This document shows positions 1 to 64,000 of a DNA stretch of 64,000 nt, in pieces (position 1 is the stretch's first letter; each line of letters starts with the position of its first letter). The notes under the pieces are model-generated. The model made no database searches. It was not told the DNA's origin and worked only from the letters and a program-made list of their open reading frames with translations. The stretch comes from Deltaproteobacteria bacterium (GTDB lineage: Bacteria; SZUA-79; Acidulodesulfobacterales; Acidulodesulfobacteraceae): assembly GCA_023489335.1 (NCBI GenBank), contig JAMDCP010000002.1:62001-126000 (forward strand). Reading direction: 5' to 3'. A program made the position numbers and the translations under genes.

Positions 1-1248
<1,248 letters not shown>

Positions 1249-1341
1249 AGTTAAAACCCGCCGCAGCATAGTTTTCAATAGAATACAGTAAAATAATATT
1301 TTAAGGCGTGATTAAGGTTATCTTACGATTACGATAATAAA

Positions 1342-1370
1342 TTGACAAATCGTATTATTTATGAGATAAC
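1342..1370 (+). promoter_or_regulatory. Candidate sigma70 promoter for tRNA-Leu
   Basis: A perfect TTGACA at 1342-1347 is followed after 17 bp by GATAAC (1365-1370), a 4/6 match to the -10 consensus. Transcription would start near 1377 and give a leader of about 45 nt before the mature tRNA at 1421. It lies in the 172-bp gap after the oxidoreductase gene, in which I see nothing else. Confidence 0.55.
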
Positions 1371-1420
1371 ATACAAATCACCCTCGTTTCTTTGCATTTT
1401 TTTATCTTTCCAAATAGCAT

Positions 1421-1508
1421 GCCGGGGTGGCGGAAATGGTAGACGCAAGGGACTTAAAATCCCTCGGAACTTTGTTCCGTGCCGGTTCGATTCCGGCCCT
1501 CGGCACCA
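1421..1508 (+). tRNA. tRNA-Leu, anticodon UAA
   Basis: An 88-nt class II tRNA with encoded CCA. The acceptor stem pairs GCCGGGG (1421-1427) with CCTCGGC (1498-1504) including one G-U pair, followed by discriminator A and CCA (1506-1508). The anticodon stem AGGGA/TCCCT encloses the loop CTTAAAA, with anticodon TAA at 1455-1457. A long variable arm (CGGAAC-TTT-GTTCCG) and a T arm GCCGG-TTCGATT-CCGGC complete a leucine-type fold. It reads UUA and UUG, and UUA is very common in this AT-rich sequence. It stands alone between two protein genes. Confidence 0.96.
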
Positions 1509-1588
1509 TTCTTTTGTCGGAGATTTTAATATTTAAAGTATAGTTTTTAGTATATATAATCGTATATATTATAATATGGAGAAAAGTT

Positions 1589-2131
1589 ATGGGAGACACA
1601 ATGACAAAGAATGTAAAGAGATTACTAATTTTTGTTGTTTTCGCGGTTTTCGCCGGCGCTATTTTTAGTATTCCGTCTTACGCATCATCTTTATCCGCTA
1701 AAAAAAGTGCAGCCAAAATTGCGATGATAAGAAAATATTTCTTATCCCATTCTTATAATTTTGGTCCAATTTTTTATAAATATCATCCTGGTCCAAACTG
1801 GTATCTCCAGCATGCTAAAAGCTTAAGGCTTACCCCAAGCCAGTTAATAACCGTTAAAAAATTGGATGCGGGAATGATTAAAGATACTATTATCGGAATG
1901 CGGAATCTCAAGGCGGCTTACGCAAAATACAAAGAAGACTCAATGAAAGTCAATCCTAACATTAAAACTATCGTTAATGATATAAAAAAAGTGGGAGAAG
2001 CCCAAACTTATCTTGCTTATGAGATGGTGCCTTATCACCTTAAAAGCTACACCCTTTTAACATCCGCCCAAAAAAAGATATTTAACGAACTACGAATGAC
2101 AAAATTAAATGCCGGCTGCTTAGGAAAATAA
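1589..2131 (+). CDS. Small exported protein with LTxxQ motifs (Spy/CpxP-like)
   Basis: A 180-residue protein. A hydrophobic signal segment (about residues 11-32) precedes a likely signal peptidase site near SYASS. The rest is basic and helical with two LTxxQ motifs, LTPSQ at 81-85 and LTSAQ at 157-161, the hallmark of the Spy/CpxP periplasmic family of small chaperone or stress sensors. There are two possible starts: ATG 1589 with GGAGA six bases upstream, and ATG 1601 (MTKNVKRLL) with GGGAGA five bases upstream; the second gives a more typical signal peptide. TATAAT-like boxes lie at 1555-1560 and 1570-1575. It sits 25 bp before pheS but shares no obvious function with it. The family call is inferred from motif and layout only. 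Confidence 0.7.
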   Translation: MGDTMTKNVKRLLIFVVFAVFAGAIFSIPSYASSLSAKKSAAKIAMIRKYFLSHSYNFGPIFYKYHPGPNWYLQHAKSLRLTPSQLITVKKLDAGMIKDTIIGMRNLKAAYAKYKEDSMKVNPNIKTIVNDIKKVGEAQTYLAYEMVPYHLKSYTLLTSAQKKIFNELRMTKLNAGCLGK

Positions 2132-2156
2132 TTAGAATAATAACAATATTAATATT

Positions 2157-3233
2157 ATGGATAATGAAATTGGGAACGGCGCTAAGCCGGGTGCGGGTTC
2201 AAATCAGCAAAGCTCGTTTTTAGGTAAAATCGGCGAAATTTTAGAAAACGCATTAAACGAATTAAAGGCTGCAAGAGATTTATCCGAGTTGGAAATTAGG
2301 TTTAAATTTTTTTGCGGCAAAAAAGGCAGGCTCACCGAAATACTTCATTTAATTCATTCTTTAAGCCCCGAAGAAAAAAGGAATATAGGGTCTAAAGCTA
2401 ACGAAGCCAGAAAGCGGATTGAAGCATTTTATCAAAATAAAAAAAATGAATTATTAGAAGCCTCTAAAATAGGGCTGCCTAAAAAACATAAATTGGATTT
2501 AACCATTCCGGGTGCTTATATCGAAAAATTCCATAAACATCCTATTACGGCAGTTCTCGAAGAAGCGGTTAATTTTTTTTCCTCGATGGGTTTTGAAGTA
2601 GTCGAAGGTCCGGAAATAGAAACTGCGTATTACAATTTCGATGCCTTAAATATTCCCGCAAACCATCCGGCGAGGGATGTTTGGGACACATTTTATCTTT
2701 TGAACGGACTGGTTCCCCGTACCCATACATCAAGCGTTCAGGTTAGAACCATGGAAAAAAAATCTCCTCCGTTTAGAGTTATAGCGCCGGGCAGATGTTA
2801 CAGGTACGAGGCTGTCGATGCAACGCATCTATTTATGTTTAATCAGCTCGAGGGGCTTTTTGTGGATAAAAATGTTAGATTAACCGATTTAAAAGGTATT
2901 TTAGAAGAAACGGTTAAATATCTTTTAGGCGCAAAAAAAACCAGGTTCAGACCCGCGTTTTATCCATTTGTGGAACCGGGCCTTGATTTAGATATAGAAT
3001 GCGTATTTTGCGGCGGCAGAGGATGCGGCATTTGTAAACAGACGGGCTGGATAGAGGTTATTCCGTGCGGCATGGTTCACCCTAATGTTTTTAAGTATGC
3101 TAAGATAGACCCGAACGAGTATCGAGGATTTGCCTTTGGAATGGGATTCGACAGGATTGTAATGTTGAAATATAACATCAATGATTTAAGATTTCTTTAT
3201 CAGGGAAACTTAGATGTATTAAGCCAGTTTTGA
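2157..3233 (+). CDS. pheS: Phenylalanine-tRNA ligase alpha subunit
   Basis: PheS, with PheT, forms the alpha2-beta2 cytoplasmic enzyme that charges tRNA-Phe; the alpha subunit holds the class II catalytic core. At 358 residues it is slightly longer than usual because of a polar N-terminal tail of about 20 residues before the coiled-coil arm (about 25-110). Core signatures are GPEIETAYYNFDALN, PRTHTSSVQVR, RYEAVDATHLFMFNQLEG and the C-terminal motif 3 GFAFGMGFDRIVML. A four-cysteine patch (CVFC, CGIC) sits where many bacterial PheS carry similar cysteines. The partner pheT is not adjacent: it begins 3.75 kb downstream, after an opposite-strand helicase and two further genes. pheS ends one base before the stop of the convergent helicase gene. 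Confidence 0.95.
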   Translation: MDNEIGNGAKPGAGSNQQSSFLGKIGEILENALNELKAARDLSELEIRFKFFCGKKGRLTEILHLIHSLSPEEKRNIGSKANEARKRIEAFYQNKKNELLEASKIGLPKKHKLDLTIPGAYIEKFHKHPITAVLEEAVNFFSSMGFEVVEGPEIETAYYNFDALNIPANHPARDVWDTFYLLNGLVPRTHTSSVQVRTMEKKSPPFRVIAPGRCYRYEAVDATHLFMFNQLEGLFVDKNVRLTDLKGILEETVKYLLGAKKTRFRPAFYPFVEPGLDLDIECVFCGGRGCGICKQTGWIEVIPCGMVHPNVFKYAKIDPNEYRGFAFGMGFDRIVMLKYNINDLRFLYQGNLDVLSQF

Positions 3234-3234
3234 C

Positions 3235-5334
3235 CTACGCCAAAAATTCGGACTTCTTCCCGGAGTATGTTATAAAAACTTTCTTCTTTGCCCTTGAAAC
3301 CGCAACATAAAATAGTTTAATTTCATCCTCATATGCGCTATTCCCATTAATACCGTTATATAGAAAAACCTGGAACGGGTGGTTTAAATTTCCGGTTTTT
3401 TTATTTTTGCCATATGCCTGCATTAAACTTTTTAAGTGCGGTATGTTGCCATTATTTACATTTACAATAAATACGGTATCAAATTCCATCCCTTTGCTTT
3501 TATGGATTGTTCCGATAAACCAATTTTTAAAATTTGCATAGCCTTCGGGATTTATTTCTTTTAAAATTTTTTTAAAATTATCCTCCTCTTTTTGTGTTCT
3601 GACAAGAACCCCTATATTTTCCCCCTTAGCCAGATGCAAATTAAATTGGCCGATAATAAATCTTTCCTCCGAATTTTTACTTTCGAAGCCTATAATATCA
3701 ATGACATTTTCATCGGGCAATATAAGCTTTCCGCCGGATTCTATCATTTTTTTAGGAAATCTAAAATTTATATTATTAAGGAGGGAATTGCAAAAGTTTA
3801 TAATTTTTGAATTAGACCGGTAATTATATTGCATTATAAATAATTTTCCCGAAGGATAAAATAAATCGAAGAAAAGAAGATTTGCGCAGTCGCCGCCGTT
3901 AAAACCATAGATAGATTGGTCGTCGTCCCCCGCATACATCGTAATGCCCCTGCCGCTGTCTATTTTTTTGATAATAATATCGCTTAAAAAATCCAGATCC
4001 TGATATTCGTCGACTAAAATATATTTAAACCGGCTTGCAATATCATAAACTATATCCTTATTTTTAAATAATTTTAAGACATTTAAAATCATGTCGTCGT
4101 AAGATATAAAACCGGTTTTAATATTTTCGCAAGCCTGTTCCTTTACTAACGGCACGGATTTAAATCCAAGTTCCAAATAATATTCCCTAATAATGGAATA
4201 GAAAAAACTATGGTATGTCGTAATATTTAATATTTTTTTTATATTAATATTACCCTTAAGCGCAAGGCGGCCAACGCGATTTTTTATTTCATTCGCAGCA
4301 TTATTCGTATATGTTAATACTAAAATTTCGCCGGGAGACATAAAATTCATAAGATATAAAAATTTATTTACGATCAGCCTGGTTTTCCCCGAACCTGCCC
4401 CAGCTATAACAAGGTGGGCTAAATTTAATTCTTTTATAGAAATATCCTGAATTTTACTCAATTTGTCATATTTAAATTTTACAGCCTTTTTATTATTCGA
4501 AACATTTTTAATGCCCCGGATAATAAACGGGAATATCTTAATTTTATTAATTATTTCGCCAGGGTTGAAATAAAGAACGTTAAATGAAATATTTAATATT
4601 ATTTTAGAATCTCCTATAAATTCGTCTTTTACGGCGATAATTTTTTTTAAAGGGTGGATTCTAAGCATTATTGTAAAATTATCTTTACCTATAAATTTTA
4701 AGCAAGGGCTGCCAGACGAGCTTTGAAGGTTTGAGCCGCTCCGAAGTGGGCGAAGCACGGACGGCGTCTCGTTGCAGGTTCCGGTTCCATTTTCTATAAA
4801 ATTAAATCCAAGACCCTTTATCTTTTTAATAATATAAGTTACCGCCCAAACAAATTTGCCGCTTTTATTAAAAATTATTCTCGTAGCCATTAAGAATCTA
4901 AGGCGGAGTTTAAAAATATCTATAATTAAGCCTTCATAAAAATTTTTGTCAAAATTATCATATATGTTTTGCAAGCCAAAGATATCCGAAATTACAGGGC
5001 ATAAAACAATTTTGTTATGCAAAACAAAATCGCATATCGCATTAAATAAGACGGCGTCCCGCAGATTTTCTATAAGCAAATCTTCTAAAATTATAAATTT
5101 CGAAGAGAAAAGTTCTTCGATGCCTTTCAAAGGAAAATTAAGCGGACAGGAAATTTTATTGTCGTTATAAAGCCGCAAAGAAGATTTCATTTTAATAAAG
5201 GATATAACATTGTAGTCTAATTCCAAATTTTTTAGATTTTTTATAAATGATTTTTTCTCATCCCCCGAAAAAATGGCAATTCCTGTAAAGTTTGATAGAT
5301 TAAAATTGAAATTTTTAAAATAAAGATTTATCAT
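3235..5334 (-). CDS. UvrD/PcrA-like superfamily 1 helicase with long N-terminal extension
   Basis: A 699-residue protein with a complete set of SF1A helicase motifs in its C-terminal 390 residues: motif I AGAGSGKT (311-318), Ia LTYTNNAANEI (340-350), II VDEYQD (441-446), III GDDDQSIYGF (469-478), IV NYRSN (504-508), V TIHKSKGMEF (609-618) and VI LFYVAVSRAKK (674-684). It should be an ATP-driven 3'-5' DNA translocase. The first 300 residues match nothing I recognise; UvrD and Rep normally begin at motif I within about 30 residues. The helicase domains are compact, with short 1B/2B insertions. It is transcribed against pheS, with only one base between the stop codons, and divergently from the PRTase gene 44 bp away. 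Codon use is as AT-rich as its neighbours except for a GC-rich in-frame block at 4702-4788. It is probably not the housekeeping UvrD. Confidence 0.85.
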   Translation of the reverse strand: MINLYFKNFNFNLSNFTGIAIFSGDEKKSFIKNLKNLELDYNVISFIKMKSSLRLYNDNKISCPLNFPLKGIEELFSSKFIILEDLLIENLRDAVLFNAICDFVLHNKIVLCPVISDIFGLQNIYDNFDKNFYEGLIIDIFKLRLRFLMATRIIFNKSGKFVWAVTYIIKKIKGLGFNFIENGTGTCNETPSVLRPLRSGSNLQSSSGSPCLKFIGKDNFTIMLRIHPLKKIIAVKDEFIGDSKIILNISFNVLYFNPGEIINKIKIFPFIIRGIKNVSNNKKAVKFKYDKLSKIQDISIKELNLAHLVIAGAGSGKTRLIVNKFLYLMNFMSPGEILVLTYTNNAANEIKNRVGRLALKGNINIKKILNITTYHSFFYSIIREYYLELGFKSVPLVKEQACENIKTGFISYDDMILNVLKLFKNKDIVYDIASRFKYILVDEYQDLDFLSDIIIKKIDSGRGITMYAGDDDQSIYGFNGGDCANLLFFDLFYPSGKLFIMQYNYRSNSKIINFCNSLLNNINFRFPKKMIESGGKLILPDENVIDIIGFESKNSEERFIIGQFNLHLAKGENIGVLVRTQKEEDNFKKILKEINPEGYANFKNWFIGTIHKSKGMEFDTVFIVNVNNGNIPHLKSLMQAYGKNKKTGNLNHPFQVFLYNGINGNSAYEDEIKLFYVAVSRAKKKVFITYSGKKSEFLA
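4702..4788. repeat. GC-rich in-frame segment inside the helicase gene
   Basis: Counted by hand, 55 of these 87 bases are G or C (63 percent), against roughly 30 percent in the surrounding gene. The block is exactly 29 codons and keeps the frame, adding a Ser/Leu/Arg-rich stretch (about residues 182-211, with the pattern VLRPLRSGS...SSSGSP) in the unassigned N-terminal region. Its plus strand contains GCGAAGCACGGA, close to words in rseP (10110-10120) and in the obgE-rpmA gap (60774-60785). It may be an inserted short repeat; a native linker is the alternative. Confidence 0.45.
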
Positions 5335-5378
5335 AATAAAATCGGTATATATTTTTATTCTTACTAACCTTAATTAAA

Positions 5379-5969
5379 ATGCAAAGCAAAATTTTAAAAA
5401 ATAATATAAATATAGGCGCAGGTGGGGAATATTTTTACATAAGAAATTATATTCCAAGAAATAAAAAATATGCCTATTCCTCTTTCGATGAATATTCCGA
5501 ATTAATACTGCGATATAAAAAAGGGGATTATAAAATAATATCATTTTTTGCAAGACTTTTAAGCAATATAATTTATTACTATTTTTATCCATACGATTTA
5601 ATTTTGCCTGTGCCGCCAAGCAGTTCTTATCTCGACATTTATCCAAATAGCATAGTTTGTTCATATTTAAACTCGGCCGGCTTGATTGGTTATTTGAAAG
5701 ACGAAATAGTTTGCATTAAGGGGCATAAGCCCAATCATATAACGGGAACAAAATACGAAAAAAGCCCTATAAGCTCTATTTTAATTAAAGGCAAAGGTGA
5801 GTTAAAATCAAAAAATATTATTTTATTTGACGATATTATCACTACCGGGGCAACATTTAGGCAAATAAAACAAACCTTATTGAAAAAGGGGGCGAATTCC
5901 GTTATAGGTCTTTTTCTGGGAAAAACTGCCGGAAGCTGCGGTAAATTGCAAGGGGATTTTAATGGATGA
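5379..5969 (+). CDS. ComF-like phosphoribosyltransferase-fold protein
   Basis: A 196-residue protein with the type I phosphoribosyltransferase signature IILFDDIITTGAT at 147-159, the loop that binds PRPP through the DD pair and TTG. An upstream segment YDLILPVPPS (72-81) resembles the LPVP segment of ComF/ComFC. The N-terminal four-cysteine zinc finger of ComF is absent, and the usual RGFNQ after LPVP is replaced by an unrelated sequence. ComF proteins bind single-stranded DNA during natural transformation. The gene starts 44 bp from the divergent helicase and its stop overlaps the start of the DprA-like gene by 8 bases, so translational coupling is likely. No good ribosome-binding site precedes ATG 5379. 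A nucleotide-salvage role is possible but less likely next to a DprA. Confidence 0.7.
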   Translation: MQSKILKNNINIGAGGEYFYIRNYIPRNKKYAYSSFDEYSELILRYKKGDYKIISFFARLLSNIIYYYFYPYDLILPVPPSSSYLDIYPNSIVCSYLNSAGLIGYLKDEIVCIKGHKPNHITGTKYEKSPISSILIKGKGELKSKNIILFDDIITTGATFRQIKQTLLKKGANSVIGLFLGKTAGSCGKLQGDFNG

Positions 5970-6951
5970 TTTGATATGCACCCTTGCGCTAAAAAAAATT
6001 AAAGGATTAAAAAATATTCATATCTTTCTTTTACTGAAAACATTTAAAAATCCGTGCGATATTTTTGATGCAGGGAAACCCGACTTCTTAAAAGCAGGGC
6101 TTAAAGGTGAACAGATAGAAATTTTAAGGAATACGAGGGTTGTCAGGACTGCATTTTTTGAAGCTATCAATGAAATCGAGGAGGCTTCGAAAAATGGAAT
6201 TAAAATTATAACATATAACTCGCCGCTTTATCCTTATAATTTAAACTTTATAAGAAACAAGCCGATAATTTTGTATTATAAGGGGGTTTTGAAGGAAAAC
6301 TTAAAATTTGCGGCAGCGGTTGTCGGACAGAGAAATCCACCCGATTATTCATTGAAACTGGCCCAAAATTTAACCGAGCAGCTCTGTTCATCAGGGTTTT
6401 CAATAATAAGCGGTCTTGCAATGGGGATAGATGCCGTTGCGCATAATACCGCGCTAAAAAACAACTGTTACACGATTGCGTATATCGGCTCGGGCTTATT
6501 AGAATCAGTATATCCGCCTGAAAACAGAAATCTTTATCAAGAAATTATTTTGCGCAACGGAGCAATAGTTTCCGAATTTCCCCTGCATTCAAAAATTAGC
6601 GCTAAAAATTTAATTGCGAGAGATAGGCTTCAGAGCGGCTCAAGCCTTGGAACATTCGCTATATCGTCTCCGGTAAATGGCGGAACTATGAAAACCTGCG
6701 GTTTTTCTTTAAAGCAAAAAAGGCCGGTTTTTGTTCCCGAATATGCCAAAGAACTTATGGATTCAAAAGATAACTCCGGTTTGAAATCATTGCTGGGAAG
6801 AAACGGGGTGGTAGGGTTAAAATTAGATAAAGACGGCGCCCTTGATTTAGCGGAAGTTATGGACGAATTAAGAATCGTATATAATGACATTTATGAAGAA
6901 AAAACCGGCGCCCACAGTTCATTATTAATGCAACCCGGACTATTCGGTTAG
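5962..6951 (+). CDS. Divergent DprA/Smf-family DNA-processing protein
   Basis: 329 residues with the Rossmann core of DprA: VGQRNP (121-126), SGLAMGIDAVAH (150-161), GSGLLESVYPPENR (176-189) and SEFPL (204-208). A short N-terminal helix-hairpin-like region (1-45) precedes it. Canonical DprA carries RNRIIxGLS, part of the single-strand DNA-binding surface; here the position reads RDRLQSGSS (220-228), followed by GGTMKT instead of the usual SGALIT-type segment. No clear C-terminal winged helix is visible. DprA loads RecA onto incoming single-stranded DNA during transformation; divergent paralogues occur outside competence. The gene overlaps the PRTase gene by 8 bases and ends 33 bp before pheT. 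I call the family with good confidence but would not assume it is the housekeeping dprA. Confidence 0.8.
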   Translation: MDDLICTLALKKIKGLKNIHIFLLLKTFKNPCDIFDAGKPDFLKAGLKGEQIEILRNTRVVRTAFFEAINEIEEASKNGIKIITYNSPLYPYNLNFIRNKPIILYYKGVLKENLKFAAAVVGQRNPPDYSLKLAQNLTEQLCSSGFSIISGLAMGIDAVAHNTALKNNCYTIAYIGSGLLESVYPPENRNLYQEIILRNGAIVSEFPLHSKISAKNLIARDRLQSGSSLGTFAISSPVNGGTMKTCGFSLKQKRPVFVPEYAKELMDSKDNSGLKSLLGRNGVVGLKLDKDGALDLAEVMDELRIVYNDIYEEKTGAHSSLLMQPGLFG

Positions 6952-6984
6952 TTTAATTTTTATTTTAAGGAGGATTTAAAAGAG

Positions 6985-9414
6985 TTGAAAGTTAGCTTAA
7001 ATTGGCTTAAAGAGTTTGTAGGTTTCGACATAGACGGTGAAAAGATTGCAAATCTTTTTAATAATAGAACTATGGAGGTTGAAAAAATAATTCCGTATTT
7101 CCTGAAAAAATCTTTTAAGAATATCGTCGTCGGGGAAATACGGTCTATTAATGAACACCCTGCAAACGATAAGTTTGGAATTGCCGAGGTTTACGGCGGC
7201 GAAATTATCGGAATGAAAAAGGTGGTTTTTACGAAGGCGGGCCTTGATATTAAGGTTGGGGAGAAGCCGCTGATTGCAGCAAAGGGGGCTGTTTTCGAAA
7301 ATGGGCTGAAGATCAGGGATAAAGCAATCTTTGGCATTATTTCGGAGGCGGCATTTTGCTCCGAAAAGGATTTAGGTTTTCAGTTAAATATGCCGTCCAT
7401 TATAAAATTTCCTTTCGAAGAAACCGGCGCAACGGCATACGAAATATTTAACCTTGACGACACAGTTTTAGAATTCGACCTCGAGCCTAACAGGCCTGAT
7501 TTATTTGGTATATTGGGATTTGCGTACGAGTTATCCGCCATAATTAACAAAGAAATTATTTTACCCGAAATTTATAATGATATAGAGATTACGCCGGGAA
7601 AATTTTATGCCGCCCAGAGTGATAAATTAACTGTTAATGTAGAAAACAGGGATTTGATCCCCGCTTATATTGCAGTTAAAATTAGCAATATAAAGATAAA
7701 AGAATCGAGCTCGGATATTAAAAACAAACTAATAAAAAGCGGAATTAGACCGATTAACAATGTCGTGGACTTAACCAATATCGTTATGCTCGAGACATCC
7801 CAGCCGCTTCACGCCTTCGATGAAAAAAAGCTGGGCGGAAACCAAATAAATATTAGATTGGCAGGCGGCGGTGAGTCTATTCTTACTATAGACGGCAGGG
7901 AAAGAAAATTAACGAAAGGGGATATTGTCATAGAATGCGGGCAAAAAATAATAGCTCTTGCGGGAATTATGGGGGCTTTAAATAGCGAAATAGACGAAAG
8001 TTCGAAGTCCATTGTGGTAGAATCCGCAAACTTTGACATGTCGAGCATCAGGCGGACTTCGAGAATACTTTCCCTGAGGACCGACGCATCGACAAGGTTT
8101 GAAAAAGGATTGCACCCGTTAGTTTCCATTTTAGGAATTAAGAGGTTTATATATTTAGTGAAAAAATATATCCCCGATGCAAAGATTGAATGTTATGCTT
8201 ATGACATTAAGGAAGTGGAAAAGCCGCAAAGTTATTCTATAAAGTTCAAGGATTTATTTGAGTTTTCGGGCGAGGCAATTGAAAAGGGCAAGGCATTAAA
8301 TATTCTATCAAGGCTTGGGTATGATGTCCGCGAGGTAAAGCCTAAAATTAACGGAAATGGAGATATATTTGAAGCCGTCCCTCCGTATTTTAGAAACGAT
8401 ATATCGGATAAAGTCAATATTTATGAGGATGTCTTAAGGATATACGGCTATGAAAATATTAAATCCTCGATTCCGTACGGCATTTTAAATCCTCCTCCAA
8501 AAAACATAAATTACGAAACATCCATGATGCTTAGAGATTTACTAAGGTATAACGGTTTTATCGAAGTAATAAACCTGTCGTTAGTCGGAGAGCATGAGCT
8601 TAGAATATCGGGCAGTAAAAAGGATAAAATTTTGGAGCTAAAAAACCCGATTTCGGCGGATTACACATATTTTAGAACAAGTTTAGTCCCCGATATCCTG
8701 AGGGTTTTATCTCAAAATTCAAAAAAATATAAAAATATAAAAATATTCGAGATTGGCAAGACTTATGTAAACGAACCTTCGGATAATTACCCGGTTTTGG
8801 AACAAAATGTCTTGTGCGGACTGTTATGCAGCGGAATAAAACTTGACAAACAAGAAACGGAATTTTACGGCGGCAAGGGTATAATAGAATTTTTACTCAA
8901 AGAATTGGGCCTTAAAAAAATTGTTTATTCAAAAATAGAGGATAACCCTATATTTGATATTTATACTTCTTTGGAAGTTTTAATAGGCAAAAAAAGGCTA
9001 GGTATTTTTGGCGAAATAAAGAGGAATATATTGGAAGAGTCAGGGATAGATTATAAGACCTTTGTTTTTGATATTGATTTAGACTCTCTTAAAGAATTTA
9101 TTTCATTAAAAAAGACATTCGTTATACCGCCTAAATATCCCGAAATAGAACAGGATATTTCTATTATTGCGGATTCAAATATAGAATATGGAAGCATTGA
9201 AAAGTATATAAAGGGCTTTTCGGAATTAATCAGAAATGTGAGGCTGGCGGATATTTATACGGGCAAACAAATAGAAGAAGGCAAAGTATCCTTTCTTATA
9301 AGATATGACATGGCAGCGGGCGATAGAACTTTAACTATGGAAGAAGTAAACTTGTTAAGGGATAACCTGTTAAAAGAACTGGGCAGCCGGTTCGGAATAA
9401 CCTTAAGGAGTTAA
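6985..9414 (+). CDS. pheT: Phenylalanine-tRNA ligase beta subunit
   Basis: An 809-residue PheT, the normal length. The TTG start at 6985 is fixed by the conserved beginning (M)KVSLNWLKEFV and by AAGGAGG at 6967-6973. Domains in order are the EMAP-II-like tRNA-binding OB fold (about 40-150), the B3/B4 editing domain (NRPDLFGILG, then RPINNVVDLTNIVM and QPLHAFD), the B5 domain (about 405-485, PPYFRNDI...NIYEDVLRIYGY), the class II-like core (about 500-690) and a C-terminal FDX-ACB anticodon-binding domain (about 715-809, starting at PPKYPEIEQDISI). It edits mischarged Tyr-tRNA-Phe and binds the tRNA. It is separated from pheS by three genes, so balanced expression cannot rely on simple adjacency. 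The strong ribosome-binding site offsets the weak TTG start. Confidence 0.95.
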   Translation: MKVSLNWLKEFVGFDIDGEKIANLFNNRTMEVEKIIPYFLKKSFKNIVVGEIRSINEHPANDKFGIAEVYGGEIIGMKKVVFTKAGLDIKVGEKPLIAAKGAVFENGLKIRDKAIFGIISEAAFCSEKDLGFQLNMPSIIKFPFEETGATAYEIFNLDDTVLEFDLEPNRPDLFGILGFAYELSAIINKEIILPEIYNDIEITPGKFYAAQSDKLTVNVENRDLIPAYIAVKISNIKIKESSSDIKNKLIKSGIRPINNVVDLTNIVMLETSQPLHAFDEKKLGGNQINIRLAGGGESILTIDGRERKLTKGDIVIECGQKIIALAGIMGALNSEIDESSKSIVVESANFDMSSIRRTSRILSLRTDASTRFEKGLHPLVSILGIKRFIYLVKKYIPDAKIECYAYDIKEVEKPQSYSIKFKDLFEFSGEAIEKGKALNILSRLGYDVREVKPKINGNGDIFEAVPPYFRNDISDKVNIYEDVLRIYGYENIKSSIPYGILNPPPKNINYETSMMLRDLLRYNGFIEVINLSLVGEHELRISGSKKDKILELKNPISADYTYFRTSLVPDILRVLSQNSKKYKNIKIFEIGKTYVNEPSDNYPVLEQNVLCGLLCSGIKLDKQETEFYGGKGIIEFLLKELGLKKIVYSKIEDNPIFDIYTSLEVLIGKKRLGIFGEIKRNILEESGIDYKTFVFDIDLDSLKEFISLKKTFVIPPKYPEIEQDISIIADSNIEYGSIEKYIKGFSELIRNVRLADIYTGKQIEEGKVSFLIRYDMAAGDRTLTMEEVNLLRDNLLKELGSRFGITLRS

Positions 9415-9516
9415 AACAGGTATAAAATCCGCTTAAATTTAAAAAATAATTGCACTTTACGGCAAAAAAAATTATAATAAAATACATAAAAATTTTATAT
9501 AAATAAAAATAAATAT

Positions 9517-10653
9517 ATGATAATTAACGGAATTTTCTATGATGTAATCGCATTTCTCATTGTTATAAGCATTATTGTTTTAATACATGAGTTTGGACAT
9601 TTTATTGTCGCAAAAAAATTAGGAGTAAAGGTAGAGAAGTTTTCTTTAGGTTTTGGTCCAAAAATATTTGGCAAAAAAGTAGGGGAAACGGAATATGTCG
9701 TTTCAGCCCTTCCGCTGGGAGGATATGTTAAACTTTTAGGCGAAGACCCTTCCGAAGAATTACCGCCCGGGGATGAAAAGCGCTCATATAGCAAATTGCC
9801 GCCGTATAAAAAGTTTTTAATCATTTTCTGCGGGCCTTTTTTTAATTTTGTTTTAGCCGCGATAATATTTACAATAATCTTTACGATGGGAAGGCCTGTT
9901 TTAAAACCCGTTATAGGCGGCGTAATTAAAGGGCATCCCGCCGCAAAAGCAGGGCTTAAAAAAGGCGATATTATAACAGAGATTAACGGAATAAAGATAA
10001 AATCGTGGCAGTCTTTGTCGAAATATATTCAAAAATATGGTAAAACTACAATAACGCTTGCTATTAAAGTTCCGAAGGGACTTCACGGGCATTCCGAAGG
10101 AATGCGAGAGCGAAGCGGACACGAAGGGAAGAAAAGTTATTTTATTAAATTAAAGCCTGTGGCAGTCGCAGGACTAAATGTTTTCGGACAAAAAACAAAA
10201 AGATATATTATAGGCATTTATCCGTCGCAAAATGCCGTTTATTATAAATACAGCAATATATTTAACTCTTTTTATTCGTCGCTTAAAGAGATTTGGTTTA
10301 TAATTTATATAACCGTAATCAGCCTTTTTTATCTTATCGCGGGTAAACTTCCCGCGAGCGATTTGGGGGGACCGATAATGATAGCCCAACTTTCCGGAAG
10401 AGCTGCAAGTATGGGAATTTCGGATTTTTTTTATTTTATAGCGTTTATTAGCGTGAATATAGGGCTTATAAATCTATTTCCAATCCCTGCCCTCGATGGA
10501 GGGCATTTGTTATTCTCCATTATCGAAATGATTAAGAGGAAGCCTTTAAGCGTCAAGTTTCAGGAAACAGCCGCTAAAGTCGGCTTTGCGCTGTTAATTT
10601 TACTGCTATTATTTGTTTCTTATAACGACATCATTAGAACGATAAAGACTTAA
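9517..10653 (+). CDS. rseP: Site-2 zinc metalloprotease RseP
   Basis: A 378-residue inner-membrane protease of the RseP/S2P family that cuts anti-sigma factors and signal-peptide remnants within the membrane. The zinc-binding HEFGH lies at 24-28 in the first transmembrane helix and the third ligand is in ALDGGH (325-330) near the C-terminus. One PDZ domain spans about 125-215 between transmembrane helices. Within the PDZ domain, residues 189-204 form an atypical Gly/His/Arg-rich insert encoded by a 60 percent GC block that contains a perfect hairpin. The gene follows pheT by 102 bp and precedes tsaB by 3 bp. The frequent neighbours dxr, cdsA and uppS are not here. Confidence 0.93.
   Translation: MIINGIFYDVIAFLIVISIIVLIHEFGHFIVAKKLGVKVEKFSLGFGPKIFGKKVGETEYVVSALPLGGYVKLLGEDPSEELPPGDEKRSYSKLPPYKKFLIIFCGPFFNFVLAAIIFTIIFTMGRPVLKPVIGGVIKGHPAAKAGLKKGDIITEINGIKIKSWQSLSKYIQKYGKTTITLAIKVPKGLHGHSEGMRERSGHEGKKSYFIKLKPVAVAGLNVFGQKTKRYIIGIYPSQNAVYYKYSNIFNSFYSSLKEIWFIIYITVISLFYLIAGKLPASDLGGPIMIAQLSGRAASMGISDFFYFIAFISVNIGLINLFPIPALDGGHLLFSIIEMIKRKPLSVKFQETAAKVGFALLILLLLFVSYNDIIRTIKT
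10081..10128. repeat. GC-rich hairpin-bearing insert within rseP
   Basis: These 48 bases (29 G or C by hand count) encode residues 189-204 of RseP in frame. They contain a perfect hairpin, GCATTCC-GAA-GGAATGC (10089-10105), followed by GAGCGAAGCGGACACGAAGG. The block falls between two predicted PDZ strands, where family members have a short loop. It shares the GCGAAGC..GGA core with the helicase block and the obgE-rpmA gap, which suggests a small palindromic repeat that tolerates in-frame insertion. Confidence 0.5.
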
Positions 10654-10656
10654 ACT

Positions 10657-11346
10657 ATGCCTATCTTGTCTATCGATAGTTCAAGCGGGTATTCAAATAT
10701 ATTAATAATGGGCGATGATCTTAATGTGATTGCCGAAACAATTTCCGGATTTCATGAAAATCATTCCATATTAATTTTTAAGCAAATAGACGCAATGTTA
10801 TCGAAAACCTCTATAAAATTAAATGACTTAAACGGAATAGTAGTATCATTAGGTCCGGGTTCTTTCACGGGGGTGAGGGTTTCACTTACGATAGCCAAAA
10901 CGCTTTCCTACACCCTTGGCTTAAATATAATCGGACTTGGAAGTTTATTTGTCTGCGCTTACCCCTTTTTTAAAAATAATTTAGGTTATAAATATATCGT
11001 AGCAATAAAAGATGCAATAAAAAATAGTTATTATGCATCTGCTTTTATGTTAAAAAATGGAAATTTTGTCCCATATCTTAAGATTGGACAGTTTAATTTA
11101 GAAGAACTTAAATCGTTTATTGGCGAGCTTGGCAGCGCGCCAATCTTAGTTTACGGATATAACCAAAAAAACGGGTATAAAAGAGTCGAAAGCGAACTTA
11201 AGGAAATTGTTTCATTAAATCCTTTCGATTTAACAAAAATACCGTATTATGCGGCTAAGCATGCATTGGAAAGCGGGATAAAAAATGATTTAAAATATGC
11301 ATGCGAGCTCTCCCCATATTATGTTTATAGCGAGGGGCCGTTTTGA
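10657..11346 (+). CDS. tsaB: tRNA threonylcarbamoyladenosine synthesis protein TsaB
   Basis: 229 residues of the ASKHA fold. The N-terminal ILSIDSSSG and the diagnostic GPGSFTGVRVSLTIAK (about 66-81) identify TsaB (YeaZ), the non-catalytic partner of TsaD in making t6A37 on ANN-decoding tRNAs. It begins 3 bp after the rseP stop, so the two are almost certainly co-transcribed. tsaD, tsaE and tsaC are not in the window. The C-terminal part is divergent, as is usual for TsaB. Confidence 0.9.
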   Translation: MPILSIDSSSGYSNILIMGDDLNVIAETISGFHENHSILIFKQIDAMLSKTSIKLNDLNGIVVSLGPGSFTGVRVSLTIAKTLSYTLGLNIIGLGSLFVCAYPFFKNNLGYKYIVAIKDAIKNSYYASAFMLKNGNFVPYLKIGQFNLEELKSFIGELGSAPILVYGYNQKNGYKRVESELKEIVSLNPFDLTKIPYYAAKHALESGIKNDLKYACELSPYYVYSEGPF

Positions 11347-11364
11347 CCCGTATTTATACGAATT

Positions 11365-11388
11365 AGTTTATAAGTTTATAAGTTTATA
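11365..11388. repeat. Three perfect tandem copies of AGTTTATA
   Basis: The 8-bp unit AGTTTATA is repeated exactly three times at 11365-11388 in the 82-bp gap between tsaB and the DUF465 gene, just upstream of its ribosome-binding site. It may be slippage in AT-rich DNA or part of a promoter or UP-like region; no function can be assigned. Confidence 0.6.
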
Positions 11389-11428
11389 AATTGAACGACA
11401 TTAAATTTGTTATAAGGAGGTTTTCTTT

Positions 11429-11665
11429 ATGCAATTTTTAGATGAAGCCGAAAGAATAGTAGCAGAATCTCTTCTCTCATCGGATGAAAATTTTAAAAAG
11501 ATATACAATGAGCATATCGAAATCGATAAGTTATTGAATAAATACAGCACTAAGCCGTTTTTAACCCCTGAAGAGCAAAAAGCCATTAAGGAACTTAAAT
11601 TAAAAAAACTTTACGGTAACGATATTATGAAAAAAATAATTACGGAAAAGATTGCGGTTAAGTAA
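11429..11665 (+). CDS. Small DUF465 (YdcH-like) protein
   Basis: 78 residues, highly charged and helical. The pattern NFKKIYNEHIEIDKLL followed, after a short loop, by LTPEEQKAIKELKLKKL and a lysine-rich helix fits the DUF465/YdcH helical-hairpin family, whose function is unknown. A strong ribosome-binding site, AAGGAGG (11414-11420), lies 8 bases before the ATG, so the protein is probably made well. It stands between tsaB and ilvD with 82 and 72 bp gaps and may be monocistronic. Confidence 0.75.
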   Translation: MQFLDEAERIVAESLLSSDENFKKIYNEHIEIDKLLNKYSTKPFLTPEEQKAIKELKLKKLYGNDIMKKIITEKIAVK

Positions 11666-11737
11666 TCTATTTTATTTGAAATATAAAATATATTATAGCA
11701 ATATTTATTAATTTAAAATTAAATGTAGCGGGATTTT

Positions 11738-13408
11738 ATGAAAAGTAAAAATATTAAAGAAGGCGTTGACAGAACTCCTCACAGGGCTTTACTTTATGCT
11801 ACCGGCATAACAAAAAAAGAGATGAAAAAGCCGTTTATCGGCATCGCTTCAAGTTTTACCGATTTGATTCCGGGACACGTCGGCATAAGGGATTTGGAGA
11901 GGGCGGTCGAAAACGGCATATATAGCAATGGCGGGCACCCGTTTGTTTTTGGTATTCCGGGAATTTGCGACGGGATCGCCATGGGACATCTTGGGATGCA
12001 CTATTCGCTTCCGTCCCGCGAACTTATTGCCGATATGATAGAAACTATTGCAGAGGCGCATTGCCTTGACGGACTTGTTCTTTTAACGAATTGCGACAAG
12101 ATTACCCCCGGAATGCTTATGGCTTCTTTGCGTTTAAATATTCCCTCTATAATTGTTACCGCCGGTCCTATGCTTTCCGGTCATTATCATGGAAAACGGC
12201 TTTCATTTGTCAGGGATACATTTGAAGCAGTGGCTAAATACAGGGTAAACGAGATAACGGAGCAGGAGCTTTCCGATTTGGAAATGTGCGCTTGCCCCGG
12301 TCAGGGGTCGTGTCAGGGATTATATACGGCTAATACCATGGCTTGTTTAACGGAGGTTATGGGCATGTCTTTACCCGGCGCAGGGACGGCGCTTGCCGGT
12401 TCGGCGATAAAAAAACGAATTGCTTTTGAAAGCGGCGCCAGGGCGGTTGACTTAGTGAAAGAAAATGTGCTTCCAAGAAACATCGTAACATTAAATGCTT
12501 TAAAAAATGCTATCATGGTCGATATGGCATTGGGCGGTTCATCTAACTCTGTCTTACATCTATTAGCCATAGCAAATGAGGCTGGAATAAAATTAGATTT
12601 AAGGCTTTTTGATGAAATTTCAAAAAAAACACCTCAACTCACAAGCTTAAGGCCTTCAGGAGAATATTTCCTTGAAGACTTGGATTTTGCCGGCGGAATA
12701 CCCGCACTGTTATATGAGTTAAAAACTATCGTTAATAATAATGAGGTAACCGTTAGCGGGGGCAGTATAGGGCAAATAATATCCGGCGTTAATTATGTAA
12801 ACAACGAAGTAATTAGAAAGATTGACAATCCCTATAGAAAGGAAGGGGGTATCGCCGTTCTTTTTGGCAATTTGGCTCCAAATGGAGCAATAATTAAAGC
12901 AAGCGGCGTTAATTCCGATATAATGCAATTTACAGGCAGCGCCGTTGTTTTCGACAGCGAAGAAGCGGCAATGGAAAGTATTTCAAAGGGTAAGATTAAA
13001 GAGGGAGATGTCGTCGTCATAAGATATGAAGGACCGAAAGGCGGTCCGGGAATGAGAGAAATGCTTGCCCCAACCTCTCAGATTGTCGGCATGGGCCTTG
13101 GCGATAAAGTGGCGCTAATCACCGATGGCCGTTTTTCCGGCGGGACGCGCGGTCCGTGTGTCGGGCATATATCTCCGGAGGCGCAGGAAGGCGGGCCCAT
13201 TGCTTTGATAAATAACGGTGATAAGATTGAAATAGATATACCAAAGAGGAAACTTAATGTTCTTTTATCTGCCGAAGAATTGAATATTAGAAAGTCAAAT
13301 TTATCAAAAAAAGGTAAAAAAATAGATTACGGCTATTTATCGAGGTATGCCGATATGGTTTCTTCGGCGGATGAAGGAGCGATCGTAAACAGAGGAGTAA
13401 GAAAGTGA
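11738..13408 (+). CDS. ilvD: Dihydroxy-acid dehydratase
   Basis: A 556-residue IlvD of normal length, an iron-sulfur enzyme that dehydrates dihydroxyisovalerate and dihydroxymethylvalerate to the keto acids of valine and isoleucine synthesis. Family signatures are [14 protein letters not shown] (about 120), [16 protein letters not shown] (about 190, with cluster cysteines), [16 protein letters not shown] and [20 protein letters not shown]. It opens the ilv block, and its stop overlaps the GTG start of ilvB by four bases. The 72-bp upstream gap is AT-rich; I see no leader peptide, T-box or clear attenuator in it. Confidence 0.95.
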
Positions 13409-15123
13409 AACCGGGTAACGGAAAAGAGATAATGACAGGTTCAAAAATAATTCTCGAGAGTTTAATAAAGGAAGGGGTCGATACTATATTCGGTTATCCC
13501 GGCGGGGCAGTATTAAATATATATGACGAGCTTTTTAATTATAAAGATAAAATAAAGCATGTGCTTGTCAGACATGAACAAGGTGCGGCTCATGCGGCGG
13601 ACGGCTATGCCAGGGCATCGGGCAAGGTGGGGGTTGTTCTTGTAACATCTGGTCCCGGCGCCACAAATACGATAACCGGTATTGCAACGGCTTATATGGA
13701 TTCTGTGCCGATTGTTATATTGACCGGGCAGGTTCCGACTAACTTAATAGGAAACGATGCTTTTCAGGAGGCCGATACCGTCGGCATAACGAGACCATGC
13801 ACAAAGCATAACTATCTTGTGAAAGATATAAAAGACCTTGCAAGAACTATTAAAGAGGCTTTTTATATAGCTTCCACAGGGAGGCCGGGTCCTGTATTAA
13901 TCGATATTCCTAAAGATATTACCTCAAGCGTATATGAATTCGATTATCCTGAAGCCGTAGAGCTCAGGGGTTATAACCCTACATATTTTGGCCATCATGT
14001 GCAGCTTTCTAAGGTTGTCAAAGAGCTTTTAAATGCGAAAAGGCCTTTGCTTTATATAGGCGGAGGCGTTATTATCTCCAACGCCTCCGCGGAGCTTAAA
14101 GAATTAGCGGAACTTCTTGATTTGCCGGTTACCTCGACATTAATGGGGCTCGGCGGATTTCCGTCCGAACATTCGCTATTTTTTGGAATGCTTGGAATGC
14201 ACGGCACTTATGCGGCAAATATGGCAATATCCAACGCCGATTTTATTATAGCTATAGGCGCAAGATTTGACGACAGAGTTACGGGCAAGGTTGAAGAGTT
14301 CGGCAGAAATGCAAAGTTTGCCCATATCGATATCGATCCCTCGTCTATAGGTAAAAATGTAAAAATTGAAATTCCGGTTGTAGGGGATGTTAAGTCCGTA
14401 TTAAATAGTCTTTTGGAAATGCTAAGCGCGAAATCTAAAGAAATTTCTTCCACCCAATACGACAGGCTTAAATGGCTTGAAGAGATTAACATATGGAAGT
14501 ATGAGCATCCGCTTTCGTATAAAATGAACGATGTAATTAAGCCCCAATATGTCATCGAAAAGATATACGAACTTACCGGGGGTTCAGCTATAATTTCGAC
14601 CGAGGTCGGTCAAAATCAAATGTGGACGGCGCAATTTTATAAATTCAATAGCCCAAGGACATTTTTAACCTCCGGCGGCCTTGGCACTATGGGTTATGGA
14701 TTTCCCGCAGCCATAGGCGCCCAGATAGCATGTCCCGACAAGGTAGTTTTCGATATTGCGGGGGATGGCAGCATTCAAATGAATATTCAGGAGTTGGCCA
14801 CCGCCGTTCAGTATAACTTGCCTGTCAAGATTGCCATAGTCAATAATAACTTTTTGGGCATGATAAGGCAGTGGCAGGAATTATTCTATAAAAAAAGATA
14901 TTCTTTTTCCGAGATGAATGTAAATCCCGATTTTGTTAAACTTGCCGAGGCTTACGGCGCCGTAGGTTTAAGAGCAACCAGGCCAGACGAGGTGGAAGGT
15001 GTTCTTAAAAAGGCGTTATCCATAAAAAAACCTGTTATAATGGATTTTGTCGTAGCCCCGGAAGAAAGCGTCTATCCCATGGTTGCCCCGGGAGCCCCTA
15101 TTACGGGTATGTTATTAGTTTAA
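13405..15123 (+). CDS. ilvB: Acetolactate synthase large (catalytic) subunit
   Basis: A 572-residue ThDP enzyme that makes 2-acetolactate or 2-aceto-2-hydroxybutyrate. The N-terminal PYR domain has [14 protein letters not shown] and the catalytic glutamate in [16 protein letters not shown]. The central FAD-binding domain follows. The C-terminal PP domain has the ThDP/Mg motif beginning [12 protein letters not shown] and ending near [12 protein letters not shown]. The GTG start at 13405 overlaps the ilvD stop by four bases; an in-frame ATG (MTGSKIILE) ten codons in is the alternative and would begin closer to the conserved core. The regulatory subunit ilvH follows 44 bp later. Confidence 0.95.
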
Positions 15124-15167
15124 AATAAAAATTATTTTGATAAGAATAAATAAAGGATAAAATAATT

Positions 15168-15659
15168 ATGGAGAAAACCCATATTTTGTCAATACTTGTC
15201 GAGAACGAAGCAGGGGTGCTGACCCGGGTTGCGGGTCTTTTTTCGGCAAGAGGGTTTAATATCGATAGCATTTGTGTGGCAAAGACGCTTGAAAAAAACG
15301 AGTCAAAAATGATAATTACCACATCTGGAGACACCCAGATATTAGAGCAGATTACAAAGCAGCTTAACAGGCTTATAAATGTGATAAAGGTTCAAGAATT
15401 AACGGATGAAGATTCGGTGGTCAGGCAAACCGTCTTGATAAAAGTAAACGCCGATGAAACTACAAAAAGCGACATTGTAAGAATTAAGGATATATTTGGC
15501 GGCCGTATTATCGATATTTCCAGAAATTCATATACGGTCGAGGCTACAGGTTCGGAAAAGAAAATAGAATCTTTAATAGATATTTTGAGGCCGCTCGGCA
15601 TAAAAGATATAGTTATGACGGGAGCGATAGCAATACAGCGCGCAAGAAGGCCAAGTTAA
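15168..15659 (+). CDS. ilvH: Acetolactate synthase small (regulatory) subunit
   Basis: 163 residues. An N-terminal ACT domain (HILSILVENEAGVLTRVAGL, then RGFNIDSI) binds the feedback inhibitor valine, and a C-terminal domain (about 80-163, ending near GAIAIQRARR) activates the large subunit. The length matches long IlvH-type subunits. It lies between ilvB and ilvC with an AAGGA ribosome-binding site, and is most likely co-transcribed with both. Confidence 0.94.
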   Translation: MEKTHILSILVENEAGVLTRVAGLFSARGFNIDSICVAKTLEKNESKMIITTSGDTQILEQITKQLNRLINVIKVQELTDEDSVVRQTVLIKVNADETTKSDIVRIKDIFGGRIIDISRNSYTVEATGSEKKIESLIDILRPLGIKDIVMTGAIAIQRARRPS

Positions 15660-15698
15660 TAAGCCAAATTAATTAATTAAAATAGTTTATTAAGATAA

Positions 15699-16736
<1,038 letters not shown>

Positions 16737-16762
16737 TTAAATTATAAAGCGATAAACGACGG

Positions 16763-17440
16763 ATGAAATATATAGCAAAAGAAGGGGTTAGTTTTATAAT
16801 AATTTCCCTGTCAGTTTCTTTTGTTTTTTTTATTTTATATTTTTATCTTACAGGCGAAACATTAAAATATATTTTTTTATCCTTATCCTTTATATTTTTT
16901 ATCCTTTATATTTTTAATATATATTTTTTTAGAGACCCGGAGCGTAAAACTGATTTAAAAGAGGATGAGATTGTTTGCCCTGCCGACGGCAGGGTTATTT
17001 TTTTGCAAAAGGTTTTTGACGACAGGTTTTTAAATAGGGAAGCCGTAAAGCTCAGCATTTTTATGTCGCTTTTTGATGTTCATGTAAACAGGGCGCCGGT
17101 AAACGGAAAGGTTGAAAAGATTATATATAACAAGGGAAGATTCTTTTCCGCGAATCTTGATAAGGCGTCTTTAGAAAATGAATTTAACGGGATTATTTTA
17201 AATTCGAATATTAGCGGCGGAAGAATTGCAAAAATCGCATTTGTCCAGATAGCGGGTCTTGTTGCAAGAAGAATAGTTTGCACAATTAAAGAAGGGGACG
17301 AAATAACCGCCGGAGAAAGGTTTGGTTTAATTAAATATGGTTCGAGGTTAGATTTATACCTTCCCTTAGATTTTAAAAGTTATGTCAGGATTAACGACAG
17401 AGTTTTTTCGGGGAAGACGGTTCTGGGGAGATTGGAGTGA
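16763..17440 (+). CDS. psd: Phosphatidylserine decarboxylase proenzyme (short type)
   Basis: 225 residues with two N-terminal membrane segments (about 9-29 and 36-55) and the short-type Psd core: CPADGRVIF, MSLFDVHVNRAPVNG, and the self-cleavage site in GLIKYGSRLDLYLP. Cleavage before Ser194 would make the pyruvoyl cofactor. It converts phosphatidylserine to phosphatidylethanolamine at the inner membrane. The substrate-making pssA lies 37 bp downstream, so the pair provides PE synthesis from within the branched-chain amino acid operon. Confidence 0.93.
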   Translation: MKYIAKEGVSFIIISLSVSFVFFILYFYLTGETLKYIFLSLSFIFFILYIFNIYFFRDPERKTDLKEDEIVCPADGRVIFLQKVFDDRFLNREAVKLSIFMSLFDVHVNRAPVNGKVEKIIYNKGRFFSANLDKASLENEFNGIILNSNISGGRIAKIAFVQIAGLVARRIVCTIKEGDEITAGERFGLIKYGSRLDLYLPLDFKSYVRINDRVFSGKTVLGRLE

Positions 17441-17477
17441 GAATAATAAAATTTAAGCCGTTTGCTGTTGACCGTTT

Positions 17478-18284
17478 ATGGATATAGATGCAAATAAGAA
17501 ACTGAAGGCAAAAAGCATAAAGGCTTCCCGTAACGCCGCTGCCGATATTTATAAAGACAGCATGACAAAAGGGGTTTTTTTGTTACCCAATCTCTTAACA
17601 AGCCTTTCTCTTTTTTCAGGCTTTTACTCGATTATAAACTCCATTGACGGAAAATTTTATATCGCGGGATGGCTTATTGCACTTTCGATTTTTTTAGACG
17701 GGATTGACGGGAAAGTCGCGAGACTCACAAATTCAAGCTCTAAGTTCGGTATAGAATACGATTCCTTATCGGATTTAATAGCGTTCGGGGTTGCCCCGGC
17801 CATATTATTATTTAGGTGGCAGCTTTTTATCTATGGAAGACTCGGCTGGGCGTCTGTTTTTGTATATCTTTTAGGCGCGGCGCTTAGACTTGCCAGGTTT
17901 AATGTTCAGGTAAATTCCGTGGAATATAATAAATTTAGCGGACTTCCTTCCCCCGCGGCCGCAGGCTTAGTTGTTTCATCGATATTTTTTATGGCGGACA
18001 TTTCTCTGAATTTTGCCGTAACAAGCAAAGTCATGATTGTTTTGATGGTAATTACAGGTTTATTAATGATAAGTAATATTAAGTATTTTGCCATGAAAGA
18101 TTTATCCGTTTTTAAAAGAAGGCCGTTCGAGATTCTGGTTTTGCTTTCCTTATCGATTATAATAATCATAGTAAAACCAATCGAGGCCTTTTTTGTGATA
18201 TTTTTCCTCTATGCCTTCGTTTCTCCCCTATTGTATTTTTACATCGATAGTGTTAAGATAAAGAGTGATAAAAAAGTGGGATAA
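17478..18284 (+). CDS. pssA: CDP-diacylglycerol-serine O-phosphatidyltransferase
   Basis: A 268-residue integral membrane CDP-alcohol phosphatidyltransferase. The catalytic motif DGx2ARx8Gx3Dx3D is intact as DGIDGKVARLTNSSSKFG followed by IEYDSLSD (about 74-101). Several hydrophobic helices follow, and a lysine-rich tail of about 30 residues precedes the first one. It makes phosphatidylserine for Psd, encoded just upstream. leuA begins within 21 bp of its stop. Confidence 0.93.
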   Translation: MDIDANKKLKAKSIKASRNAAADIYKDSMTKGVFLLPNLLTSLSLFSGFYSIINSIDGKFYIAGWLIALSIFLDGIDGKVARLTNSSSKFGIEYDSLSDLIAFGVAPAILLFRWQLFIYGRLGWASVFVYLLGAALRLARFNVQVNSVEYNKFSGLPSPAAAGLVVSSIFFMADISLNFAVTSKVMIVLMVITGLLMISNIKYFAMKDLSVFKRRPFEILVLLSLSIIIIIVKPIEAFFVIFFLYAFVSPLLYFYIDSVKIKSDKKVG

Positions 18285-18304
18285 ATAAGGCTATGGGAGG
18301 CTTT

Positions 18305-19858
18305 ATGGATAACGAGCATATTAAGAAAATAAAGATATTCGACACGACATTAAGGGATGGGGAGCAATCCCCCGGCGCAAGTATGAATATCGAAGAAAAG
18401 TTAAATTTAGCGCGCCAGCTTGCACGGCTTGGAGTGGATGTTATCGAAGCTGGATTTCCCGTAGCTTCAGAGGGCGACTTCGAGGCTGTCAAGGCAATAG
18501 CCCAGGAGATAAAAGGCGTTGAAATTGCAGGTCTTGCAAGAGCTAATGAAAAAGATATTTACAGGGCTTATTCCGCCGTAAAATATTCCGAAAAACCTGT
18601 TATTCATACTTTTATTGCAACCTCGGATTTACACCTTAAATATAAGCTTAAAATGTCCCGCGAGGACCTGTATGAAAAAGCGGTCGGCATGGTTAGATAC
18701 GCTAAAACATTTATTGAAAATGTTGAGTTTTCGGCAGAGGATGCCTCAAGAACCGATTTTGAATTTTTATGTAAAGTGCTCGAGGGGGTTATAGATGCCG
18801 GCGCTACCACAGTTAATATTCCGGATACTGTTGGATACGCAACCCCTTTCGAATTTTTTAACTTCATTAAAAGTATAAAAGAAAGGGTCAAAAGTATCGA
18901 AAATGTTATTTTAAGCGTTCATTGCCACAATGATTTAGGTCTTGCCGTTGCAAACTCCCTGTCGGCTATCTTAGCCGGAGCTAACCAGGTTGAATGTACA
19001 ATAAACGGCATCGGAGAGCGGGCAGGAAACGCAGCGCTCGAAGAGATAGTTATGGCTCTGGATGTTAGAAAAGATATATATAACGCAATCACAAATATTA
19101 ATACAAATGAAATATACAGGTCTTCCCAGCTTTTAACCCATATAACGGGCATATCGGTTCAGCCGAATAAAGCGATTGTCGGTAAAAACGCATTTGCGCA
19201 TGAGGCAGGTATTCATCAGGACGGCGTGTTAAAAGAAAAGGCAACATATGAGATAATGACACCCGAAAGGGTTGGAAGACAGTCAAACGATTTAGTTTTA
19301 GGTAAACATTCGGGAAAGCATGCTTTTAAGGAAAAATTGGAATCCTTAGGATATTTATTAAACGATAAAGAAATAGAAAATGCCTTTATTAAATTTAAAG
19401 CCCTGTCGGACAGGAAAAAAGAAATCTACGATGAGGATATCGATTCACTCATTGCAAAATCCCATCCATTCGAAAAGTATGAACTTAAGTATGTAAATGT
19501 TGTTTGCGGCGACACGGTTACACCGCTTTCGATGGTTAAGGTTATGGTGGACGGGGAATTGAAGCATAACTCTTCTTGCGGCAACGGTCCTGTGGATGCC
19601 GCTATTAATGCAATCGAAAAAATTGTTAATTCCAAAGCTAAAGTTATAGGATATGAGGTTAAATCCATTAGAGGAACTACCGAGGCCCAGGGAGATGTTT
19701 CTATTACCATAGAGGAAAACGGGGTTAGCATAACCGGCAGAAGCGCTCATACCGATATTGTCGTGGCAAGCGCAAAGGCTTATGTAAACGCGATAAACAA
19801 ACTGTATATACACAATAGTAATTTAAAAAAATCGGTAGAATCTGAAATTTATGAGTAA
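18305..19858 (+). CDS. leuA: 2-Isopropylmalate synthase
   Basis: This is the first committed enzyme of leucine synthesis, condensing acetyl-CoA with 2-ketoisovalerate. The TIM barrel has [31 protein letters not shown] (metal ligands) and [19 protein letters not shown]. The C-terminal regulatory LeuA dimer domain (about 395-517) senses leucine. I prefer the ATG at 18305 (517 residues), because GGGAGG (18295-18300) lies just before it; an ATG at 18293 (521 residues) has no usable ribosome-binding site. It ends the ilvD-to-leuA gene run, and the rest of the leucine genes resume 155 bp later behind their own promoter. Confidence 0.95.
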
Positions 19859-19888
19859 AACCTCATTTTTATTATAAATATTATTCAT

Positions 19889-19917
19889 TTGACCTGTTTA
19901 TTACCGTGTTTTATACT
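19889..19917 (+). promoter_or_regulatory. Strong sigma70-type promoter upstream of leuC
   Basis: TTGACC (19889-19894), a 17-bp spacer and TATACT (19912-19917) each match consensus at five of six positions. Transcription would start near 19924, giving a leader of about 90 nt before leuC. It lies in the 155-bp gap between leuA and leuC, so leuC-leuD-leuB-asd-murJ can be transcribed separately from ilvD-leuA. I see no terminator hairpin between leuA and this promoter. Confidence 0.65.
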
Positions 19918-20013
19918 ATAATGTATTGGCTGTATATAATTTCATAAAATTGAAATTAGTTTTATAAATGTCTTTATAAAAAATAAAAATCTTATGACGG
20001 AGGCAACATCAGG

Positions 20014-21288
20014 ATGGGAAGACCTCTTACCATTACCGAAAAGATAATCTTAAATCATACCGATTTAGATGACGTGATGCCTGGAGATATCGTAAATGCG
20101 CGGGTTGACATTGCCCTTGGAAACGATATTACGGCGCCAATCGCAATAAAGGAATTTGAAACTATCGGAATAAAAGGAGTTTTTGACAGGCAGAAGATAG
20201 CATTGGTTCCAGACCACTTTGTTCCCAACAAGGATATTCTAAGCGCAAGACAGGCAAAGATGCTCAGGGAATTTGCGAAAACCTACGATATTAAATACTA
20301 TTTTGAATGCGGCGAAGCAGGGGTCGAACATGCTCTTTTGCCGGAAAAAGGGATTGTTTTACCCGGGGACCTTGTAATCGGGGCTGATTCTCATACCTGC
20401 ACTTACGGGGCGCTGGGCGCTTTTGCCACAGGCGTGGGTTCAACCGATCTGGCATACGCTTTTGCCTTTGGCGAACTGTGGCTGAAGGTTCCGGAATCCA
20501 TTAAGGTGGTTTTTGAAGGCCGTCCTAAAAAATGGGTTTCAGGCAAGGATTTGGTGCTATATTTAATCGGGCAGATAGGTGTCGAAGGGGCAAATTATAT
20601 GGCGCTCGAATTTTCGGGAAACACATTTAAACACCTCGGTATGGCAGACAGGTTTACCATATCTAATATGGCGATAGAAGCAGGCGCTAAAAGCGGAATT
20701 TTCGAACCCGACGAAATTACTGAAGAATATGTAAAAGGAAGGGCAAATAGGGATTACACATTTTATAAAAGCGATGAAGGGGCAAAATACGCTAAGGTTT
20801 TAAATTTTAATACCGAAATAATAAATCCGCAGGTTGCATTTCCCCATCTTCCCGAAAATAGCGTTGATATAAATGAAGCATCCGCGAAAAATATTAAAAT
20901 AGACCAGTCCGTTATCGGTTCCTGCACAAATGGAAGAATCGAGGACTTAAGGATAGCGGCTCAAGTTTTAAAGGGGAAAAAGATTGCAAAATACACCAGA
21001 TTAATCGTTATTCCTGCAACGGTTGAGGTTTACAGGATGGCAGAAAAAGAGGGTTTGATAGATATATTTATGGATGCGGGAGCCGTTGTCAGCACTCCGA
21101 CATGCGGACCCTGCCTTGGCGGGTATATGGGGATACTGGCCGACGGGGAAAGGGCAATTTCTTCCACAAATAGGAATTTTAAGGGAAGGATGGGGGATGT
21201 AACAAGCGAGGTTTATCTTGCAAACCCAGCGGTGTGCGCCGCATCGGCAATACTCGGCAAGATCTCGAATCCGGAAGAAGTCATGTAG
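20014..21288 (+). CDS. leuC: 3-Isopropylmalate dehydratase large subunit
   Basis: A 424-residue aconitase-superfamily subunit of the compact (about 420-residue) type. The 4Fe-4S cysteines are in [12 protein letters not shown] and [10 protein letters not shown]; the active-site motif [20 protein letters not shown] is intact. With LeuD it isomerises 2-isopropylmalate to 3-isopropylmalate. A GGAGG (19999-20003) precedes ATG 20014 by 10 bases. The compact subtype also includes homoaconitases, but the adjacent leuA, leuD and leuB support the leucine role. Confidence 0.94.
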
Positions 21289-21328
21289 TTAAACAACTAT
21301 AACAATAAAGAAATATGGGGACTCTTTT

Positions 21329-21829
21329 ATGATATTTAAAGGAAAAGTTTTTAAATTCGGGGACAATATAGACACGGATGCTATAATTCCTGCAAGATAC
21401 TTAAATGATTCAAGCGATGAAAATTTGAAGAAACACTGCATGGAAGATGCAGACCCGGCATTTTCGTCTAATGTTTCAAAAGGCGATTTTATTGTTGCGG
21501 GCAGTAATTTCGGATGCGGTTCTTCAAGGGAACATGCCCCAAGAGCTATTAAAGCCAGCGGTGTTCCGGTTGTAATAGCAAAGAGTTTTGCCAGAATTTT
21601 TTACAGAAATTCCTTTAATATCGGCCTGTTTATTTTGGAAGCAAATACGGATGATATAGCCAGCGGGGATACGCTCGAGGTAAACACCGATAACGGCGAG
21701 ATTAAAAATCTAACTAAAAATACCGTTATAAATGCAAAGCCCATTCCTAAGTTTATGTCCGAGCTTGTTAATGCGGGGGGATTAATGGAATATGCGAGAA
21801 AAAGGGTTAAGGAAGGAGGACGCAGATAA
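21329..21829 (+). CDS. leuD: 3-Isopropylmalate dehydratase small subunit
   Basis: 166 residues forming the swivelling domain of isopropylmalate isomerase. It begins GKVFKFGDNIDTDAIIPARYL and contains the substrate-binding GSNFGCGSSREHAP (about 56-69). The length fits the short LeuD that pairs with compact LeuC. Its stop codon directly abuts the leuB start. Confidence 0.95.
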   Translation: MIFKGKVFKFGDNIDTDAIIPARYLNDSSDENLKKHCMEDADPAFSSNVSKGDFIVAGSNFGCGSSREHAPRAIKASGVPVVIAKSFARIFYRNSFNIGLFILEANTDDIASGDTLEVNTDNGEIKNLTKNTVINAKPIPKFMSELVNAGGLMEYARKRVKEGGRR

Positions 21830-22915
21830 ATGATGAAATTGGCGCTTTTTGCAGGCGACGGCATCGGCACAGAGGTTTCCTCAGAGGCTATAAATGTTTT
21901 AAAATTTGTTCTGGACGAAAATGGAGCGGCTTATGAAATAGAAGAAGGCCTTGTAGGCGGGGCATCTTATGACGAATATAAAAATCCTATAACTGAAAGA
22001 GCCCTTAAACTTGCCAAAGAATCGGATGCCGTTATTTTTGGAGCGGTCGGCGGACCAAAATGGGAATCTTTGCCGATTGCCCTTAGGCCTGAAAAAGCCC
22101 TTTTAACGCTGAGATACGAGCTTGGGCTTTATGCAAATCTTAGGCCCGCAAAAATTTATGACGAACTTATAGATGCCTCCCCCTTAAAAAAAGAAATTGT
22201 AAGCGGAACCGATATGATGATAGTCAGGGAATTAACCGGCGGGATTTATTTTGGACAGCCGAGAGGGGTTTTTGATATGGAAGATGGTCAAAAAAAAGGC
22301 GTCAATACTTTAGTTTATACAACGAATGAGATAAAAAGGATTGCAAAAACGGCATTTGAAATTGCCCGCAAAAGAAGAAAAAAGGTTTTATCCGTCGATA
22401 AGGCTAATGTTCTGGAGTCCACCGAACTTTGGAGACAGGTTGTGGCAACCGTTTCAAAGGATTATCCCGATGTCGAGTTAAGCAATATGTATGTGGATAA
22501 TTGTTCGATGCAGCTCATAAGGCAGCCAAAATCGTTCGATGTTATTGTTACCACAAATATGTTTGGGGATATATTGAGCGACGAATCATCGATGGTGGCA
22601 GGTTCTATAGGCATGCTGCCGTCGGCCAGTTTGAACGGCAAAAAGGGGATGTATGAGCCGATTCACGGCAGCGCTCCCGATATTGCAGGACAGAATAAGG
22701 CAAACCCGCTGGCGGCGATTTTATCCGTTGCAATGATGCTTCGTTATAGCTTTGATATGGACAATTTGGCCGTAGCTTTAGAAAAAGCCGTAGAAGGGGT
22801 TATTAAAAAGGGTTATAGAACTCTTGATATTTATTCTAACAGCGCAGGAACAAAGCTCGTCGGTACGAAAGAGATGGGCAAAGCCGTCGTTTCCGAGTTA
22901 AAAGGAATTTTATGA
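21830..22915 (+). CDS. leuB: 3-Isopropylmalate dehydrogenase
   Basis: A 361-residue NAD-dependent beta-decarboxylating dehydrogenase with [13 protein letters not shown] at the N-terminus, the substrate-contacting region GGPKWESLP and [15 protein letters not shown], the [13 protein letters not shown] motif, and the metal/NAD region [11 protein letters not shown] and [16 protein letters not shown] strong AAGGAGG (21813-21819) sits inside the end of leuD. ATG 21830 and ATG 21833 are both usable starts. It overlaps asd by four bases. Confidence 0.95.
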
Positions 22916-23955
22916 AAAAAGATAAGTATAATGTAGGCATTATCGGCGCCACCGGACTCGTGGGCAGGGAATTTTTAGAGATATTGGAACAAAGAAATTT
23001 TCCCGTGAAAGAACTTTATCTCTTTGCTTCCGAAAACTCGATGGGTGAGGCTGTAAGGTTTAAAGGCAACGATTATATCGTTGAAGCATTAAACGAAGAC
23101 TCTTTTAAAAAAAAGAAGATAGACATTGTTCTGTCAAGTCCTGGGGCGGCTGCCAGTTCAAAGTATTCCCCCCTCGCCGCAAAAGAAGGCGCCGTCGTAA
23201 TCGATAATACTTCATATTTTAGAATGGACGACGATATTCCTTTAGTCGTTCCGGAGGTTAACCCCGACGATATCAGGTATTACGGCAAAAAAAACATAAT
23301 AGCAAATCCCAATTGCTCCACCATTCAAATGGTTGTGCCGCTGAAGCCGATACACGATAAATATAAGATAAAAAGGATTGTCGTTTCGACTTATCAATCA
23401 ACCTCGGGAGCGGGAAAAAAAGCGATGGATGAGCTTTTTTACCAAACTACGGGCGTGATAAACGCTAAAGCCGATATATTTCCAGAGAAATTTCCCATTC
23501 AAATTGCTTTTAATTGCATACCTCAAATAGATGTTTTTAGCGAAGACGGATACACCAAAGAAGAAATTAAGATGGTAAAAGAGACGCATAAGATAATGCA
23601 TGACAAGGGGATTGGCATAACGGCGACAGCCGTTCGCGTGCCCGTGTTTTTCTGCCACGGCGAATCGATTAATATCGAAACCGAGAAACCTTTTGATGTA
23701 AAAGATATTAAGATTATGTTATCCGAAACAAAGGGCATAAAGGTTGTAGATAATATATTCAGCGACAATCCCGATGAAAGATACCCTTACCAGACGCATG
23801 TTGCAGGGTTGGACGATGTTTTTGTCGGAAGAATCAGGAAAGATTTTTCCATACCGAACGGCTTAAATCTATGGGTTGTTGCGGATAACGTCAGAAAAGG
23901 GGCTGCCTTAAACGCTATTCAGATAGCCGAAATACTTATACAAAAGTATTTGTGA
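22912..23955 (+). CDS. asd: Aspartate-semialdehyde dehydrogenase
   Basis: 347 residues. [14 protein letters not shown] (NADP binding) begins the protein, and [10 protein letters not shown] carries the catalytic cysteine (about 133). [17 protein letters not shown] and the late [18 protein letters not shown] are typical. It makes aspartate semialdehyde for lysine/diaminopimelate, threonine and methionine. Its start overlaps the leuB stop (ATGA), so it is coupled to the leucine genes, an arrangement seen in several bacteria. Confidence 0.95.
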
Positions 23956-23964
23956 TTAAATTTA

Positions 23965-25524
23965 ATGGCGCAATCCAAAAATCATGAGATAGTCAGGAAT
24001 TTATCGATAGTTTCGTTTTTCACTTTAATAAGCAGGATTTTAGGTTTATTAAGGGATATTTGCATTGCGTATTTTTTTGGCGCGGGCGTTGCCACCGACG
24101 CCTTTTTTGTCGCCTTCAGGATACCGAATCTTTTTAGAAGGCTTTTTGGGGAAGGCGGGCTTTCGGCGTCTTTTATCCCTGTCTATTCAGAAAGTTTAGT
24201 TAAAAAGCGGGCGGAGGAATCCTCTGACCTCTTGATGACCGTTTTTACCATTCTTTTTTTTATCCTTTTATTTCTATCGGTTATCGGAGTTTTGTTTTCT
24301 TTTGTATTTGTCGCCATAACCGCCCCGGGCTTTCTAAATAAGCCCTTTGAACTTCATCTTACCGTATTTCTTACCAGAATGATGTTTCCCTACATATTTT
24401 TAATAGGGCTTACCGCTTTTTTTGCGGGAGTTTTAAATGTTCATAATTCTTACGCCCCAGGTGCAATATATCCCATAATATTAAATATTTTGTTTATAAT
24501 TTCCGCTATCTTTCTAAGGCCGTTTTTTCACGAAGGCATATATGCGCTTGCTATCGGAGTTATTATCGGCGGCGTTTTGCAGATTTTATCGCAAGTTTAC
24601 TATATTAAACGAAAAAAAATCAAGCTGGGATTTAGGTTTAATTTAAAAAATAGCGATGTAAAAACCGTTTTTAAATTACTTACCCCTTCTCTTCTCGGAA
24701 TGGCCGTAATACAGCTTAATTTGCTATTCGATACCCTTCTTGCATCGTTTCTGTCGTCCGGAAGCATATCTTATCTTTACTATGGGGATAGGCTTTATCA
24801 GTTTCCCCTCGGGGTATTTGCCATAGCTATGCAAACGGCAATTTTTCCCGTGCTTTCCGCTTCTTTTGCAAGGGGAGACATAAAAGAAGTGGATAATGCG
24901 TTTAACTTCTCTGCATCCCTTATGTTTTTCATAATAATACCTTCAAGCATAGGGTTAATCCTATTAAGAAATCATCTTGTAAGATTAATCTATATGCACG
25001 GGATTTTTAATTTTATAGACGCGCAAAAAACGGCATCCGTCCTCCTTTTTTTTATTGTAGGCCTATGGGCATCGGCATTGCTAAAGACCGTGGTCCCTGT
25101 TTTTTATTCGATGAAGGATACCAGAACTCCTGTTAACGCAGCCGTATATTCTTTGATAATTAACATCATCCTTGCCGTAATTCTTATGCAAATAATGGGG
25201 GTTGACGGCTTAGCTTTAGCCTCGAGCATTTCTTTGATTTTTAACTACTTATTTCTTTTAAGGAGGCTTTATTTAAAAAAGGGGATAGGTTTAAGAAGCG
25301 GCTTTTTCAGGTCATTCACAAAGACTATATTGGCAAGCATCGTTATGGGAGTTTTTGTTGAGCTTATAATAATTATTTTGAACAGGTTAAACTATCATTC
25401 TTTAATGATTGTGGCCGTTTCGATTACCTTCGGCGCCGCATCTTATTTTATTGCCTCATTCTTATTCAAGAACGATTCATTTTATGTTGTGCGGGAGGTT
25501 TTGGCCAAGAGACTTAAAAGATGA
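23965..25524 (+). CDS. murJ: Lipid II flippase MurJ (MviN)
   Basis: 519 residues with about 14 hydrophobic segments, of the MOP superfamily. The N-terminal signature is SRILGLLRDICIAYFFGAG followed by TDAFFVAFRIPNLFRRLFGEGGLSASFIP, which is diagnostic for MurJ. It moves the peptidoglycan precursor lipid II across the inner membrane. It begins 9 bp after asd and is the last gene of the leuC-leuD-leuB-asd-murJ run. Confidence 0.95.
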   Translation: MAQSKNHEIVRNLSIVSFFTLISRILGLLRDICIAYFFGAGVATDAFFVAFRIPNLFRRLFGEGGLSASFIPVYSESLVKKRAEESSDLLMTVFTILFFILLFLSVIGVLFSFVFVAITAPGFLNKPFELHLTVFLTRMMFPYIFLIGLTAFFAGVLNVHNSYAPGAIYPIILNILFIISAIFLRPFFHEGIYALAIGVIIGGVLQILSQVYYIKRKKIKLGFRFNLKNSDVKTVFKLLTPSLLGMAVIQLNLLFDTLLASFLSSGSISYLYYGDRLYQFPLGVFAIAMQTAIFPVLSASFARGDIKEVDNAFNFSASLMFFIIIPSSIGLILLRNHLVRLIYMHGIFNFIDAQKTASVLLFFIVGLWASALLKTVVPVFYSMKDTRTPVNAAVYSLIINIILAVILMQIMGVDGLALASSISLIFNYLFLLRRLYLKKGIGLRSGFFRSFTKTILASIVMGVFVELIIIILNRLNYHSLMIVAVSITFGAASYFIASFLFKNDSFYVVREVLAKRLKR

Positions 25525-25545
25525 ATTTAAGCGTTAATGCCCGGC

Positions 25546-25586
25546 CCGCCGCAAAAAAGGCGGCTGCGGCAAATTTTGACTTTTTT
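25546..25586 (+). terminator. Possible intrinsic terminator after murJ
   Basis: The hairpin CCGCC (25546-25550), loop GCAAAAAA, GGCGG (25559-25563) lies 22 bases past the murJ stop in an otherwise AT-rich gap, with T-rich sequence (25574-25586) starting about 10 bases later. The distance between the stem and the T tract makes this weak. The gap also holds the inverted repeat at 25631-25669. Confidence 0.35.
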
Positions 25587-25630
25587 ATTAATAATGTTAT
25601 AATTAACAAATAAAGTTATAATTTATAAGA

Positions 25631-25669
25631 TTTATTAACGATATAATTTTACAATATATCGTTAATAAA
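25631..25669. promoter_or_regulatory. Perfect 15-bp inverted repeat containing a -10-like box, before phoH
   Basis: TTTATTAACGATATA (25631-25645) and its exact reverse complement (25655-25669) flank a 9-base spacer. The left half runs into TATAAT at 25642-25647, so a bound repressor or a hairpin in the transcript would affect promoter or leader function. The right arm ends about 36 bases before the proposed phoH start. An operator, a transcript-end hairpin for murJ, or a promoter-embedded regulator site are all possible. Confidence 0.55.
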
Positions 25670-25704
25670 ATAATGATTCGACAAGAGGTCGTCAAAAACA
25701 TAAT

Positions 25705-26772
25705 TTGAGAAACATCAATAAAATACGGAAGGCAACAGCCGCGGAACTCCAAACGGCTCCGGCGGTTACGGTAAAGGAGCCTGAGTTCAAGGAAAATATT
25801 TCCGCTCGCATTGAAAAGATCGAGTTAGAAGACATCGACCTTTTCAATAAGTTTTCCAGCCCGTCCTCGCATATCTTAGATATTATCGGGACTGAATTTG
25901 CCGTTAATGTATCGGTCAGGGGCAATGTCTTGATAATCAAGGGTGGGAAAGAAAATGTGAGAATTTGCAGCGAATTTATATACGGCCTCATAGATTTATA
26001 TAAAACAAATAGAGTCATTACGGATGACGATTTGATAAGATTGGCAAAGGCAAAGGTTGAAAGCCCCGGTCAAAATATTAGCGCCAATTTTTATGATTCC
26101 ATTTTAATAACCCCGAGAAAAAAGATTATAGCTCCCCGGACGATAAATCAAAAAAAATATGTGGATGCCATTTATAAAAACGATATAGTTATCGGAGTCG
26201 GGCCTGCGGGGACGGGGAAAACTTATCTTGCTATGGCTTGCGCGGTATCATTATTTCAAAAAAAGCTGTTTGACAGAATAATATTAACGCGTCCCGCAGT
26301 GGAAGCCGGTGAAAAATTGGGCTTTTTGCCGGGAGACATTTCGCAAAAAATCAATCCTTACTTAAGGCCTTTATATGACGCCCTATACGAGATGCTTGAG
26401 TTCGATAAGGTAATGAAACTTATCGAAACGGATGTTATAGAGGTTGCGCCCATTGCGTTTATGAGGGGTAGAACGCTCAATAACTCCTTTATAATATTGG
26501 ATGAAGCGCAAAATGCCACAAGCGAACAGATGAAGATGATGCTTACGAGAATCGGCTCCGGCTCAAAAATTGTCGTAAACGGCGACATAACGCAGACCGA
26601 CCTTCCTTTAGATAAAGAATCAGGCCTCTTAACCGCAAGCAAGATTTTAAATAATATCCCGGGGATCGAAGTAGTGTATTTTAGCAGGACGGATGTGCTA
26701 AGGCATAAACTTGTTCAAAATATAATAAAAGCCTATGAAACGAACGAAATTTCTCGAATTCCTAAAAAATAA
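25705..26772 (+). CDS. phoH: PhoH-family ATPase
   Basis: 355 residues. A KH-like N-terminal part (about 45-110) is followed by the PhoH P-loop NTPase: VGPAGTGKTYLAM (Walker A, about 170-180), ILTRPAVEAGEKLGFLPGD, IILDEAQNATSEQM (Walker B) and VNGDITQTDLP. PhoH proteins are linked to RNA metabolism and usually sit beside ybeY, as here. The start is uncertain: TTG 25705 is the only ordinary start codon before the conserved region, and it has no clear ribosome-binding site. The gene overlaps pgpH by 38 bases. Confidence 0.9.
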   Translation: MRNINKIRKATAAELQTAPAVTVKEPEFKENISARIEKIELEDIDLFNKFSSPSSHILDIIGTEFAVNVSVRGNVLIIKGGKENVRICSEFIYGLIDLYKTNRVITDDDLIRLAKAKVESPGQNISANFYDSILITPRKKIIAPRTINQKKYVDAIYKNDIVIGVGPAGTGKTYLAMACAVSLFQKKLFDRIILTRPAVEAGEKLGFLPGDISQKINPYLRPLYDALYEMLEFDKVMKLIETDVIEVAPIAFMRGRTLNNSFIILDEAQNATSEQMKMMLTRIGSGSKIVVNGDITQTDLPLDKESGLLTASKILNNIPGIEVVYFSRTDVLRHKLVQNIIKAYETNEISRIPKK

Positions 26773-29050
26773 CGCCTTAGAAGCAGGAAACCGTTATTAT
26801 CCCCTTTTAGCATTACTTTTAATATCCTCGATATTTTTGACTTTTTTGCTTTACAACGGCGTGGAATTCATTAAGAACAAGTACAAAGCGGGTGAAATTG
26901 CAAAAAAGACAATAATAGCCGAAAAAAGTTTTAGATATGTTAATGTAAAGGCGACTAATAATCTCCTTAAACAAAAAATTAAAAATACCCCCGATGTTTA
27001 TTTATTTTACCCGGAAACCAAGGTAACACTCCTGAGAAAGATAAGGAGGGCTTTTGCCCTTGCAAGATCTTACAAGCATGCTCATCCGCAAAACAATGGA
27101 AATTTAGATATATCCGAAAATATATTCGCTTCGAAGCTTGGCATCAAATTAGACAAATCTACCCTCAACGAGTTTTATTTTTTAAATTATAATAAAAATG
27201 TCGAGAATTATATTTTAAAAATAGTTGACGATATTTATAAAAAGGGTGTTTTGTCAAAATCGCCCTCGAATGATAAAAAGATAGAGATAAGAAATGTTAT
27301 AACAAACGGTTCAAGGATAGTAGGCTATCCCCAGATATTTTTCACATTAAAAAAGGTTAAAGGTTTTACATATTATTATACGAGGCAGTATTTGAGCTTT
27401 TTGCCGGTTTATATGCAGAACGATATATATAAATTGGTTTACCGTGTTATTAAGCCTGACATTGTGTATTCTAAATATCTTACGCTAAAAAAAATCGAGG
27501 ACATTAAAAAGAAAACTCCGCTTATTTACATACATGTGGATAAAGGCATGCTTCTGATTAATGCAGGCAAGCTTATCACTAAATCCAAGGCTCTCGAGCT
27601 AAATACCTACGAATCGATATTTAAATTAGAAAACAATATTCCGTCTCTAATCGGCCTATTTTTTGTCGTCGTAATTCTTTTATCGCTTTCCTATATTTTT
27701 CCTTATAGGTATATCAGGAAGTTCAGATTATCGCTTGATTTCAAGAATATTCTTTTTATCATTACGATTTTAATAACATCTATTTTGATAATTAAAGCGG
27801 GGATTATTTTTGCGAACGCCCTGACTTTATATTTTCCGTTCATTAATCGTAACGATATTTATTATTTAATACCCTTTGCCTTCGGCCCCATGCTGGTTAG
27901 AATAGTATTGAATTCGGAGGTTTCGGTTGTTTATATAGCCCTTTTTTCGATTTTAACATCGATAATTTTCAAGAACTCCATCTTTTTTATGATTTACACA
28001 TTTGGCGGCAGCTTAATCGCATCCTACGAGGTTTTTGACTTTTCTTCGTGGGGCAGGATAGTGAAAGCGGGGGTTGTAACGGGCGTTTTAAATGTCTGCA
28101 TAGTTATCGCATTTGCTTTGATAAGGCTTAACTTAATCAATATCCAGAGCATTTACAGCATTGCCTTTGCGTTTTTATCGGGTGTTATTTCATCCATAAC
28201 GGTAATTGGGCTGATACCTTTGCTTGAAAGGATTTTTGGATATACGACGGATTTTAAACTACTCGAGCTTTCAAATACCAATCACCCTTTATTAAAACAA
28301 TTATCCATTGCGGCTCCCGGCACTTATCAGCATTCGATAATGGTTGCCGCATTGGCGGAATCAGCCGCATCGGCTATCGGCGCAAATCCCCTGCTTACAA
28401 GAGTTGCAAGTCTCTATCATGACATAGGAAAGGTCATAAAACCAAATTATTATATAGAAAATATATCTAATCAAGAAAACCCGCACGATAAACTTGCCCC
28501 GACAATGAGCAGCTTGATAATAGCCTCCCATGTTAAAGAGGGACAAGAGCTTTCAAAAAAATATAGATTGGGAACCAGGGTCGAAAATATAATCGGCGAA
28601 CATCATGGAACATCCATGATTGGAGCATTTTACGAGAAGGCTTCCAAGGAAAGTAAAGATGAGGGTCTTTCTAAGGACACATTCAGATACAACGGGAAAA
28701 AGCCCCAAACCAAGGAAGCCGGTATAATAATGTTAGCCGATTCTGTCGAGGCTATTTCAAGGACTATGGTTAATATTTCCCCGTCCCGCTTAGAATTAAT
28801 GGTTAGAAAGACGGTGAATAGAATTTATAACGACGGACAACTCGATGAGTGCGAGTTAACATTAAAAGATATGCATATTATAGGAGATGCATTCGTTAAA
28901 GTGTTGAATAGCATTTTCCACCAAAGAATTCCTTATATGGGCAGATCATTAGAATATGAAGAAACGGAAGCCAAAGAAGCTGGTAAATATAACGAATCTC
29001 CAAAGGAAGCAGGGAATAAATCAAAGGTTAGTCCGCTATATCGTTCATAG
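26735..29050 (+). CDS. pgpH: 7TM-HD membrane phosphohydrolase, PgpH-type (cyclic di-AMP phosphodiesterase)
   Basis: 771 residues: one transmembrane helix (about 22-42), a large extracytoplasmic domain (about 43-300), a cluster of transmembrane helices (about 305-505), and a cytoplasmic HD domain with HSIMVAALAE, the HDIGK pair (about 562-566), GEHHGTSM and ADSVEAISR. This layout is the 7TMR-HD family, whose studied members degrade cyclic di-AMP. No diadenylate cyclase is present in the window, so the substrate is inferred from family. It overlaps phoH by 38 bases and ybeY by 95. Confidence 0.9.
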   Translation: MKRTKFLEFLKNNALEAGNRYYPLLALLLISSIFLTFLLYNGVEFIKNKYKAGEIAKKTIIAEKSFRYVNVKATNNLLKQKIKNTPDVYLFYPETKVTLLRKIRRAFALARSYKHAHPQNNGNLDISENIFASKLGIKLDKSTLNEFYFLNYNKNVENYILKIVDDIYKKGVLSKSPSNDKKIEIRNVITNGSRIVGYPQIFFTLKKVKGFTYYYTRQYLSFLPVYMQNDIYKLVYRVIKPDIVYSKYLTLKKIEDIKKKTPLIYIHVDKGMLLINAGKLITKSKALELNTYESIFKLENNIPSLIGLFFVVVILLSLSYIFPYRYIRKFRLSLDFKNILFIITILITSILIIKAGIIFANALTLYFPFINRNDIYYLIPFAFGPMLVRIVLNSEVSVVYIALFSILTSIIFKNSIFFMIYTFGGSLIASYEVFDFSSWGRIVKAGVVTGVLNVCIVIAFALIRLNLINIQSIYSIAFAFLSGVISSITVIGLIPLLERIFGYTTDFKLLELSNTNHPLLKQLSIAAPGTYQHSIMVAALAESAASAIGANPLLTRVASLYHDIGKVIKPNYYIENISNQENPHDKLAPTMSSLIIASHVKEGQELSKKYRLGTRVENIIGEHHGTSMIGAFYEKASKESKDEGLSKDTFRYNGKKPQTKEAGIIMLADSVEAISRTMVNISPSRLELMVRKTVNRIYNDGQLDECELTLKDMHIIGDAFVKVLNSIFHQRIPYMGRSLEYEETEAKEAGKYNESPKEAGNKSKVSPLYRS

Positions 29051-29489
29051 CGCTACCGCTAATCTTTTTTGCGGCTCTTACGAAATCGATATAATTTTTT
29101 GCTCCCCGGCTTACATACGGAAACTAAATAAAACTTACCTGCATAAAGATGCCGCTACCGATGTTTTATCCTTTGAGGTCAAAGAGTATGTGGGTGATAT
29201 TTTTTATATAGGAGAAATATATATAGCCCCGTCCGTTGTCCAAAAAAACTATTTAAAATACAGGGATTTTTGGGAAAGGGAAAAATGGGTTAAAAATAAT
29301 ATAAGTTCAAATAAAATTAACGGATTCAACAAAGAATTAGCCCTTTTGCTCATTCACGGGATTTTACATCTTTTTGGATATGTTCATGACGAAGAGCATA
29401 TTTTAGATATTAACGATGAAGCTTATGATAAAGAAATGAAGGATATGCAAAAACTATTATTCGATAAGATATTATTCGATAAGATTTGA
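28956..29489 (+). CDS. ybeY: Endoribonuclease / rRNA maturation factor YbeY
   Basis: 177 residues. Signatures are LNKTYLHKDAATDVLSFE and the zinc site HGILHLFGYVHDEEH, in which the usual aspartate of HGxLHLxGYDH is valine while all three histidines remain. YbeY acts in 16S rRNA 3'-end maturation and 70S quality control. The start at 28956 makes a 95-base overlap with pgpH; the residues in the overlap (LVNITNLQRKQGI...) align with the usual YbeY N-terminus, so I keep it. A middle segment (about 95-122) is longer than usual. The C-terminus ends in a duplicated pentapeptide, LLFDK ILFDK, caused by a 15-bp tandem duplication. Confidence 0.9.
   Translation: MKKRKPKKLVNITNLQRKQGINQRLVRYIVHSATANLFCGSYEIDIIFCSPAYIRKLNKTYLHKDAATDVLSFEVKEYVGDIFYIGEIYIAPSVVQKNYLKYRDFWEREKWVKNNISSNKINGFNKELALLLIHGILHLFGYVHDEEHILDINDEAYDKEMKDMQKLLFDKILFDKI
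29456..29485. repeat. 15-bp perfect tandem duplication at the 3' end of ybeY
   Basis: ATTATTCGATAAGAT occurs twice without interruption (29456-29470 and 29471-29485), ending two bases before the ybeY stop codon. It adds five residues in frame. It looks like a recent replication-slippage event. Confidence 0.75.
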
Positions 29490-29494
29490 ATATT

Positions 29495-30250
29495 ATGGAA
29501 AACAATAATATTAAAATTAAAGACGATTATAAATATATGGATAAAAAATATACTCCGCAAAACTGGCTTGAGTCGCTGAATGTGGCGATAGAAGGAATAA
29601 TACTTGCAACCAAGACCGAAAGGAACATGCGGATTCATTTTATAGTTGCCTTAGGCGCAATTTTGCTTGCCCTTTTTTTACAACTGCCCAAGATTGACCT
29701 GCTCCTGATATTTATTTCCGTATTTTTTGTCTTATTTGCCGAAACCATGAACACTTCTATAGAATATTTATCCGACTTTATTTCTAAAGAACAGTCTCCA
29801 AAAATGGCCGCCGTAAAAAATTTGGCGGCAGGGGCGGTTCTTTTGTCGGCTTTTGGGGCTTTTATAGTCGGTTATGAAATCTTTTCAAAATATCTTTATT
29901 ATATGATATACTACATTGTAAGTATGCTAAGCACGTCGGGTTCGGACATCGCAATCGTTGTTATATCGCTTGTTTTTGTCGCTATAATCATAATAAAGGC
30001 AATGTTTAATAAGGGTACGCCGCTTCGGGGCGGACTGCCAAGCGGGCACTCCGCTATTGCTTTTTCAATATGGCTAATGGTTTCATTTTTAACATTAAAC
30101 CCGGTCGTTTCGCTCCTTACATTTATTTTGGCTTTGCTTATAGCCTTTTCTCGAATAAGCAGCGGCATTCATACAAGGCTTGAGGTTTTTGTCGGCAGTT
30201 TAATAGGCGTCCTGATAACCGCTCTAATTTTCAAGCTGTTTTATTTTTAA
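29495..30250 (+). CDS. Fusion of DgkA-type lipid kinase and PAP2 phosphatase
   Basis: About 251 residues with two domains. Residues about 18-125 are DgkA: EGIILATKTERNMRIH, FAETMNTSIEYLSD and AGAVLLSAFGAF. Residues about 165-251 are a membrane PAP2 phosphatase with GGLPSGHSAIAFS and SRISSGIHTRLE, but little sequence for the first PAP2 motif (KxxxxxxRP). Such kinases phosphorylate undecaprenol or diacylglycerol and PAP2 enzymes dephosphorylate lipid phosphates, so the fusion probably recycles a polyprenyl or diacylglycerol carrier. ATG 29495 is preferred; a TTG at 29486 overlapping the ybeY stop would add three residues. Confidence 0.88.
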   Translation: MENNNIKIKDDYKYMDKKYTPQNWLESLNVAIEGIILATKTERNMRIHFIVALGAILLALFLQLPKIDLLLIFISVFFVLFAETMNTSIEYLSDFISKEQSPKMAAVKNLAAGAVLLSAFGAFIVGYEIFSKYLYYMIYYIVSMLSTSGSDIAIVVISLVFVAIIIIKAMFNKGTPLRGGLPSGHSAIAFSIWLMVSFLTLNPVVSLLTFILALLIAFSRISSGIHTRLEVFVGSLIGVLITALIFKLFYF

Positions 30251-30287
30251 ATCCACCCGTTTTTCTTTCTAAATAAGAGGTTGTATT

Positions 30288-31169
30288 ATGACTACTCAAA
30301 AGAATATGAAAAATTATGAAAACTATGAAAAATATTCAGGGATTCAGGGGCTAATAAACATAGTCAAGAAATTACGGTCGAAAGATGGCTGCCCCTGGGA
30401 TAGAAAGCAGACCGAAGAGACATTAAAGCCCTATATTATAGAAGAAGCCTACGAGGTTGTAGACGCGATAGGTTCGGGGGAAAAGCCGGAAATAATGGAA
30501 GAGCTCGGCGATTTGCTGCTCCAGGTCATATTCTTATCTGACATATATGAAGAAAAGAAAGAATTTTCATTAGACGATGTTATAAATGCAATAATTAAAA
30601 AGTTGCTCAGAAGGCATCCGCATGTTTTTGATGCCAATTTTTCATTAAAAGAGGGGGAGTGTATAGACGATGTTATTCTTAAAAATTGGGAAAGGATTAA
30701 GGCCGAAGAGAAAATAGAAAAACAACAAAACAGCGGCACCCCTTCAAAAACAAAAAACCCCTCCGTGTATGTATCCGAAAGCTTACCCGCTCTTCACAGG
30801 GCAAATATGATACAGGAAAAGGCTAAAAGATTAGGGTTTGATTTTAGCAATTTAGGCGATGCCTTTAATAAGATTTATGAAGAGCTTGCCGAGCTTAAAA
30901 ACGAATTAAATAATTTAAATAAAAGTAAAGATAAACCGAAAGATGAAAATGTTTTAAACAAGATTCAAGAGGAATACGGGGATATAATATTTTCGGTTGT
31001 TAATATAGGAAGATTTATAGATATTCATCCCTGCAACGCCTTAAATAAATCGTCGAATAAATTTATAGAAAGATTCGGGTACATGGAGAAAAAGGCAACA
31101 CTTCCGATTTCCGAACTCAGTCCTCAAAAACTTGATGACCTATGGGAAGAATCAAAAAAGGCTCTTTAA
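30288..31169 (+). CDS. mazG: Nucleoside triphosphate pyrophosphohydrolase MazG
   Basis: 293 residues with tandem all-alpha MazG domains. The first has the family start LRSKDGCPWDRKQTEETLKP, then IIEEAYEVVDAI and EELGDLLLQVIF, which supply the Mg-binding glutamates and aspartate. A charged linker (about 145-165 and 205-220) precedes the second EEYGDIIFSVVNIGR domain. MazG hydrolyses NTPs, including damaged ones, to NMP. The ribosome-binding site is AAGAGG; the gap to the kinase gene is 37 bp. Confidence 0.93.
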   Translation: MTTQKNMKNYENYEKYSGIQGLINIVKKLRSKDGCPWDRKQTEETLKPYIIEEAYEVVDAIGSGEKPEIMEELGDLLLQVIFLSDIYEEKKEFSLDDVINAIIKKLLRRHPHVFDANFSLKEGECIDDVILKNWERIKAEEKIEKQQNSGTPSKTKNPSVYVSESLPALHRANMIQEKAKRLGFDFSNLGDAFNKIYEELAELKNELNNLNKSKDKPKDENVLNKIQEEYGDIIFSVVNIGRFIDIHPCNALNKSSNKFIERFGYMEKKATLPISELSPQKLDDLWEESKKAL

Positions 31170-31189
31170 AAAAATCCAAGCAAATGCAA

Positions 31190-31253
31190 ATGCAAAAGGC
31201 ATGCTTTTGCATAGCACAGGGTCCATCTTTGATATAAATAATGTAAACATTAT
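31190..31253. promoter_or_regulatory. Hairpin and palindrome between mazG and lnt
   Basis: The 112-bp gap holds two symmetric elements. ATGCAAAA / TTTTGCAT (31190-31197 and 31205-31212) can form an 8-bp hairpin with a 7-base loop. ATAATGT-AA-ACATTAT (31238-31253) is a 16-bp operator-like palindrome about 30 bases before the lnt start. No sigma70 promoter with both boxes is clear. Confidence 0.4.
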
Positions 31254-31281
31254 AAATAAATAATATAAACTTAGTTCTATA

Positions 31282-32856
31282 ATGCCGAAAATTTCCAGAG
31301 ACTTTTTAATAAGAACCGCTTTATCCGCCTTATCGGGGCTATTTATAGCCTTTTTGTTTCCGAATTTCAATCTTGAGTTTCTTGCATGGTTTGCCCTCAT
31401 CCCTCTTTTATATGTAATAAAGAAATCCAAAGGATTCAAAGATTCGTTTTTTTACGGCTTTATAGCGGGACTTGTTTCTTATGTTTTTATAATGTACTGG
31501 ATAGTATATACCGTCCATGTTTTTGGAAACCTCCCATATTATATAGCCGTCTTTGCCCTCCTCCTTCTTTCAGCTTATTTAAGCCTATACATCGCTTTAT
31601 TTGCGGGTTTCGGTAAAATTTTGCTAAATAATTATAAAAGATTAAGCATTATTTTAATTCCGTCATGCTGGGTTTTTTTTGAGTTTCTGAAATCAAACCT
31701 GCTGACGGGTTTTCCGTGGGAAAATTTAGGTTTTTCCCAATATTTAAATCTTCCCTTTATTCAAATTTCCAATATAACGGGGGCGTTTGGGCTTTCTTTT
31801 ATCATAGTTCTTATAAATTACTCCATTTTTCACTTTATATTCTTTAAAAATGAAATGTCAAAAAAACAGGCGCTTTTTGAGTTGATTTTGGTCTTGTTTG
31901 TCTTTATTTCGGTTATATTATACGGCTATTATAATATTTATTCCATAAGGGCATCTTTAAAAAATAAAAAACCGTTGGAAGTTGCTTTAATTCAGGGAAA
32001 TATCGGGATGTTCCAAAAATGGAGGATTACGAAAAAAAGGACGACCAGAATTTATTTGAATTTAACTAAAAAATCGTTAAAATACAAACCCAAAATTGTC
32101 GTATGGCCTGAAACTGCGCTTCCGTATATCATATCATTCTATCCGCACTATTGGGACAAAGTTATGGATTTTGTAAAAAAAGATAATATCAATTTAATTT
32201 TTGGCGCCATAGGCGCCAGGTTTTTAAACGGAAAATACCACTACTATAACAGGGATTACATGTTTGACGAATCGGGAAAATATTCTTATTACGATAAAAA
32301 TCATCTCGTTCCGTTTGGAGAATATATTCCGTTAAGGCATCAATTTCCTTTTTTAGCCCATATTTTAAAAGGAGCGGGAATTGGAAATTTCACGGCGGGT
32401 AAAAAGTTTAGAATTTTAAAAGACGGAGGGATTAAGGCGGGTTCCATGATATGTTATGAAGCATATTTTGACTCATTGGTAAGAAATTTTTCAAAAGACG
32501 GCGCTAATCTTTTGGTCAGTATTACGGACGATGCATGGTACGGAAAGACTTCCGCTCCGTATCAGGATATGTCTATGACCGTTTTTTCGGCTGTAGAAAA
32601 CGATAGGTATGTGGCAAGGGCTGGAAACTCCGGAATTAGCGGAATAATATCTCCCGACGGTAAAATACTGGAAGAAACGGGCATTTTCAAAAGAACATTT
32701 ATGCTCGGATATGTAAAATTAATTAATAGAAAGACTTTTTTTGCTTTATATGGTAATATATTCACTTATATCGTTATTGCTCTTTTTTCTTTATCTTTAA
32801 TATATTTAATAATATCATACCTTTTTTTAAATAAATCTTTTAAAAGGCGGATTTAA
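31282..32856 (+). CDS. lnt: Apolipoprotein N-acyltransferase
   Basis: A 524-residue inner-membrane enzyme that adds the third acyl chain to lipoproteins. About six N-terminal transmembrane helices (to residue about 215) precede the nitrilase-like domain, which has the catalytic triad Glu in VVWPETALP, Lys in DKNHLVPFGEYIP and Cys in GSMICYEAYF; a last transmembrane helix closes the protein (about 490-515). Full N-acylation makes lipoproteins good substrates for Lol export, matching lolC and lolD 3-4 kb downstream. Confidence 0.95.
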   Translation: MPKISRDFLIRTALSALSGLFIAFLFPNFNLEFLAWFALIPLLYVIKKSKGFKDSFFYGFIAGLVSYVFIMYWIVYTVHVFGNLPYYIAVFALLLLSAYLSLYIALFAGFGKILLNNYKRLSIILIPSCWVFFEFLKSNLLTGFPWENLGFSQYLNLPFIQISNITGAFGLSFIIVLINYSIFHFIFFKNEMSKKQALFELILVLFVFISVILYGYYNIYSIRASLKNKKPLEVALIQGNIGMFQKWRITKKRTTRIYLNLTKKSLKYKPKIVVWPETALPYIISFYPHYWDKVMDFVKKDNINLIFGAIGARFLNGKYHYYNRDYMFDESGKYSYYDKNHLVPFGEYIPLRHQFPFLAHILKGAGIGNFTAGKKFRILKDGGIKAGSMICYEAYFDSLVRNFSKDGANLLVSITDDAWYGKTSAPYQDMSMTVFSAVENDRYVARAGNSGISGIISPDGKILEETGIFKRTFMLGYVKLINRKTFFALYGNIFTYIVIALFSLSLIYLIISYLFLNKSFKRRI

Positions 32857-32887
32857 ATTTTATAATGTTTTAATGGAGATAATTATA

Positions 32888-34022
32888 GTGTCTGATTCCA
32901 CAATAAGCAATGTTTTAAATTTAAGCCTTCTGGATAGAACCGTAAGCGGTCTTGACGATAAACTTGAAAAAATCGGGAGGAGGCTTTGAAGTTGCTAAAC
33001 TAGAGGCCAGGCTTAAAGAAATAGACGGGCTCACCGCAAAAGAGGGTTTTTATAACGATATTTCTTTTTCGACATCGGTGTTAAAGGAAAAGTCGGCAAT
33101 TGAAAATAGATTGAAGCCGTTTTATAAGGTCTATGGCGAATTTAAATATATAAAGGATTTATATGGCCTTTCTTTAGAGGCCAACGACGAAAAAATGCTA
33201 TCCGACCTTGCGGAGAGCCTAAAACCGCTTGAAAAAGAGATTTTGGGTTTAGAAATAGACCTCACTCTTTCCGGAAAAGACGATAAGTTTAACGCCGTCG
33301 TTGAAATTCACGCAGGTTCCGGCGGAACGGAGTCTATGGATTTTGCAAATATGCTTTTGAGAATGTATTTAAGGTGGGCGGAACGAAAAAGATTTAAAAC
33401 CGTTATAATGGAGTATAACGCCGGCGAAGAAGCCGGCGCTAAAAGCGCAACATTTGTTGTGTACGGGGAATTTGCTTACGGTTACCTTAAGGCTGAAACC
33501 GGGGTTCACAGGCTTGTCAGAATTTCCCCCTTTGATGCCAATAAAAGAAGGCATACATCCTTTGCCTCTGTTTTTGTCTATCCGGAAATAGACGAGAATA
33601 TCGACATCGTCATAGACGAGAAGGATTTAAGAATAGATACATATCGTTCTAGCGGGGCCGGCGGACAGCATGTCAACACTACCGATTCGGCCGTCAGAAT
33701 CACCCATATTCCAACGGGAATTGTCGTGGCATGTCAAAATGAAAGGTCCCAGCATAAAAACAGGGATGTTGCATATAAGCTTTTAAGAGCAAGGCTGTAC
33801 GATTATTATAAAAAGAAAAAAGAGGAAGAGGAAAGCAAGGTTCAAAAAACCAAAAAAGATATATCATGGGGTTCACAGATCAGGTCTTACATACTCAATC
33901 CAAATCGTGTAATAAAGGACCATAGAACAGGGGTAACCGTTTATGACGACCAGAGCGTTTTTGACGGGGATATAGATGAATTTATAAGCGCATATTTGCT
34001 GGGAGTGCGTGCTAAGGAATAA
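32888..34022 (+). CDS. prfB: Peptide chain release factor 2, with programmed +1 frameshift
   Basis: RF2 releases peptides at UGA and UAA. The gene is two frames joined at 32986/32988: a 33-codon zero frame from GTG 32888 (GGAGA eight bases upstream) runs into CTT TGA, and a +1 shift skipping T32987 continues as EVAKLEARLKEID to the stop at 34022, about 377 residues in all. Signatures are the tripeptide anticodon SPF in RISPFDANKRRHT and the catalytic GGQ in SSGAGGQHVNTTDSAVRITH. Conceptual translation of the second frame alone gives a truncated, wrong N-terminus. The gene lies 31 bp after lnt and just before lysS, as in many bacteria. Confidence 0.95.
32975..32989 (+). promoter_or_regulatory. 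RF2 autoregulatory frameshift site
   Basis: A Shine-Dalgarno-like GGGAGG (32975-32980), three bases, then CTT (32984-32986) and the in-frame TGA (32987-32989). This reproduces the spacing of the known prfB site (AGGGGG, three bases, CTT TGA). When RF2 is scarce, ribosomes pause at UGA and slip +1 on CTT, so RF2 controls its own synthesis. Confidence 0.93.
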
Positions 34023-34041
34023 AAATAGGGAGGGCTTTAGT

Positions 34042-35532
34042 TTGGAACAGGAGTTAAATCTTGTCGAAAAAGGGCGCATTGAAAAGCTAAAAAAATTAAA
34101 AGAAAAAGGGGTAAACCCTTTTGATAATAATTTTATAAAAGAAGAAAATATTAAAGAAATCATAGGCGAATATGATTCAAGAGACAGAGAGTTTTTTGAA
34201 GACATAAAGCCTGCCGTAAAAACTGCCGGCAGAATTATTATCATAAGGAATTTTGGCAAGGCTTCGTTTTTCAGGCTTCGGGACGGTTTCGGGGAGATAC
34301 AATGTTATATCCAAAAAGGCGCTGTGAAAGATAGCGATTTTGAGCTTTTTACCGAATTTATCGATGCGGGAGATATTGTCTGGGCGACAGGGCATCTTTT
34401 CAGGACAAAAACAAATGAGCTGACGATAAAGGTGGAAGGCATCGGCGTTCTAACCAAATCCGTTTTGCCTTTGCCGGAAAAATGGCACGGGCTTAAGGAC
34501 ATCGAGGCTCGTTTCAGAAAAAGGTATGTAGATTTAATAGCAAACGAGGAGGCGCGCGAAATATTTAAAAAAAGGGCGCAGACGATTAATTTTATCCGCT
34601 CCTTTTTAAATTCCAACGAATTTTTAGAGGTTGAAACCCCAATTATGCAGACTAACCCCGGCGGCGCAACGGCAAGGCCTTTTAAAACTCATCATAACGC
34701 CCTTAATTTAGAGCTTTATATGCGAATTGCTCCGGAACTATATTTGAAAAGATTAGTTGTAGGCGGTTTTGATAGAGTATATGAGATTGGAAGAAATTTT
34801 CGCAACGAGGGCATTTCCGTAAAACACAACCCCGAATTTACGATGTTAGAGTTCTATATGGCATATGTAACGCACGAATATTTAATGAATTTTGTCGAAG
34901 GGATGCTTTCCGAACTCGTAAAATATATTTGCGGAGATCTTCAAATAGATTATATTGCCGAAAAATTAGATTTTACTCCCCCCTTTAAAAGAATAAAATT
35001 AAAGGACAGCCTTTTCGAAATTGCGGGATTCAAACCTGAAGAGGTAGATTCCGCCCCGAAGATTTATGATATTTTAACGGCAAAAAATGTTTCTAATATA
35101 AGTAAAAATGACAGCTATGGCGAGCTATTAACCCTTTTATTCGACGAAACGGTGGAGCCGAAACTTATAAATCCCACTTTTGTGACCGATTATCCTGTCG
35201 AAAGCTCGCCTTTAGCGAGAAGAAACGATAATGACCCCTCGGTTGCCGACAGGTTTGAGCTATTCATAGCTGGAAGGGAAATAGGAAATGCCTTTTCGGA
35301 GCTTAATGACCCGTTCGACCAGGAAGAAAGGTTTAAGTCGCAGGTAGAGGCAAAAATTAAAGAAGGGCTTCCGGTGGAAATGGACGACGATTACATCGAG
35401 GCACTGAAACAGGGGCTCCCCCCTACCGCCGGCTGCGGCATAGGCATAGACAGAATTGTTATGTTTTTAACGAATTCATATTCCATTAGAGATGTTATAC
35501 TATTTCCGTTGCTTAAACCCGTTATTAAGTAA
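34042..35532 (+). CDS. lysS: Lysine-tRNA ligase (class II)
   Basis: A 496-residue class II LysRS with an N-terminal OB-fold anticodon domain (about 55-160, TAGRIIIIRNFGKASFFRL) and a catalytic core: motif 2 in YEIGRNFRNEGISVKHNPEF and motif 3 in AGCGIGIDRIVMFL. I choose TTG 34042 because AGGGAGGG (34027-34034) precedes it by seven bases and MEQELN matches the usual LysS start; an upstream GTG at 34009 lies inside prfB and has no ribosome-binding site. It begins the run lysS-lolC-lolD-bamA. Confidence 0.94.
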   Translation: MEQELNLVEKGRIEKLKKLKEKGVNPFDNNFIKEENIKEIIGEYDSRDREFFEDIKPAVKTAGRIIIIRNFGKASFFRLRDGFGEIQCYIQKGAVKDSDFELFTEFIDAGDIVWATGHLFRTKTNELTIKVEGIGVLTKSVLPLPEKWHGLKDIEARFRKRYVDLIANEEAREIFKKRAQTINFIRSFLNSNEFLEVETPIMQTNPGGATARPFKTHHNALNLELYMRIAPELYLKRLVVGGFDRVYEIGRNFRNEGISVKHNPEFTMLEFYMAYVTHEYLMNFVEGMLSELVKYICGDLQIDYIAEKLDFTPPFKRIKLKDSLFEIAGFKPEEVDSAPKIYDILTAKNVSNISKNDSYGELLTLLFDETVEPKLINPTFVTDYPVESSPLARRNDNDPSVADRFELFIAGREIGNAFSELNDPFDQEERFKSQVEAKIKEGLPVEMDDDYIEALKQGLPPTAGCGIGIDRIVMFLTNSYSIRDVILFPLLKPVIK

Positions 35533-35546
35533 AAACAACCGACGAT

Positions 35547-36779
35547 ATGAATTTTCATACAAATATTGCTCTTCATTATTTAAAACCGAAAAATAATTCC
35601 TTTATATCTTTGCTGAGTTTTATATCTATATCGGGCATAGCGATAGGCGTGATGGCTTTGATTGTAGTTATATCGGTAATGAGCGGTTTTGACCATGCGC
35701 TCGAAAACAAAGTTATCGGAATCGAATCTCAAATTATTGTCTTAAATTATAAAGGCTCCATTAATCATTATAACGGCGTGATGAAAGATATATCCGCCAT
35801 AAAGGGGGTTAAAAGCGTTTCGCCTTTCATTTATACGGATGTTATGATTTCTGCAGGCGGTACTTCAACCGGCAGCGTCTTAAGGGGAATCGATATTAAA
35901 ACGGAGGAAAAGGTAACAAATCTAAAAAAGTATTTAATTAAGGGGAGTTTAAACGGGCTTGACAGTAAAAAGTATAACGGAATAGTGTTTGGAAAGGTTC
36001 TGGCACAAAACCTGGGGGTTTCGGTAGGAGATAATGTGCTTATAATGTCTCCACAAGGACAGATAACCCCGTTTGGCGTTGTGCCGAAAACCGAAAGGTT
36101 TACCGTTTGCGGAATTATAAACAGCGGCATGTACAATTACGACTCCACATTTTCTTTTATCTCTATAAAAAATGCGCAAATGTTTTTGGGATTACCCCCT
36201 TATACCATAACCGGAATAGAGGTTAAACTCGATAAGCTCGGGCTTGCAAACCTCTACGCAAAAAAGATAGATAAAATATTAAACAAAAAGCCGTCATCCT
36301 CTTTTTACGCGTTAAGCTGGGAGGAACTTAACAAAAACCTATTTTCCGCCATAAGATTGGAAAAGCTTACCATGTTTATTATACTTTCTTTGATTGTATT
36401 AGTGGCGGCATTTAATATTATTTCTACATTGATTATGGTTGTTATGGAAAAACGCAAAGATATAGCCATATTAAAATCTATCGGCGCAAGTTCGAGGGAT
36501 ATAATGATTATTTTTATAGCGCAGGGTGTTATAATAGGCCTTGTCGGAACTTCGTTAGGGCTTATATCGGGTTTTTTAATCGGCTACCTTGAAAAGACTT
36601 ATCATATAATAAGCCTGCCGTCCTCCGTTTATTACATAACAACCCTGCCTATAAGAATGACTCCCAGCGAGTTTATAGTTATCGGGTCCAGCGCCCTTTT
36701 TTTAAGCTTTATAGCAACGCTGTACCCCTCTTATAAAGCAAGCAAAATAGACCCTGCGGAGGGCGTAAGGCATGAGTAA
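35547..36779 (+). CDS. lolC: Lipoprotein-releasing ABC transporter permease (LolC/LolE-like)
   Basis: 410 residues: one N-terminal transmembrane helix (about 22-48, FISISGIAIGVMALIVVISV), a large periplasmic domain (about 50-265), and three C-terminal helices of the FtsX/MacB fold. The length and the N-terminal ALHYLKPK...SLLSFISISG fit LolC/E. With the ATPase LolD it extracts mature lipoproteins from the inner membrane for transfer to LolA. Only one permease gene is present, so it may act as a homodimer (LolF-like), as in bacteria with a single LolC/E. It overlaps lolD by eight bases. Confidence 0.92.
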   Translation: MNFHTNIALHYLKPKNNSFISLLSFISISGIAIGVMALIVVISVMSGFDHALENKVIGIESQIIVLNYKGSINHYNGVMKDISAIKGVKSVSPFIYTDVMISAGGTSTGSVLRGIDIKTEEKVTNLKKYLIKGSLNGLDSKKYNGIVFGKVLAQNLGVSVGDNVLIMSPQGQITPFGVVPKTERFTVCGIINSGMYNYDSTFSFISIKNAQMFLGLPPYTITGIEVKLDKLGLANLYAKKIDKILNKKPSSSFYALSWEELNKNLFSAIRLEKLTMFIILSLIVLVAAFNIISTLIMVVMEKRKDIAILKSIGASSRDIMIIFIAQGVIIGLVGTSLGLISGFLIGYLEKTYHIISLPSSVYYITTLPIRMTPSEFIVIGSSALFLSFIATLYPSYKASKIDPAEGVRHE

Positions 36780-37479
36780 GGATTACGGGCCCGCGATACG
36801 CTTAAGAAAGGTGAGCAAAATGTTTAAAACGGGGGATGAAACCGTCAGCATTCTCGACGACGCCGATTTAGAAATAAAAGAGGGCGAGACATTTGCGATA
36901 ACGGGAGAATCCGGCACAGGCAAAAGCACCCTTCTTCACATTATGGGGACGCTTTTAAAGCCGGATTCCGGAAGTGTCGGGTATTTTGAAAATGCAGATA
37001 TATATGGGCTTACGGATAAAAGGCTTTCCGAATTTCGCAACGAAAATATAGGTTTTGTTTTTCAGTTTCATTACCTTTTGAATGAATTTAGCTGCATTGA
37101 AAATGTTGCTATGCCCCTATATATAAGGAACGAACCAAAAACGAAAGCGTTAAAAATTGCGCGCGATTATTTGTGCGAGCTGGGGCTTGAACACAGGCTG
37201 AATTTTAAGCCGTATATGCTTTCGGGAGGGGAACAACAGAGGGCGGCAATAGCAAGGGCTCTTATAGGCTCTCCAAAGGTCGTTTTAATGGACGAACCGA
37301 CGGGTAATTTAGACCCGAGGCATGCGGAAAAATTACATGAGCTCATTATAAATCTAAATAAAAAATATAATAAGACGCTGGTTGTCGTTACCCATGACGA
37401 AGAGTTTTCAAATATGATGGGCCATAAAATTAAAATCGTAAACGGCGCCATAGAGCATATAAATAAACATATAAATTGA
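36772..37479 (+). CDS. lolD: Lipoprotein-releasing ABC transporter ATPase
   Basis: A 235-residue ABC ATPase: Walker A GESGTGKST (about 44-52), Q-loop FVFQFHYLL, signature LSGGEQQRAAIARAL, Walker B VVLMDEPTGNLDP and the H-loop in VVVTHDEEF. The MacB/LolD-type VFQF.YLL.EF segment and the overlap with lolC support lipoprotein export rather than another substrate. bamA begins 31 bp later. Confidence 0.94.
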   Translation: MSKDYGPAIRLRKVSKMFKTGDETVSILDDADLEIKEGETFAITGESGTGKSTLLHIMGTLLKPDSGSVGYFENADIYGLTDKRLSEFRNENIGFVFQFHYLLNEFSCIENVAMPLYIRNEPKTKALKIARDYLCELGLEHRLNFKPYMLSGGEQQRAAIARALIGSPKVVLMDEPTGNLDPRHAEKLHELIINLNKKYNKTLVVVTHDEEFSNMMGHKIKIVNGAIEHINKHIN

Positions 37480-37510
37480 CATATAATTTATTATTTGATA
37501 GGTTATTTAA

Positions 37511-40255
37511 ATGAAATTTTTCAGATTGTCTTTATTTTTACTTTTCATTTCTTTTGTTGTTTTTTTAAATTCAACAAAAGCTTATGCTTTATTAAACAAC
37601 AAAGATGTGTTTGTCGGTTTTTTTCATCAAAAAGGGGCTCCGGCATTAAACAATATCGATAAATCATTTACCGATGTTTTTAAAACCTATCTGGATTCGA
37701 AAAAGCCGTATTTTGTATTGGCATACACATCCCTTAAGAAACCGCCGTATTTTAATTTTAATATAAAGATGAACCTTGCCAGAATAAAAAGGCTCGGCAT
37801 AAAATATCATTCAAATTATATTATAACGGGCAATATCGCAAGGTTTGGGTCCCATTACGATATTCATGCCATGCTTATAGAAATCGCGGATATTTATAAC
37901 TCCAAAACGGTAAAATATTCGGGCGCCGGTGAAAAGTCTTTAGAAAAAAGTATTCATACCTTATCCCAAAAGGTGTCCTCGTTAATTTTGAGCCGCTTAA
38001 AAACGGAAAAAATCAAACAGCAGGCGCCTGGTTTAAAAAAGATTTATTCCATAAGAGTAAAAGGCAATATAAGAACGGGTGTTTCGTTTATCGCAAGCAA
38101 GATTAAGCTCAAAAAAGGCGGTTATTATTCGATTAAGAAAATCAACGAAAGCGTTAAAGACCTTTATAAAACAGGGTATTTTAAAAATATAATGGTTAAT
38201 GCCCGGGCCGGAGCCGAGGGGTTAATAGTCACTTTTATAGTGTCCGAAAGACCGTACATTAAATACATTAAATATTCGGGAAACGCCTCCGTAAGCATAA
38301 AGAAAATCGAGAAGGTAATAAATCTGAAGGTTAATTCGCCTTATAGCTCTTATGATTTGGATAAGGCGCTAAAAATTCTTAAATTTATATATTCGGCCGA
38401 AGGATATTATAATGCAAAGATAAAAGTAGAAAAGACAACCTTTCCGGGCAATTATATCGGTCTCCATTTTCTTATAAGCGAAAATTCTCCCGTAATGGTC
38501 GAGAAAGTTGAATTTGAAGGCAACAGCTCTTTCCCTTCGTCAAAGCTTCAATCCGTGATGGGCATAAAGACCGTTAATTTACTGACATGGATAACTGGCG
38601 CCGGAAAGTTCAAAAAAGCAAAATTAAATGATCAGATTATTAAATTATTAGGTTTTTACTATAACCACGGTTATATCAATGTAAGGGTCAGAAAACCCGT
38701 ATTCATTTTTTCTAAAAATAAGAAGTATGTGTCCATCGTCATAAAGATAGTCCAGGGGCCGCAGTATAGAATATCTAATGTTGACCTTGAAATAAAAAAT
38801 ATTAAAAAGGATTCGAAAGAATATGTTTCCGTTAAAAAACTTATAATTACAAAAACGGGGGATATTTTTAACAGGCGATATATAGAAAAAGAGATACTGA
38901 ATATTACCAAGTTTTACACAAACAAAGGGTATGCCTTTGCGAATGTCGAACCGTCCATAAAAATTAGGCAGAAAACACATTCTGTTTTACTCAAACTAAT
39001 CGTCCACAAGGGTGAGGTTGCAAAATTCGGCAAAATTACGATAACGGGAAATGATGTTACATACAGTTATGTCATACTTAGGGCGCTCGCGTTTTACCCC
39101 GGCGAGAAATATAACCCGGAGCTTATAAAAATATCGAGGCAAAATTTAAAAAATTTGATGTATTTTAAGCATGTCGCCATCACCACCGAAAAGGTTCCGG
39201 GTGAAAGCATATTAGATGTCAAAGTGCATGTTAAGGAACAGAATACGGGTAAGTTTACGATTGGCGGTGGTTATAGCTCTGCCACGGCTTTTATGGCAAT
39301 ATCGTCGATTTCCGAGTCAAATTTATTTGGGACGGGGATATCCGCTTCTTTAAACGCTCAGGTCGGCGGACCGTATCAGTCCTACAGTTTTAACATTCTT
39401 CAACCCTACCTTACTTATATTTTTGCGAGGCCTTTATCGTTTAATTTTTCCCTATACGACACCTTTAACGGCCTTTACTCCGAATTCGCCTATCGTTCGG
39501 TCGGCGGTTCGATTACTTTAGGCTACCCGCTTTACAAGAAAGTGCTTACGGAATATTTCAGGTACCTTTTAGAGGAAGATACTTCGGTTATAATTCCCGG
39601 TCTTTTAAATATTTTGCCTCAAGGGAGATTGATAACAAGCGAGGCTTCTTTAACGACCGTTTATAACACACTAAATAATCCTATGGTTCCGACCGCGGGC
39701 AATTTAGATAGTTTCAGGGTCAGCTTTGCCGGTCCCCCTATCGGCGGCAATGACGATTTTGTCAAATTTGTAGCACAGGCAAACCACTACATCCCATTAT
39801 GGTGGGGGACATCTTTTATGCAGGGGGCTCAGGCAGGCTACGTAGTTGCAACGAAGCCTTCCGTTGCACTGCCGATATACCAGAGGTTTTTTGTCGGCGG
39901 TATAATGAATACATACCCGCTTTTAGGGTTTATGTATGATTCCGTCGGTCCAACGCAAAATGGCTTGCTTATCGGCGGAACAAAGATGTTTACGGTTCAG
40001 GCAAAATATTCGATACCTATCTTTAAAAAGATGGGTTTCTATGGATTTTTATGGTGGAATGCTGGTAACGCCTGGGCACAGGGAGAATCCATGTTCCCGC
40101 TGAACCTATTTGAAGCGGCGGGAATTGGTTTTAACTGGTATTCCCCGTTTGGTCCCATAACTATTACTTATGGTAAAATACTTGGAACGCCGATAAACGG
40201 GAATAATCCGACGAGGATTCAGTTTAGCCTGGGTCAGAGTTTTCCTGGCATTTAG
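37511..40255 (+). CDS. bamA: Outer membrane assembly factor BamA with extra N-terminal domain
   Basis: A 914-residue Omp85 protein, about 100 longer than E. coli BamA. After a signal peptide (1-27) comes a domain of about 140 residues (30-170; YIITGNIARFG...DIHAMLIEIAD) resembling a TolB-N/lipoprotein-type fold, then five POTRA repeats (about 173-580; each with a [VI].G[N] turn such as VKGNIRTG, ITGNDVTYS) and a 16-strand barrel (about 583-914). The barrel loop-6 motif, usually V/IRG[FY], reads PLLGF here, so the conserved arginine is missing. The C-terminal beta-signal ends in GQSF followed by PGI. It inserts beta-barrel proteins in the outer membrane and sits beside its periplasmic helper skp. 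Confidence 0.93.
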   Translation: MKFFRLSLFLLFISFVVFLNSTKAYALLNNKDVFVGFFHQKGAPALNNIDKSFTDVFKTYLDSKKPYFVLAYTSLKKPPYFNFNIKMNLARIKRLGIKYHSNYIITGNIARFGSHYDIHAMLIEIADIYNSKTVKYSGAGEKSLEKSIHTLSQKVSSLILSRLKTEKIKQQAPGLKKIYSIRVKGNIRTGVSFIASKIKLKKGGYYSIKKINESVKDLYKTGYFKNIMVNARAGAEGLIVTFIVSERPYIKYIKYSGNASVSIKKIEKVINLKVNSPYSSYDLDKALKILKFIYSAEGYYNAKIKVEKTTFPGNYIGLHFLISENSPVMVEKVEFEGNSSFPSSKLQSVMGIKTVNLLTWITGAGKFKKAKLNDQIIKLLGFYYNHGYINVRVRKPVFIFSKNKKYVSIVIKIVQGPQYRISNVDLEIKNIKKDSKEYVSVKKLIITKTGDIFNRRYIEKEILNITKFYTNKGYAFANVEPSIKIRQKTHSVLLKLIVHKGEVAKFGKITITGNDVTYSYVILRALAFYPGEKYNPELIKISRQNLKNLMYFKHVAITTEKVPGESILDVKVHVKEQNTGKFTIGGGYSSATAFMAISSISESNLFGTGISASLNAQVGGPYQSYSFNILQPYLTYIFARPLSFNFSLYDTFNGLYSEFAYRSVGGSITLGYPLYKKVLTEYFRYLLEEDTSVIIPGLLNILPQGRLITSEASLTTVYNTLNNPMVPTAGNLDSFRVSFAGPPIGGNDDFVKFVAQANHYIPLWWGTSFMQGAQAGYVVATKPSVALPIYQRFFVGGIMNTYPLLGFMYDSVGPTQNGLLIGGTKMFTVQAKYSIPIFKKMGFYGFLWWNAGNAWAQGESMFPLNLFEAAGIGFNWYSPFGPITITYGKILGTPINGNNPTRIQFSLGQSFPGI

Positions 40256-40290
40256 CAATAAAAAAATAAAAAATAAAACAAGGAGATTTT

Positions 40291-40830
40291 ATGAAAAGAT
40301 TAATTTTTAATTTAAGTCTTGCGGCAATTTTAACTTTATTCGCCGTGGCATTAACTTATTCAAATTCAAAAAATGTATGGGCAGCGGGAGCGGGTTCTTC
40401 CATTGCCGTAGTTAATATGCAAAATATTATTTCTATGTCGAATCAGGGCAAAAAAGCTAATGCGGAGCTAAAAGCTTTGTATTCCACATACACCGCCAAA
40501 TTATTAACAATGAGAAAAAAAATAGCCGCAATTCAAAATGATTTGAAGCAGAACGGCTCTATAATGTCGGCCAGCGAAAAGGCGCGTAAGACAAAGGAAT
40601 TTGAAACGGATATCTCAAAGTTTAGCGCCGAGGAGAAACATGTTCAGGGTGTTATGGCAGAAAAAAGGTATACGCTTTTAAGAGGGATAGTAGATAAAGC
40701 CACCGCCATTGTAACCGCAATTGCAAAGAAAAACGGCTACCTGCTTGTTATAGACAGGCCAAGCGTAGTTTACAGGGCCCAGGAGATTGATATTACAAAT
40801 GAAGTTTTAAAGCAGATGAATTCAAAGTAA
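40291..40830 (+). CDS. skp: Periplasmic chaperone Skp/OmpH
   Basis: 179 residues: a signal peptide (about 1-31, ending near VWAAG), a short beta start (SSIAVVNMQNIISMSNQGKKA), long coiled-coil helices (about 58-145), and the returning segment NGYLLVIDRPSVVYRAQEIDIT. This is the Skp fold, a trimer that holds unfolded outer membrane proteins. AAGGAGA (40280-40286) precedes the start. Its place between bamA and lpxD is the classical one. Confidence 0.92.
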   Translation: MKRLIFNLSLAAILTLFAVALTYSNSKNVWAAGAGSSIAVVNMQNIISMSNQGKKANAELKALYSTYTAKLLTMRKKIAAIQNDLKQNGSIMSASEKARKTKEFETDISKFSAEEKHVQGVMAEKRYTLLRGIVDKATAIVTAIAKKNGYLLVIDRPSVVYRAQEIDITNEVLKQMNSK

Positions 40831-40868
40831 GATATTGCAATATAAATATAAATCGTATTTTAATTTTT

Positions 40869-41918
40869 ATGAGTTTACCCCTTAGCGACATTGTCTCAAA
40901 GTTATCTTTAAACAGCATAGGCGAACTTCCGGCAGATATTTTTATTTCGGGGGTCGGCTCTTTGCAGGGAGCGAAAAGCGATCAGATTTCGTTTATTTCA
41001 AATTCGAAATATCTTAAATATCTCGCTTCCACAAAGGCTTGTGCGGTAATTATGGATTACGGGTCTTTAAAACGGGAACTTCCTCAGGGGATTAAATTCC
41101 TTATACTCGACTCAAAAAATCCTTATTTAGCCTTTGCAAAAGCAACGCAGTTATTTAGTAAGAAAGATAGTTTAGACAAGAGGGTTTCTGAGGATTTTCT
41201 GCAATATGCCTGCGTCGATAAAACTGCGTTAATAAGCGAAAACTCTGTATTATACCCGGGCGTTTTTGTGGGCGCCGGTTCGGTTATAGGCGCATATTGC
41301 AATATAATGAGCAATGTTTTTATCGGAAAAAATGTTAGGATAGGAAACAGCGTTAAGATTTATCCGAATGTTACCGTTTACGACAATTCCGAAATAGGCA
41401 ATAACTGCATAATTCATTCAGGTTCCGTTATAGGAAGCGACGGGTTTGGATTTGCCAGGGATAAAAACGGCTATGTGAAAATTATTCATTCGGGTTATGT
41501 CATCCTGGATGACGATGTCGAATTAGGCGCCAATGTTACCGTCGATAGGGGTGTTACCGATTTTACTAAAATAGGCAGGGGAACAAAGATAGACAACCTG
41601 GTGCAGATTGCCCATAATGTAATAATAGGCAGTAATTGCGTGATTGCGGCACAAACCGGAATTGCCGGCAGTTCTACGATTGGCGATAATGTAACGATAG
41701 GGGGGCAGGTGGGTATTGCTGGACATATCAGGGTAGGGAACGGCGTTATAATAGCTGCCCAGTCAGGCGTTGCCCATGATATAAAGGATAACGATATCAT
41801 ATCCGGTTCCCCCGCTTTTTCCATTAAGGATTGGCGCAGTTCGGTTGTGCTATTCAAAAGGCTTCCCGAACTTTTTAAAAGAATAAAAGATATCGAAAAA
41901 CAAGGGACTAAAAAATGA
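40869..41918 (+). CDS. lpxD: UDP-3-O-acylglucosamine N-acyltransferase
   Basis: 349 residues: an N-terminal uridine-binding domain (about 1-100), then left-handed beta-helix hexapeptide repeats (about 110-310) and a C-terminal helix. The catalytic histidine lies in VQIAHNVIIG and the family signature SGSVIGSDGFGFA is present. It adds the second (N-linked) acyl chain in lipid A synthesis. Its stop overlaps the fabZ start by four bases. Confidence 0.95.
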   Translation: MSLPLSDIVSKLSLNSIGELPADIFISGVGSLQGAKSDQISFISNSKYLKYLASTKACAVIMDYGSLKRELPQGIKFLILDSKNPYLAFAKATQLFSKKDSLDKRVSEDFLQYACVDKTALISENSVLYPGVFVGAGSVIGAYCNIMSNVFIGKNVRIGNSVKIYPNVTVYDNSEIGNNCIIHSGSVIGSDGFGFARDKNGYVKIIHSGYVILDDDVELGANVTVDRGVTDFTKIGRGTKIDNLVQIAHNVIIGSNCVIAAQTGIAGSSTIGDNVTIGGQVGIAGHIRVGNGVIIAAQSGVAHDIKDNDIISGSPAFSIKDWRSSVVLFKRLPELFKRIKDIEKQGTKK

Positions 41919-42382
41919 TTAATGAAGAATCTTCGAAGTTAACGGAAATAAGTATCCAGGAGATATTAAACCTTCTTCCGCATAGATTTCCTTTCCTTAT
42001 GGTGGATAAGGTTATTGCGCTCGAAAAAGGAAAATCTATTACCGCTATTAAAAATACCACAATTAATGAGCCGTTTTTCCAGGGACACTTCCCGTCTTAT
42101 CCCGTTATGCCCGGAGTGCTTATTCTTGAGGCATTAGCTCAGGCAGGGGGAATTCTTGCATATAAAACGGAAGAAGACGACGACCTAAAAAATATGCTCA
42201 CTTATTTTATGGGAATAGATAAGGCAAGATTTAGAAAACCGATTTTTCCGGGAAGCACTATCGTATTAAATGTCGAACTTGTTAAAAGAAAGCAGTTTAT
42301 ATGGATGTTTCACGGCAAAGCCTTAGTTGACGGAAAATTATGCGCAGAGGCAGACCTTATGGCTTCTTTTGTAAAACCATAA
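41915..42382 (+). CDS. fabZ: 3-Hydroxyacyl-ACP dehydratase FabZ
   Basis: A 155-residue hot-dog fold protein. LPHRFPFLMVDKV, then the active-site histidine in GHFPSYPVMPGVLILEALAQ, with the catalytic glutamate in ILEA. It dehydrates 3-hydroxyacyl-ACP in fatty acid elongation and competes with LpxA and LpxD for the same substrate, which explains its conserved place between their genes. Confidence 0.96.
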   Translation: MINEESSKLTEISIQEILNLLPHRFPFLMVDKVIALEKGKSITAIKNTTINEPFFQGHFPSYPVMPGVLILEALAQAGGILAYKTEEDDDLKNMLTYFMGIDKARFRKPIFPGSTIVLNVELVKRKQFIWMFHGKALVDGKLCAEADLMASFVKP

Positions 42383-42409
42383 AAATATATTTTAAGGATA
42401 AAAGGGTTT

Positions 42410-43180
42410 ATGATAGATAAAACAGCAATTATTTATGAAGGCGCCAAAATAGGCGACTCAACGGATGTAGGGCCATACACCGTTATTAAAGACGGCGTAA
42501 AAATCGGCAGGAATAATAAAATCGCTTCCCATGTCGTTATAGAAGGAAATACCACGATTGGGGATAACAATAAAATATTTCAATTTGCCTCTATAGGTTC
42601 AATCCCGCAGGACCTTAAATATAAAGGGGAAGATACAAAACTTATTATAGGAAACAATAACATCATAAGGGAATATGCAACATTTAATACCGGAACCGTG
42701 ACTGGAAACGGCGTTACCGTGGTTGGCGATTCTAATCTGTTTATGATGCATGTTCATGTGGCGCACGATTGTATTATCGGCAATCATGTAATTCTCGCAA
42801 ATAATGCTACATTAGCGGGGCATATCGAGATTCATGATTATGCCATACTGGGAGGTATTTGTGCCGTTCATCAGTTTGTAAGAGTCGGCGAATCGGCTCT
42901 GATTGCCGGCGGTTCAATGGTTGTTCAGGATATTCCGCCGTACCTTATTGCATCGGGAGATAGGGCGAGGATATATGGAGTAAATAGAATAGGCTTGGAA
43001 AGGAGGGGCTTTTCGAAAGAGGACATAGACAAAATAAAAAATGCCTTTAAAATTATATATAGATCAAAAGTTACCACCAAAGCCGCATTAGAAAAGATAA
43101 AACTGGAGTTAAACGGTTCGGATAAAATAGAAAAGTTTACTGATTTTATCGAAAAATCCAAAAGAGGCATAACAAGGTAG
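42410..43180 (+). CDS. lpxA: UDP-N-acetylglucosamine O-acyltransferase
   Basis: A 256-residue left-handed beta-helix trimeric enzyme with the catalytic histidine in HVHVAHDCIIG and the typical YKGEDTKLIIGNNNIIREYATFNTGT. It starts lipid A synthesis by adding a 3-hydroxyacyl chain to UDP-GlcNAc. The C-terminal helical part (about 190-256; NRIGLERRGFSKEDI) is typical. lpxC, the next enzyme, is not in the window. Confidence 0.96.
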   Translation: MIDKTAIIYEGAKIGDSTDVGPYTVIKDGVKIGRNNKIASHVVIEGNTTIGDNNKIFQFASIGSIPQDLKYKGEDTKLIIGNNNIIREYATFNTGTVTGNGVTVVGDSNLFMMHVHVAHDCIIGNHVILANNATLAGHIEIHDYAILGGICAVHQFVRVGESALIAGGSMVVQDIPPYLIASGDRARIYGVNRIGLERRGFSKEDIDKIKNAFKIIYRSKVTTKAALEKIKLELNGSDKIEKFTDFIEKSKRGITR

Positions 43181-43190
43181 CTTTTAATTT

Positions 43191-43997
43191 ATGGAAGAAG
43201 ATAAAAATATTGGAATAATTGCCGGTTACGGAGAGTTTCCTCTAATATATATAAATGAACTAAAATCCAAAGGGTATTCCGTGAAGGTGTGCGCGATAGA
43301 GGAAGAAGCCGACAAGGGTTTAATGAAGCATGCGGATTCGATTATTTATATAAGCGTCGGCCAGCTTGGGAAATTGGTAAAATTTTTTAAATCCGAAGGG
43401 GTTAGAGATGTAATTATGGCAGGCAAGGTAAAAAAAACCCTTATGTTTAAAAAGGTCAAACCGGATTTAAAGGCCATCACGCTTTTTTTATCGCTTAAGG
43501 ATAAAAGGGACGATACCATCTTAAACGCAATTTGCAATTTCTTCGAAAAAGAAGGCATAACCGTAGTTCCGCAGACCAAGTATATAACTTCGATTTTCTT
43601 GCCAAAGGGTGTTGCTTCTAAACGGGTTCCCACCAAAAAAGAAATGGAAGACATCAACTTTGGATTAAACGCCGCAAGATTGATTGCCGCTGCCGATATT
43701 GGACAGACCGCCGTCATAAAGGATAAATCGGTTATGGCGTTAGAAGCGATAGAGGGAACGGATGAAGCAATTATAAGAGGAGGAAAACTTGCGAGCGGCG
43801 GGGCTGTCGTCGTAAAAGTCAACAAGCCGAACCAGGATCTAAGATTTGATGTTCCTGCCGTCGGCGGCAATACGATAGATGCTCTTGTATCGGTTAATGC
43901 CACTTGTTTGGCATTCGAAGCCAACACCATTGTTTTAAACAAAGAAGAGTTTATTAAAAAAGCGAATGAATCATCCATTTCCGTATATGTAATGTAA
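43191..43997 (+). CDS. lpxI: UDP-2,3-diacylglucosamine pyrophosphatase LpxI
   Basis: A 268-residue DUF1009/LpxI protein: GIIAGYGEFPLIYINEL at the N-terminus, MAGKVKKTLMF, and the C-terminal catalytic domain with LEAIEGTDEAIIRGG and DLRFDVPAVGGNTI (catalytic aspartate in RFDVP). It cleaves UDP-diacylglucosamine to lipid X and UMP, replacing the unrelated LpxH of gammaproteobacteria. Position between lpxA and lpxB is the usual one for LpxI organisms. Confidence 0.95.
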   Translation: MEEDKNIGIIAGYGEFPLIYINELKSKGYSVKVCAIEEEADKGLMKHADSIIYISVGQLGKLVKFFKSEGVRDVIMAGKVKKTLMFKKVKPDLKAITLFLSLKDKRDDTILNAICNFFEKEGITVVPQTKYITSIFLPKGVASKRVPTKKEMEDINFGLNAARLIAAADIGQTAVIKDKSVMALEAIEGTDEAIIRGGKLASGGAVVVKVNKPNQDLRFDVPAVGGNTIDALVSVNATCLAFEANTIVLNKEEFIKKANESSISVYVM

Positions 43998-44032
43998 ATT
44001 TATATTAAACTATATTAAAAACCCGACAAAAA

Positions 44033-45166
44033 TTGGCAAAAGTACTTATTATTGCAGGAGAGCTTTCAGGGGATATATTTGCCTCCGGCTTAATTAAATA
44101 CATTAAAAAAATTAAACCGGAGGCAATGTATTATGCGATGGGAGGAGAAAATCTAAAATCGGAAGGGGCAGAACTGATTGCGGGAATTGATGATTTAGCC
44201 GTTATGGGCTTTACGGAGGTTATATGCAAGATAAAGACAATCAAGAGGGTTTTAAAAAATGTTTCGAACTGGATAAGGCTTAATAAACCGGATGTTATCA
44301 TATTGGTCGATTTCCCCTCTTTTAATTTTAAAATAGCAAAGTTATCGCACAAGTTAAAAATTCCCGTAGTTTATTTTATTCCTCCAAAAATATGGGCATC
44401 AAGATATAAAAGGATCAATTTTATAAAAAAATATATTAAATTTGTGATTGTTATTTTTCCATTCGAGCTTGAAATTTATAAAAAAGCGGGTATCGAAGCG
44501 TACTATTTCGGGAATCCGTTGTACGAATTAGAATATAAACAGGAAATGCAAACTAAAGAAAGGAGCAGGAATTATCCCGTAATTTCATTTTTACCAGGTT
44601 CAAGAAAGACCGAACTTAAATATCACGCAAACCGGATTGTTAAGTCTTTACAGCTTATAAAATCTGCTTATAAAGACGCTTTTTTTATCTTCCCGTTTAG
44701 AAAAGGAATAGATTCATCCCCTGTTCTTCATGTGTTGAAAAAGAAAAATATACCGCAAGATTGGTATATTATTACAGACTCCGTTAACGATGCTTTAGTT
44801 TTAAGCGACATAATCGTAGCGGCAAGCGGAACAGCCTCTTTAGAAGCGGGATTTTATAAAAAACCGGTAATAATCGTGTATTATTTAAATTTTTTAACTT
44901 ATTTAATAGCTAAGGTTTTGGTCAGGATTAAGTACATCGGGCTTATAAATATAATGGCAAATAAATTGGTAATTCCGGAGCTTATAGAATCGAAATTTAC
45001 CCCACAAAATGTCTTTATGGAAATAGATAAAATTTTAAGAGACGATTCCTATAAAAACTCTATTACAGATGAAATTTCAAATGTAATTTCCACTTTAAAA
45101 ACCCATGTTAACCCGCTTGAAGCATCCGCTAATTTGATATATGATAAAACATTAAAAAATGTTTAA
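44033..45166 (+). CDS. lpxB: Lipid A disaccharide synthase
   Basis: A 377-residue GT19 glycosyltransferase: VLIIAGELSGDIFASGL at the N-terminus, AMGGENLKSEGAEL, DFPSFNFKIAK, PPKIWASRYKR, SFLPGSRKTELKYH and the late ASGTASLEAGF. It joins lipid X to UDP-diacylglucosamine. The start is TTG 44033 (reading MAKVLIIAGELSG); no ATG or GTG lies near, and no clear ribosome-binding site is visible, so expression may be low or coupled. Confidence 0.95.
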   Translation: MAKVLIIAGELSGDIFASGLIKYIKKIKPEAMYYAMGGENLKSEGAELIAGIDDLAVMGFTEVICKIKTIKRVLKNVSNWIRLNKPDVIILVDFPSFNFKIAKLSHKLKIPVVYFIPPKIWASRYKRINFIKKYIKFVIVIFPFELEIYKKAGIEAYYFGNPLYELEYKQEMQTKERSRNYPVISFLPGSRKTELKYHANRIVKSLQLIKSAYKDAFFIFPFRKGIDSSPVLHVLKKKNIPQDWYIITDSVNDALVLSDIIVAASGTASLEAGFYKKPVIIVYYLNFLTYLIAKVLVRIKYIGLINIMANKLVIPELIESKFTPQNVFMEIDKILRDDSYKNSITDEISNVISTLKTHVNPLEASANLIYDKTLKNV

Positions 45167-45199
45167 CTTTTTAGCCCTCAGGACAAGTCAAAAATTGCT

Positions 45200-46951
45200 A
45201 TGAAAAAAGACTTCAATATCTTAAAAAGATTGGTTCCTTATATACTTCCTTATAAAAAAAGGTTGATATTGGCCATGATAAGCATGGCTATAGTTTCGGT
45301 TTTAACGGGACTTCTTGCTTATGTTGTCAAACCCCTCATAAACAACATATTTATAACAAAAAGCTATGAAGATCTCCTGCTCATCCCTCTTCTCGTGATG
45401 GCTATTTTTGTGGTGAAAAACATTTTCTATTATGCGGAGTTTTATTATATAGGCAATGTCGGGCAGAACATAATAAGAACATTGAGAGACGAGGTCTATT
45501 CCGCTATCGTAAAATTTCCCGTTCCCAAATTAAACAAGATCCCTACAGGTGTTTTAATTGCAAGAATAACCTACGATATAAATATTATTCAAAGAACGGT
45601 TTCAGATTCGGTAAGCGCGATTATGAAGGATATATTGACAATACTCGTGCTTATCGTTGTCGTGTTTTATATGGATTTTTATCTGGCGGTAGTCGTTTTT
45701 GTATTATTTCCCGTGGTTATAATTCCTGTTGCGCTTCTTGGGAAAAAAGCGAGAAAAACGAGCACTGACACGCAGACAGAAATGGGTAATATTACCAAAT
45801 TTTTAGATGAAACCATCTCGAGTTTAAGGACAGTAAAGGCTTATAATATGGAAGAACTTGAGATTAGCCGTTTTAAAAAATTGTCGGACAATCTTTACAG
45901 ATTCTTAATGAGAATGACAAAGATCAGGGGATTAACCGTACCGTTTGTCGAATTAATAGGTGGCGTTTCGGTTTCCCTCATCATATTCATAGGGGGGCTG
46001 CAGGTAATAAAATATGGCTATACGCCCGGCAATTTCTTTTCTTTTTTAACAGCAATCCTCTTGCTTTACGAGCCGGTTAAAAGCCTCTCGCGGTTAAACA
46101 ATAGCTTGCAGGAAGGTATTGCGGCGGGAACGCGGATTTTTGAGATAATAGACGAGAGTCCTGAAAAAATTGGCGCTCAACGCTCATTGCCAAAGGAAAT
46201 AAACAGCTTAGAGATAAGAAATCTTTATTTTAGTTATGATAAGAGCAAAGGTTACGATTTAAAAAACATAAATATTAAAGCGCTAAAGGGTGAAACGGTT
46301 GCTATCGTTGGTTATTCAGGGGCGGGTAAAAGCACCATCTCGATGTTGATACCCCGTTTTTACGAGCCAGATAGCGGGGAAATATTAGTGAACGGAATAA
46401 ATACCAGCGAATTTAATTTAAAGGATTTAAGAAATAGTATTTCATATGTATCGCAGCATGTAATTTTATTTAATGAATCAATCAGGTTTAATATCGCTTA
46501 CGGCAGTTTTTCCAAAGACACTGAGGATATAATAAAGGCTTCTAAATTTGCCTTTGCCCATGATTTTATTATGAAACTTCCGAACGGCTATGACACGGTT
46601 GTTGATGAAGCAGGGTTAAGGCTCTCCGGAGGGGAAAAACAAAGGATACTCATTGCCAGGGCTTTTTTGAAGGATGCCCCTATAATTATACTCGACGAAG
46701 CCACTTCTTCTTTGGACAGCGAGTCCGAAAAAGAGATTCAGGGCGCCCTGTTTGGAACGGACGGCCACCCTTACGGCCTATGCCAAAATAAAATTGCGAT
46801 AATCATTGCCCACAGGCTATCCACGGTAAAAAGAGCCGACATCATATATGTTTTAGAAAATGGTGAAATAGTCGAAAGCGGAAATCACGAAGAGCTAATC
46901 GAAATTAACGGTATTTATAAAAATCTTCTTATCAAGCAAATGGGTAATTAA
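45200..46951 (+). CDS. msbA: Lipid A export ABC transporter MsbA
   Basis: A 583-residue half-transporter: six transmembrane helices (about 15-320) and one ABC domain (about 345-583) with Walker A VGYSGAGKST (about 369), signature RLSGGEKQRILIARAFL, Walker B IIILDEATSSLD and H-loop IIAHRLSTV. Between the D-loop and the H-loop it has FGTDGHPYGLCQNK, some seven residues longer than the usual linker. It flips core-lipid A across the inner membrane. Its place between lpxB and waaA supports MsbA over other exporters. Confidence 0.92.
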   Translation: MKKDFNILKRLVPYILPYKKRLILAMISMAIVSVLTGLLAYVVKPLINNIFITKSYEDLLLIPLLVMAIFVVKNIFYYAEFYYIGNVGQNIIRTLRDEVYSAIVKFPVPKLNKIPTGVLIARITYDINIIQRTVSDSVSAIMKDILTILVLIVVVFYMDFYLAVVVFVLFPVVIIPVALLGKKARKTSTDTQTEMGNITKFLDETISSLRTVKAYNMEELEISRFKKLSDNLYRFLMRMTKIRGLTVPFVELIGGVSVSLIIFIGGLQVIKYGYTPGNFFSFLTAILLLYEPVKSLSRLNNSLQEGIAAGTRIFEIIDESPEKIGAQRSLPKEINSLEIRNLYFSYDKSKGYDLKNINIKALKGETVAIVGYSGAGKSTISMLIPRFYEPDSGEILVNGINTSEFNLKDLRNSISYVSQHVILFNESIRFNIAYGSFSKDTEDIIKASKFAFAHDFIMKLPNGYDTVVDEAGLRLSGGEKQRILIARAFLKDAPIIILDEATSSLDSESEKEIQGALFGTDGHPYGLCQNKIAIIIAHRLSTVKRADIIYVLENGEIVESGNHEELIEINGIYKNLLIKQMGN

Positions 46952-46955
46952 TTCA

Positions 46956-48311
46956 TTGAAAAAGCCTTTGTTTATTTTATACAATCTTTTATTAATCATC
47001 ATCCTGCCGTTTTTCTTTATATGGATGCTATTTCTTTATTTTATAAAGGATAAAAGAGGGACGGGGTTTTTTAATAAACTTTTTCCGTCCCTAAACAGAG
47101 GCGTAAACGAATTTAATTTTGAAAACGGGGTTTGGGTACATACCGTATCTTTAGGCGAGCTTAAAGCATCGGCAAATTTTATCGCTCTGCTGATAAAAGA
47201 AATTAGAAAACCCGTTTATCTTTCCGTGGTCACCAAAACAGGTTATGATTACGCAAAAACATGTTACGGAAAAGACAAAGAACATATTTATGTTTTCTAC
47301 TTTCCTTACGACTTTTATTTTTCCATCAAATCCGTTCTCGGCATGCTAAATCCTGCATTATTTATATCCATTGAAACCGAAATATGGCCGAATTTATTTA
47401 ATATGTTAAAAAAAAGAAAAATTCCGGTTTCCATTATAAATGCCAGATTATCCAATAAATCATATAAAAATTATTTAGTTCTGGATTTTTTTTTTAAATA
47501 TGTTTTTGAAAGCATTGGTTTAGTTCTTTGCACATCCGGGGGATATAGCGATAAATTTTTCAAACTTGGCGTAAAAAAGGAAAATATTCATATAACGGGG
47601 AATATGAAATTTGATTCAAGCCTTGCAAATTTTACGGAAGAAATTGCTAAAAAAATGGAGAATTTAAAAAACATATTTAAAGGCGGCAGGGTAATAGTTG
47701 CAGGCAGCACTCATAAAGAAGAAGAGAGATTAATTTTAGATGCCTTTTTAAAATTAGATAAAAAAGATGAAAATTTTTTTCTTTTTATAGCGCCAAGACA
47801 TCCCGAAAGGTTTGAATATGTTAATAACCTTATAAGCGGCTACAACTTGCAATGTTACAGGCTTTCCTCTATTTATTCATCAAATTATAAACTTGCCCCT
47901 CCGCTTAATAATGATTTTAAAAAGGCGGGCTCAGCCGACCTAAAGGTTGTTATTTTAGTGGATATAATCGGAGAACTGATGGCGATATATAGCTTATGCG
48001 ATGTTGCTTTCATAGGGGGGAGCATGGTGCAAGCCGGAGGGCATAATTTATTAGAGCCGTTATTTTTTGGAAAGCCCGTAATTTTTGGTAAATATGTGGA
48101 AAATTTCTCGGAGATCGCGGGTAAAATTATTGAAATTAGGGCAGGTAAAAAGGTAGCATCTCCAGAAGAATTATATAATGCGTTATTACATTACTTATAC
48201 GATGAAAAGGCAATAAAAGATGCAAGAGAAAGCGGTTTAAATCTTATATCGCAAAATAAAGGGTCATCATTAAAAAATTTGGAATATATAGCCGGATTAT
48301 TAAAAAAATAA
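46956..48311 (+). CDS. waaA: 3-Deoxy-D-manno-octulosonic acid (Kdo) transferase
   Basis: A 451-residue GT30 enzyme: an N-terminal membrane helix (about 4-27), the catalytic glutamate in VWVHTVSLGELKAS, ETEIWPNLFNMLKKRKIPV followed by INARLSNKS, ITGNMKFDS and the sugar-nucleotide site AFIGGSMVQAGGHNLLEPLFFGKPV. It transfers Kdo from CMP-Kdo to lipid A. TTG 46956 is the start, four bases after the msbA stop. It ends the plus-strand envelope run and is convergent with rho, 25 bp away. Confidence 0.94.
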   Translation: MKKPLFILYNLLLIIILPFFFIWMLFLYFIKDKRGTGFFNKLFPSLNRGVNEFNFENGVWVHTVSLGELKASANFIALLIKEIRKPVYLSVVTKTGYDYAKTCYGKDKEHIYVFYFPYDFYFSIKSVLGMLNPALFISIETEIWPNLFNMLKKRKIPVSIINARLSNKSYKNYLVLDFFFKYVFESIGLVLCTSGGYSDKFFKLGVKKENIHITGNMKFDSSLANFTEEIAKKMENLKNIFKGGRVIVAGSTHKEEERLILDAFLKLDKKDENFFLFIAPRHPERFEYVNNLISGYNLQCYRLSSIYSSNYKLAPPLNNDFKKAGSADLKVVILVDIIGELMAIYSLCDVAFIGGSMVQAGGHNLLEPLFFGKPVIFGKYVENFSEIAGKIIEIRAGKKVASPEELYNALLHYLYDEKAIKDARESGLNLISQNKGSSLKNLEYIAGLLKK

Positions 48312-48336
48312 GGCTCATAATCGTTATTTGACATAT

Positions 48337-49602
48337 TTATTGATTCATTAGATTCAAGAAATCGGCGTTCGATTTTGTATTTTTAATTTTATCGATTAAA
48401 AATTCCATTGCTTCGGCCGTATCCATATTAGATAAAACCTTTCTTAAAACCCAAATCTTTTTGAGATGGTCTTTGTCGATAAGAAGTTCTTCCTTTCTGG
48501 TGCCTGATTTATTTATATCGATGGCGGGGAATATTCTTTTTTCCGCAAGTTTTCTGTCTAAGTTTACCTCCAAATTTCCCGTTCCCTTAAACTCTTCAAA
48601 AATTACCTCATCCATTCTGGAGCCCGTCTCTATTAAAGCAGTTGCTATTATGGTAAGGCTTCCTCCTTCCTCTATATTTCTTGCCGCTCCGAAAAACCTT
48701 TTTGGCTTATGAAGGGCATTTGAATCAACCCCGCCCGATAGAACCTTTCCCGAGGATGGAATGGTTACATTATAAGCCCTGGCAAGCCTTGTAATAGAGT
48801 CCAGCAGGATAACTACATCTTTTCCGGTTTCGACAATTCTTTTTGCCTTTTCTATCACTATTTCGGCAATCTGGATGTGTCTTTGAGGCGGTTCGTCAAA
48901 TGTGGAACTGATTACTTCGCCGTTCACCGACCTTTGCATATCGGTAACTTCCTCCGGCCTTTCGTCGATTAAAAGAACCATCAGAAAAATTTCTTTATGG
49001 TTGGCATTTATAGCGTGGGCTATGTCTTTTAAAAGCATTGTTTTTCCTGCCCTTGGAGGCGACACGATTAAACCCCTTTGACCCTTTCCTATAGGAATAA
49101 GTAAATCCATCAGTCTTGTAGATAAATTTTTTGGATCGAATTCAAGTTTTATCCTGCTTTCCGGATACAAAGGCGTCAGGTTGTCAAATAGTATTTTTTC
49201 TTTGGCAACTTCCGGGTCTTCGAAATTAACGCTTTCTACCTTAAGGAGCGCGTAAAACCTTTCGCTATCTTTCGGCGGCCTGATTACCCCGCGAATAGTG
49301 TCGCCGGTTCTAAGCCCGAACTTTCTAATCTGGGACGGCGATACATAAATGTCGTCAGGCCCGTGAAGATAATTTGCCTCAAGCGACCTTAAAAATCCGT
49401 ATTGGTCGGGCAAAATTTCAAGCACGCCTTCGCCCGAAAGCAAACCGTTTTTTTCGGCTTGCTGGTTTTTTTCGGTTTCTGCCTGAAGCAGGGCATATAT
49501 TAAATCTTGCTTGCGCATCCCCGATGCTCCTTCTATATTATAATTCTTTGCTATCTGCAATAACTCTGAAATTTTTTTTGCGGATAATTCTTTAATATTC
49601 AT
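48337..49602 (-). CDS. rho: Transcription termination factor Rho
   Basis: A 421-residue Rho with no large insertion. The N-terminal Rho-N helices (1-45) precede the RNA-binding cold-shock-like domain (about 50-125; [15 protein letters not shown]). The RecA-type ATPase core has the P-loop [40 protein letters not shown], the Q/R-loop region SGGVDSNAL and RLDRK-type C-terminal signals ([16 protein letters not shown]). It is the last gene of the long minus-strand run. AAGAGG precedes the start, and a TATAAT on the minus strand (49661-49656) may support its own promoter. Confidence 0.96.
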
Positions 49603-49656
49603 AAATACCTCTTAAATTTAAAATTTTATTTTGATTATTTTTTTATTGCCTTATAA

Positions 49657-50661
49657 TTATACTATGGACCATTTGCTTTTCCTTCTGGCATCTATGCGAT
49701 GGCCTTCGGCTAAGTCTAAAATCATTCGTTCATTATTGCCGTCCGCGGGGAATGTCGAAACACCGGCATTTAATGACAATATGTCCTGGTTTTCATTCTT
49801 AAAGTTTGCCTCAACCTCAGAAAAAATAGTTTTTAAAATATCTTTGACCGGGTTCTTATCCATACCTGGAAACATTATAATAAATTTATTGCCGTATCTG
49901 GCGGCTATATCAAATATTCTTGTATGTTTTTTAATAATATTTGCTATTACTCCTATGCTTTTGTCTCCCGCGCTGTGGCCAAATATGGAGTTTAGTTTAT
50001 TTAATTGATTTATTGAAATCAAAGCAACGGATAATATCCCTTTTTCATTGGCAATTTTTTGCATCTCTTGAAAAAGTTTTTCATGGAAATACTTGAAATT
50101 GTTGAGTCCCGATACATAATCGATCTGGGAACAATCCCTCATAGTTTGAACGCATTTGTTTGAGTTTAAGATGTACGCAAGCACGGAAAAGATTGTATTA
50201 AATACATTGGTTTTTTCATTTCCACAGCTCTTAAACCCCGGGACCGAGTACATTATTACAAAATATGAGTCCGTATATGAGGTTTTTAGTTCATAGCCGT
50301 AAAACTCCGCTACATTATCGTGCTCAAATAAAAAGCTATATTCGGGATACTTTTCGCGTTCTTTTTTGAAATCTATATATAAGCAGCCCTGAACAGATTT
50401 TATTTCTTTTAATATGGATAACGGAGGATTTCCATTAAATTTTTTAACATATTCAAGGGAAACCCCCCTTGAAATTTCTATTTTTTCTTCCAAATTATAT
50501 TTTTTATATATAAACATTATTGCCGTTGCCCCGAATGTATATTCAAAACCGATATTAATGAAATGAAATATCTCCTCTACCGATTTTCTTTGATTGGCAA
50601 ATTCTAAAAGTTCATTTATAAATGTATAGCCTAAATCTTCGCATTTGCGATATTCTTCCAT
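49657..50661 (-). CDS. Degenerate GGDEF-domain protein with GAF-like N-terminus
   Basis: 334 residues. An N-terminal GAF-like sensor region (about 1-160) is followed by a diguanylate-cyclase fold (about 175-334) recognisable by DYVSGLNNFKYF, GHSAGDKSIGVIANII and DIAARYGNKFIIMFPG. The active-site GGDEF is reduced to GNKF, the metal-binding aspartate of the iDiD strand is Ile-Asn, and the C-terminal A-D-x-A-x-Y-x-A-K is lost. It therefore should not make cyclic di-GMP. It may bind a nucleotide or partner protein. A GGGGG ribosome-binding site precedes ATG, and a promoter with TTGACA lies directly upstream. It sits between coaE and rho. Confidence 0.8.
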   Translation of the reverse strand: MEEYRKCEDLGYTFINELLEFANQRKSVEEIFHFINIGFEYTFGATAIMFIYKKYNLEEKIEISRGVSLEYVKKFNGNPPLSILKEIKSVQGCLYIDFKKEREKYPEYSFLFEHDNVAEFYGYELKTSYTDSYFVIMYSVPGFKSCGNEKTNVFNTIFSVLAYILNSNKCVQTMRDCSQIDYVSGLNNFKYFHEKLFQEMQKIANEKGILSVALISINQLNKLNSIFGHSAGDKSIGVIANIIKKHTRIFDIAARYGNKFIIMFPGMDKNPVKDILKTIFSEVEANFKNENQDILSLNAGVSTFPADGNNERMILDLAEGHRIDARRKSKWSIV

Positions 50662-50680
50662 AGATATACCCCCTTTTATT

Positions 50681-50710
50681 TTAATAAATCAGGGAATCGG
50701 GAAATGTCAA
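50681..50710 (-). promoter_or_regulatory. Candidate sigma70 promoter for the degenerate GGDEF gene
   Basis: On the minus strand a perfect TTGACA (50710-50705) is followed by an 18-bp spacer and TATTAA (50686-50681), about 20 bases before the ATG. It lies in the 67-bp gap after coaE, so this gene, and perhaps rho, can be transcribed apart from the long upstream run. Confidence 0.5.
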
Positions 50711-50728
50711 TCCTTTGAGGTTCTATTT

Positions 50729-51319
50729 TTAAGTACGATAAATGTTGTTTAGAAAGTTTATTAATAGCTGAATTTGGGGAATTAAAAATTTAAATCCGTA
50801 ATTATTATTGATTATAAAATCAGATTTTTTAATTTTTTCTGCCTGGTTTAATTGATTTTTATCCCTTTTTGCAAAATCATCAAAAGTAAATTTTTTATAT
50901 GATCTTTTAATCCTTCTTGAGAAATCGCAGGTAACAAGGATAGTTTTGTCTAACTTCCGGTAATATCCGGATTCGATAATAACTGCGCCTTCGATTATTG
51001 CCGTGGATTTTTTACTTCTTTCAAGTATATTATTGATATTTGTTCTTAAAGTTGGATAGATTATATTTTCTAAAGCCTTTTTCTTAGATGGGTCTGAAAA
51101 AATAACCTCTGCCAGAATTTTCTTATTAATCTCATTATCTTTATTTAAAATGTTTTTACCAAAAAAAGCAACAATTTTTTTATATTCTATCGTATTTTTT
51201 TTAAGCAGTTTTTTGGCCTCTAAGTCAAGGTTCAAAGTTAAGAATCCGTAACCCTTTAATAAATTAAGAACCGTAGTTTTTCCGGAACCTATGGAACCCG
51301 TCAAACCTATTTTTATCAT
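50729..51319 (-). CDS. coaE: Dephospho-CoA kinase
   Basis: A 196-residue P-loop kinase with IGLTGSIGSGKTTVLNLL at the N-terminus, the EVIFSDPSKKKALENIIYP segment and the late SDFIINNN. It carries out the last step of coenzyme A synthesis. It follows pgeF by 19 bp. The middle is more lysine-rich than usual, which fits the local base composition. Confidence 0.92.
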   Translation of the reverse strand: MIKIGLTGSIGSGKTTVLNLLKGYGFLTLNLDLEAKKLLKKNTIEYKKIVAFFGKNILNKDNEINKKILAEVIFSDPSKKKALENIIYPTLRTNINNILERSKKSTAIIEGAVIIESGYYRKLDKTILVTCDFSRRIKRSYKKFTFDDFAKRDKNQLNQAEKIKKSDFIINNNYGFKFLIPQIQLLINFLNNIYRT

Positions 51320-51338
51320 TTTTTTCAGGATACCTTTT

Positions 51339-52082
51339 TCATATTATAATAAAAGAAACCTGCCTTTTGTCCGTTTTATTGCGCCTATAGCTATAAAAAT
51401 TTTTATCCTCAAAATTACATTTATTCAAATCATGGATATTTTCCTTATTAAATCCGTTTATGCTAAGCTCGTTTTTTAAGAAACCCTTCAAATCAAAAAA
51501 AAGATTGTTTTTATCCGCATTTCTTTTAAAAAATTTTTGATTTAGCGGGTTTTTAGCTATAAATTTATTCAAAAAATCTTCTTTGACTTCGTAGCAATTT
51601 TTGCAAATAGAAGGACCTATTATAATAATTACATCGTCTAAATTTGATTGAAAATAATCTGTCAATATATTTCCGGCATTTGCTATTATGCCTGTGTAAG
51701 CCCCTTTCCAGCCGCAGTGGACGGCGCCTATAACCCTTTTAATGCGGTCGTAAAAGAGAACGGGAACGCAATCGGCAGTCCTTATGCAAAGCATTATGCC
51801 TGTTTTCTGAGTAAAAGCCCCGTCGGCTTCGGCTAAATTTAAACCGTAATAATCATCTTCATCCTTTATTCGAAAATCTTTGTTTAAAACTATGATGTTA
51901 TTACCGTGAACCTGCTTAACTTCATAAATGTACATATCTTTTTTATTGAAACCTGCAGGAATATATCCTGAAAGTTCTTTTCTTGCATCACGGTTTTCCA
52001 ATTTAAAATCAAGCGCATTGTCCATAAACCCATATGCTATGCGGCTATTATTTAAGTCTAAATCTTTAATGGCGTGAATCAT
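51339..52082 (-). CDS. pgeF: Peptidoglycan editing factor PgeF (YfiH/DUF152 multicopper-like fold)
   Basis: A 247-residue protein with the three conserved metal-site segments: QVHGNNI, RTADCVPVLFYD and AVHCGWKGAYTGI, then GPSICKNCYEV. Characterised PgeF proteins remove misincorporated serine from cell-wall precursors; related enzymes act on purine nucleosides. It overlaps the rluD stop by four bases (ATGA), matching the common rluD-pgeF pair. Confidence 0.9.
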   Translation of the reverse strand: MIHAIKDLDLNNSRIAYGFMDNALDFKLENRDARKELSGYIPAGFNKKDMYIYEVKQVHGNNIIVLNKDFRIKDEDDYYGLNLAEADGAFTQKTGIMLCIRTADCVPVLFYDRIKRVIGAVHCGWKGAYTGIIANAGNILTDYFQSNLDDVIIIIGPSICKNCYEVKEDFLNKFIAKNPLNQKFFKRNADKNNLFFDLKGFLKNELSINGFNKENIHDLNKCNFEDKNFYSYRRNKTDKRQVSFIII

Positions 52083-53011
52083 ATTTTACCCTCCGCATTA
52101 AAAGCCCATAGCATGTCCATAGGAACTTCCGCCTTTAAGACCATTTTTTCTCCGGTTTTTGGATGAAAAAATTCCAGCATATATGCGTGAAGCATCTGTC
52201 TTTTTACAAAGTTTAAGCTCTTATATCTATCCAACAGATCTTTCCTTTTATAGACTTTATCTCCTACTATAGGATGGCCTGTTTCAAAAAGCGACACCCT
52301 GATTTGATGGGTTCTTCCGGTATGCGGCATTACCTTAAGCAATGTCGCTGCGGCATCTATCTGCCTTACAGTTTCAAATCTGGTGAGGCAATATTTCCCC
52401 GTTTCCTTGGTTATTTGCATTCTGATCCTGCTTTTCGTATCCCTTTTTATAAATCCCTCGATACAGCCGTCTTTTTGTGGAAAAAGACCATAACATACAG
52501 CAAGATATGTTTTTTTTATTTCCCTGTTTTTAAAGCTCGAAATAAGTGCGTTATGGGAAAAATCATTTTTAGCGATTAACATTATTCCCGAAGTATCTTT
52601 ATCCAATCTATGGACTATCCCCGGTCTTTCAACGCCGCCGATGCCCGAGAGGTCAGATATTTTTCCAATCAAAATATTAACGAGGGTGTTGCCGTAATTT
52701 CCTTTTCCGGGATGAACGGCAATGCCCGCAGGTTTATTTATTACGGCGATGCAGTCATCTTCATAAATTATTTCAAGTTCATAGTCTACGGGGGTTAGCC
52801 CTGTTTTTTTTATTTCCAGTTCTTTTACGGTTAATACCGAACCTTCTTTTAATTTATAGGCCGGCTTTTTAACGATTAACCCGTTAACCGTCACATTGCC
52901 GCTTAATATAAGTTTTTGAATATACGCCCTCGTATTGTCAAGCAATTGGGTTTTCAAAAATAAATCTAATCTTATATTGCCATAAGGGCAAACAAATGAA
53001 GCTATTCCCAT
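52079..53011 (-). CDS. rluD: 23S rRNA pseudouridine synthase, RluD type
   Basis: 310 residues: an N-terminal S4 RNA-binding domain (about 12-68), then the pseudouridine synthase core with the catalytic aspartate in GIVHRLDKDTSGIMLIAKN and the late LKVMPHTGRTHQIRVS, ending with a typical HAYMLEFFHPKTGEKM. RluD makes pseudouridines 1911/1915/1917 in helix 69. Its start lies inside the end of gpmI (10-base overlap). Confidence 0.92.
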   Translation of the reverse strand: MGIASFVCPYGNIRLDLFLKTQLLDNTRAYIQKLILSGNVTVNGLIVKKPAYKLKEGSVLTVKELEIKKTGLTPVDYELEIIYEDDCIAVINKPAGIAVHPGKGNYGNTLVNILIGKISDLSGIGGVERPGIVHRLDKDTSGIMLIAKNDFSHNALISSFKNREIKKTYLAVCYGLFPQKDGCIEGFIKRDTKSRIRMQITKETGKYCLTRFETVRQIDAAATLLKVMPHTGRTHQIRVSLFETGHPIVGDKVYKRKDLLDRYKSLNFVKRQMLHAYMLEFFHPKTGEKMVLKAEVPMDMLWAFNAEGKI

Positions 53012-54546
53012 AAAACTCTTCCGGTCATTTCCCCCGGTGTATTTAAGCCCAGCAATTTAAGAATTGTCGGGGCTATGTCGGCAAGTCTTCCTGGTTTTAA
53101 TATCGGAATTTCCTTCGGATAATTAGAAACGATAGCAAACGGCACAGGATTAAGAGTATGATTAGTCATGGGCATCCCGTTTTCATCCAACATCGTTTCG
53201 GCATTTCCATGGTCTGCCGTTATAATGCAGGCATGATTCTGATCCAAAATTGCAGGGACTATCTCGCTAAGAGCTGAATTTACCGCCTTAACCGCCTTAA
53301 CGGCGGCATTATAATTTCCGGTATGGCCTACCATATCGCAGTTTGCGAAATTACAGACTATTAACTTGTATTTATTGGATTTAATTCTTTCTATTAAGGC
53401 ATCCTTAATCTTAAAAGCGCTCATTTCTGGTATCATATCGTAAGTTTTATATTCCCTCGGAGAGGGTATCAACAATCTATCCTCGTTTTTAAATGGTTCT
53501 TCTCTCCCGCAGTTGAAAAAATATGTTACATGGGCATATTTTTCGGTTTCGGCTATCCTGAGCTGACTTAAGCCATGATCGGAGATAACCTGCCCTAAAA
53601 TATTGGCATAATTTTCTGGTTCTATGATATAGCCGTTTTTAAACGAGTCGTCATATTTGGTCATCGATATAAAATTTTTAACTGGCTTAAATCCATCTCT
53701 GGAAAAATTATTAAAATCCTGAGATGTAAGAGCCGTTGTCAGTTGTTTAGCCCTGTCTGCCCTGAAGTTAAAAAATAAAACACCGTCGTCCCGGCCTATT
53801 GAACCGTTCTTTCCATCCTTATTGTTAATTACGATGGGTGGCACAAACTCATCCGTTATTCCGTCATCGTAGAACTTTTTTATGCACTGGACGGGGTCGT
53901 CGAATCTTTCTCCGTTTAATCCCGTAAGAAGATCGAAAGCCCTTTTTGTCCTATCCCATCTTGTATCCCTGTCCATTGCATAAAATCTGCCGCATATTGT
54001 GGATAAGAAAACAAAAGTTTCTAACTTTCCAACCTCTTCCATTAATTTTTTTAAGAAAATTTCTGCGCTTTTTGGCGGAGAATCCCTGCCGTCTAAAAAT
54101 GCATGAATATAAATCTCACTCACCCCGTTAGCCCTGAAAAAACGGATTAAGTATAATAAGTGGGATAATTCGGAGTGGACCCCGCTTTCGGATAAGAGAC
54201 CCATGAGGTGGACCCGTGAATTTCCGTTTTTGATTTTTTCTAAAAATGAAGATAATGCTTTATTATTTTTTAAGGTATCGTTTTCGATTTGCATATCTAT
54301 TTTTGTCAAATCCTGCATCGTAATCCTTCCGGCGCCGATATTGGAATGCCCCACTTCCGAGTTACCCATCGTGTTTTCGGGCAAGCCGACATCTTTGCCG
54401 TGAGTGGTTAGAGTCGTAAACGGATAATTTTTAAAGATAGAATTTATGAACCCGGGATTTGCATTTATTATAGCGTTACCTTTTGCGGAAGGCGACAAAC
54501 CGAAGCCGTCCAAAATAATCAAAGCTAACCCGTCATATTTTTTCAT
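53002..54546 (-). CDS. gpmI: 2,3-Bisphosphoglycerate-independent phosphoglycerate mutase
   Basis: 514 residues, normal for the bacterial enzyme. The alkaline-phosphatase-like domain has LIILDGFGLSP, the catalytic serine in NTMGNSEVGHSNIGAGRI and the metal motif CIITADHGNAETM. The inserted phosphotransferase domain (about 80-310) has IHAFLDGRDSPPKSAE. It interconverts 3- and 2-phosphoglycerate using two manganese ions. It starts 13 bp after the TPR gene. Confidence 0.95.
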   Translation of the reverse strand: MKKYDGLALIILDGFGLSPSAKGNAIINANPGFINSIFKNYPFTTLTTHGKDVGLPENTMGNSEVGHSNIGAGRITMQDLTKIDMQIENDTLKNNKALSSFLEKIKNGNSRVHLMGLLSESGVHSELSHLLYLIRFFRANGVSEIYIHAFLDGRDSPPKSAEIFLKKLMEEVGKLETFVFLSTICGRFYAMDRDTRWDRTKRAFDLLTGLNGERFDDPVQCIKKFYDDGITDEFVPPIVINNKDGKNGSIGRDDGVLFFNFRADRAKQLTTALTSQDFNNFSRDGFKPVKNFISMTKYDDSFKNGYIIEPENYANILGQVISDHGLSQLRIAETEKYAHVTYFFNCGREEPFKNEDRLLIPSPREYKTYDMIPEMSAFKIKDALIERIKSNKYKLIVCNFANCDMVGHTGNYNAAVKAVKAVNSALSEIVPAILDQNHACIITADHGNAETMLDENGMPMTNHTLNPVPFAIVSNYPKEIPILKPGRLADIAPTILKLLGLNTPGEMTGRVLWE

Positions 54547-54559
54547 TTGCTTGGCCTGT

Positions 54560-55933
54560 TTACTCCGAAATCAATGACTGGATATTTTTAATGTCGTCTT
54601 TTTGTCCGCTTTCATAAAGCGTTCCGGAGGTTTTTATATTAAATGTATTCCATAGGTTGCAGGATGGGCAGATCGAAGAATAATTGTAAGAAACAAACCC
54701 GCAATTTGAACAGGTAAAAGGTAACTTGATCGGATATTGGCCTTTAAGAGCCTTTCTAAAATTTACGGCGGAATCGTTATACTTTCCTCTTTTAAAGTAA
54801 CATTCCGCTAAAAGAAGGCTGAGAGAATTGTCTTTAAAGATTGAAGCGGGGATTTCATGAAGGCTTGAAAGCGCATCGTCAACCATTTCTAATCTCGTAT
54901 ATAGTTTCCCCAAAAATAGCCTGTATTCCCATTTTTCGGGGTTATCATAAATAAGTTCTTGATAAAATTTAATAATATTTTCTGGATGATTAGTTTTTAT
55001 CGCTATATCTTCAATTTTGATTAAAATAGCGAAATTGCCGGTTTTTAAAAATGCCTTTTCCCATAAATCGAATACTTCGGGGTATTTCCCTTTTTTAATA
55101 TAAATGTCTCCCAGAGATATGTATGCAGGGACAAAATTTTTATTTTGGGTTAACACCTGGTTAAATCTTTTAGCGGATCTTACGGTATCATTTTCCGTTT
55201 CTAAAAGATACTTTCCGAATTCATATTTAAGCCCGAGCATAACCAATTCTTCTTTTTTATTGGTTTCTTTATCTTTTGATTCTGCGAGAAAGAGTTTAGC
55301 CATCTTATACGCATTTTTCCATTCGCCTTTTTTTATGTAAATATCTTTTAACTGCGTTATTGCATATAGATTATCGCTTGAGGATTCTAACGCCTTATTG
55401 TAATAAACTATTGCTTTATCATATTCTTTGTTTAATTTATATAGATTTCCGGCTTCATTAAGAGCGTTAATATTATCTTTTTCTATTTCCAGCGCTTTAT
55501 TTAAGTTAAATTCGCTATCTTTGATTTTTCCTTTATGTTTATAAATCTTAGCCAGAAGTAAATAACCGCTTATGCTGTTTTCATAGACGGATAAATATTT
55601 TTTTATTAAGTCTATCGCCTTGTCGTATTGTCCTTTAATATAGAAATCGTAAGCTTTGTTGATGGAATTATCTATTTCCGTTTTTATAAACTGCTTTCTT
55701 TTAAAGAAAAGATTTTTTATCTGGGAAATTAGGTCCTTTAAAATATTTATAGACAGGACAAGAACAATTCCAACCAAAAATGCCGAAAAAATATAAATTA
55801 TAAGATATTCATTAATTATGTGCTGGGAGCCCGGGGCGTAATGCAGCGGAATCTTCACCGGGTTAAGCATGTAAAGATACTCAAAGAAAGCTATCAGCAC
55901 CAGGATGGCGATTATTAATGTAATGATATACAT
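54560..55933 (-). CDS. Membrane-anchored TPR protein with C-terminal zinc ribbon (LapB/YciM-like)
   Basis: 457 residues. Two N-terminal hydrophobic helices (about 2-24 and 44-68) are followed by about nine TPR-like repeats (from about 90; for example AYDFYIKGQYDKAIDLIKKYL) and a C-terminal four-cysteine rubredoxin-like ribbon (CSNC...CPSC, about 416-434). This is the layout of LapB/YciM, which in E. coli links FtsH to LpxC turnover and so balances lipid A synthesis; LapB has one membrane helix, not two. Here the gene lies with gpmI and rsfS, away from the lpx genes. The functional link is an inference from architecture. Confidence 0.72.
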   Translation of the reverse strand: MYIITLIIAILVLIAFFEYLYMLNPVKIPLHYAPGSQHIINEYLIIYIFSAFLVGIVLVLSINILKDLISQIKNLFFKRKQFIKTEIDNSINKAYDFYIKGQYDKAIDLIKKYLSVYENSISGYLLLAKIYKHKGKIKDSEFNLNKALEIEKDNINALNEAGNLYKLNKEYDKAIVYYNKALESSSDNLYAITQLKDIYIKKGEWKNAYKMAKLFLAESKDKETNKKEELVMLGLKYEFGKYLLETENDTVRSAKRFNQVLTQNKNFVPAYISLGDIYIKKGKYPEVFDLWEKAFLKTGNFAILIKIEDIAIKTNHPENIIKFYQELIYDNPEKWEYRLFLGKLYTRLEMVDDALSSLHEIPASIFKDNSLSLLLAECYFKRGKYNDSAVNFRKALKGQYPIKLPFTCSNCGFVSYNYSSICPSCNLWNTFNIKTSGTLYESGQKDDIKNIQSLISE

Positions 55934-55955
55934 AAATTATATAATGATTTATGGG

Positions 55956-56249
55956 TTATTTTTCCACAATTAATTCTTTGGCATCGGGCCATAACCCTTC
56001 GAGGTTATAGTAAGGCCTTAAATCGTCGTGGATTATGTGTATTATAACATCTCCATAGTCAATCACAACCCACCTCGAACCGGAAAGTCCCTCTACCCCA
56101 AAGGGGCGCTTTTTTATAGAATCTATTAAGTTGTTGGCTATCGATGATATTTGACGATCCGATGAACCGCCTGCGATAATAACAAAATCGGTTATCGTGG
56201 AAATCCTTCTAATATCGAGCACGATAACATCGTGAGCCTTTTTATCCAA
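55956..56249 (-). CDS. rsfS: Ribosomal silencing factor RsfS
   Basis: The conserved RsfS/Iojap domain is clear: DVIVLDIRRISTITDFVIIAGGSS, DRQISSIANN and SRWVVIDYGDVIIHI followed by YYNLEGLWPDA. It binds uL14 on the 50S subunit and blocks 70S formation in starvation. The coordinates use the only ordinary start codon, TTG 56249, giving 97 residues. However, the same frame is open upstream to 56366 and encodes IRSIIDSLLDKKAHD, which matches the conserved first helix of the family; there is no ATG, GTG or other TTG in that stretch and no ribosome-binding site before the TTG. A non-standard start (ATT or ATA) is likely. It lies between nadD and the TPR gene. Confidence 0.88.
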   Translation of the reverse strand: MDKKAHDVIVLDIRRISTITDFVIIAGGSSDRQISSIANNLIDSIKKRPFGVEGLSGSRWVVIDYGDVIIHIIHDDLRPYYNLEGLWPDAKELIVEK

Positions 56250-56353
56250 AAGGGAGTCTATAATAGACCTTATAGTTTTATTTGTTCTTTTTAGTTTTTT
56301 TCTTTCGATTTTTAAGTTAGTTATTTTAAACCGCCTTCTTATAGTTATAAGAG

Positions 56354-57004
56354 TTAAATATACACCTTTTTATTTATTATATAATTAATAACATCCTTTG
56401 GCAATAGATATAGGTTGGAAATGTTTTTCTTAAAGTTATTTCTGATTATCGTAGATGAAATATCCATTCTTGTTATTTTAAAGAAATTTACATATTTATT
56501 TTTAGATGTAATAAATCTTTTGTTTTCATGGTCGATATTTATTTGGTCTTTTATCCCGTCCGGCAAAAAAGATGTAAGTTTTATTAGCTCTTTTGGATTA
56601 AACTTTATATTGTTCCTGTTAATAACGATAAAATTAATCATATCGAAGAGCAGTTCGCCGTTTTTCCAATTTTTTAAATCAAAATATGAATCCATTCCTA
56701 TAATAAAATATAAATCGTCATTTGGATATAATTTATTAAATTGAATAATGGTGTCATAAGAGTAAGAAATTCCACCCCTTTTAATTTCGATATCCGAAAC
56801 AGCGAATTTTTTACGGCCGTTTATTGCGATATTTATCATTTCAAGCCTGTTTTTGGGGTTTGAAGGTACTTTTCCTTTATTCGAAGTTATATTTGTCGGG
56901 ACAAATATAACTTTTTCCAAAAAGTTTTGCGTAATTTCTTCCGCAGCCCTTAAATGCCCGTAATGAATCGGATTGAATGTTCCGCCGAAAATACCGGTCT
57001 TCAT
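56354..57004 (-). CDS. nadD: Nicotinate-nucleotide adenylyltransferase
   Basis: A 216-residue nucleotidyltransferase with MKTGIFGGTFNPIHYGHLRAAEE (the HxGH site), FIIGMDSYFDLKNW and the late ISSTIIRNN. It adenylates nicotinate mononucleotide in NAD synthesis. Its start overlaps the proA stop by four bases. The order proB-proA-nadD-rsfS is widespread. The C-terminal third is lysine- and asparagine-rich. Confidence 0.94.
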   Translation of the reverse strand: MKTGIFGGTFNPIHYGHLRAAEEITQNFLEKVIFVPTNITSNKGKVPSNPKNRLEMINIAINGRKKFAVSDIEIKRGGISYSYDTIIQFNKLYPNDDLYFIIGMDSYFDLKNWKNGELLFDMINFIVINRNNIKFNPKELIKLTSFLPDGIKDQINIDHENKRFITSKNKYVNFFKITRMDISSTIIRNNFKKNISNLYLLPKDVINYIINKKVYI

Positions 57005-58278
57005 AGCCTTGTCTGATAGTTGCCAAAAACGATAAATTTGGTCGTGGTAAGTTCCCTTGCGCCCATCGGTCCAAATGCATGAATTTTTGAAGTGGATATG
57101 CCGATTTCCGCCCCGAGCCCGAGTTCAAAGCCATCGTTAAATCTGGTAGATGCGTTGATAAGAACGCAGGAGGAGTTTACCCTCTTTATAAACTCCATAG
57201 CATTGGCGTAATTTTCGGTGAGTATTGCTTCGGTATGATTTGAACCGTGTTTTTTAATATGTTCTATGGCGGCATCCATATCGGGAACCGATTTTATGGC
57301 TAAGGTAAGGTTTAAATATTCGGTATCCCAATCTAAATCTTGCGCCGCTATAAGAAAATTAAATTTATTTTTGTAAATATTTAAAATTTCGCTGTCAACT
57401 CTCACTTCCACGCCGTTTTTTTTAAGTTCGCCGAGCATTTCCGGCATAAACCCGTCAAGTATAGAGGAATGGACTAAAAGCGTTTCCAATGCATTGCAAA
57501 CGGACGGCCTTTGAATTTTTGCATTAACAATGACATTAAGCGACTTCTTAATATCGGCATACTTATCGACATATATATGGCATATACCTTTGTCGTGTTT
57601 TATCACAGGGATTTTGGAGTTTTCCGTAACATAAGATATAAGTCCTTCCCCGCCTCTCGGTATTATTAAATCGATGTATTTTTTTTGGGAAATTAATTCT
57701 TTAATAGCCGTTCTATCGGTATAAGGAACTATCGAAACTATTTGAGGCGGAAGGCCGTTAAGATTTAAACTTTTCGAGATTACCTCCGCCAGTATCATAT
57801 TGGAATTAAAAGCCTCAGACCCGCCCCTCAAAATTACGGCATTTCCCGATAACAGGCAAAGTATGGATGCATCTATTGTAACGGTCGGCCTCGATTCATA
57901 AATAATGCCTATGACGCCCAGCGGTATCCGCATCTTTCCGACCATAAGCCCGTTTGGCCTGACCGTAATATCTTCTATTTCTCCCACGGGGTCTTTAATT
58001 TTCTCTACATCTTCTATTGACTTAATCATTGAATTAAATGCCTTTTCGGAAATTGTCAGCCTGTCAACCATTGGAGCGCTAAGACCGCGGGACTTTGCAT
58101 TTTCTACATCCTTTCTATTTTCAAGGATTATATTATTTTTGTTTTCGATTAAAAGGTTTTTAATCGTATTAAGTATATTTAGTTTTGTATTTATCCCGGC
58201 GCTTGCGATAAAACTGCTCGCGGCACATGCCTTTCTTGCAATTTCTTCGATTGATCCTGTTTCTGGTTCCATAAGCAT
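57001..58278 (-). CDS. proA: Gamma-glutamyl phosphate reductase
   Basis: A 425-residue aldehyde-dehydrogenase-fold enzyme. VGKMRIPLGVIGIIYESRPTV, AVILRGGSEAFNSN, LIIPRGGEGLI and the catalytic cysteine in RPSVCNALETLLVH are family signatures; the end TRFNDGFELGLGAEIGISTSK and ARGPMG-type region (HAFGPMGARELTT) is intact. It makes glutamate semialdehyde for proline. It lies 64 bp after proB and overlaps nadD. Confidence 0.95.
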   Translation of the reverse strand: MLMEPETGSIEEIARKACAASSFIASAGINTKLNILNTIKNLLIENKNNIILENRKDVENAKSRGLSAPMVDRLTISEKAFNSMIKSIEDVEKIKDPVGEIEDITVRPNGLMVGKMRIPLGVIGIIYESRPTVTIDASILCLLSGNAVILRGGSEAFNSNMILAEVISKSLNLNGLPPQIVSIVPYTDRTAIKELISQKKYIDLIIPRGGEGLISYVTENSKIPVIKHDKGICHIYVDKYADIKKSLNVIVNAKIQRPSVCNALETLLVHSSILDGFMPEMLGELKKNGVEVRVDSEILNIYKNKFNFLIAAQDLDWDTEYLNLTLAIKSVPDMDAAIEHIKKHGSNHTEAILTENYANAMEFIKRVNSSCVLINASTRFNDGFELGLGAEIGISTSKIHAFGPMGARELTTTKFIVFGNYQTRL

Positions 58279-58342
58279 TACCTTAATTAAAATAAATATG
58301 GTTAAGTTTTATTGTAATTTTATTATCATGCTCTTAATATAT

Positions 58343-59503
58343 TTAAGCGGTGACGGCCAATTTGTCTTTGTGTACAACTAAAGCCGAAAGTCTGCCTTCG
58401 CCAAATTTTGTTTTTATTTCATGAGATTTGAGTCCTTTAATTATCTTTATATCCTTTGAATCAAAATTAGATATGCCGATAGAAAAAATTTTGCCTTCCT
58501 CGTTAACGATATAAACCCCCTCTCCTTTTTTAAATTCGCCGTTTACCGCAAGAATACCGCTTGCAAGAAGGCTTTTATTTTTGTTGATAATTGCATCTAC
58601 GGCCCCCTTATCGATTACTATTTGCCCTTTTTTTTCCATACCGAATAAAAGCCAGTGTTTTTTCTTGTTAATGTTGTTTTTTAAAGATGGAATAAATGTT
58701 CCCGTCAGTATGCCGTCCGCAAGCGAATCAAGGCTTTTTCCGTCCTTGCCGGAGATAATAATCGTGTCTATTCCTGCTCCTGCGGCAATAAACGAAGCGT
58801 AAAGTTTTGATTTCATTCCGCCCGTGCCTTGCAAACTTTTAGATGTTTCTTTAAAATCTCTTATGAAATCCTTTATGTTATCTATTGTTTTAATAAGCTT
58901 CGCATCTTTATGCAATACAGGATTTTTATCGTAAACGCCCCGGACATTTGAAAGAATTATTAATAAGTCGGCGCATACGAGGTTTGAAACGAGAGCCGAC
59001 AGATGGTCATTGTCGGAGAATTTTATCTCTTCGTAAGAAATAGTATCGTTTTCATTTATAATCGGCACAACCTTATTCTTCAATAGCTCGTATATCGTGT
59101 TTCTTGCATTGACGAATCTTTTTCTGGAAGATATATCATCTTTTGTTAAAAGAATTTGCGCTGTTTTTATTCCATATTTTTTAAAAGAAGAGCCGTAATT
59201 TTTCATTAAGAGCGCCTGTCCGCAAGCGGCAAAGGCCTGTTTTTCCGGCATGCTGAAATTATTTGAAGGTGGCGGAGTATTTAATATATCTTTTCCTGCG
59301 GCTATTGCGCCCGATGAAACCAATATTACTTCTTTTTGCTGTTGTATTAAGGAATGCGAAAAACTACAAATCCTTTTAAAAGCGGATAAAGAAAGTTTAT
59401 CTTTATCGTTAAGGAGCACTTGAGTGCCAATTTTTAAAACTATTCTTTTTTTGGAATCCAAATATTTTTTAAAATCGTTTAATCCATTGTATTCTTTATT
59501 CAT
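58343..59503 (-). CDS. proB: Glutamate 5-kinase with PUA domain
   Basis: 386 residues: an amino acid kinase domain (about 15-270; VLKIGTQVLLND, VSSGAIAAGKDIL, NENDTISYEEI, GTGGMKSKLYAS) and a C-terminal PUA domain (about 290-380). It phosphorylates glutamate for proline synthesis and is normally inhibited by proline. The N-terminal 15 residues are an extra charged lead. A minus-strand TATAAT (59560-59555) lies in the 91-bp gap from obgE, but without a good -35 box. Confidence 0.94.
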   Translation of the reverse strand: MNKEYNGLNDFKKYLDSKKRIVLKIGTQVLLNDKDKLSLSAFKRICSFSHSLIQQQKEVILVSSGAIAAGKDILNTPPPSNNFSMPEKQAFAACGQALLMKNYGSSFKKYGIKTAQILLTKDDISSRKRFVNARNTIYELLKNKVVPIINENDTISYEEIKFSDNDHLSALVSNLVCADLLIILSNVRGVYDKNPVLHKDAKLIKTIDNIKDFIRDFKETSKSLQGTGGMKSKLYASFIAAGAGIDTIIISGKDGKSLDSLADGILTGTFIPSLKNNINKKKHWLLFGMEKKGQIVIDKGAVDAIINKNKSLLASGILAVNGEFKKGEGVYIVNEEGKIFSIGISNFDSKDIKIIKGLKSHEIKTKFGEGRLSALVVHKDKLAVTA

Positions 59504-59594
59504 TTACGCTTTTTGTTATTTTCTGAAAAATTTATATATTGCATTTTTATAATTATTATAACTTATTTTGTTATAAAGTTAATTATTTTTTGAA

Positions 59595-60617
<1,023 letters not shown>

Positions 60618-60689
60618 CTATTTTATTATTTTTTAAAACAATGTAATTTAGATAAAATCGGCGAGGGATTTTGGGGAGAAAGACAAAGC

Positions 60690-60786
60690 TGCCTAAAATG
60701 CCGTCATTTCCGCTAATGCGGGAAAGCCTCGAAGGGAAAGGAAAGGAGCGGTAATCCATGCGTTGAACTCTAACCGCGAAGCGCGG
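60690..60786. repeat. Palindromic, repeat-like sequence between obgE and rpmA
   Basis: The 191-bp gap between obgE and rpmA contains GC-richer sequence unlike the surrounding AT-rich DNA. GTCATTTCCGCTAATGCGGG (60702-60721) contains the imperfect dyad CCGCTAATGCGG and resembles the dispersed GTCATTCCCGC..GCGGGAATCC repeats seen in many proteobacterial genomes. CCGCG-AAG-CGCGG (about 60773-60785) forms a short hairpin only a few bases beyond the rpmA stop on its downstream side, where it could act as a transcript-end or processing hairpin. The GCGAAGCGCGGA word resembles those in the helicase and rseP inserts. The rest of the gap (60600-60690) shows nothing I can name. Confidence 0.5.
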
Positions 60787-60790
60787 ATGA

Positions 60791-61051
60791 TTATTTTTCT
60801 AATGGGATAATGCTGACGAATTTTCTATTGTTCTTTCCTGCGTGAAATTTAACAAAGCCGCCTATTATAGAGTAAAGGGTATAATCCTTTCCTTCTTTGA
60901 CATTTTTTCCGGGATGGAAAGATGAACCAACCTGGCGAACAATGATTTCACCCGCTTTTACTAATTCCCCGCCAAATCTTTTCACTCCCCTTCTTTGACC
61001 TTGGCTATCCCGGCCGTTTCTGGAACTGCCGCCTGCTTTTTTGTGAGCCAT
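60791..61051 (-). CDS. rpmA: 50S ribosomal protein L27
   Basis: An 86-residue bL27 starting [20 protein letters not shown], the usual sequence without the cleavable leader found in Firmicutes, and containing [18 protein letters not shown]. Its N-terminal tail reaches the peptidyl transferase centre. It lies 84 bp after rplU; no ysxB/prp gene is between them. Confidence 0.97.
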
Positions 61052-61135
61052 AATTACACCTATGCCTTACTTAAGTAAAATATTATTTATTTTTTTTATT
61101 ATTCTCGTATTTAAAATTTTTGCACTCGCGATTAT

Positions 61136-61447
61136 TTATGAAATATCGGTTATCTTGACTTCGGTAAAATTTTGCCTGTGCCCTCTTTTTTTTCTTTCGT
61201 CTTTACGGCGTTTCATCTTAAACACGATTATCTTTTTTGCTCTTCCGTTTCTGACCACGATACCTTTGACATTTACATCTTTTAAAGCCTGTTCTCCAAA
61301 AAGAATGTTATCGTTATTTTTTAGCATACTCGGCTTAAAAAATATTTCATCCCCCTTGTTTTTGCCTACATTCTCAATTCTTATCAGGTCGCCTGCGGAT
61401 ACCTTGTATTGCTTTGAACCTGAATTTATGATAGCGTAATCATTCAT
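61136..61447 (-). CDS. rplU: 50S ribosomal protein L21
   Basis: A 103-residue bL21: YAIINSGSKQYKVSAGDLIRIE at the start and the conserved basic KMKRRKDERKKRGHRQNFTEVKI near the end. It binds 23S rRNA. It is the first gene of the 13-kb minus-strand run that reaches rho, and has a consensus-like promoter 50 bp upstream. Confidence 0.97.
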   Translation of the reverse strand: MNDYAIINSGSKQYKVSAGDLIRIENVGKNKGDEIFFKPSMLKNNDNILFGEQALKDVNVKGIVVRNGRAKKIIVFKMKRRKDERKKRGHRQNFTEVKITDIS

Positions 61448-61493
61448 GGATAATCCTCTTTACTTAAAAATAAATTTATAAACATAAAAACTA

Positions 61494-61522
61494 ATATTAA
61501 TAAATTTTTGAAATATTGTCAA
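61494..61522 (-). promoter_or_regulatory. Sigma70-type promoter for rplU-rpmA-obgE
   Basis: On the minus strand a perfect TTGACA (61522-61517) is followed after 17 bp by TAATAT (61499-61494, 4/6). Transcription would begin near 61487, leaving a leader of about 40 nt before rplU. It occupies one side of the 230-bp divergent gap shared with the histidine kinase gene. Confidence 0.55.
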
Positions 61523-61572
61523 TAGGTTGAGGTAAAATTTTTCCAATTAATTCTATTCCGGGTTTGTAATTA

Positions 61573-61581
61573 TGTTATAAT
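61573..61581 (+). promoter_or_regulatory. Extended -10 promoter for the histidine kinase gene
   Basis: TG (61573-61574), one base, then a perfect TATAAT (61576-61581) form an extended -10 element; no good -35 is present, as expected for this class. Transcription would start near 61588, with about 90 nt of leader before the kinase start. The rest of the divergent gap shows no gene. Confidence 0.5.
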
Positions 61582-61677
61582 AATCGAGAACATTAATCAA
61601 AAATGTTTATTAACGACCTTTTGAAAGTTTTCTATCGATATTTAATTCATTAATTTATTTATGTTACGGGATTATTT

Positions 61678-62838
61678 ATGGAAAATATGGAAAAACCGGT
61701 TTTAGCTTTTAGTTCGGACGATATATTAGATAACATAAATGACGGAATTATCGTTATCGATGAAAATTACAAAATAGTTTATGCAAATAGGCGGTTTTTA
61801 AATGATGCCGGCCTGCCCGTTTCGGATGTTATAGGAGGCTATTGTTATAAGATAAGCCATTTCAGGGACGAGCCGTGCGACCCATTATTAGAATCGTGTT
61901 CGGTGGAAGAGGTTATTAAAAAAGGGAAGACGGTTAAGGTTATACACGGTCATTACGGGTTGGGAAAAAGGGAAATCGCCGTCGAAATAAACTCATCCCC
62001 TTTTTATGATAATTCAACTGGCAAAAGGTATGCGGTCGAGGTTTTAAGATGTTTGGGAAACGGTTCCAACGCCCAGCTCAAATTTAACTTGTCCCAAAGG
62101 CTTTCCGAAGTCGGCCTCCTGGCCGAGGGAGTGGCGCATGAAATAAATAATCCGCTTAACAATATATTGGCTTCCGTAGATATGATGAGGATGTGCTTCG
62201 GAAACAATGAGCTCATTCAAAGTAATCTTCCCGACGGTTTCAAAGAAGGCATCTGCGATATTAAAAAATATTTTGAATTGATAAGAACGGAGATCGAGAG
62301 GTGTAAAGATATCACAAAAAAGCTTCTCCTCCTATCCAGACCCGTATCGGTGAAAACCGATATAGTAAATGTCAATAAATCGGTGGATGAGAGCCTTTCT
62401 TTGCTTTCCTTCCTGGCAAACAAGAAGAATGTTATGATAAAGAAAAACTTTGCCGGTTGTCCTCCCCTGATTAGTTTTTCGGAAGCAGGGTTAAGGCAGG
62501 TTATACTTAATATAGGGCTTAACGCAATCCAGGCAGTTCAGGAAGAGTCAGGGGTTGTCTATTTTATAACTAAGATAATAAAGGATTATATTTATATATT
62601 GATTATAGATAACGGCCAGGGTATTGCGCCGGCCGATATCAAAAAGATTTTTGACCCCTTTTTTTCGAAAAATAAGGGCGCTGGAAGTACGGGGCTCGGG
62701 CTTTCCATATCTTTGAGCATAATTAAATCTCTCGGTGGCTCGATCGAGGTCAGGTCTAAACAGGATTTGGGAACAAAATTCGTAATAAAAATACCGGTTA
62801 AAAGTAACTTTAGGGAAAATATCGATAAAGAAAAATAA
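61678..62838 (+). CDS. PAS-domain sensor histidine kinase (soluble)
   Basis: 386 residues with no transmembrane segment. A PAS domain (about 14-125; ILDNINDGIIVIDENYKIVYANRRFL) includes a C-x5-C pair in CDPLLESC that could be redox- or metal-sensitive. HisKA follows with the phosphorylated histidine in EGVAHEINNPLNNILASV (about 154), then the HATPase with N-box LNIGLNAIQAV, G1 DNGQGIAP, F-box FDPFFS and G2 GSTGLGLSISLSI. This NtrB/ZraS-like kinase core usually pairs with sigma54 activators, and the next gene is one. The signal is unknown. Confidence 0.9.
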   Translation: MENMEKPVLAFSSDDILDNINDGIIVIDENYKIVYANRRFLNDAGLPVSDVIGGYCYKISHFRDEPCDPLLESCSVEEVIKKGKTVKVIHGHYGLGKREIAVEINSSPFYDNSTGKRYAVEVLRCLGNGSNAQLKFNLSQRLSEVGLLAEGVAHEINNPLNNILASVDMMRMCFGNNELIQSNLPDGFKEGICDIKKYFELIRTEIERCKDITKKLLLLSRPVSVKTDIVNVNKSVDESLSLLSFLANKKNVMIKKNFAGCPPLISFSEAGLRQVILNIGLNAIQAVQEESGVVYFITKIIKDYIYILIIDNGQGIAPADIKKIFDPFFSKNKGAGSTGLGLSISLSIIKSLGGSIEVRSKQDLGTKFVIKIPVKSNFRENIDKEK

Positions 62839-62843
62839 AAGTC

Positions 62844-64000
62844 ATGGATAACAATTTAATTTCTATACTTGTAGTTGACGACGATATAAATTATAGAAAT
62901 ATACTCACTGACTATTTAAGCAGCGAGGGCTATGACGTTAAATCCGCTCCTTCAGCCGAAGAAGCAATAGAAAAATTAGAAAAAGGCTATTTCAATATTA
63001 TAATATCCGACTTAAAGCTGCCCCGAAAGTCGGGCATAGAACTATTAAAAATTGTAAAATCAAAAACGGAAGATGTAGAAGTAATTATCCTGACAGCTTT
63101 CGGAACCGTCGATTCGGCCGTGGCCGCCTTAAAAATCGGCGCCTGCGATTACCTTGTCAAGCCGCTAAGCCTCGAAGAACTCAGTATAACCATAAAAAAA
63201 CTAATCGAAAATATTAACTTGAAAAATTATGCCGCCTATTTTAAAAGGGAGATTTTTAAGCGGTTTTTTATAGGAAAATCTAAAGCGGCATCGAAGGTAA
63301 TAGAAGATATTTCCGCCGCCGCCAAATCGGATTTAAATGTTTTGATTACGGGAGAATCCGGCACGGGCAAAGAATTAAGCGCAAATATGCTCCACAAGCT
63401 ATCGGCCAGAAAAGATAATCCCTTTATAATTGTCGATTCCTGTAATTTATCTGAAAATTTGTTCGAATCGGAGTTGTTCGGCCATGAAAGGGGTTCGTTT
63501 ACAGGAGCGGACGCCCTTAAAAAAGGGCTTCTGGAATATGCGGACAAAGGAACGCTTTTTATCGATGAGATTGGCGAGGTCAGCGGCATTATACAGGCGA
63601 AACTTCTAAGAATATTGGATACGAAAAGCTTCAGAAGGGTAGGTTCGTCCAAAAACCTCTTTATCGACACAAGAATAATAACCGCGACAAATAAAAATCT
63701 AAAAAAGATGGTTGAAGAAGGCCGTTTTAGAGGCGACTTATTTTATAGGATAAATGGTTTTACGATAGAGCTTCCGCCTTTAAGAGAGAGAAAAGAAGAT
63801 ATTTCTTATTTAGCCCATTTTTTTATGACAAAAGAAAATAAAATTAAATTTTCAAAGCACCTTTCCGCATCCGCCGAAAGCAAACTTTTAAACTATGACT
63901 GGCCCGGCAATGTCAGGGAATTAAAAAATGTTATCGAAAGAGCAATGGTTTTATCCGAAGGCAAAGAAGAAATACCGCCGGAGGCTATCCAGCTCGAAGT
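62844..64000 (+). CDS. Sigma54-dependent response regulator (NtrC/ZraR-like), 3' end missing
   Basis: The gene starts at ATG 62844, five bases after the kinase stop, and stays open to the right edge (about 385 codons visible). The receiver domain (about 5-120) has the acidic pair VVDDD, the phosphorylated aspartate in IISDLKLPRKSG, TAF and the lysine in YLVKPL. The AAA+ domain has Walker A GESGTGKE, the sigma54-contact loop GSFTGA (usually GAFTGA), Walker B GTLFIDEIGEV, and the sensor regions ATNKNL and WPGNVRELKN. The C-terminal Fis-type helix-turn-helix lies outside the window. It should activate a sigma54 promoter when phosphorylated by the upstream kinase. Confidence 0.9.
   Translation, partial: MDNNLISILVVDDDINYRNILTDYLSSEGYDVKSAPSAEEAIEKLEKGYFNIIISDLKLPRKSGIELLKIVKSKTEDVEVIILTAFGTVDSAVAALKIGACDYLVKPLSLEELSITIKKLIENINLKNYAAYFKREIFKRFFIGKSKAASKVIEDISAAAKSDLNVLITGESGTGKELSANMLHKLSARKDNPFIIVDSCNLSENLFESELFGHERGSFTGADALKKGLLEYADKGTLFIDEIGEVSGIIQAKLLRILDTKSFRRVGSSKNLFIDTRIITATNKNLKKMVEEGRFRGDLFYRINGFTIELPPLRERKEDISYLAHFFMTKENKIKFSKHLSASAESKLLNYDWPGNVRELKNVIERAMVLSEGKEEIPPEAIQLE

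Follow-up and report, generated by a model that had tools for sequence, protein, structure and literature searches.

Genes between pheS and pheT

In the 64,000-nucleotide stretch of DNA analysed here (the window), pheS (positions 2157-3233, + strand; PF01409) and pheT (6985-9414, + strand; Pfam PheT), which form an essential gene pair, are separated by 3.75 kb, and both ORF calls and Pfam searches bear out the original prediction that this gap holds a divergent SF1 helicase and an overlapping phosphoribosyltransferase (PRTase)-DprA pair. The helicase gene (3235-5334, - strand) encodes a UvrD-like protein of 699 aa; it runs towards pheS and away from the PRTase gene, with 44 bp between the two start codons (5335-5378), where promoter-like matches are not clearly above chance. 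The PRTase gene (5379-5969, + strand; 196 aa, ComF/ShosT-like by TIGR00201 and PADLOC ShosT) shares an 8-bp reading-frame overlap (5962-5969, + strand) with the gene for a DprA-like protein of 329 aa (5962-6951, + strand; PF02481). pheT starts 33 bp 3' of dprA and is probably transcribed from the PRTase promoter.

Conservation and selection across the order

The locus was compared among 30 genomes of uncultured bacteria in six genera, which cover the whole GTDB order Acidulodesulfobacterales; searches at the class and phylum levels returned the same 30 genomes and none further. In every genome with an assembled locus, pheS and pheT flank the PRTase-DprA pair, and the helicase gene is found at the same place in 27 of the 28 genomes that have the pair on a sufficient contig (one of the 27 copies is cut by a contig end). 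It is cleanly missing from one genus, in which the pair is kept, and is therefore dispensable. Since the arrangement is kept in every relative with an assembled locus, this helicase-less genus excepted, the locus is neither an assembly artefact nor a product of chance, and the order-wide presence of the pair at the pheS-pheT site rules out recent insertion. Homology to phage and plasmid ShosTA might suggest a recently acquired mobile defence island, but such an origin is extremely improbable, as all genera have the same site and the distances follow those of pheS/pheT, tracking pheT with r ~0.9; a mobile insertion is refuted by order-wide synteny.

Purifying selection acts on each of the three genes. 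The dN/dS of dprA is ~0.05-0.12 in eight of nine genome pairs and 0.24 in the least diverged pair, while that of the PRTase gene is 0.07-0.21 and that of the helicase gene, whose rate of evolution is almost double that of dprA, is 0.18-0.28. Recurrence in varied contexts, suggested earlier as a test, holds for the PRTase-DprA pair, which is found in diverse phage and plasmid settings, but not for the exact trio, which keeps to a single site within a single order. One comparable trio was seen elsewhere, on a Tunicatimonas plasmid that carries a PRTase, a DprA and a UvrD/PD-(D/E)XK helicase. Neither the PRTase of the order nor the Tunicatimonas DprA had relatives in scans of viral contigs.

The helicase

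Pfam recognizes the N- and C-domains of UvrD in the helicase (PF00580, 144 bits; PF13361, 95 bits), in agreement with its earlier assignment to SF1 and not SF2, and its scores are far under the equivalog cut-offs of PcrA, UvrD and Rep. The Walker A motif is GAGSGKT (aa 312-318; 4381-4401, - strand), and its residues G312, A313, G314, G316, K317 and T318 are invariant among 26 order members. The fast-evolving N-terminal ~285 aa (4480-5334, - strand) has no known domain in Pfam, no plasmid match and no homologue. The confidence of the AlphaFold model (pLDDT 62, pTM 0.36) is too low for its Foldseek matches, UvrD/PcrA/Rep, to reveal what this N-terminus is. Gabija was rejected: matches to GajB-type HMMs are confined to the UvrD core, and the helicase neighbours are pheS and the PRTase gene instead of a GajA nuclease gene.

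It is quite conceivable, if somewhat short of an even chance, that the helicase is unrelated to the pair and that two separate insertions between pheS and pheT became locked there by the dependence of pheT on transcription of the PRTase-DprA operon. Its position on the opposite strand, its faster evolution and its clean absence from one genus, where the pair persists, are in line with such a history, but its motifs remain intact in the five of six genera that retain the gene, and helicases recur next to DprA/PRTase systems (RqlH, pLAO18 and Tunicatimonas). Separate insertions are compatible with the explanation of the PRTase-DprA pair that we favour below.

The PRTase and the question of competence

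The PRTase is weakly matched in Pfam (20 bits, under the gathering score) and clearly matched by TIGR00201 comF (50 bits) and PADLOC ShosT (62 bits). Its TIGR00201 score is below the cut-off of 233 bits, which was reached in only two of 14 control genomes. It consists of a PRTase domain only, with no HAD domain, and it lacks the four-cysteine zinc finger of ComFC/ComF, as had been noticed from inspection of the sequence. The PRPP-binding loop DDIITTG, at aa 151-157 (5829-5849, + strand), is intact, with D151, I153, T155 and G157 invariant among 28 order members, and is nearly identical to the DDIITTGTTL loop of Helicobacter pylori ComFC (PMC9005727). The best structural matches of the PRTase model include ShosT (8zvb/8zvd/8zvc) and ComFC (7p0h), while its alignment is longer with Escherichia coli GntX/YhgH (94 columns) than with a phage ShosT-like PRTase.

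The trio has the same three fold classes, a helicase-like ATPase, a PRTase and DprA, as the ComFA-ComFC-DprA complexes cited in PMC9005727, and could be regarded as a Gram-negative analogue that processes incoming DNA. This reading is highly improbable. The helicase is of the SF1 type, the PRTase is without the zinc finger that H. pylori ComFC needs (PMC9005727), and neither ComEC nor ComEA was detected in any of the 30 order genomes (0/30 each, with positive controls detected). The absence of both proteins makes the DNA uptake role once suggested for the trio very unlikely, and no competence set lies beside it, as originally observed.

The DprA-like protein

The DprA-like protein matches PF02481 (DNA_processg_A) with 173 bits; beyond PF02481, Pfam gives only a sub-threshold SLOG match, and the canonical C-terminal winged helix was not found. 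It is a single-copy protein and the sole DprA in each order genome, and family searches, together with the loci around their hits, revealed no further dprA or comF of the canonical kind, which answers a question raised with the original prediction. Its TIGR00732 score of 160 bits falls short of the equivalog cut-off of 191 (E. coli Smf, 296), a shortfall shared with ShosA and a RecQ-linked DprA.

The altered signature residues reported earlier are confirmed and do not vary within the order: in all 29 aligned order DprAs, GQR replaces the G[ST]R of the Rossmann fold (aa 122-124; 6325-6333, + strand; GTR/GSR in reference DprAs), and RDRLQ replaces RNRII (RDRLQSG, aa 220-226; 6619-6639, + strand; canonical RNRIISG, within the canonical signature RNR[IL][IV]). 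The resulting Q-class signature R[ND]R[IL]Q is common to the order DprA, the antitoxin-type DprAs (ShosA, PsyrA/RqlI) and RecQ-linked DprA-like proteins, and Q-class DprAs usually adjoin a PRTase. In the best tree the order DprA groups with proteins of the antitoxin type and stands apart from the canonical clade (canonical clade support 100/99). This placement is favoured but not firm: a canonical grouping is not rejected by the AU test (p 0.073). PADLOC matches were discarded as a classifier: canonical Smf of E. coli and Enterobacter score equally high on the ShosA model (order DprA, 194 bits; E. coli Smf, 195 bits). On the ShosA-specific PDLC02997 the order DprA reaches 92 bits, P2 ShosA 765 and E. 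coli Smf 73.

A possible but doubtful alternative is that the DprA-like protein is an ordinary RecA mediator that diverged after loss of competence, and that the PRTase represents a ComF/GntX protein of DNA utilisation in reduced form. The two would then tend ssDNA gaps without being toxic, and a clamp-binding peptide would do no more than recruit DprA to forks. These are the sole DprA and the sole ComF-like protein of note per genome, the pair is as constrained as pheT, and the GntX/YhgH alignment and the AU test are both compatible with such a role. The GQR and R[ND]R[IL]Q changes, the missing winged helix, the position in the best tree and the tight PRTase-DprA overlap, which is typical of ShosTA-like operons, argue against it.

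A clamp-like peptide at the C-terminus

The DprA-like protein ends in QPGLF (aa 324-328; 6931-6945, + strand), a motif predicted to bind the beta sliding clamp. A Q..LF C-terminus of the QPxLF/QLSLF type is found in all 28 complete order DprAs, i.e., the window protein and 27/27 others, each with a clamp-type Q-x-x-[LM]-[FL] peptide in its terminal tail. Such clamp-like tails recur among DprAs of the antitoxin type (12 of 37 families) but not among canonical ones (0 of 20 families). They are present in nine of 25 Q-class families when the order is counted once (0.64 expected) and in three of 12 held-out families (0.30 expected). The order-wide QPxLF-type tail is a new observation and, as a putative hook on the replication clamp, may explain how such systems watch replication.

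Proposed function

Of the two roles originally envisaged, defence-type DNA handling is supported as far as homology reaches: the antitoxin-type DprA signature, the adjacent PRTase gene and the best structural match to ShosT all point to kinship with such systems. In ShosTA (8zvb/8zvd/8zvc, 9vzo), as in the order pair, the PRTase and DprA-like genes are adjacent, the PRTase fold and an RxR[IL]Q signature are present, and the DprA-like partner carries a C-terminal Q-x-x-L-[LF] peptide, which in P2 ShosA lies in the tail QLSLLGDE. Unlike ShosTA, the order locus is core chromosomal and not mobile, belongs to a different family by sequence, has an added helicase, encodes a PRTase devoid of ShosT's HAD domain, and places the PRTase gene upstream of dprA (downstream in the P2 reference). 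PsyrTA/RqlHI, a RecQ helicase-PRTase with the DprA-like RqlI, also combines the three functions in one locus, but the order helicase is SF1 and not RecQ (SF2), and it is encoded by a separate, divergent gene that is missing in one genus. The PRTase domain of RqlHI is genotoxic unless bound by its DprA-like partner (PMC4670107), and a DprA-PRTase pair protects E. coli from T7 and lambda (PMC9122126).

We propose, with a probability of about one half, that the PRTase-DprA pair is a fixed, vertically inherited relative of ShosTA/PsyrTA(RqlHI) that became a core pair in one order, with an accessory SF1 helicase, and that it may act as a clamp-tethered toxin-antitoxin or checkpoint module. Like DprA, ComFC and RqlI, the DprA-like protein would bind ssDNA and the PRTase, and its QPxLF tail would anchor it to the beta sliding clamp, so that the pair is stationed at replication forks. 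By analogy with RqlI and ShosA, the tethered, unprovoked DprA-like protein would restrain the PRTase until phage or damage gives rise to aberrant ssDNA or to a fork that is disturbed or hijacked, and the PRTase is freed. The freed PRTase might then spend PRPP or alter nucleotides or DNA, so that growth stops, and the divergent helicase could remodel the same DNA substrates, as the RecQ domain may in RqlH. Several observations count against a ShosTA-like module: its DprA, encoded by a core gene that is present in one copy and evolves slowly, differs in this from mobile defence genes, and scores no better than E. coli Smf with PADLOC ShosA; the PRTase is without HAD and aligns longer with GntX/YhgH; and canonical grouping is not rejected by the AU test (p 0.073).

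In PMC9122126 the way in which ShosTA/PsyrTA-like systems sense invaders is a hypothesis only, and the literature collection searched yielded no paper on the mechanism. If clamp-binding tails are indeed present on many DprA-like partners, the replication clamp being watched would be a concrete answer. It would also show that ShosTA/PsyrTA-like modules can turn into core genes, and would make it easier to understand the retention of DprA-like proteins in bacteria without competence. More speculatively, and rather unlikely as a whole, DprA antitoxins of PRTase systems could be clamp-tethered sensors in general; in this order, such a system and a dedicated SF1 helicase would have been turned by domestication into a fixed replication-fork checkpoint that took the place of canonical DprA.

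The orf14-orf15 PRTase-DprA pair of phage SopEPhi is prophage-borne, of low similarity to the order pair and without a clamp-like C-terminus, and has an RNRIQV signature, but its gene order, the lengths of its proteins (193 and 325 aa) and the short overlap of its genes match those of the order pair.

Organization and Conservation of the Locus

The 3.75 kb between the end of pheS (3233) and the start of pheT (6985) are filled by three genes. A UvrD-like helicase of 699 aa is encoded on the minus strand and converges on pheS, and its start codon lies 44 bp from that of a divergent phosphoribosyltransferase (PRTase) gene (196 aa), the first gene of an operon whose second gene, encoding a DprA-like protein of 329 aa, overlaps it by 8 bp. 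Because pheT begins 33 bp after the dprA-like gene, it is probably read from the PRTase-DprA operon. Immediately upstream of pheS, a 180-aa protein (1589-2131, plus strand) matches LTXXQ (CpxP/Spy-like) weakly, with a score that does not reach the gathering threshold.

The GTDB sample of 30 genomes represents order, class and phylum alike, with one family and six genera. A single DprA is found in 29 of them, each with an adjoining PRTase match; the lone genome without it is an assembly 65% complete. The order pheS, helicase (opposite strand), PRTase, DprA and pheT is kept wherever contigs extend far enough, except in genus g4 (genome G027, locus L005), where the helicase is absent and pheS directly adjoins the PRTase gene. 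Since this genus is a single branch among helicase-bearing genera in the midpoint-rooted pheS+pheT tree, a single loss of the helicase explains the pattern most simply. Pairwise distances of the encoded proteins track those of pheT (r 0.89-0.91). In close pairs, dN/dS ranges from about 0.05 to 0.12 in dprA, apart from 0.24 in the pair that has diverged least, from 0.07 to 0.21 in the PRTase gene and from 0.18 to 0.28 in the helicase gene. Thus, purifying selection acts on all three genes, with dprA held as tightly as pheT. A mobile island was ruled out, as the locus is core and occupies the same pheS-pheT place across the order.

The original prediction considered DNA uptake as a role of the three genes. 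This role was rejected because ComEC (PF03772) and the ComEA helix-hairpin-helix model (TIGR00426) were found in 0/30 order genomes, while control genomes were positive in the same searches. The comF model matched these PRTases and two marginal others in the order, all far below a cut-off that was reached in just 2 of 14 control genomes, so that a low score by itself is non-diagnostic. The genome has no second, canonical dprA or comF and no competence set beside the locus; it does have another UvrD-like paralogue (G000:C2).

Relation of the Proteins to Known Systems

The PRTase lacks an HAD domain and, as predicted, the zinc-finger cysteines of ComF. Its PRPP loop is DDIITTG, in which D151, I153, T155 and G157 do not vary across 28 sequences; that of Helicobacter pylori ComFC is DDIITTGTTL (PMC9005727). 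Many PRTases match the AlphaFold model of the protein (mean pLDDT 76), including, in order of E-value, ShosT (8zvb), an APRT, ShosT (8zvd), an HGXPRT and H. pylori ComFC (7p0h). The TM-scores are modest (about 0.5), so the modeled fold assigns it to the ShosT/ComF kind and no finer. In profile comparison, its alignment to Escherichia coli YhgH/GntX is longer than that to a phage PRTase.

The DprA-like protein contains the DprA Rossmann domain (PF02481, 173 bits). The altered signature residues noticed in the window recur in 29/29 aligned order members, where R-D-R-L-Q replaces the canonical R-N-R-[IL]-[IV] and G-Q-R replaces the G-[ST]-R loop; the final Q of R-D-R-L-Q typifies the DprA-like proteins adjoining PRTases in phages and plasmids (Q-class). 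On the dprA equivalog model (cut-off 191), the window DprA and a RecQ-linked DprA both score 160, compared with 171 for ShosA and 296 for E. coli Smf. The general ShosA model of PADLOC is no guide, because it gives Smf 195 and the window DprA 194. An IQ-TREE analysis of 52 DprAs unites the canonical chromosomal proteins in one clade (support 100/99). The DprAs of the order lie outside this clade and close to other Q-class proteins from plasmids and phages, including a Tunicatimonas DprA linked to a PRTase and a helicase. Constraining the order to group with the canonical clade lowers the log-likelihood by 10.9 units (AU p = 0.073), so placement outside that clade is favored, short of proof.

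ShosTA, PsyrTA and canonical DprA each failed as identities on their own defining features. The pair is best read as a previously undescribed relative of ShosTA and PsyrTA, set apart from their known representatives by its single-copy core status, its minimal PRTase and the divergent SF1 helicase next to it. The SF1 motifs of this helicase are intact, in agreement with the predicted SF1 rather than SF2 assignment, but it scores well short of the equivalog cut-offs for PcrA, UvrD and Rep. Its structure model is poor, and neither a recognized domain nor a plasmid relative was found for the N-terminal ~285 aa.

A Candidate Clamp-Binding Tail

Every complete order DprA (27 and the window's own) carries Q-[PL]-x-L-F a few residues from its C-terminus, as QPGLFG, QPELFG, QLSLFD, QLCLFD or QLKLFE after a variable linker. 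QLSLF serves as the consensus for bacterial beta-clamp-binding peptides (PMC4549789). Tails elsewhere include QLSLLGDE in P2 ShosA, QLNMFNF in P. megaterium, QMSML in Sinorhizobium and Bradyrhizobium and QMTLFS in Tunicatimonas. Among representatives <50% identical, with the order counted once, the motif Q..[LMI][FLM] was scored within the last 15 residues. It occurs in 9/25 Q-class DprAs of a first set, which contained the cases from which the idea arose (0.64 expected from shuffled tails; canonical 0/16), and in 3/12 of a further set, drawn subsequently from phage families <50% identical to the first (0.30 expected; canonical 0/4), where one tail is QPSLFG. Pooled, these are 12/37 Q-class and 0/20 canonical proteins (one-sided Fisher about 0.003, relatedness only roughly controlled). 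The tail is a new lead and a candidate beta-clamp-binding peptide; its motif is short and permissive. Our literature search found no paper linking DprA-like antitoxins to a clamp-binding motif. PolIII alpha of the same genome (dnaE, L183) has QFELPLF in its C-terminal part, which may be the clamp-binding peptide native to this organism and could serve well as a positive control. A search of this genome (92% complete) for the C-terminal domain of Y-family polymerases (PF11799) gave no match.

Proposed Mechanism

The DprA-like RqlI binds the RecQ-PRTase RqlH and holds it in check; when RqlI is missing, the PRTase domain of RqlH is genotoxic (PMC4670107). A P2-hotspot DprA-PRTase pair guards E. 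coli against T7 and lambda; in the suggestion of the authors, phage DNA is sensed by DprA, which activates the PRTase (PMC9122126). By analogy with both, we propose that the DprA-like protein, tethered to the clamp, may sense ssDNA as the trigger and, by binding the PRTase, control it as a potentially toxic, PRPP-using effector, and that the helicase may act on the same DNA. The analysis itself establishes the gene arrangement, its conservation, the selection on the genes, the motifs and the lack of competence genes, whereas toxicity, PRTase-DprA binding, clamp binding, the trigger and the part played by the helicase are inferred. The chief alternative is that the two genes serve housekeeping and are harmless, this DprA being simply the RecA mediator of the lineage.

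Related Loci Elsewhere

A second helicase-PRTase-DprA trio is found in a different phylum, on the Tunicatimonas pelagia plasmid NZ_CP120684 (L174, 1574-6603), where genes for a PRTase, the Q-class DprA that ends in QMTLFS and a UvrD helicase carrying a PD-(D/E)XK nuclease are consecutive. Fusobacterium animalis NZ_CP077186 (L179, 2239-8881) has a second DprA, of Q-class with tail QKNLF, whose gene overlaps that of a small membrane-like protein in place of a PRTase. Genes for a divergent KAP NTPase and a recQ lie nearby; this may be a system with a different effector. Viral contigs (L100, L102, L114, L131 and similar) encode DprA-like proteins of an RN[VSIT]xM type, neither RNR-I nor RxR-Q, in some cases with a PRTase gene immediately downstream. 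On plasmids of Sinorhizobium (L172) and Bradyrhizobium (L181), HAD-PRTases with a C-terminal topoisomerase-type zinc ribbon adjoin Q-class DprAs that end exactly in QMSML.
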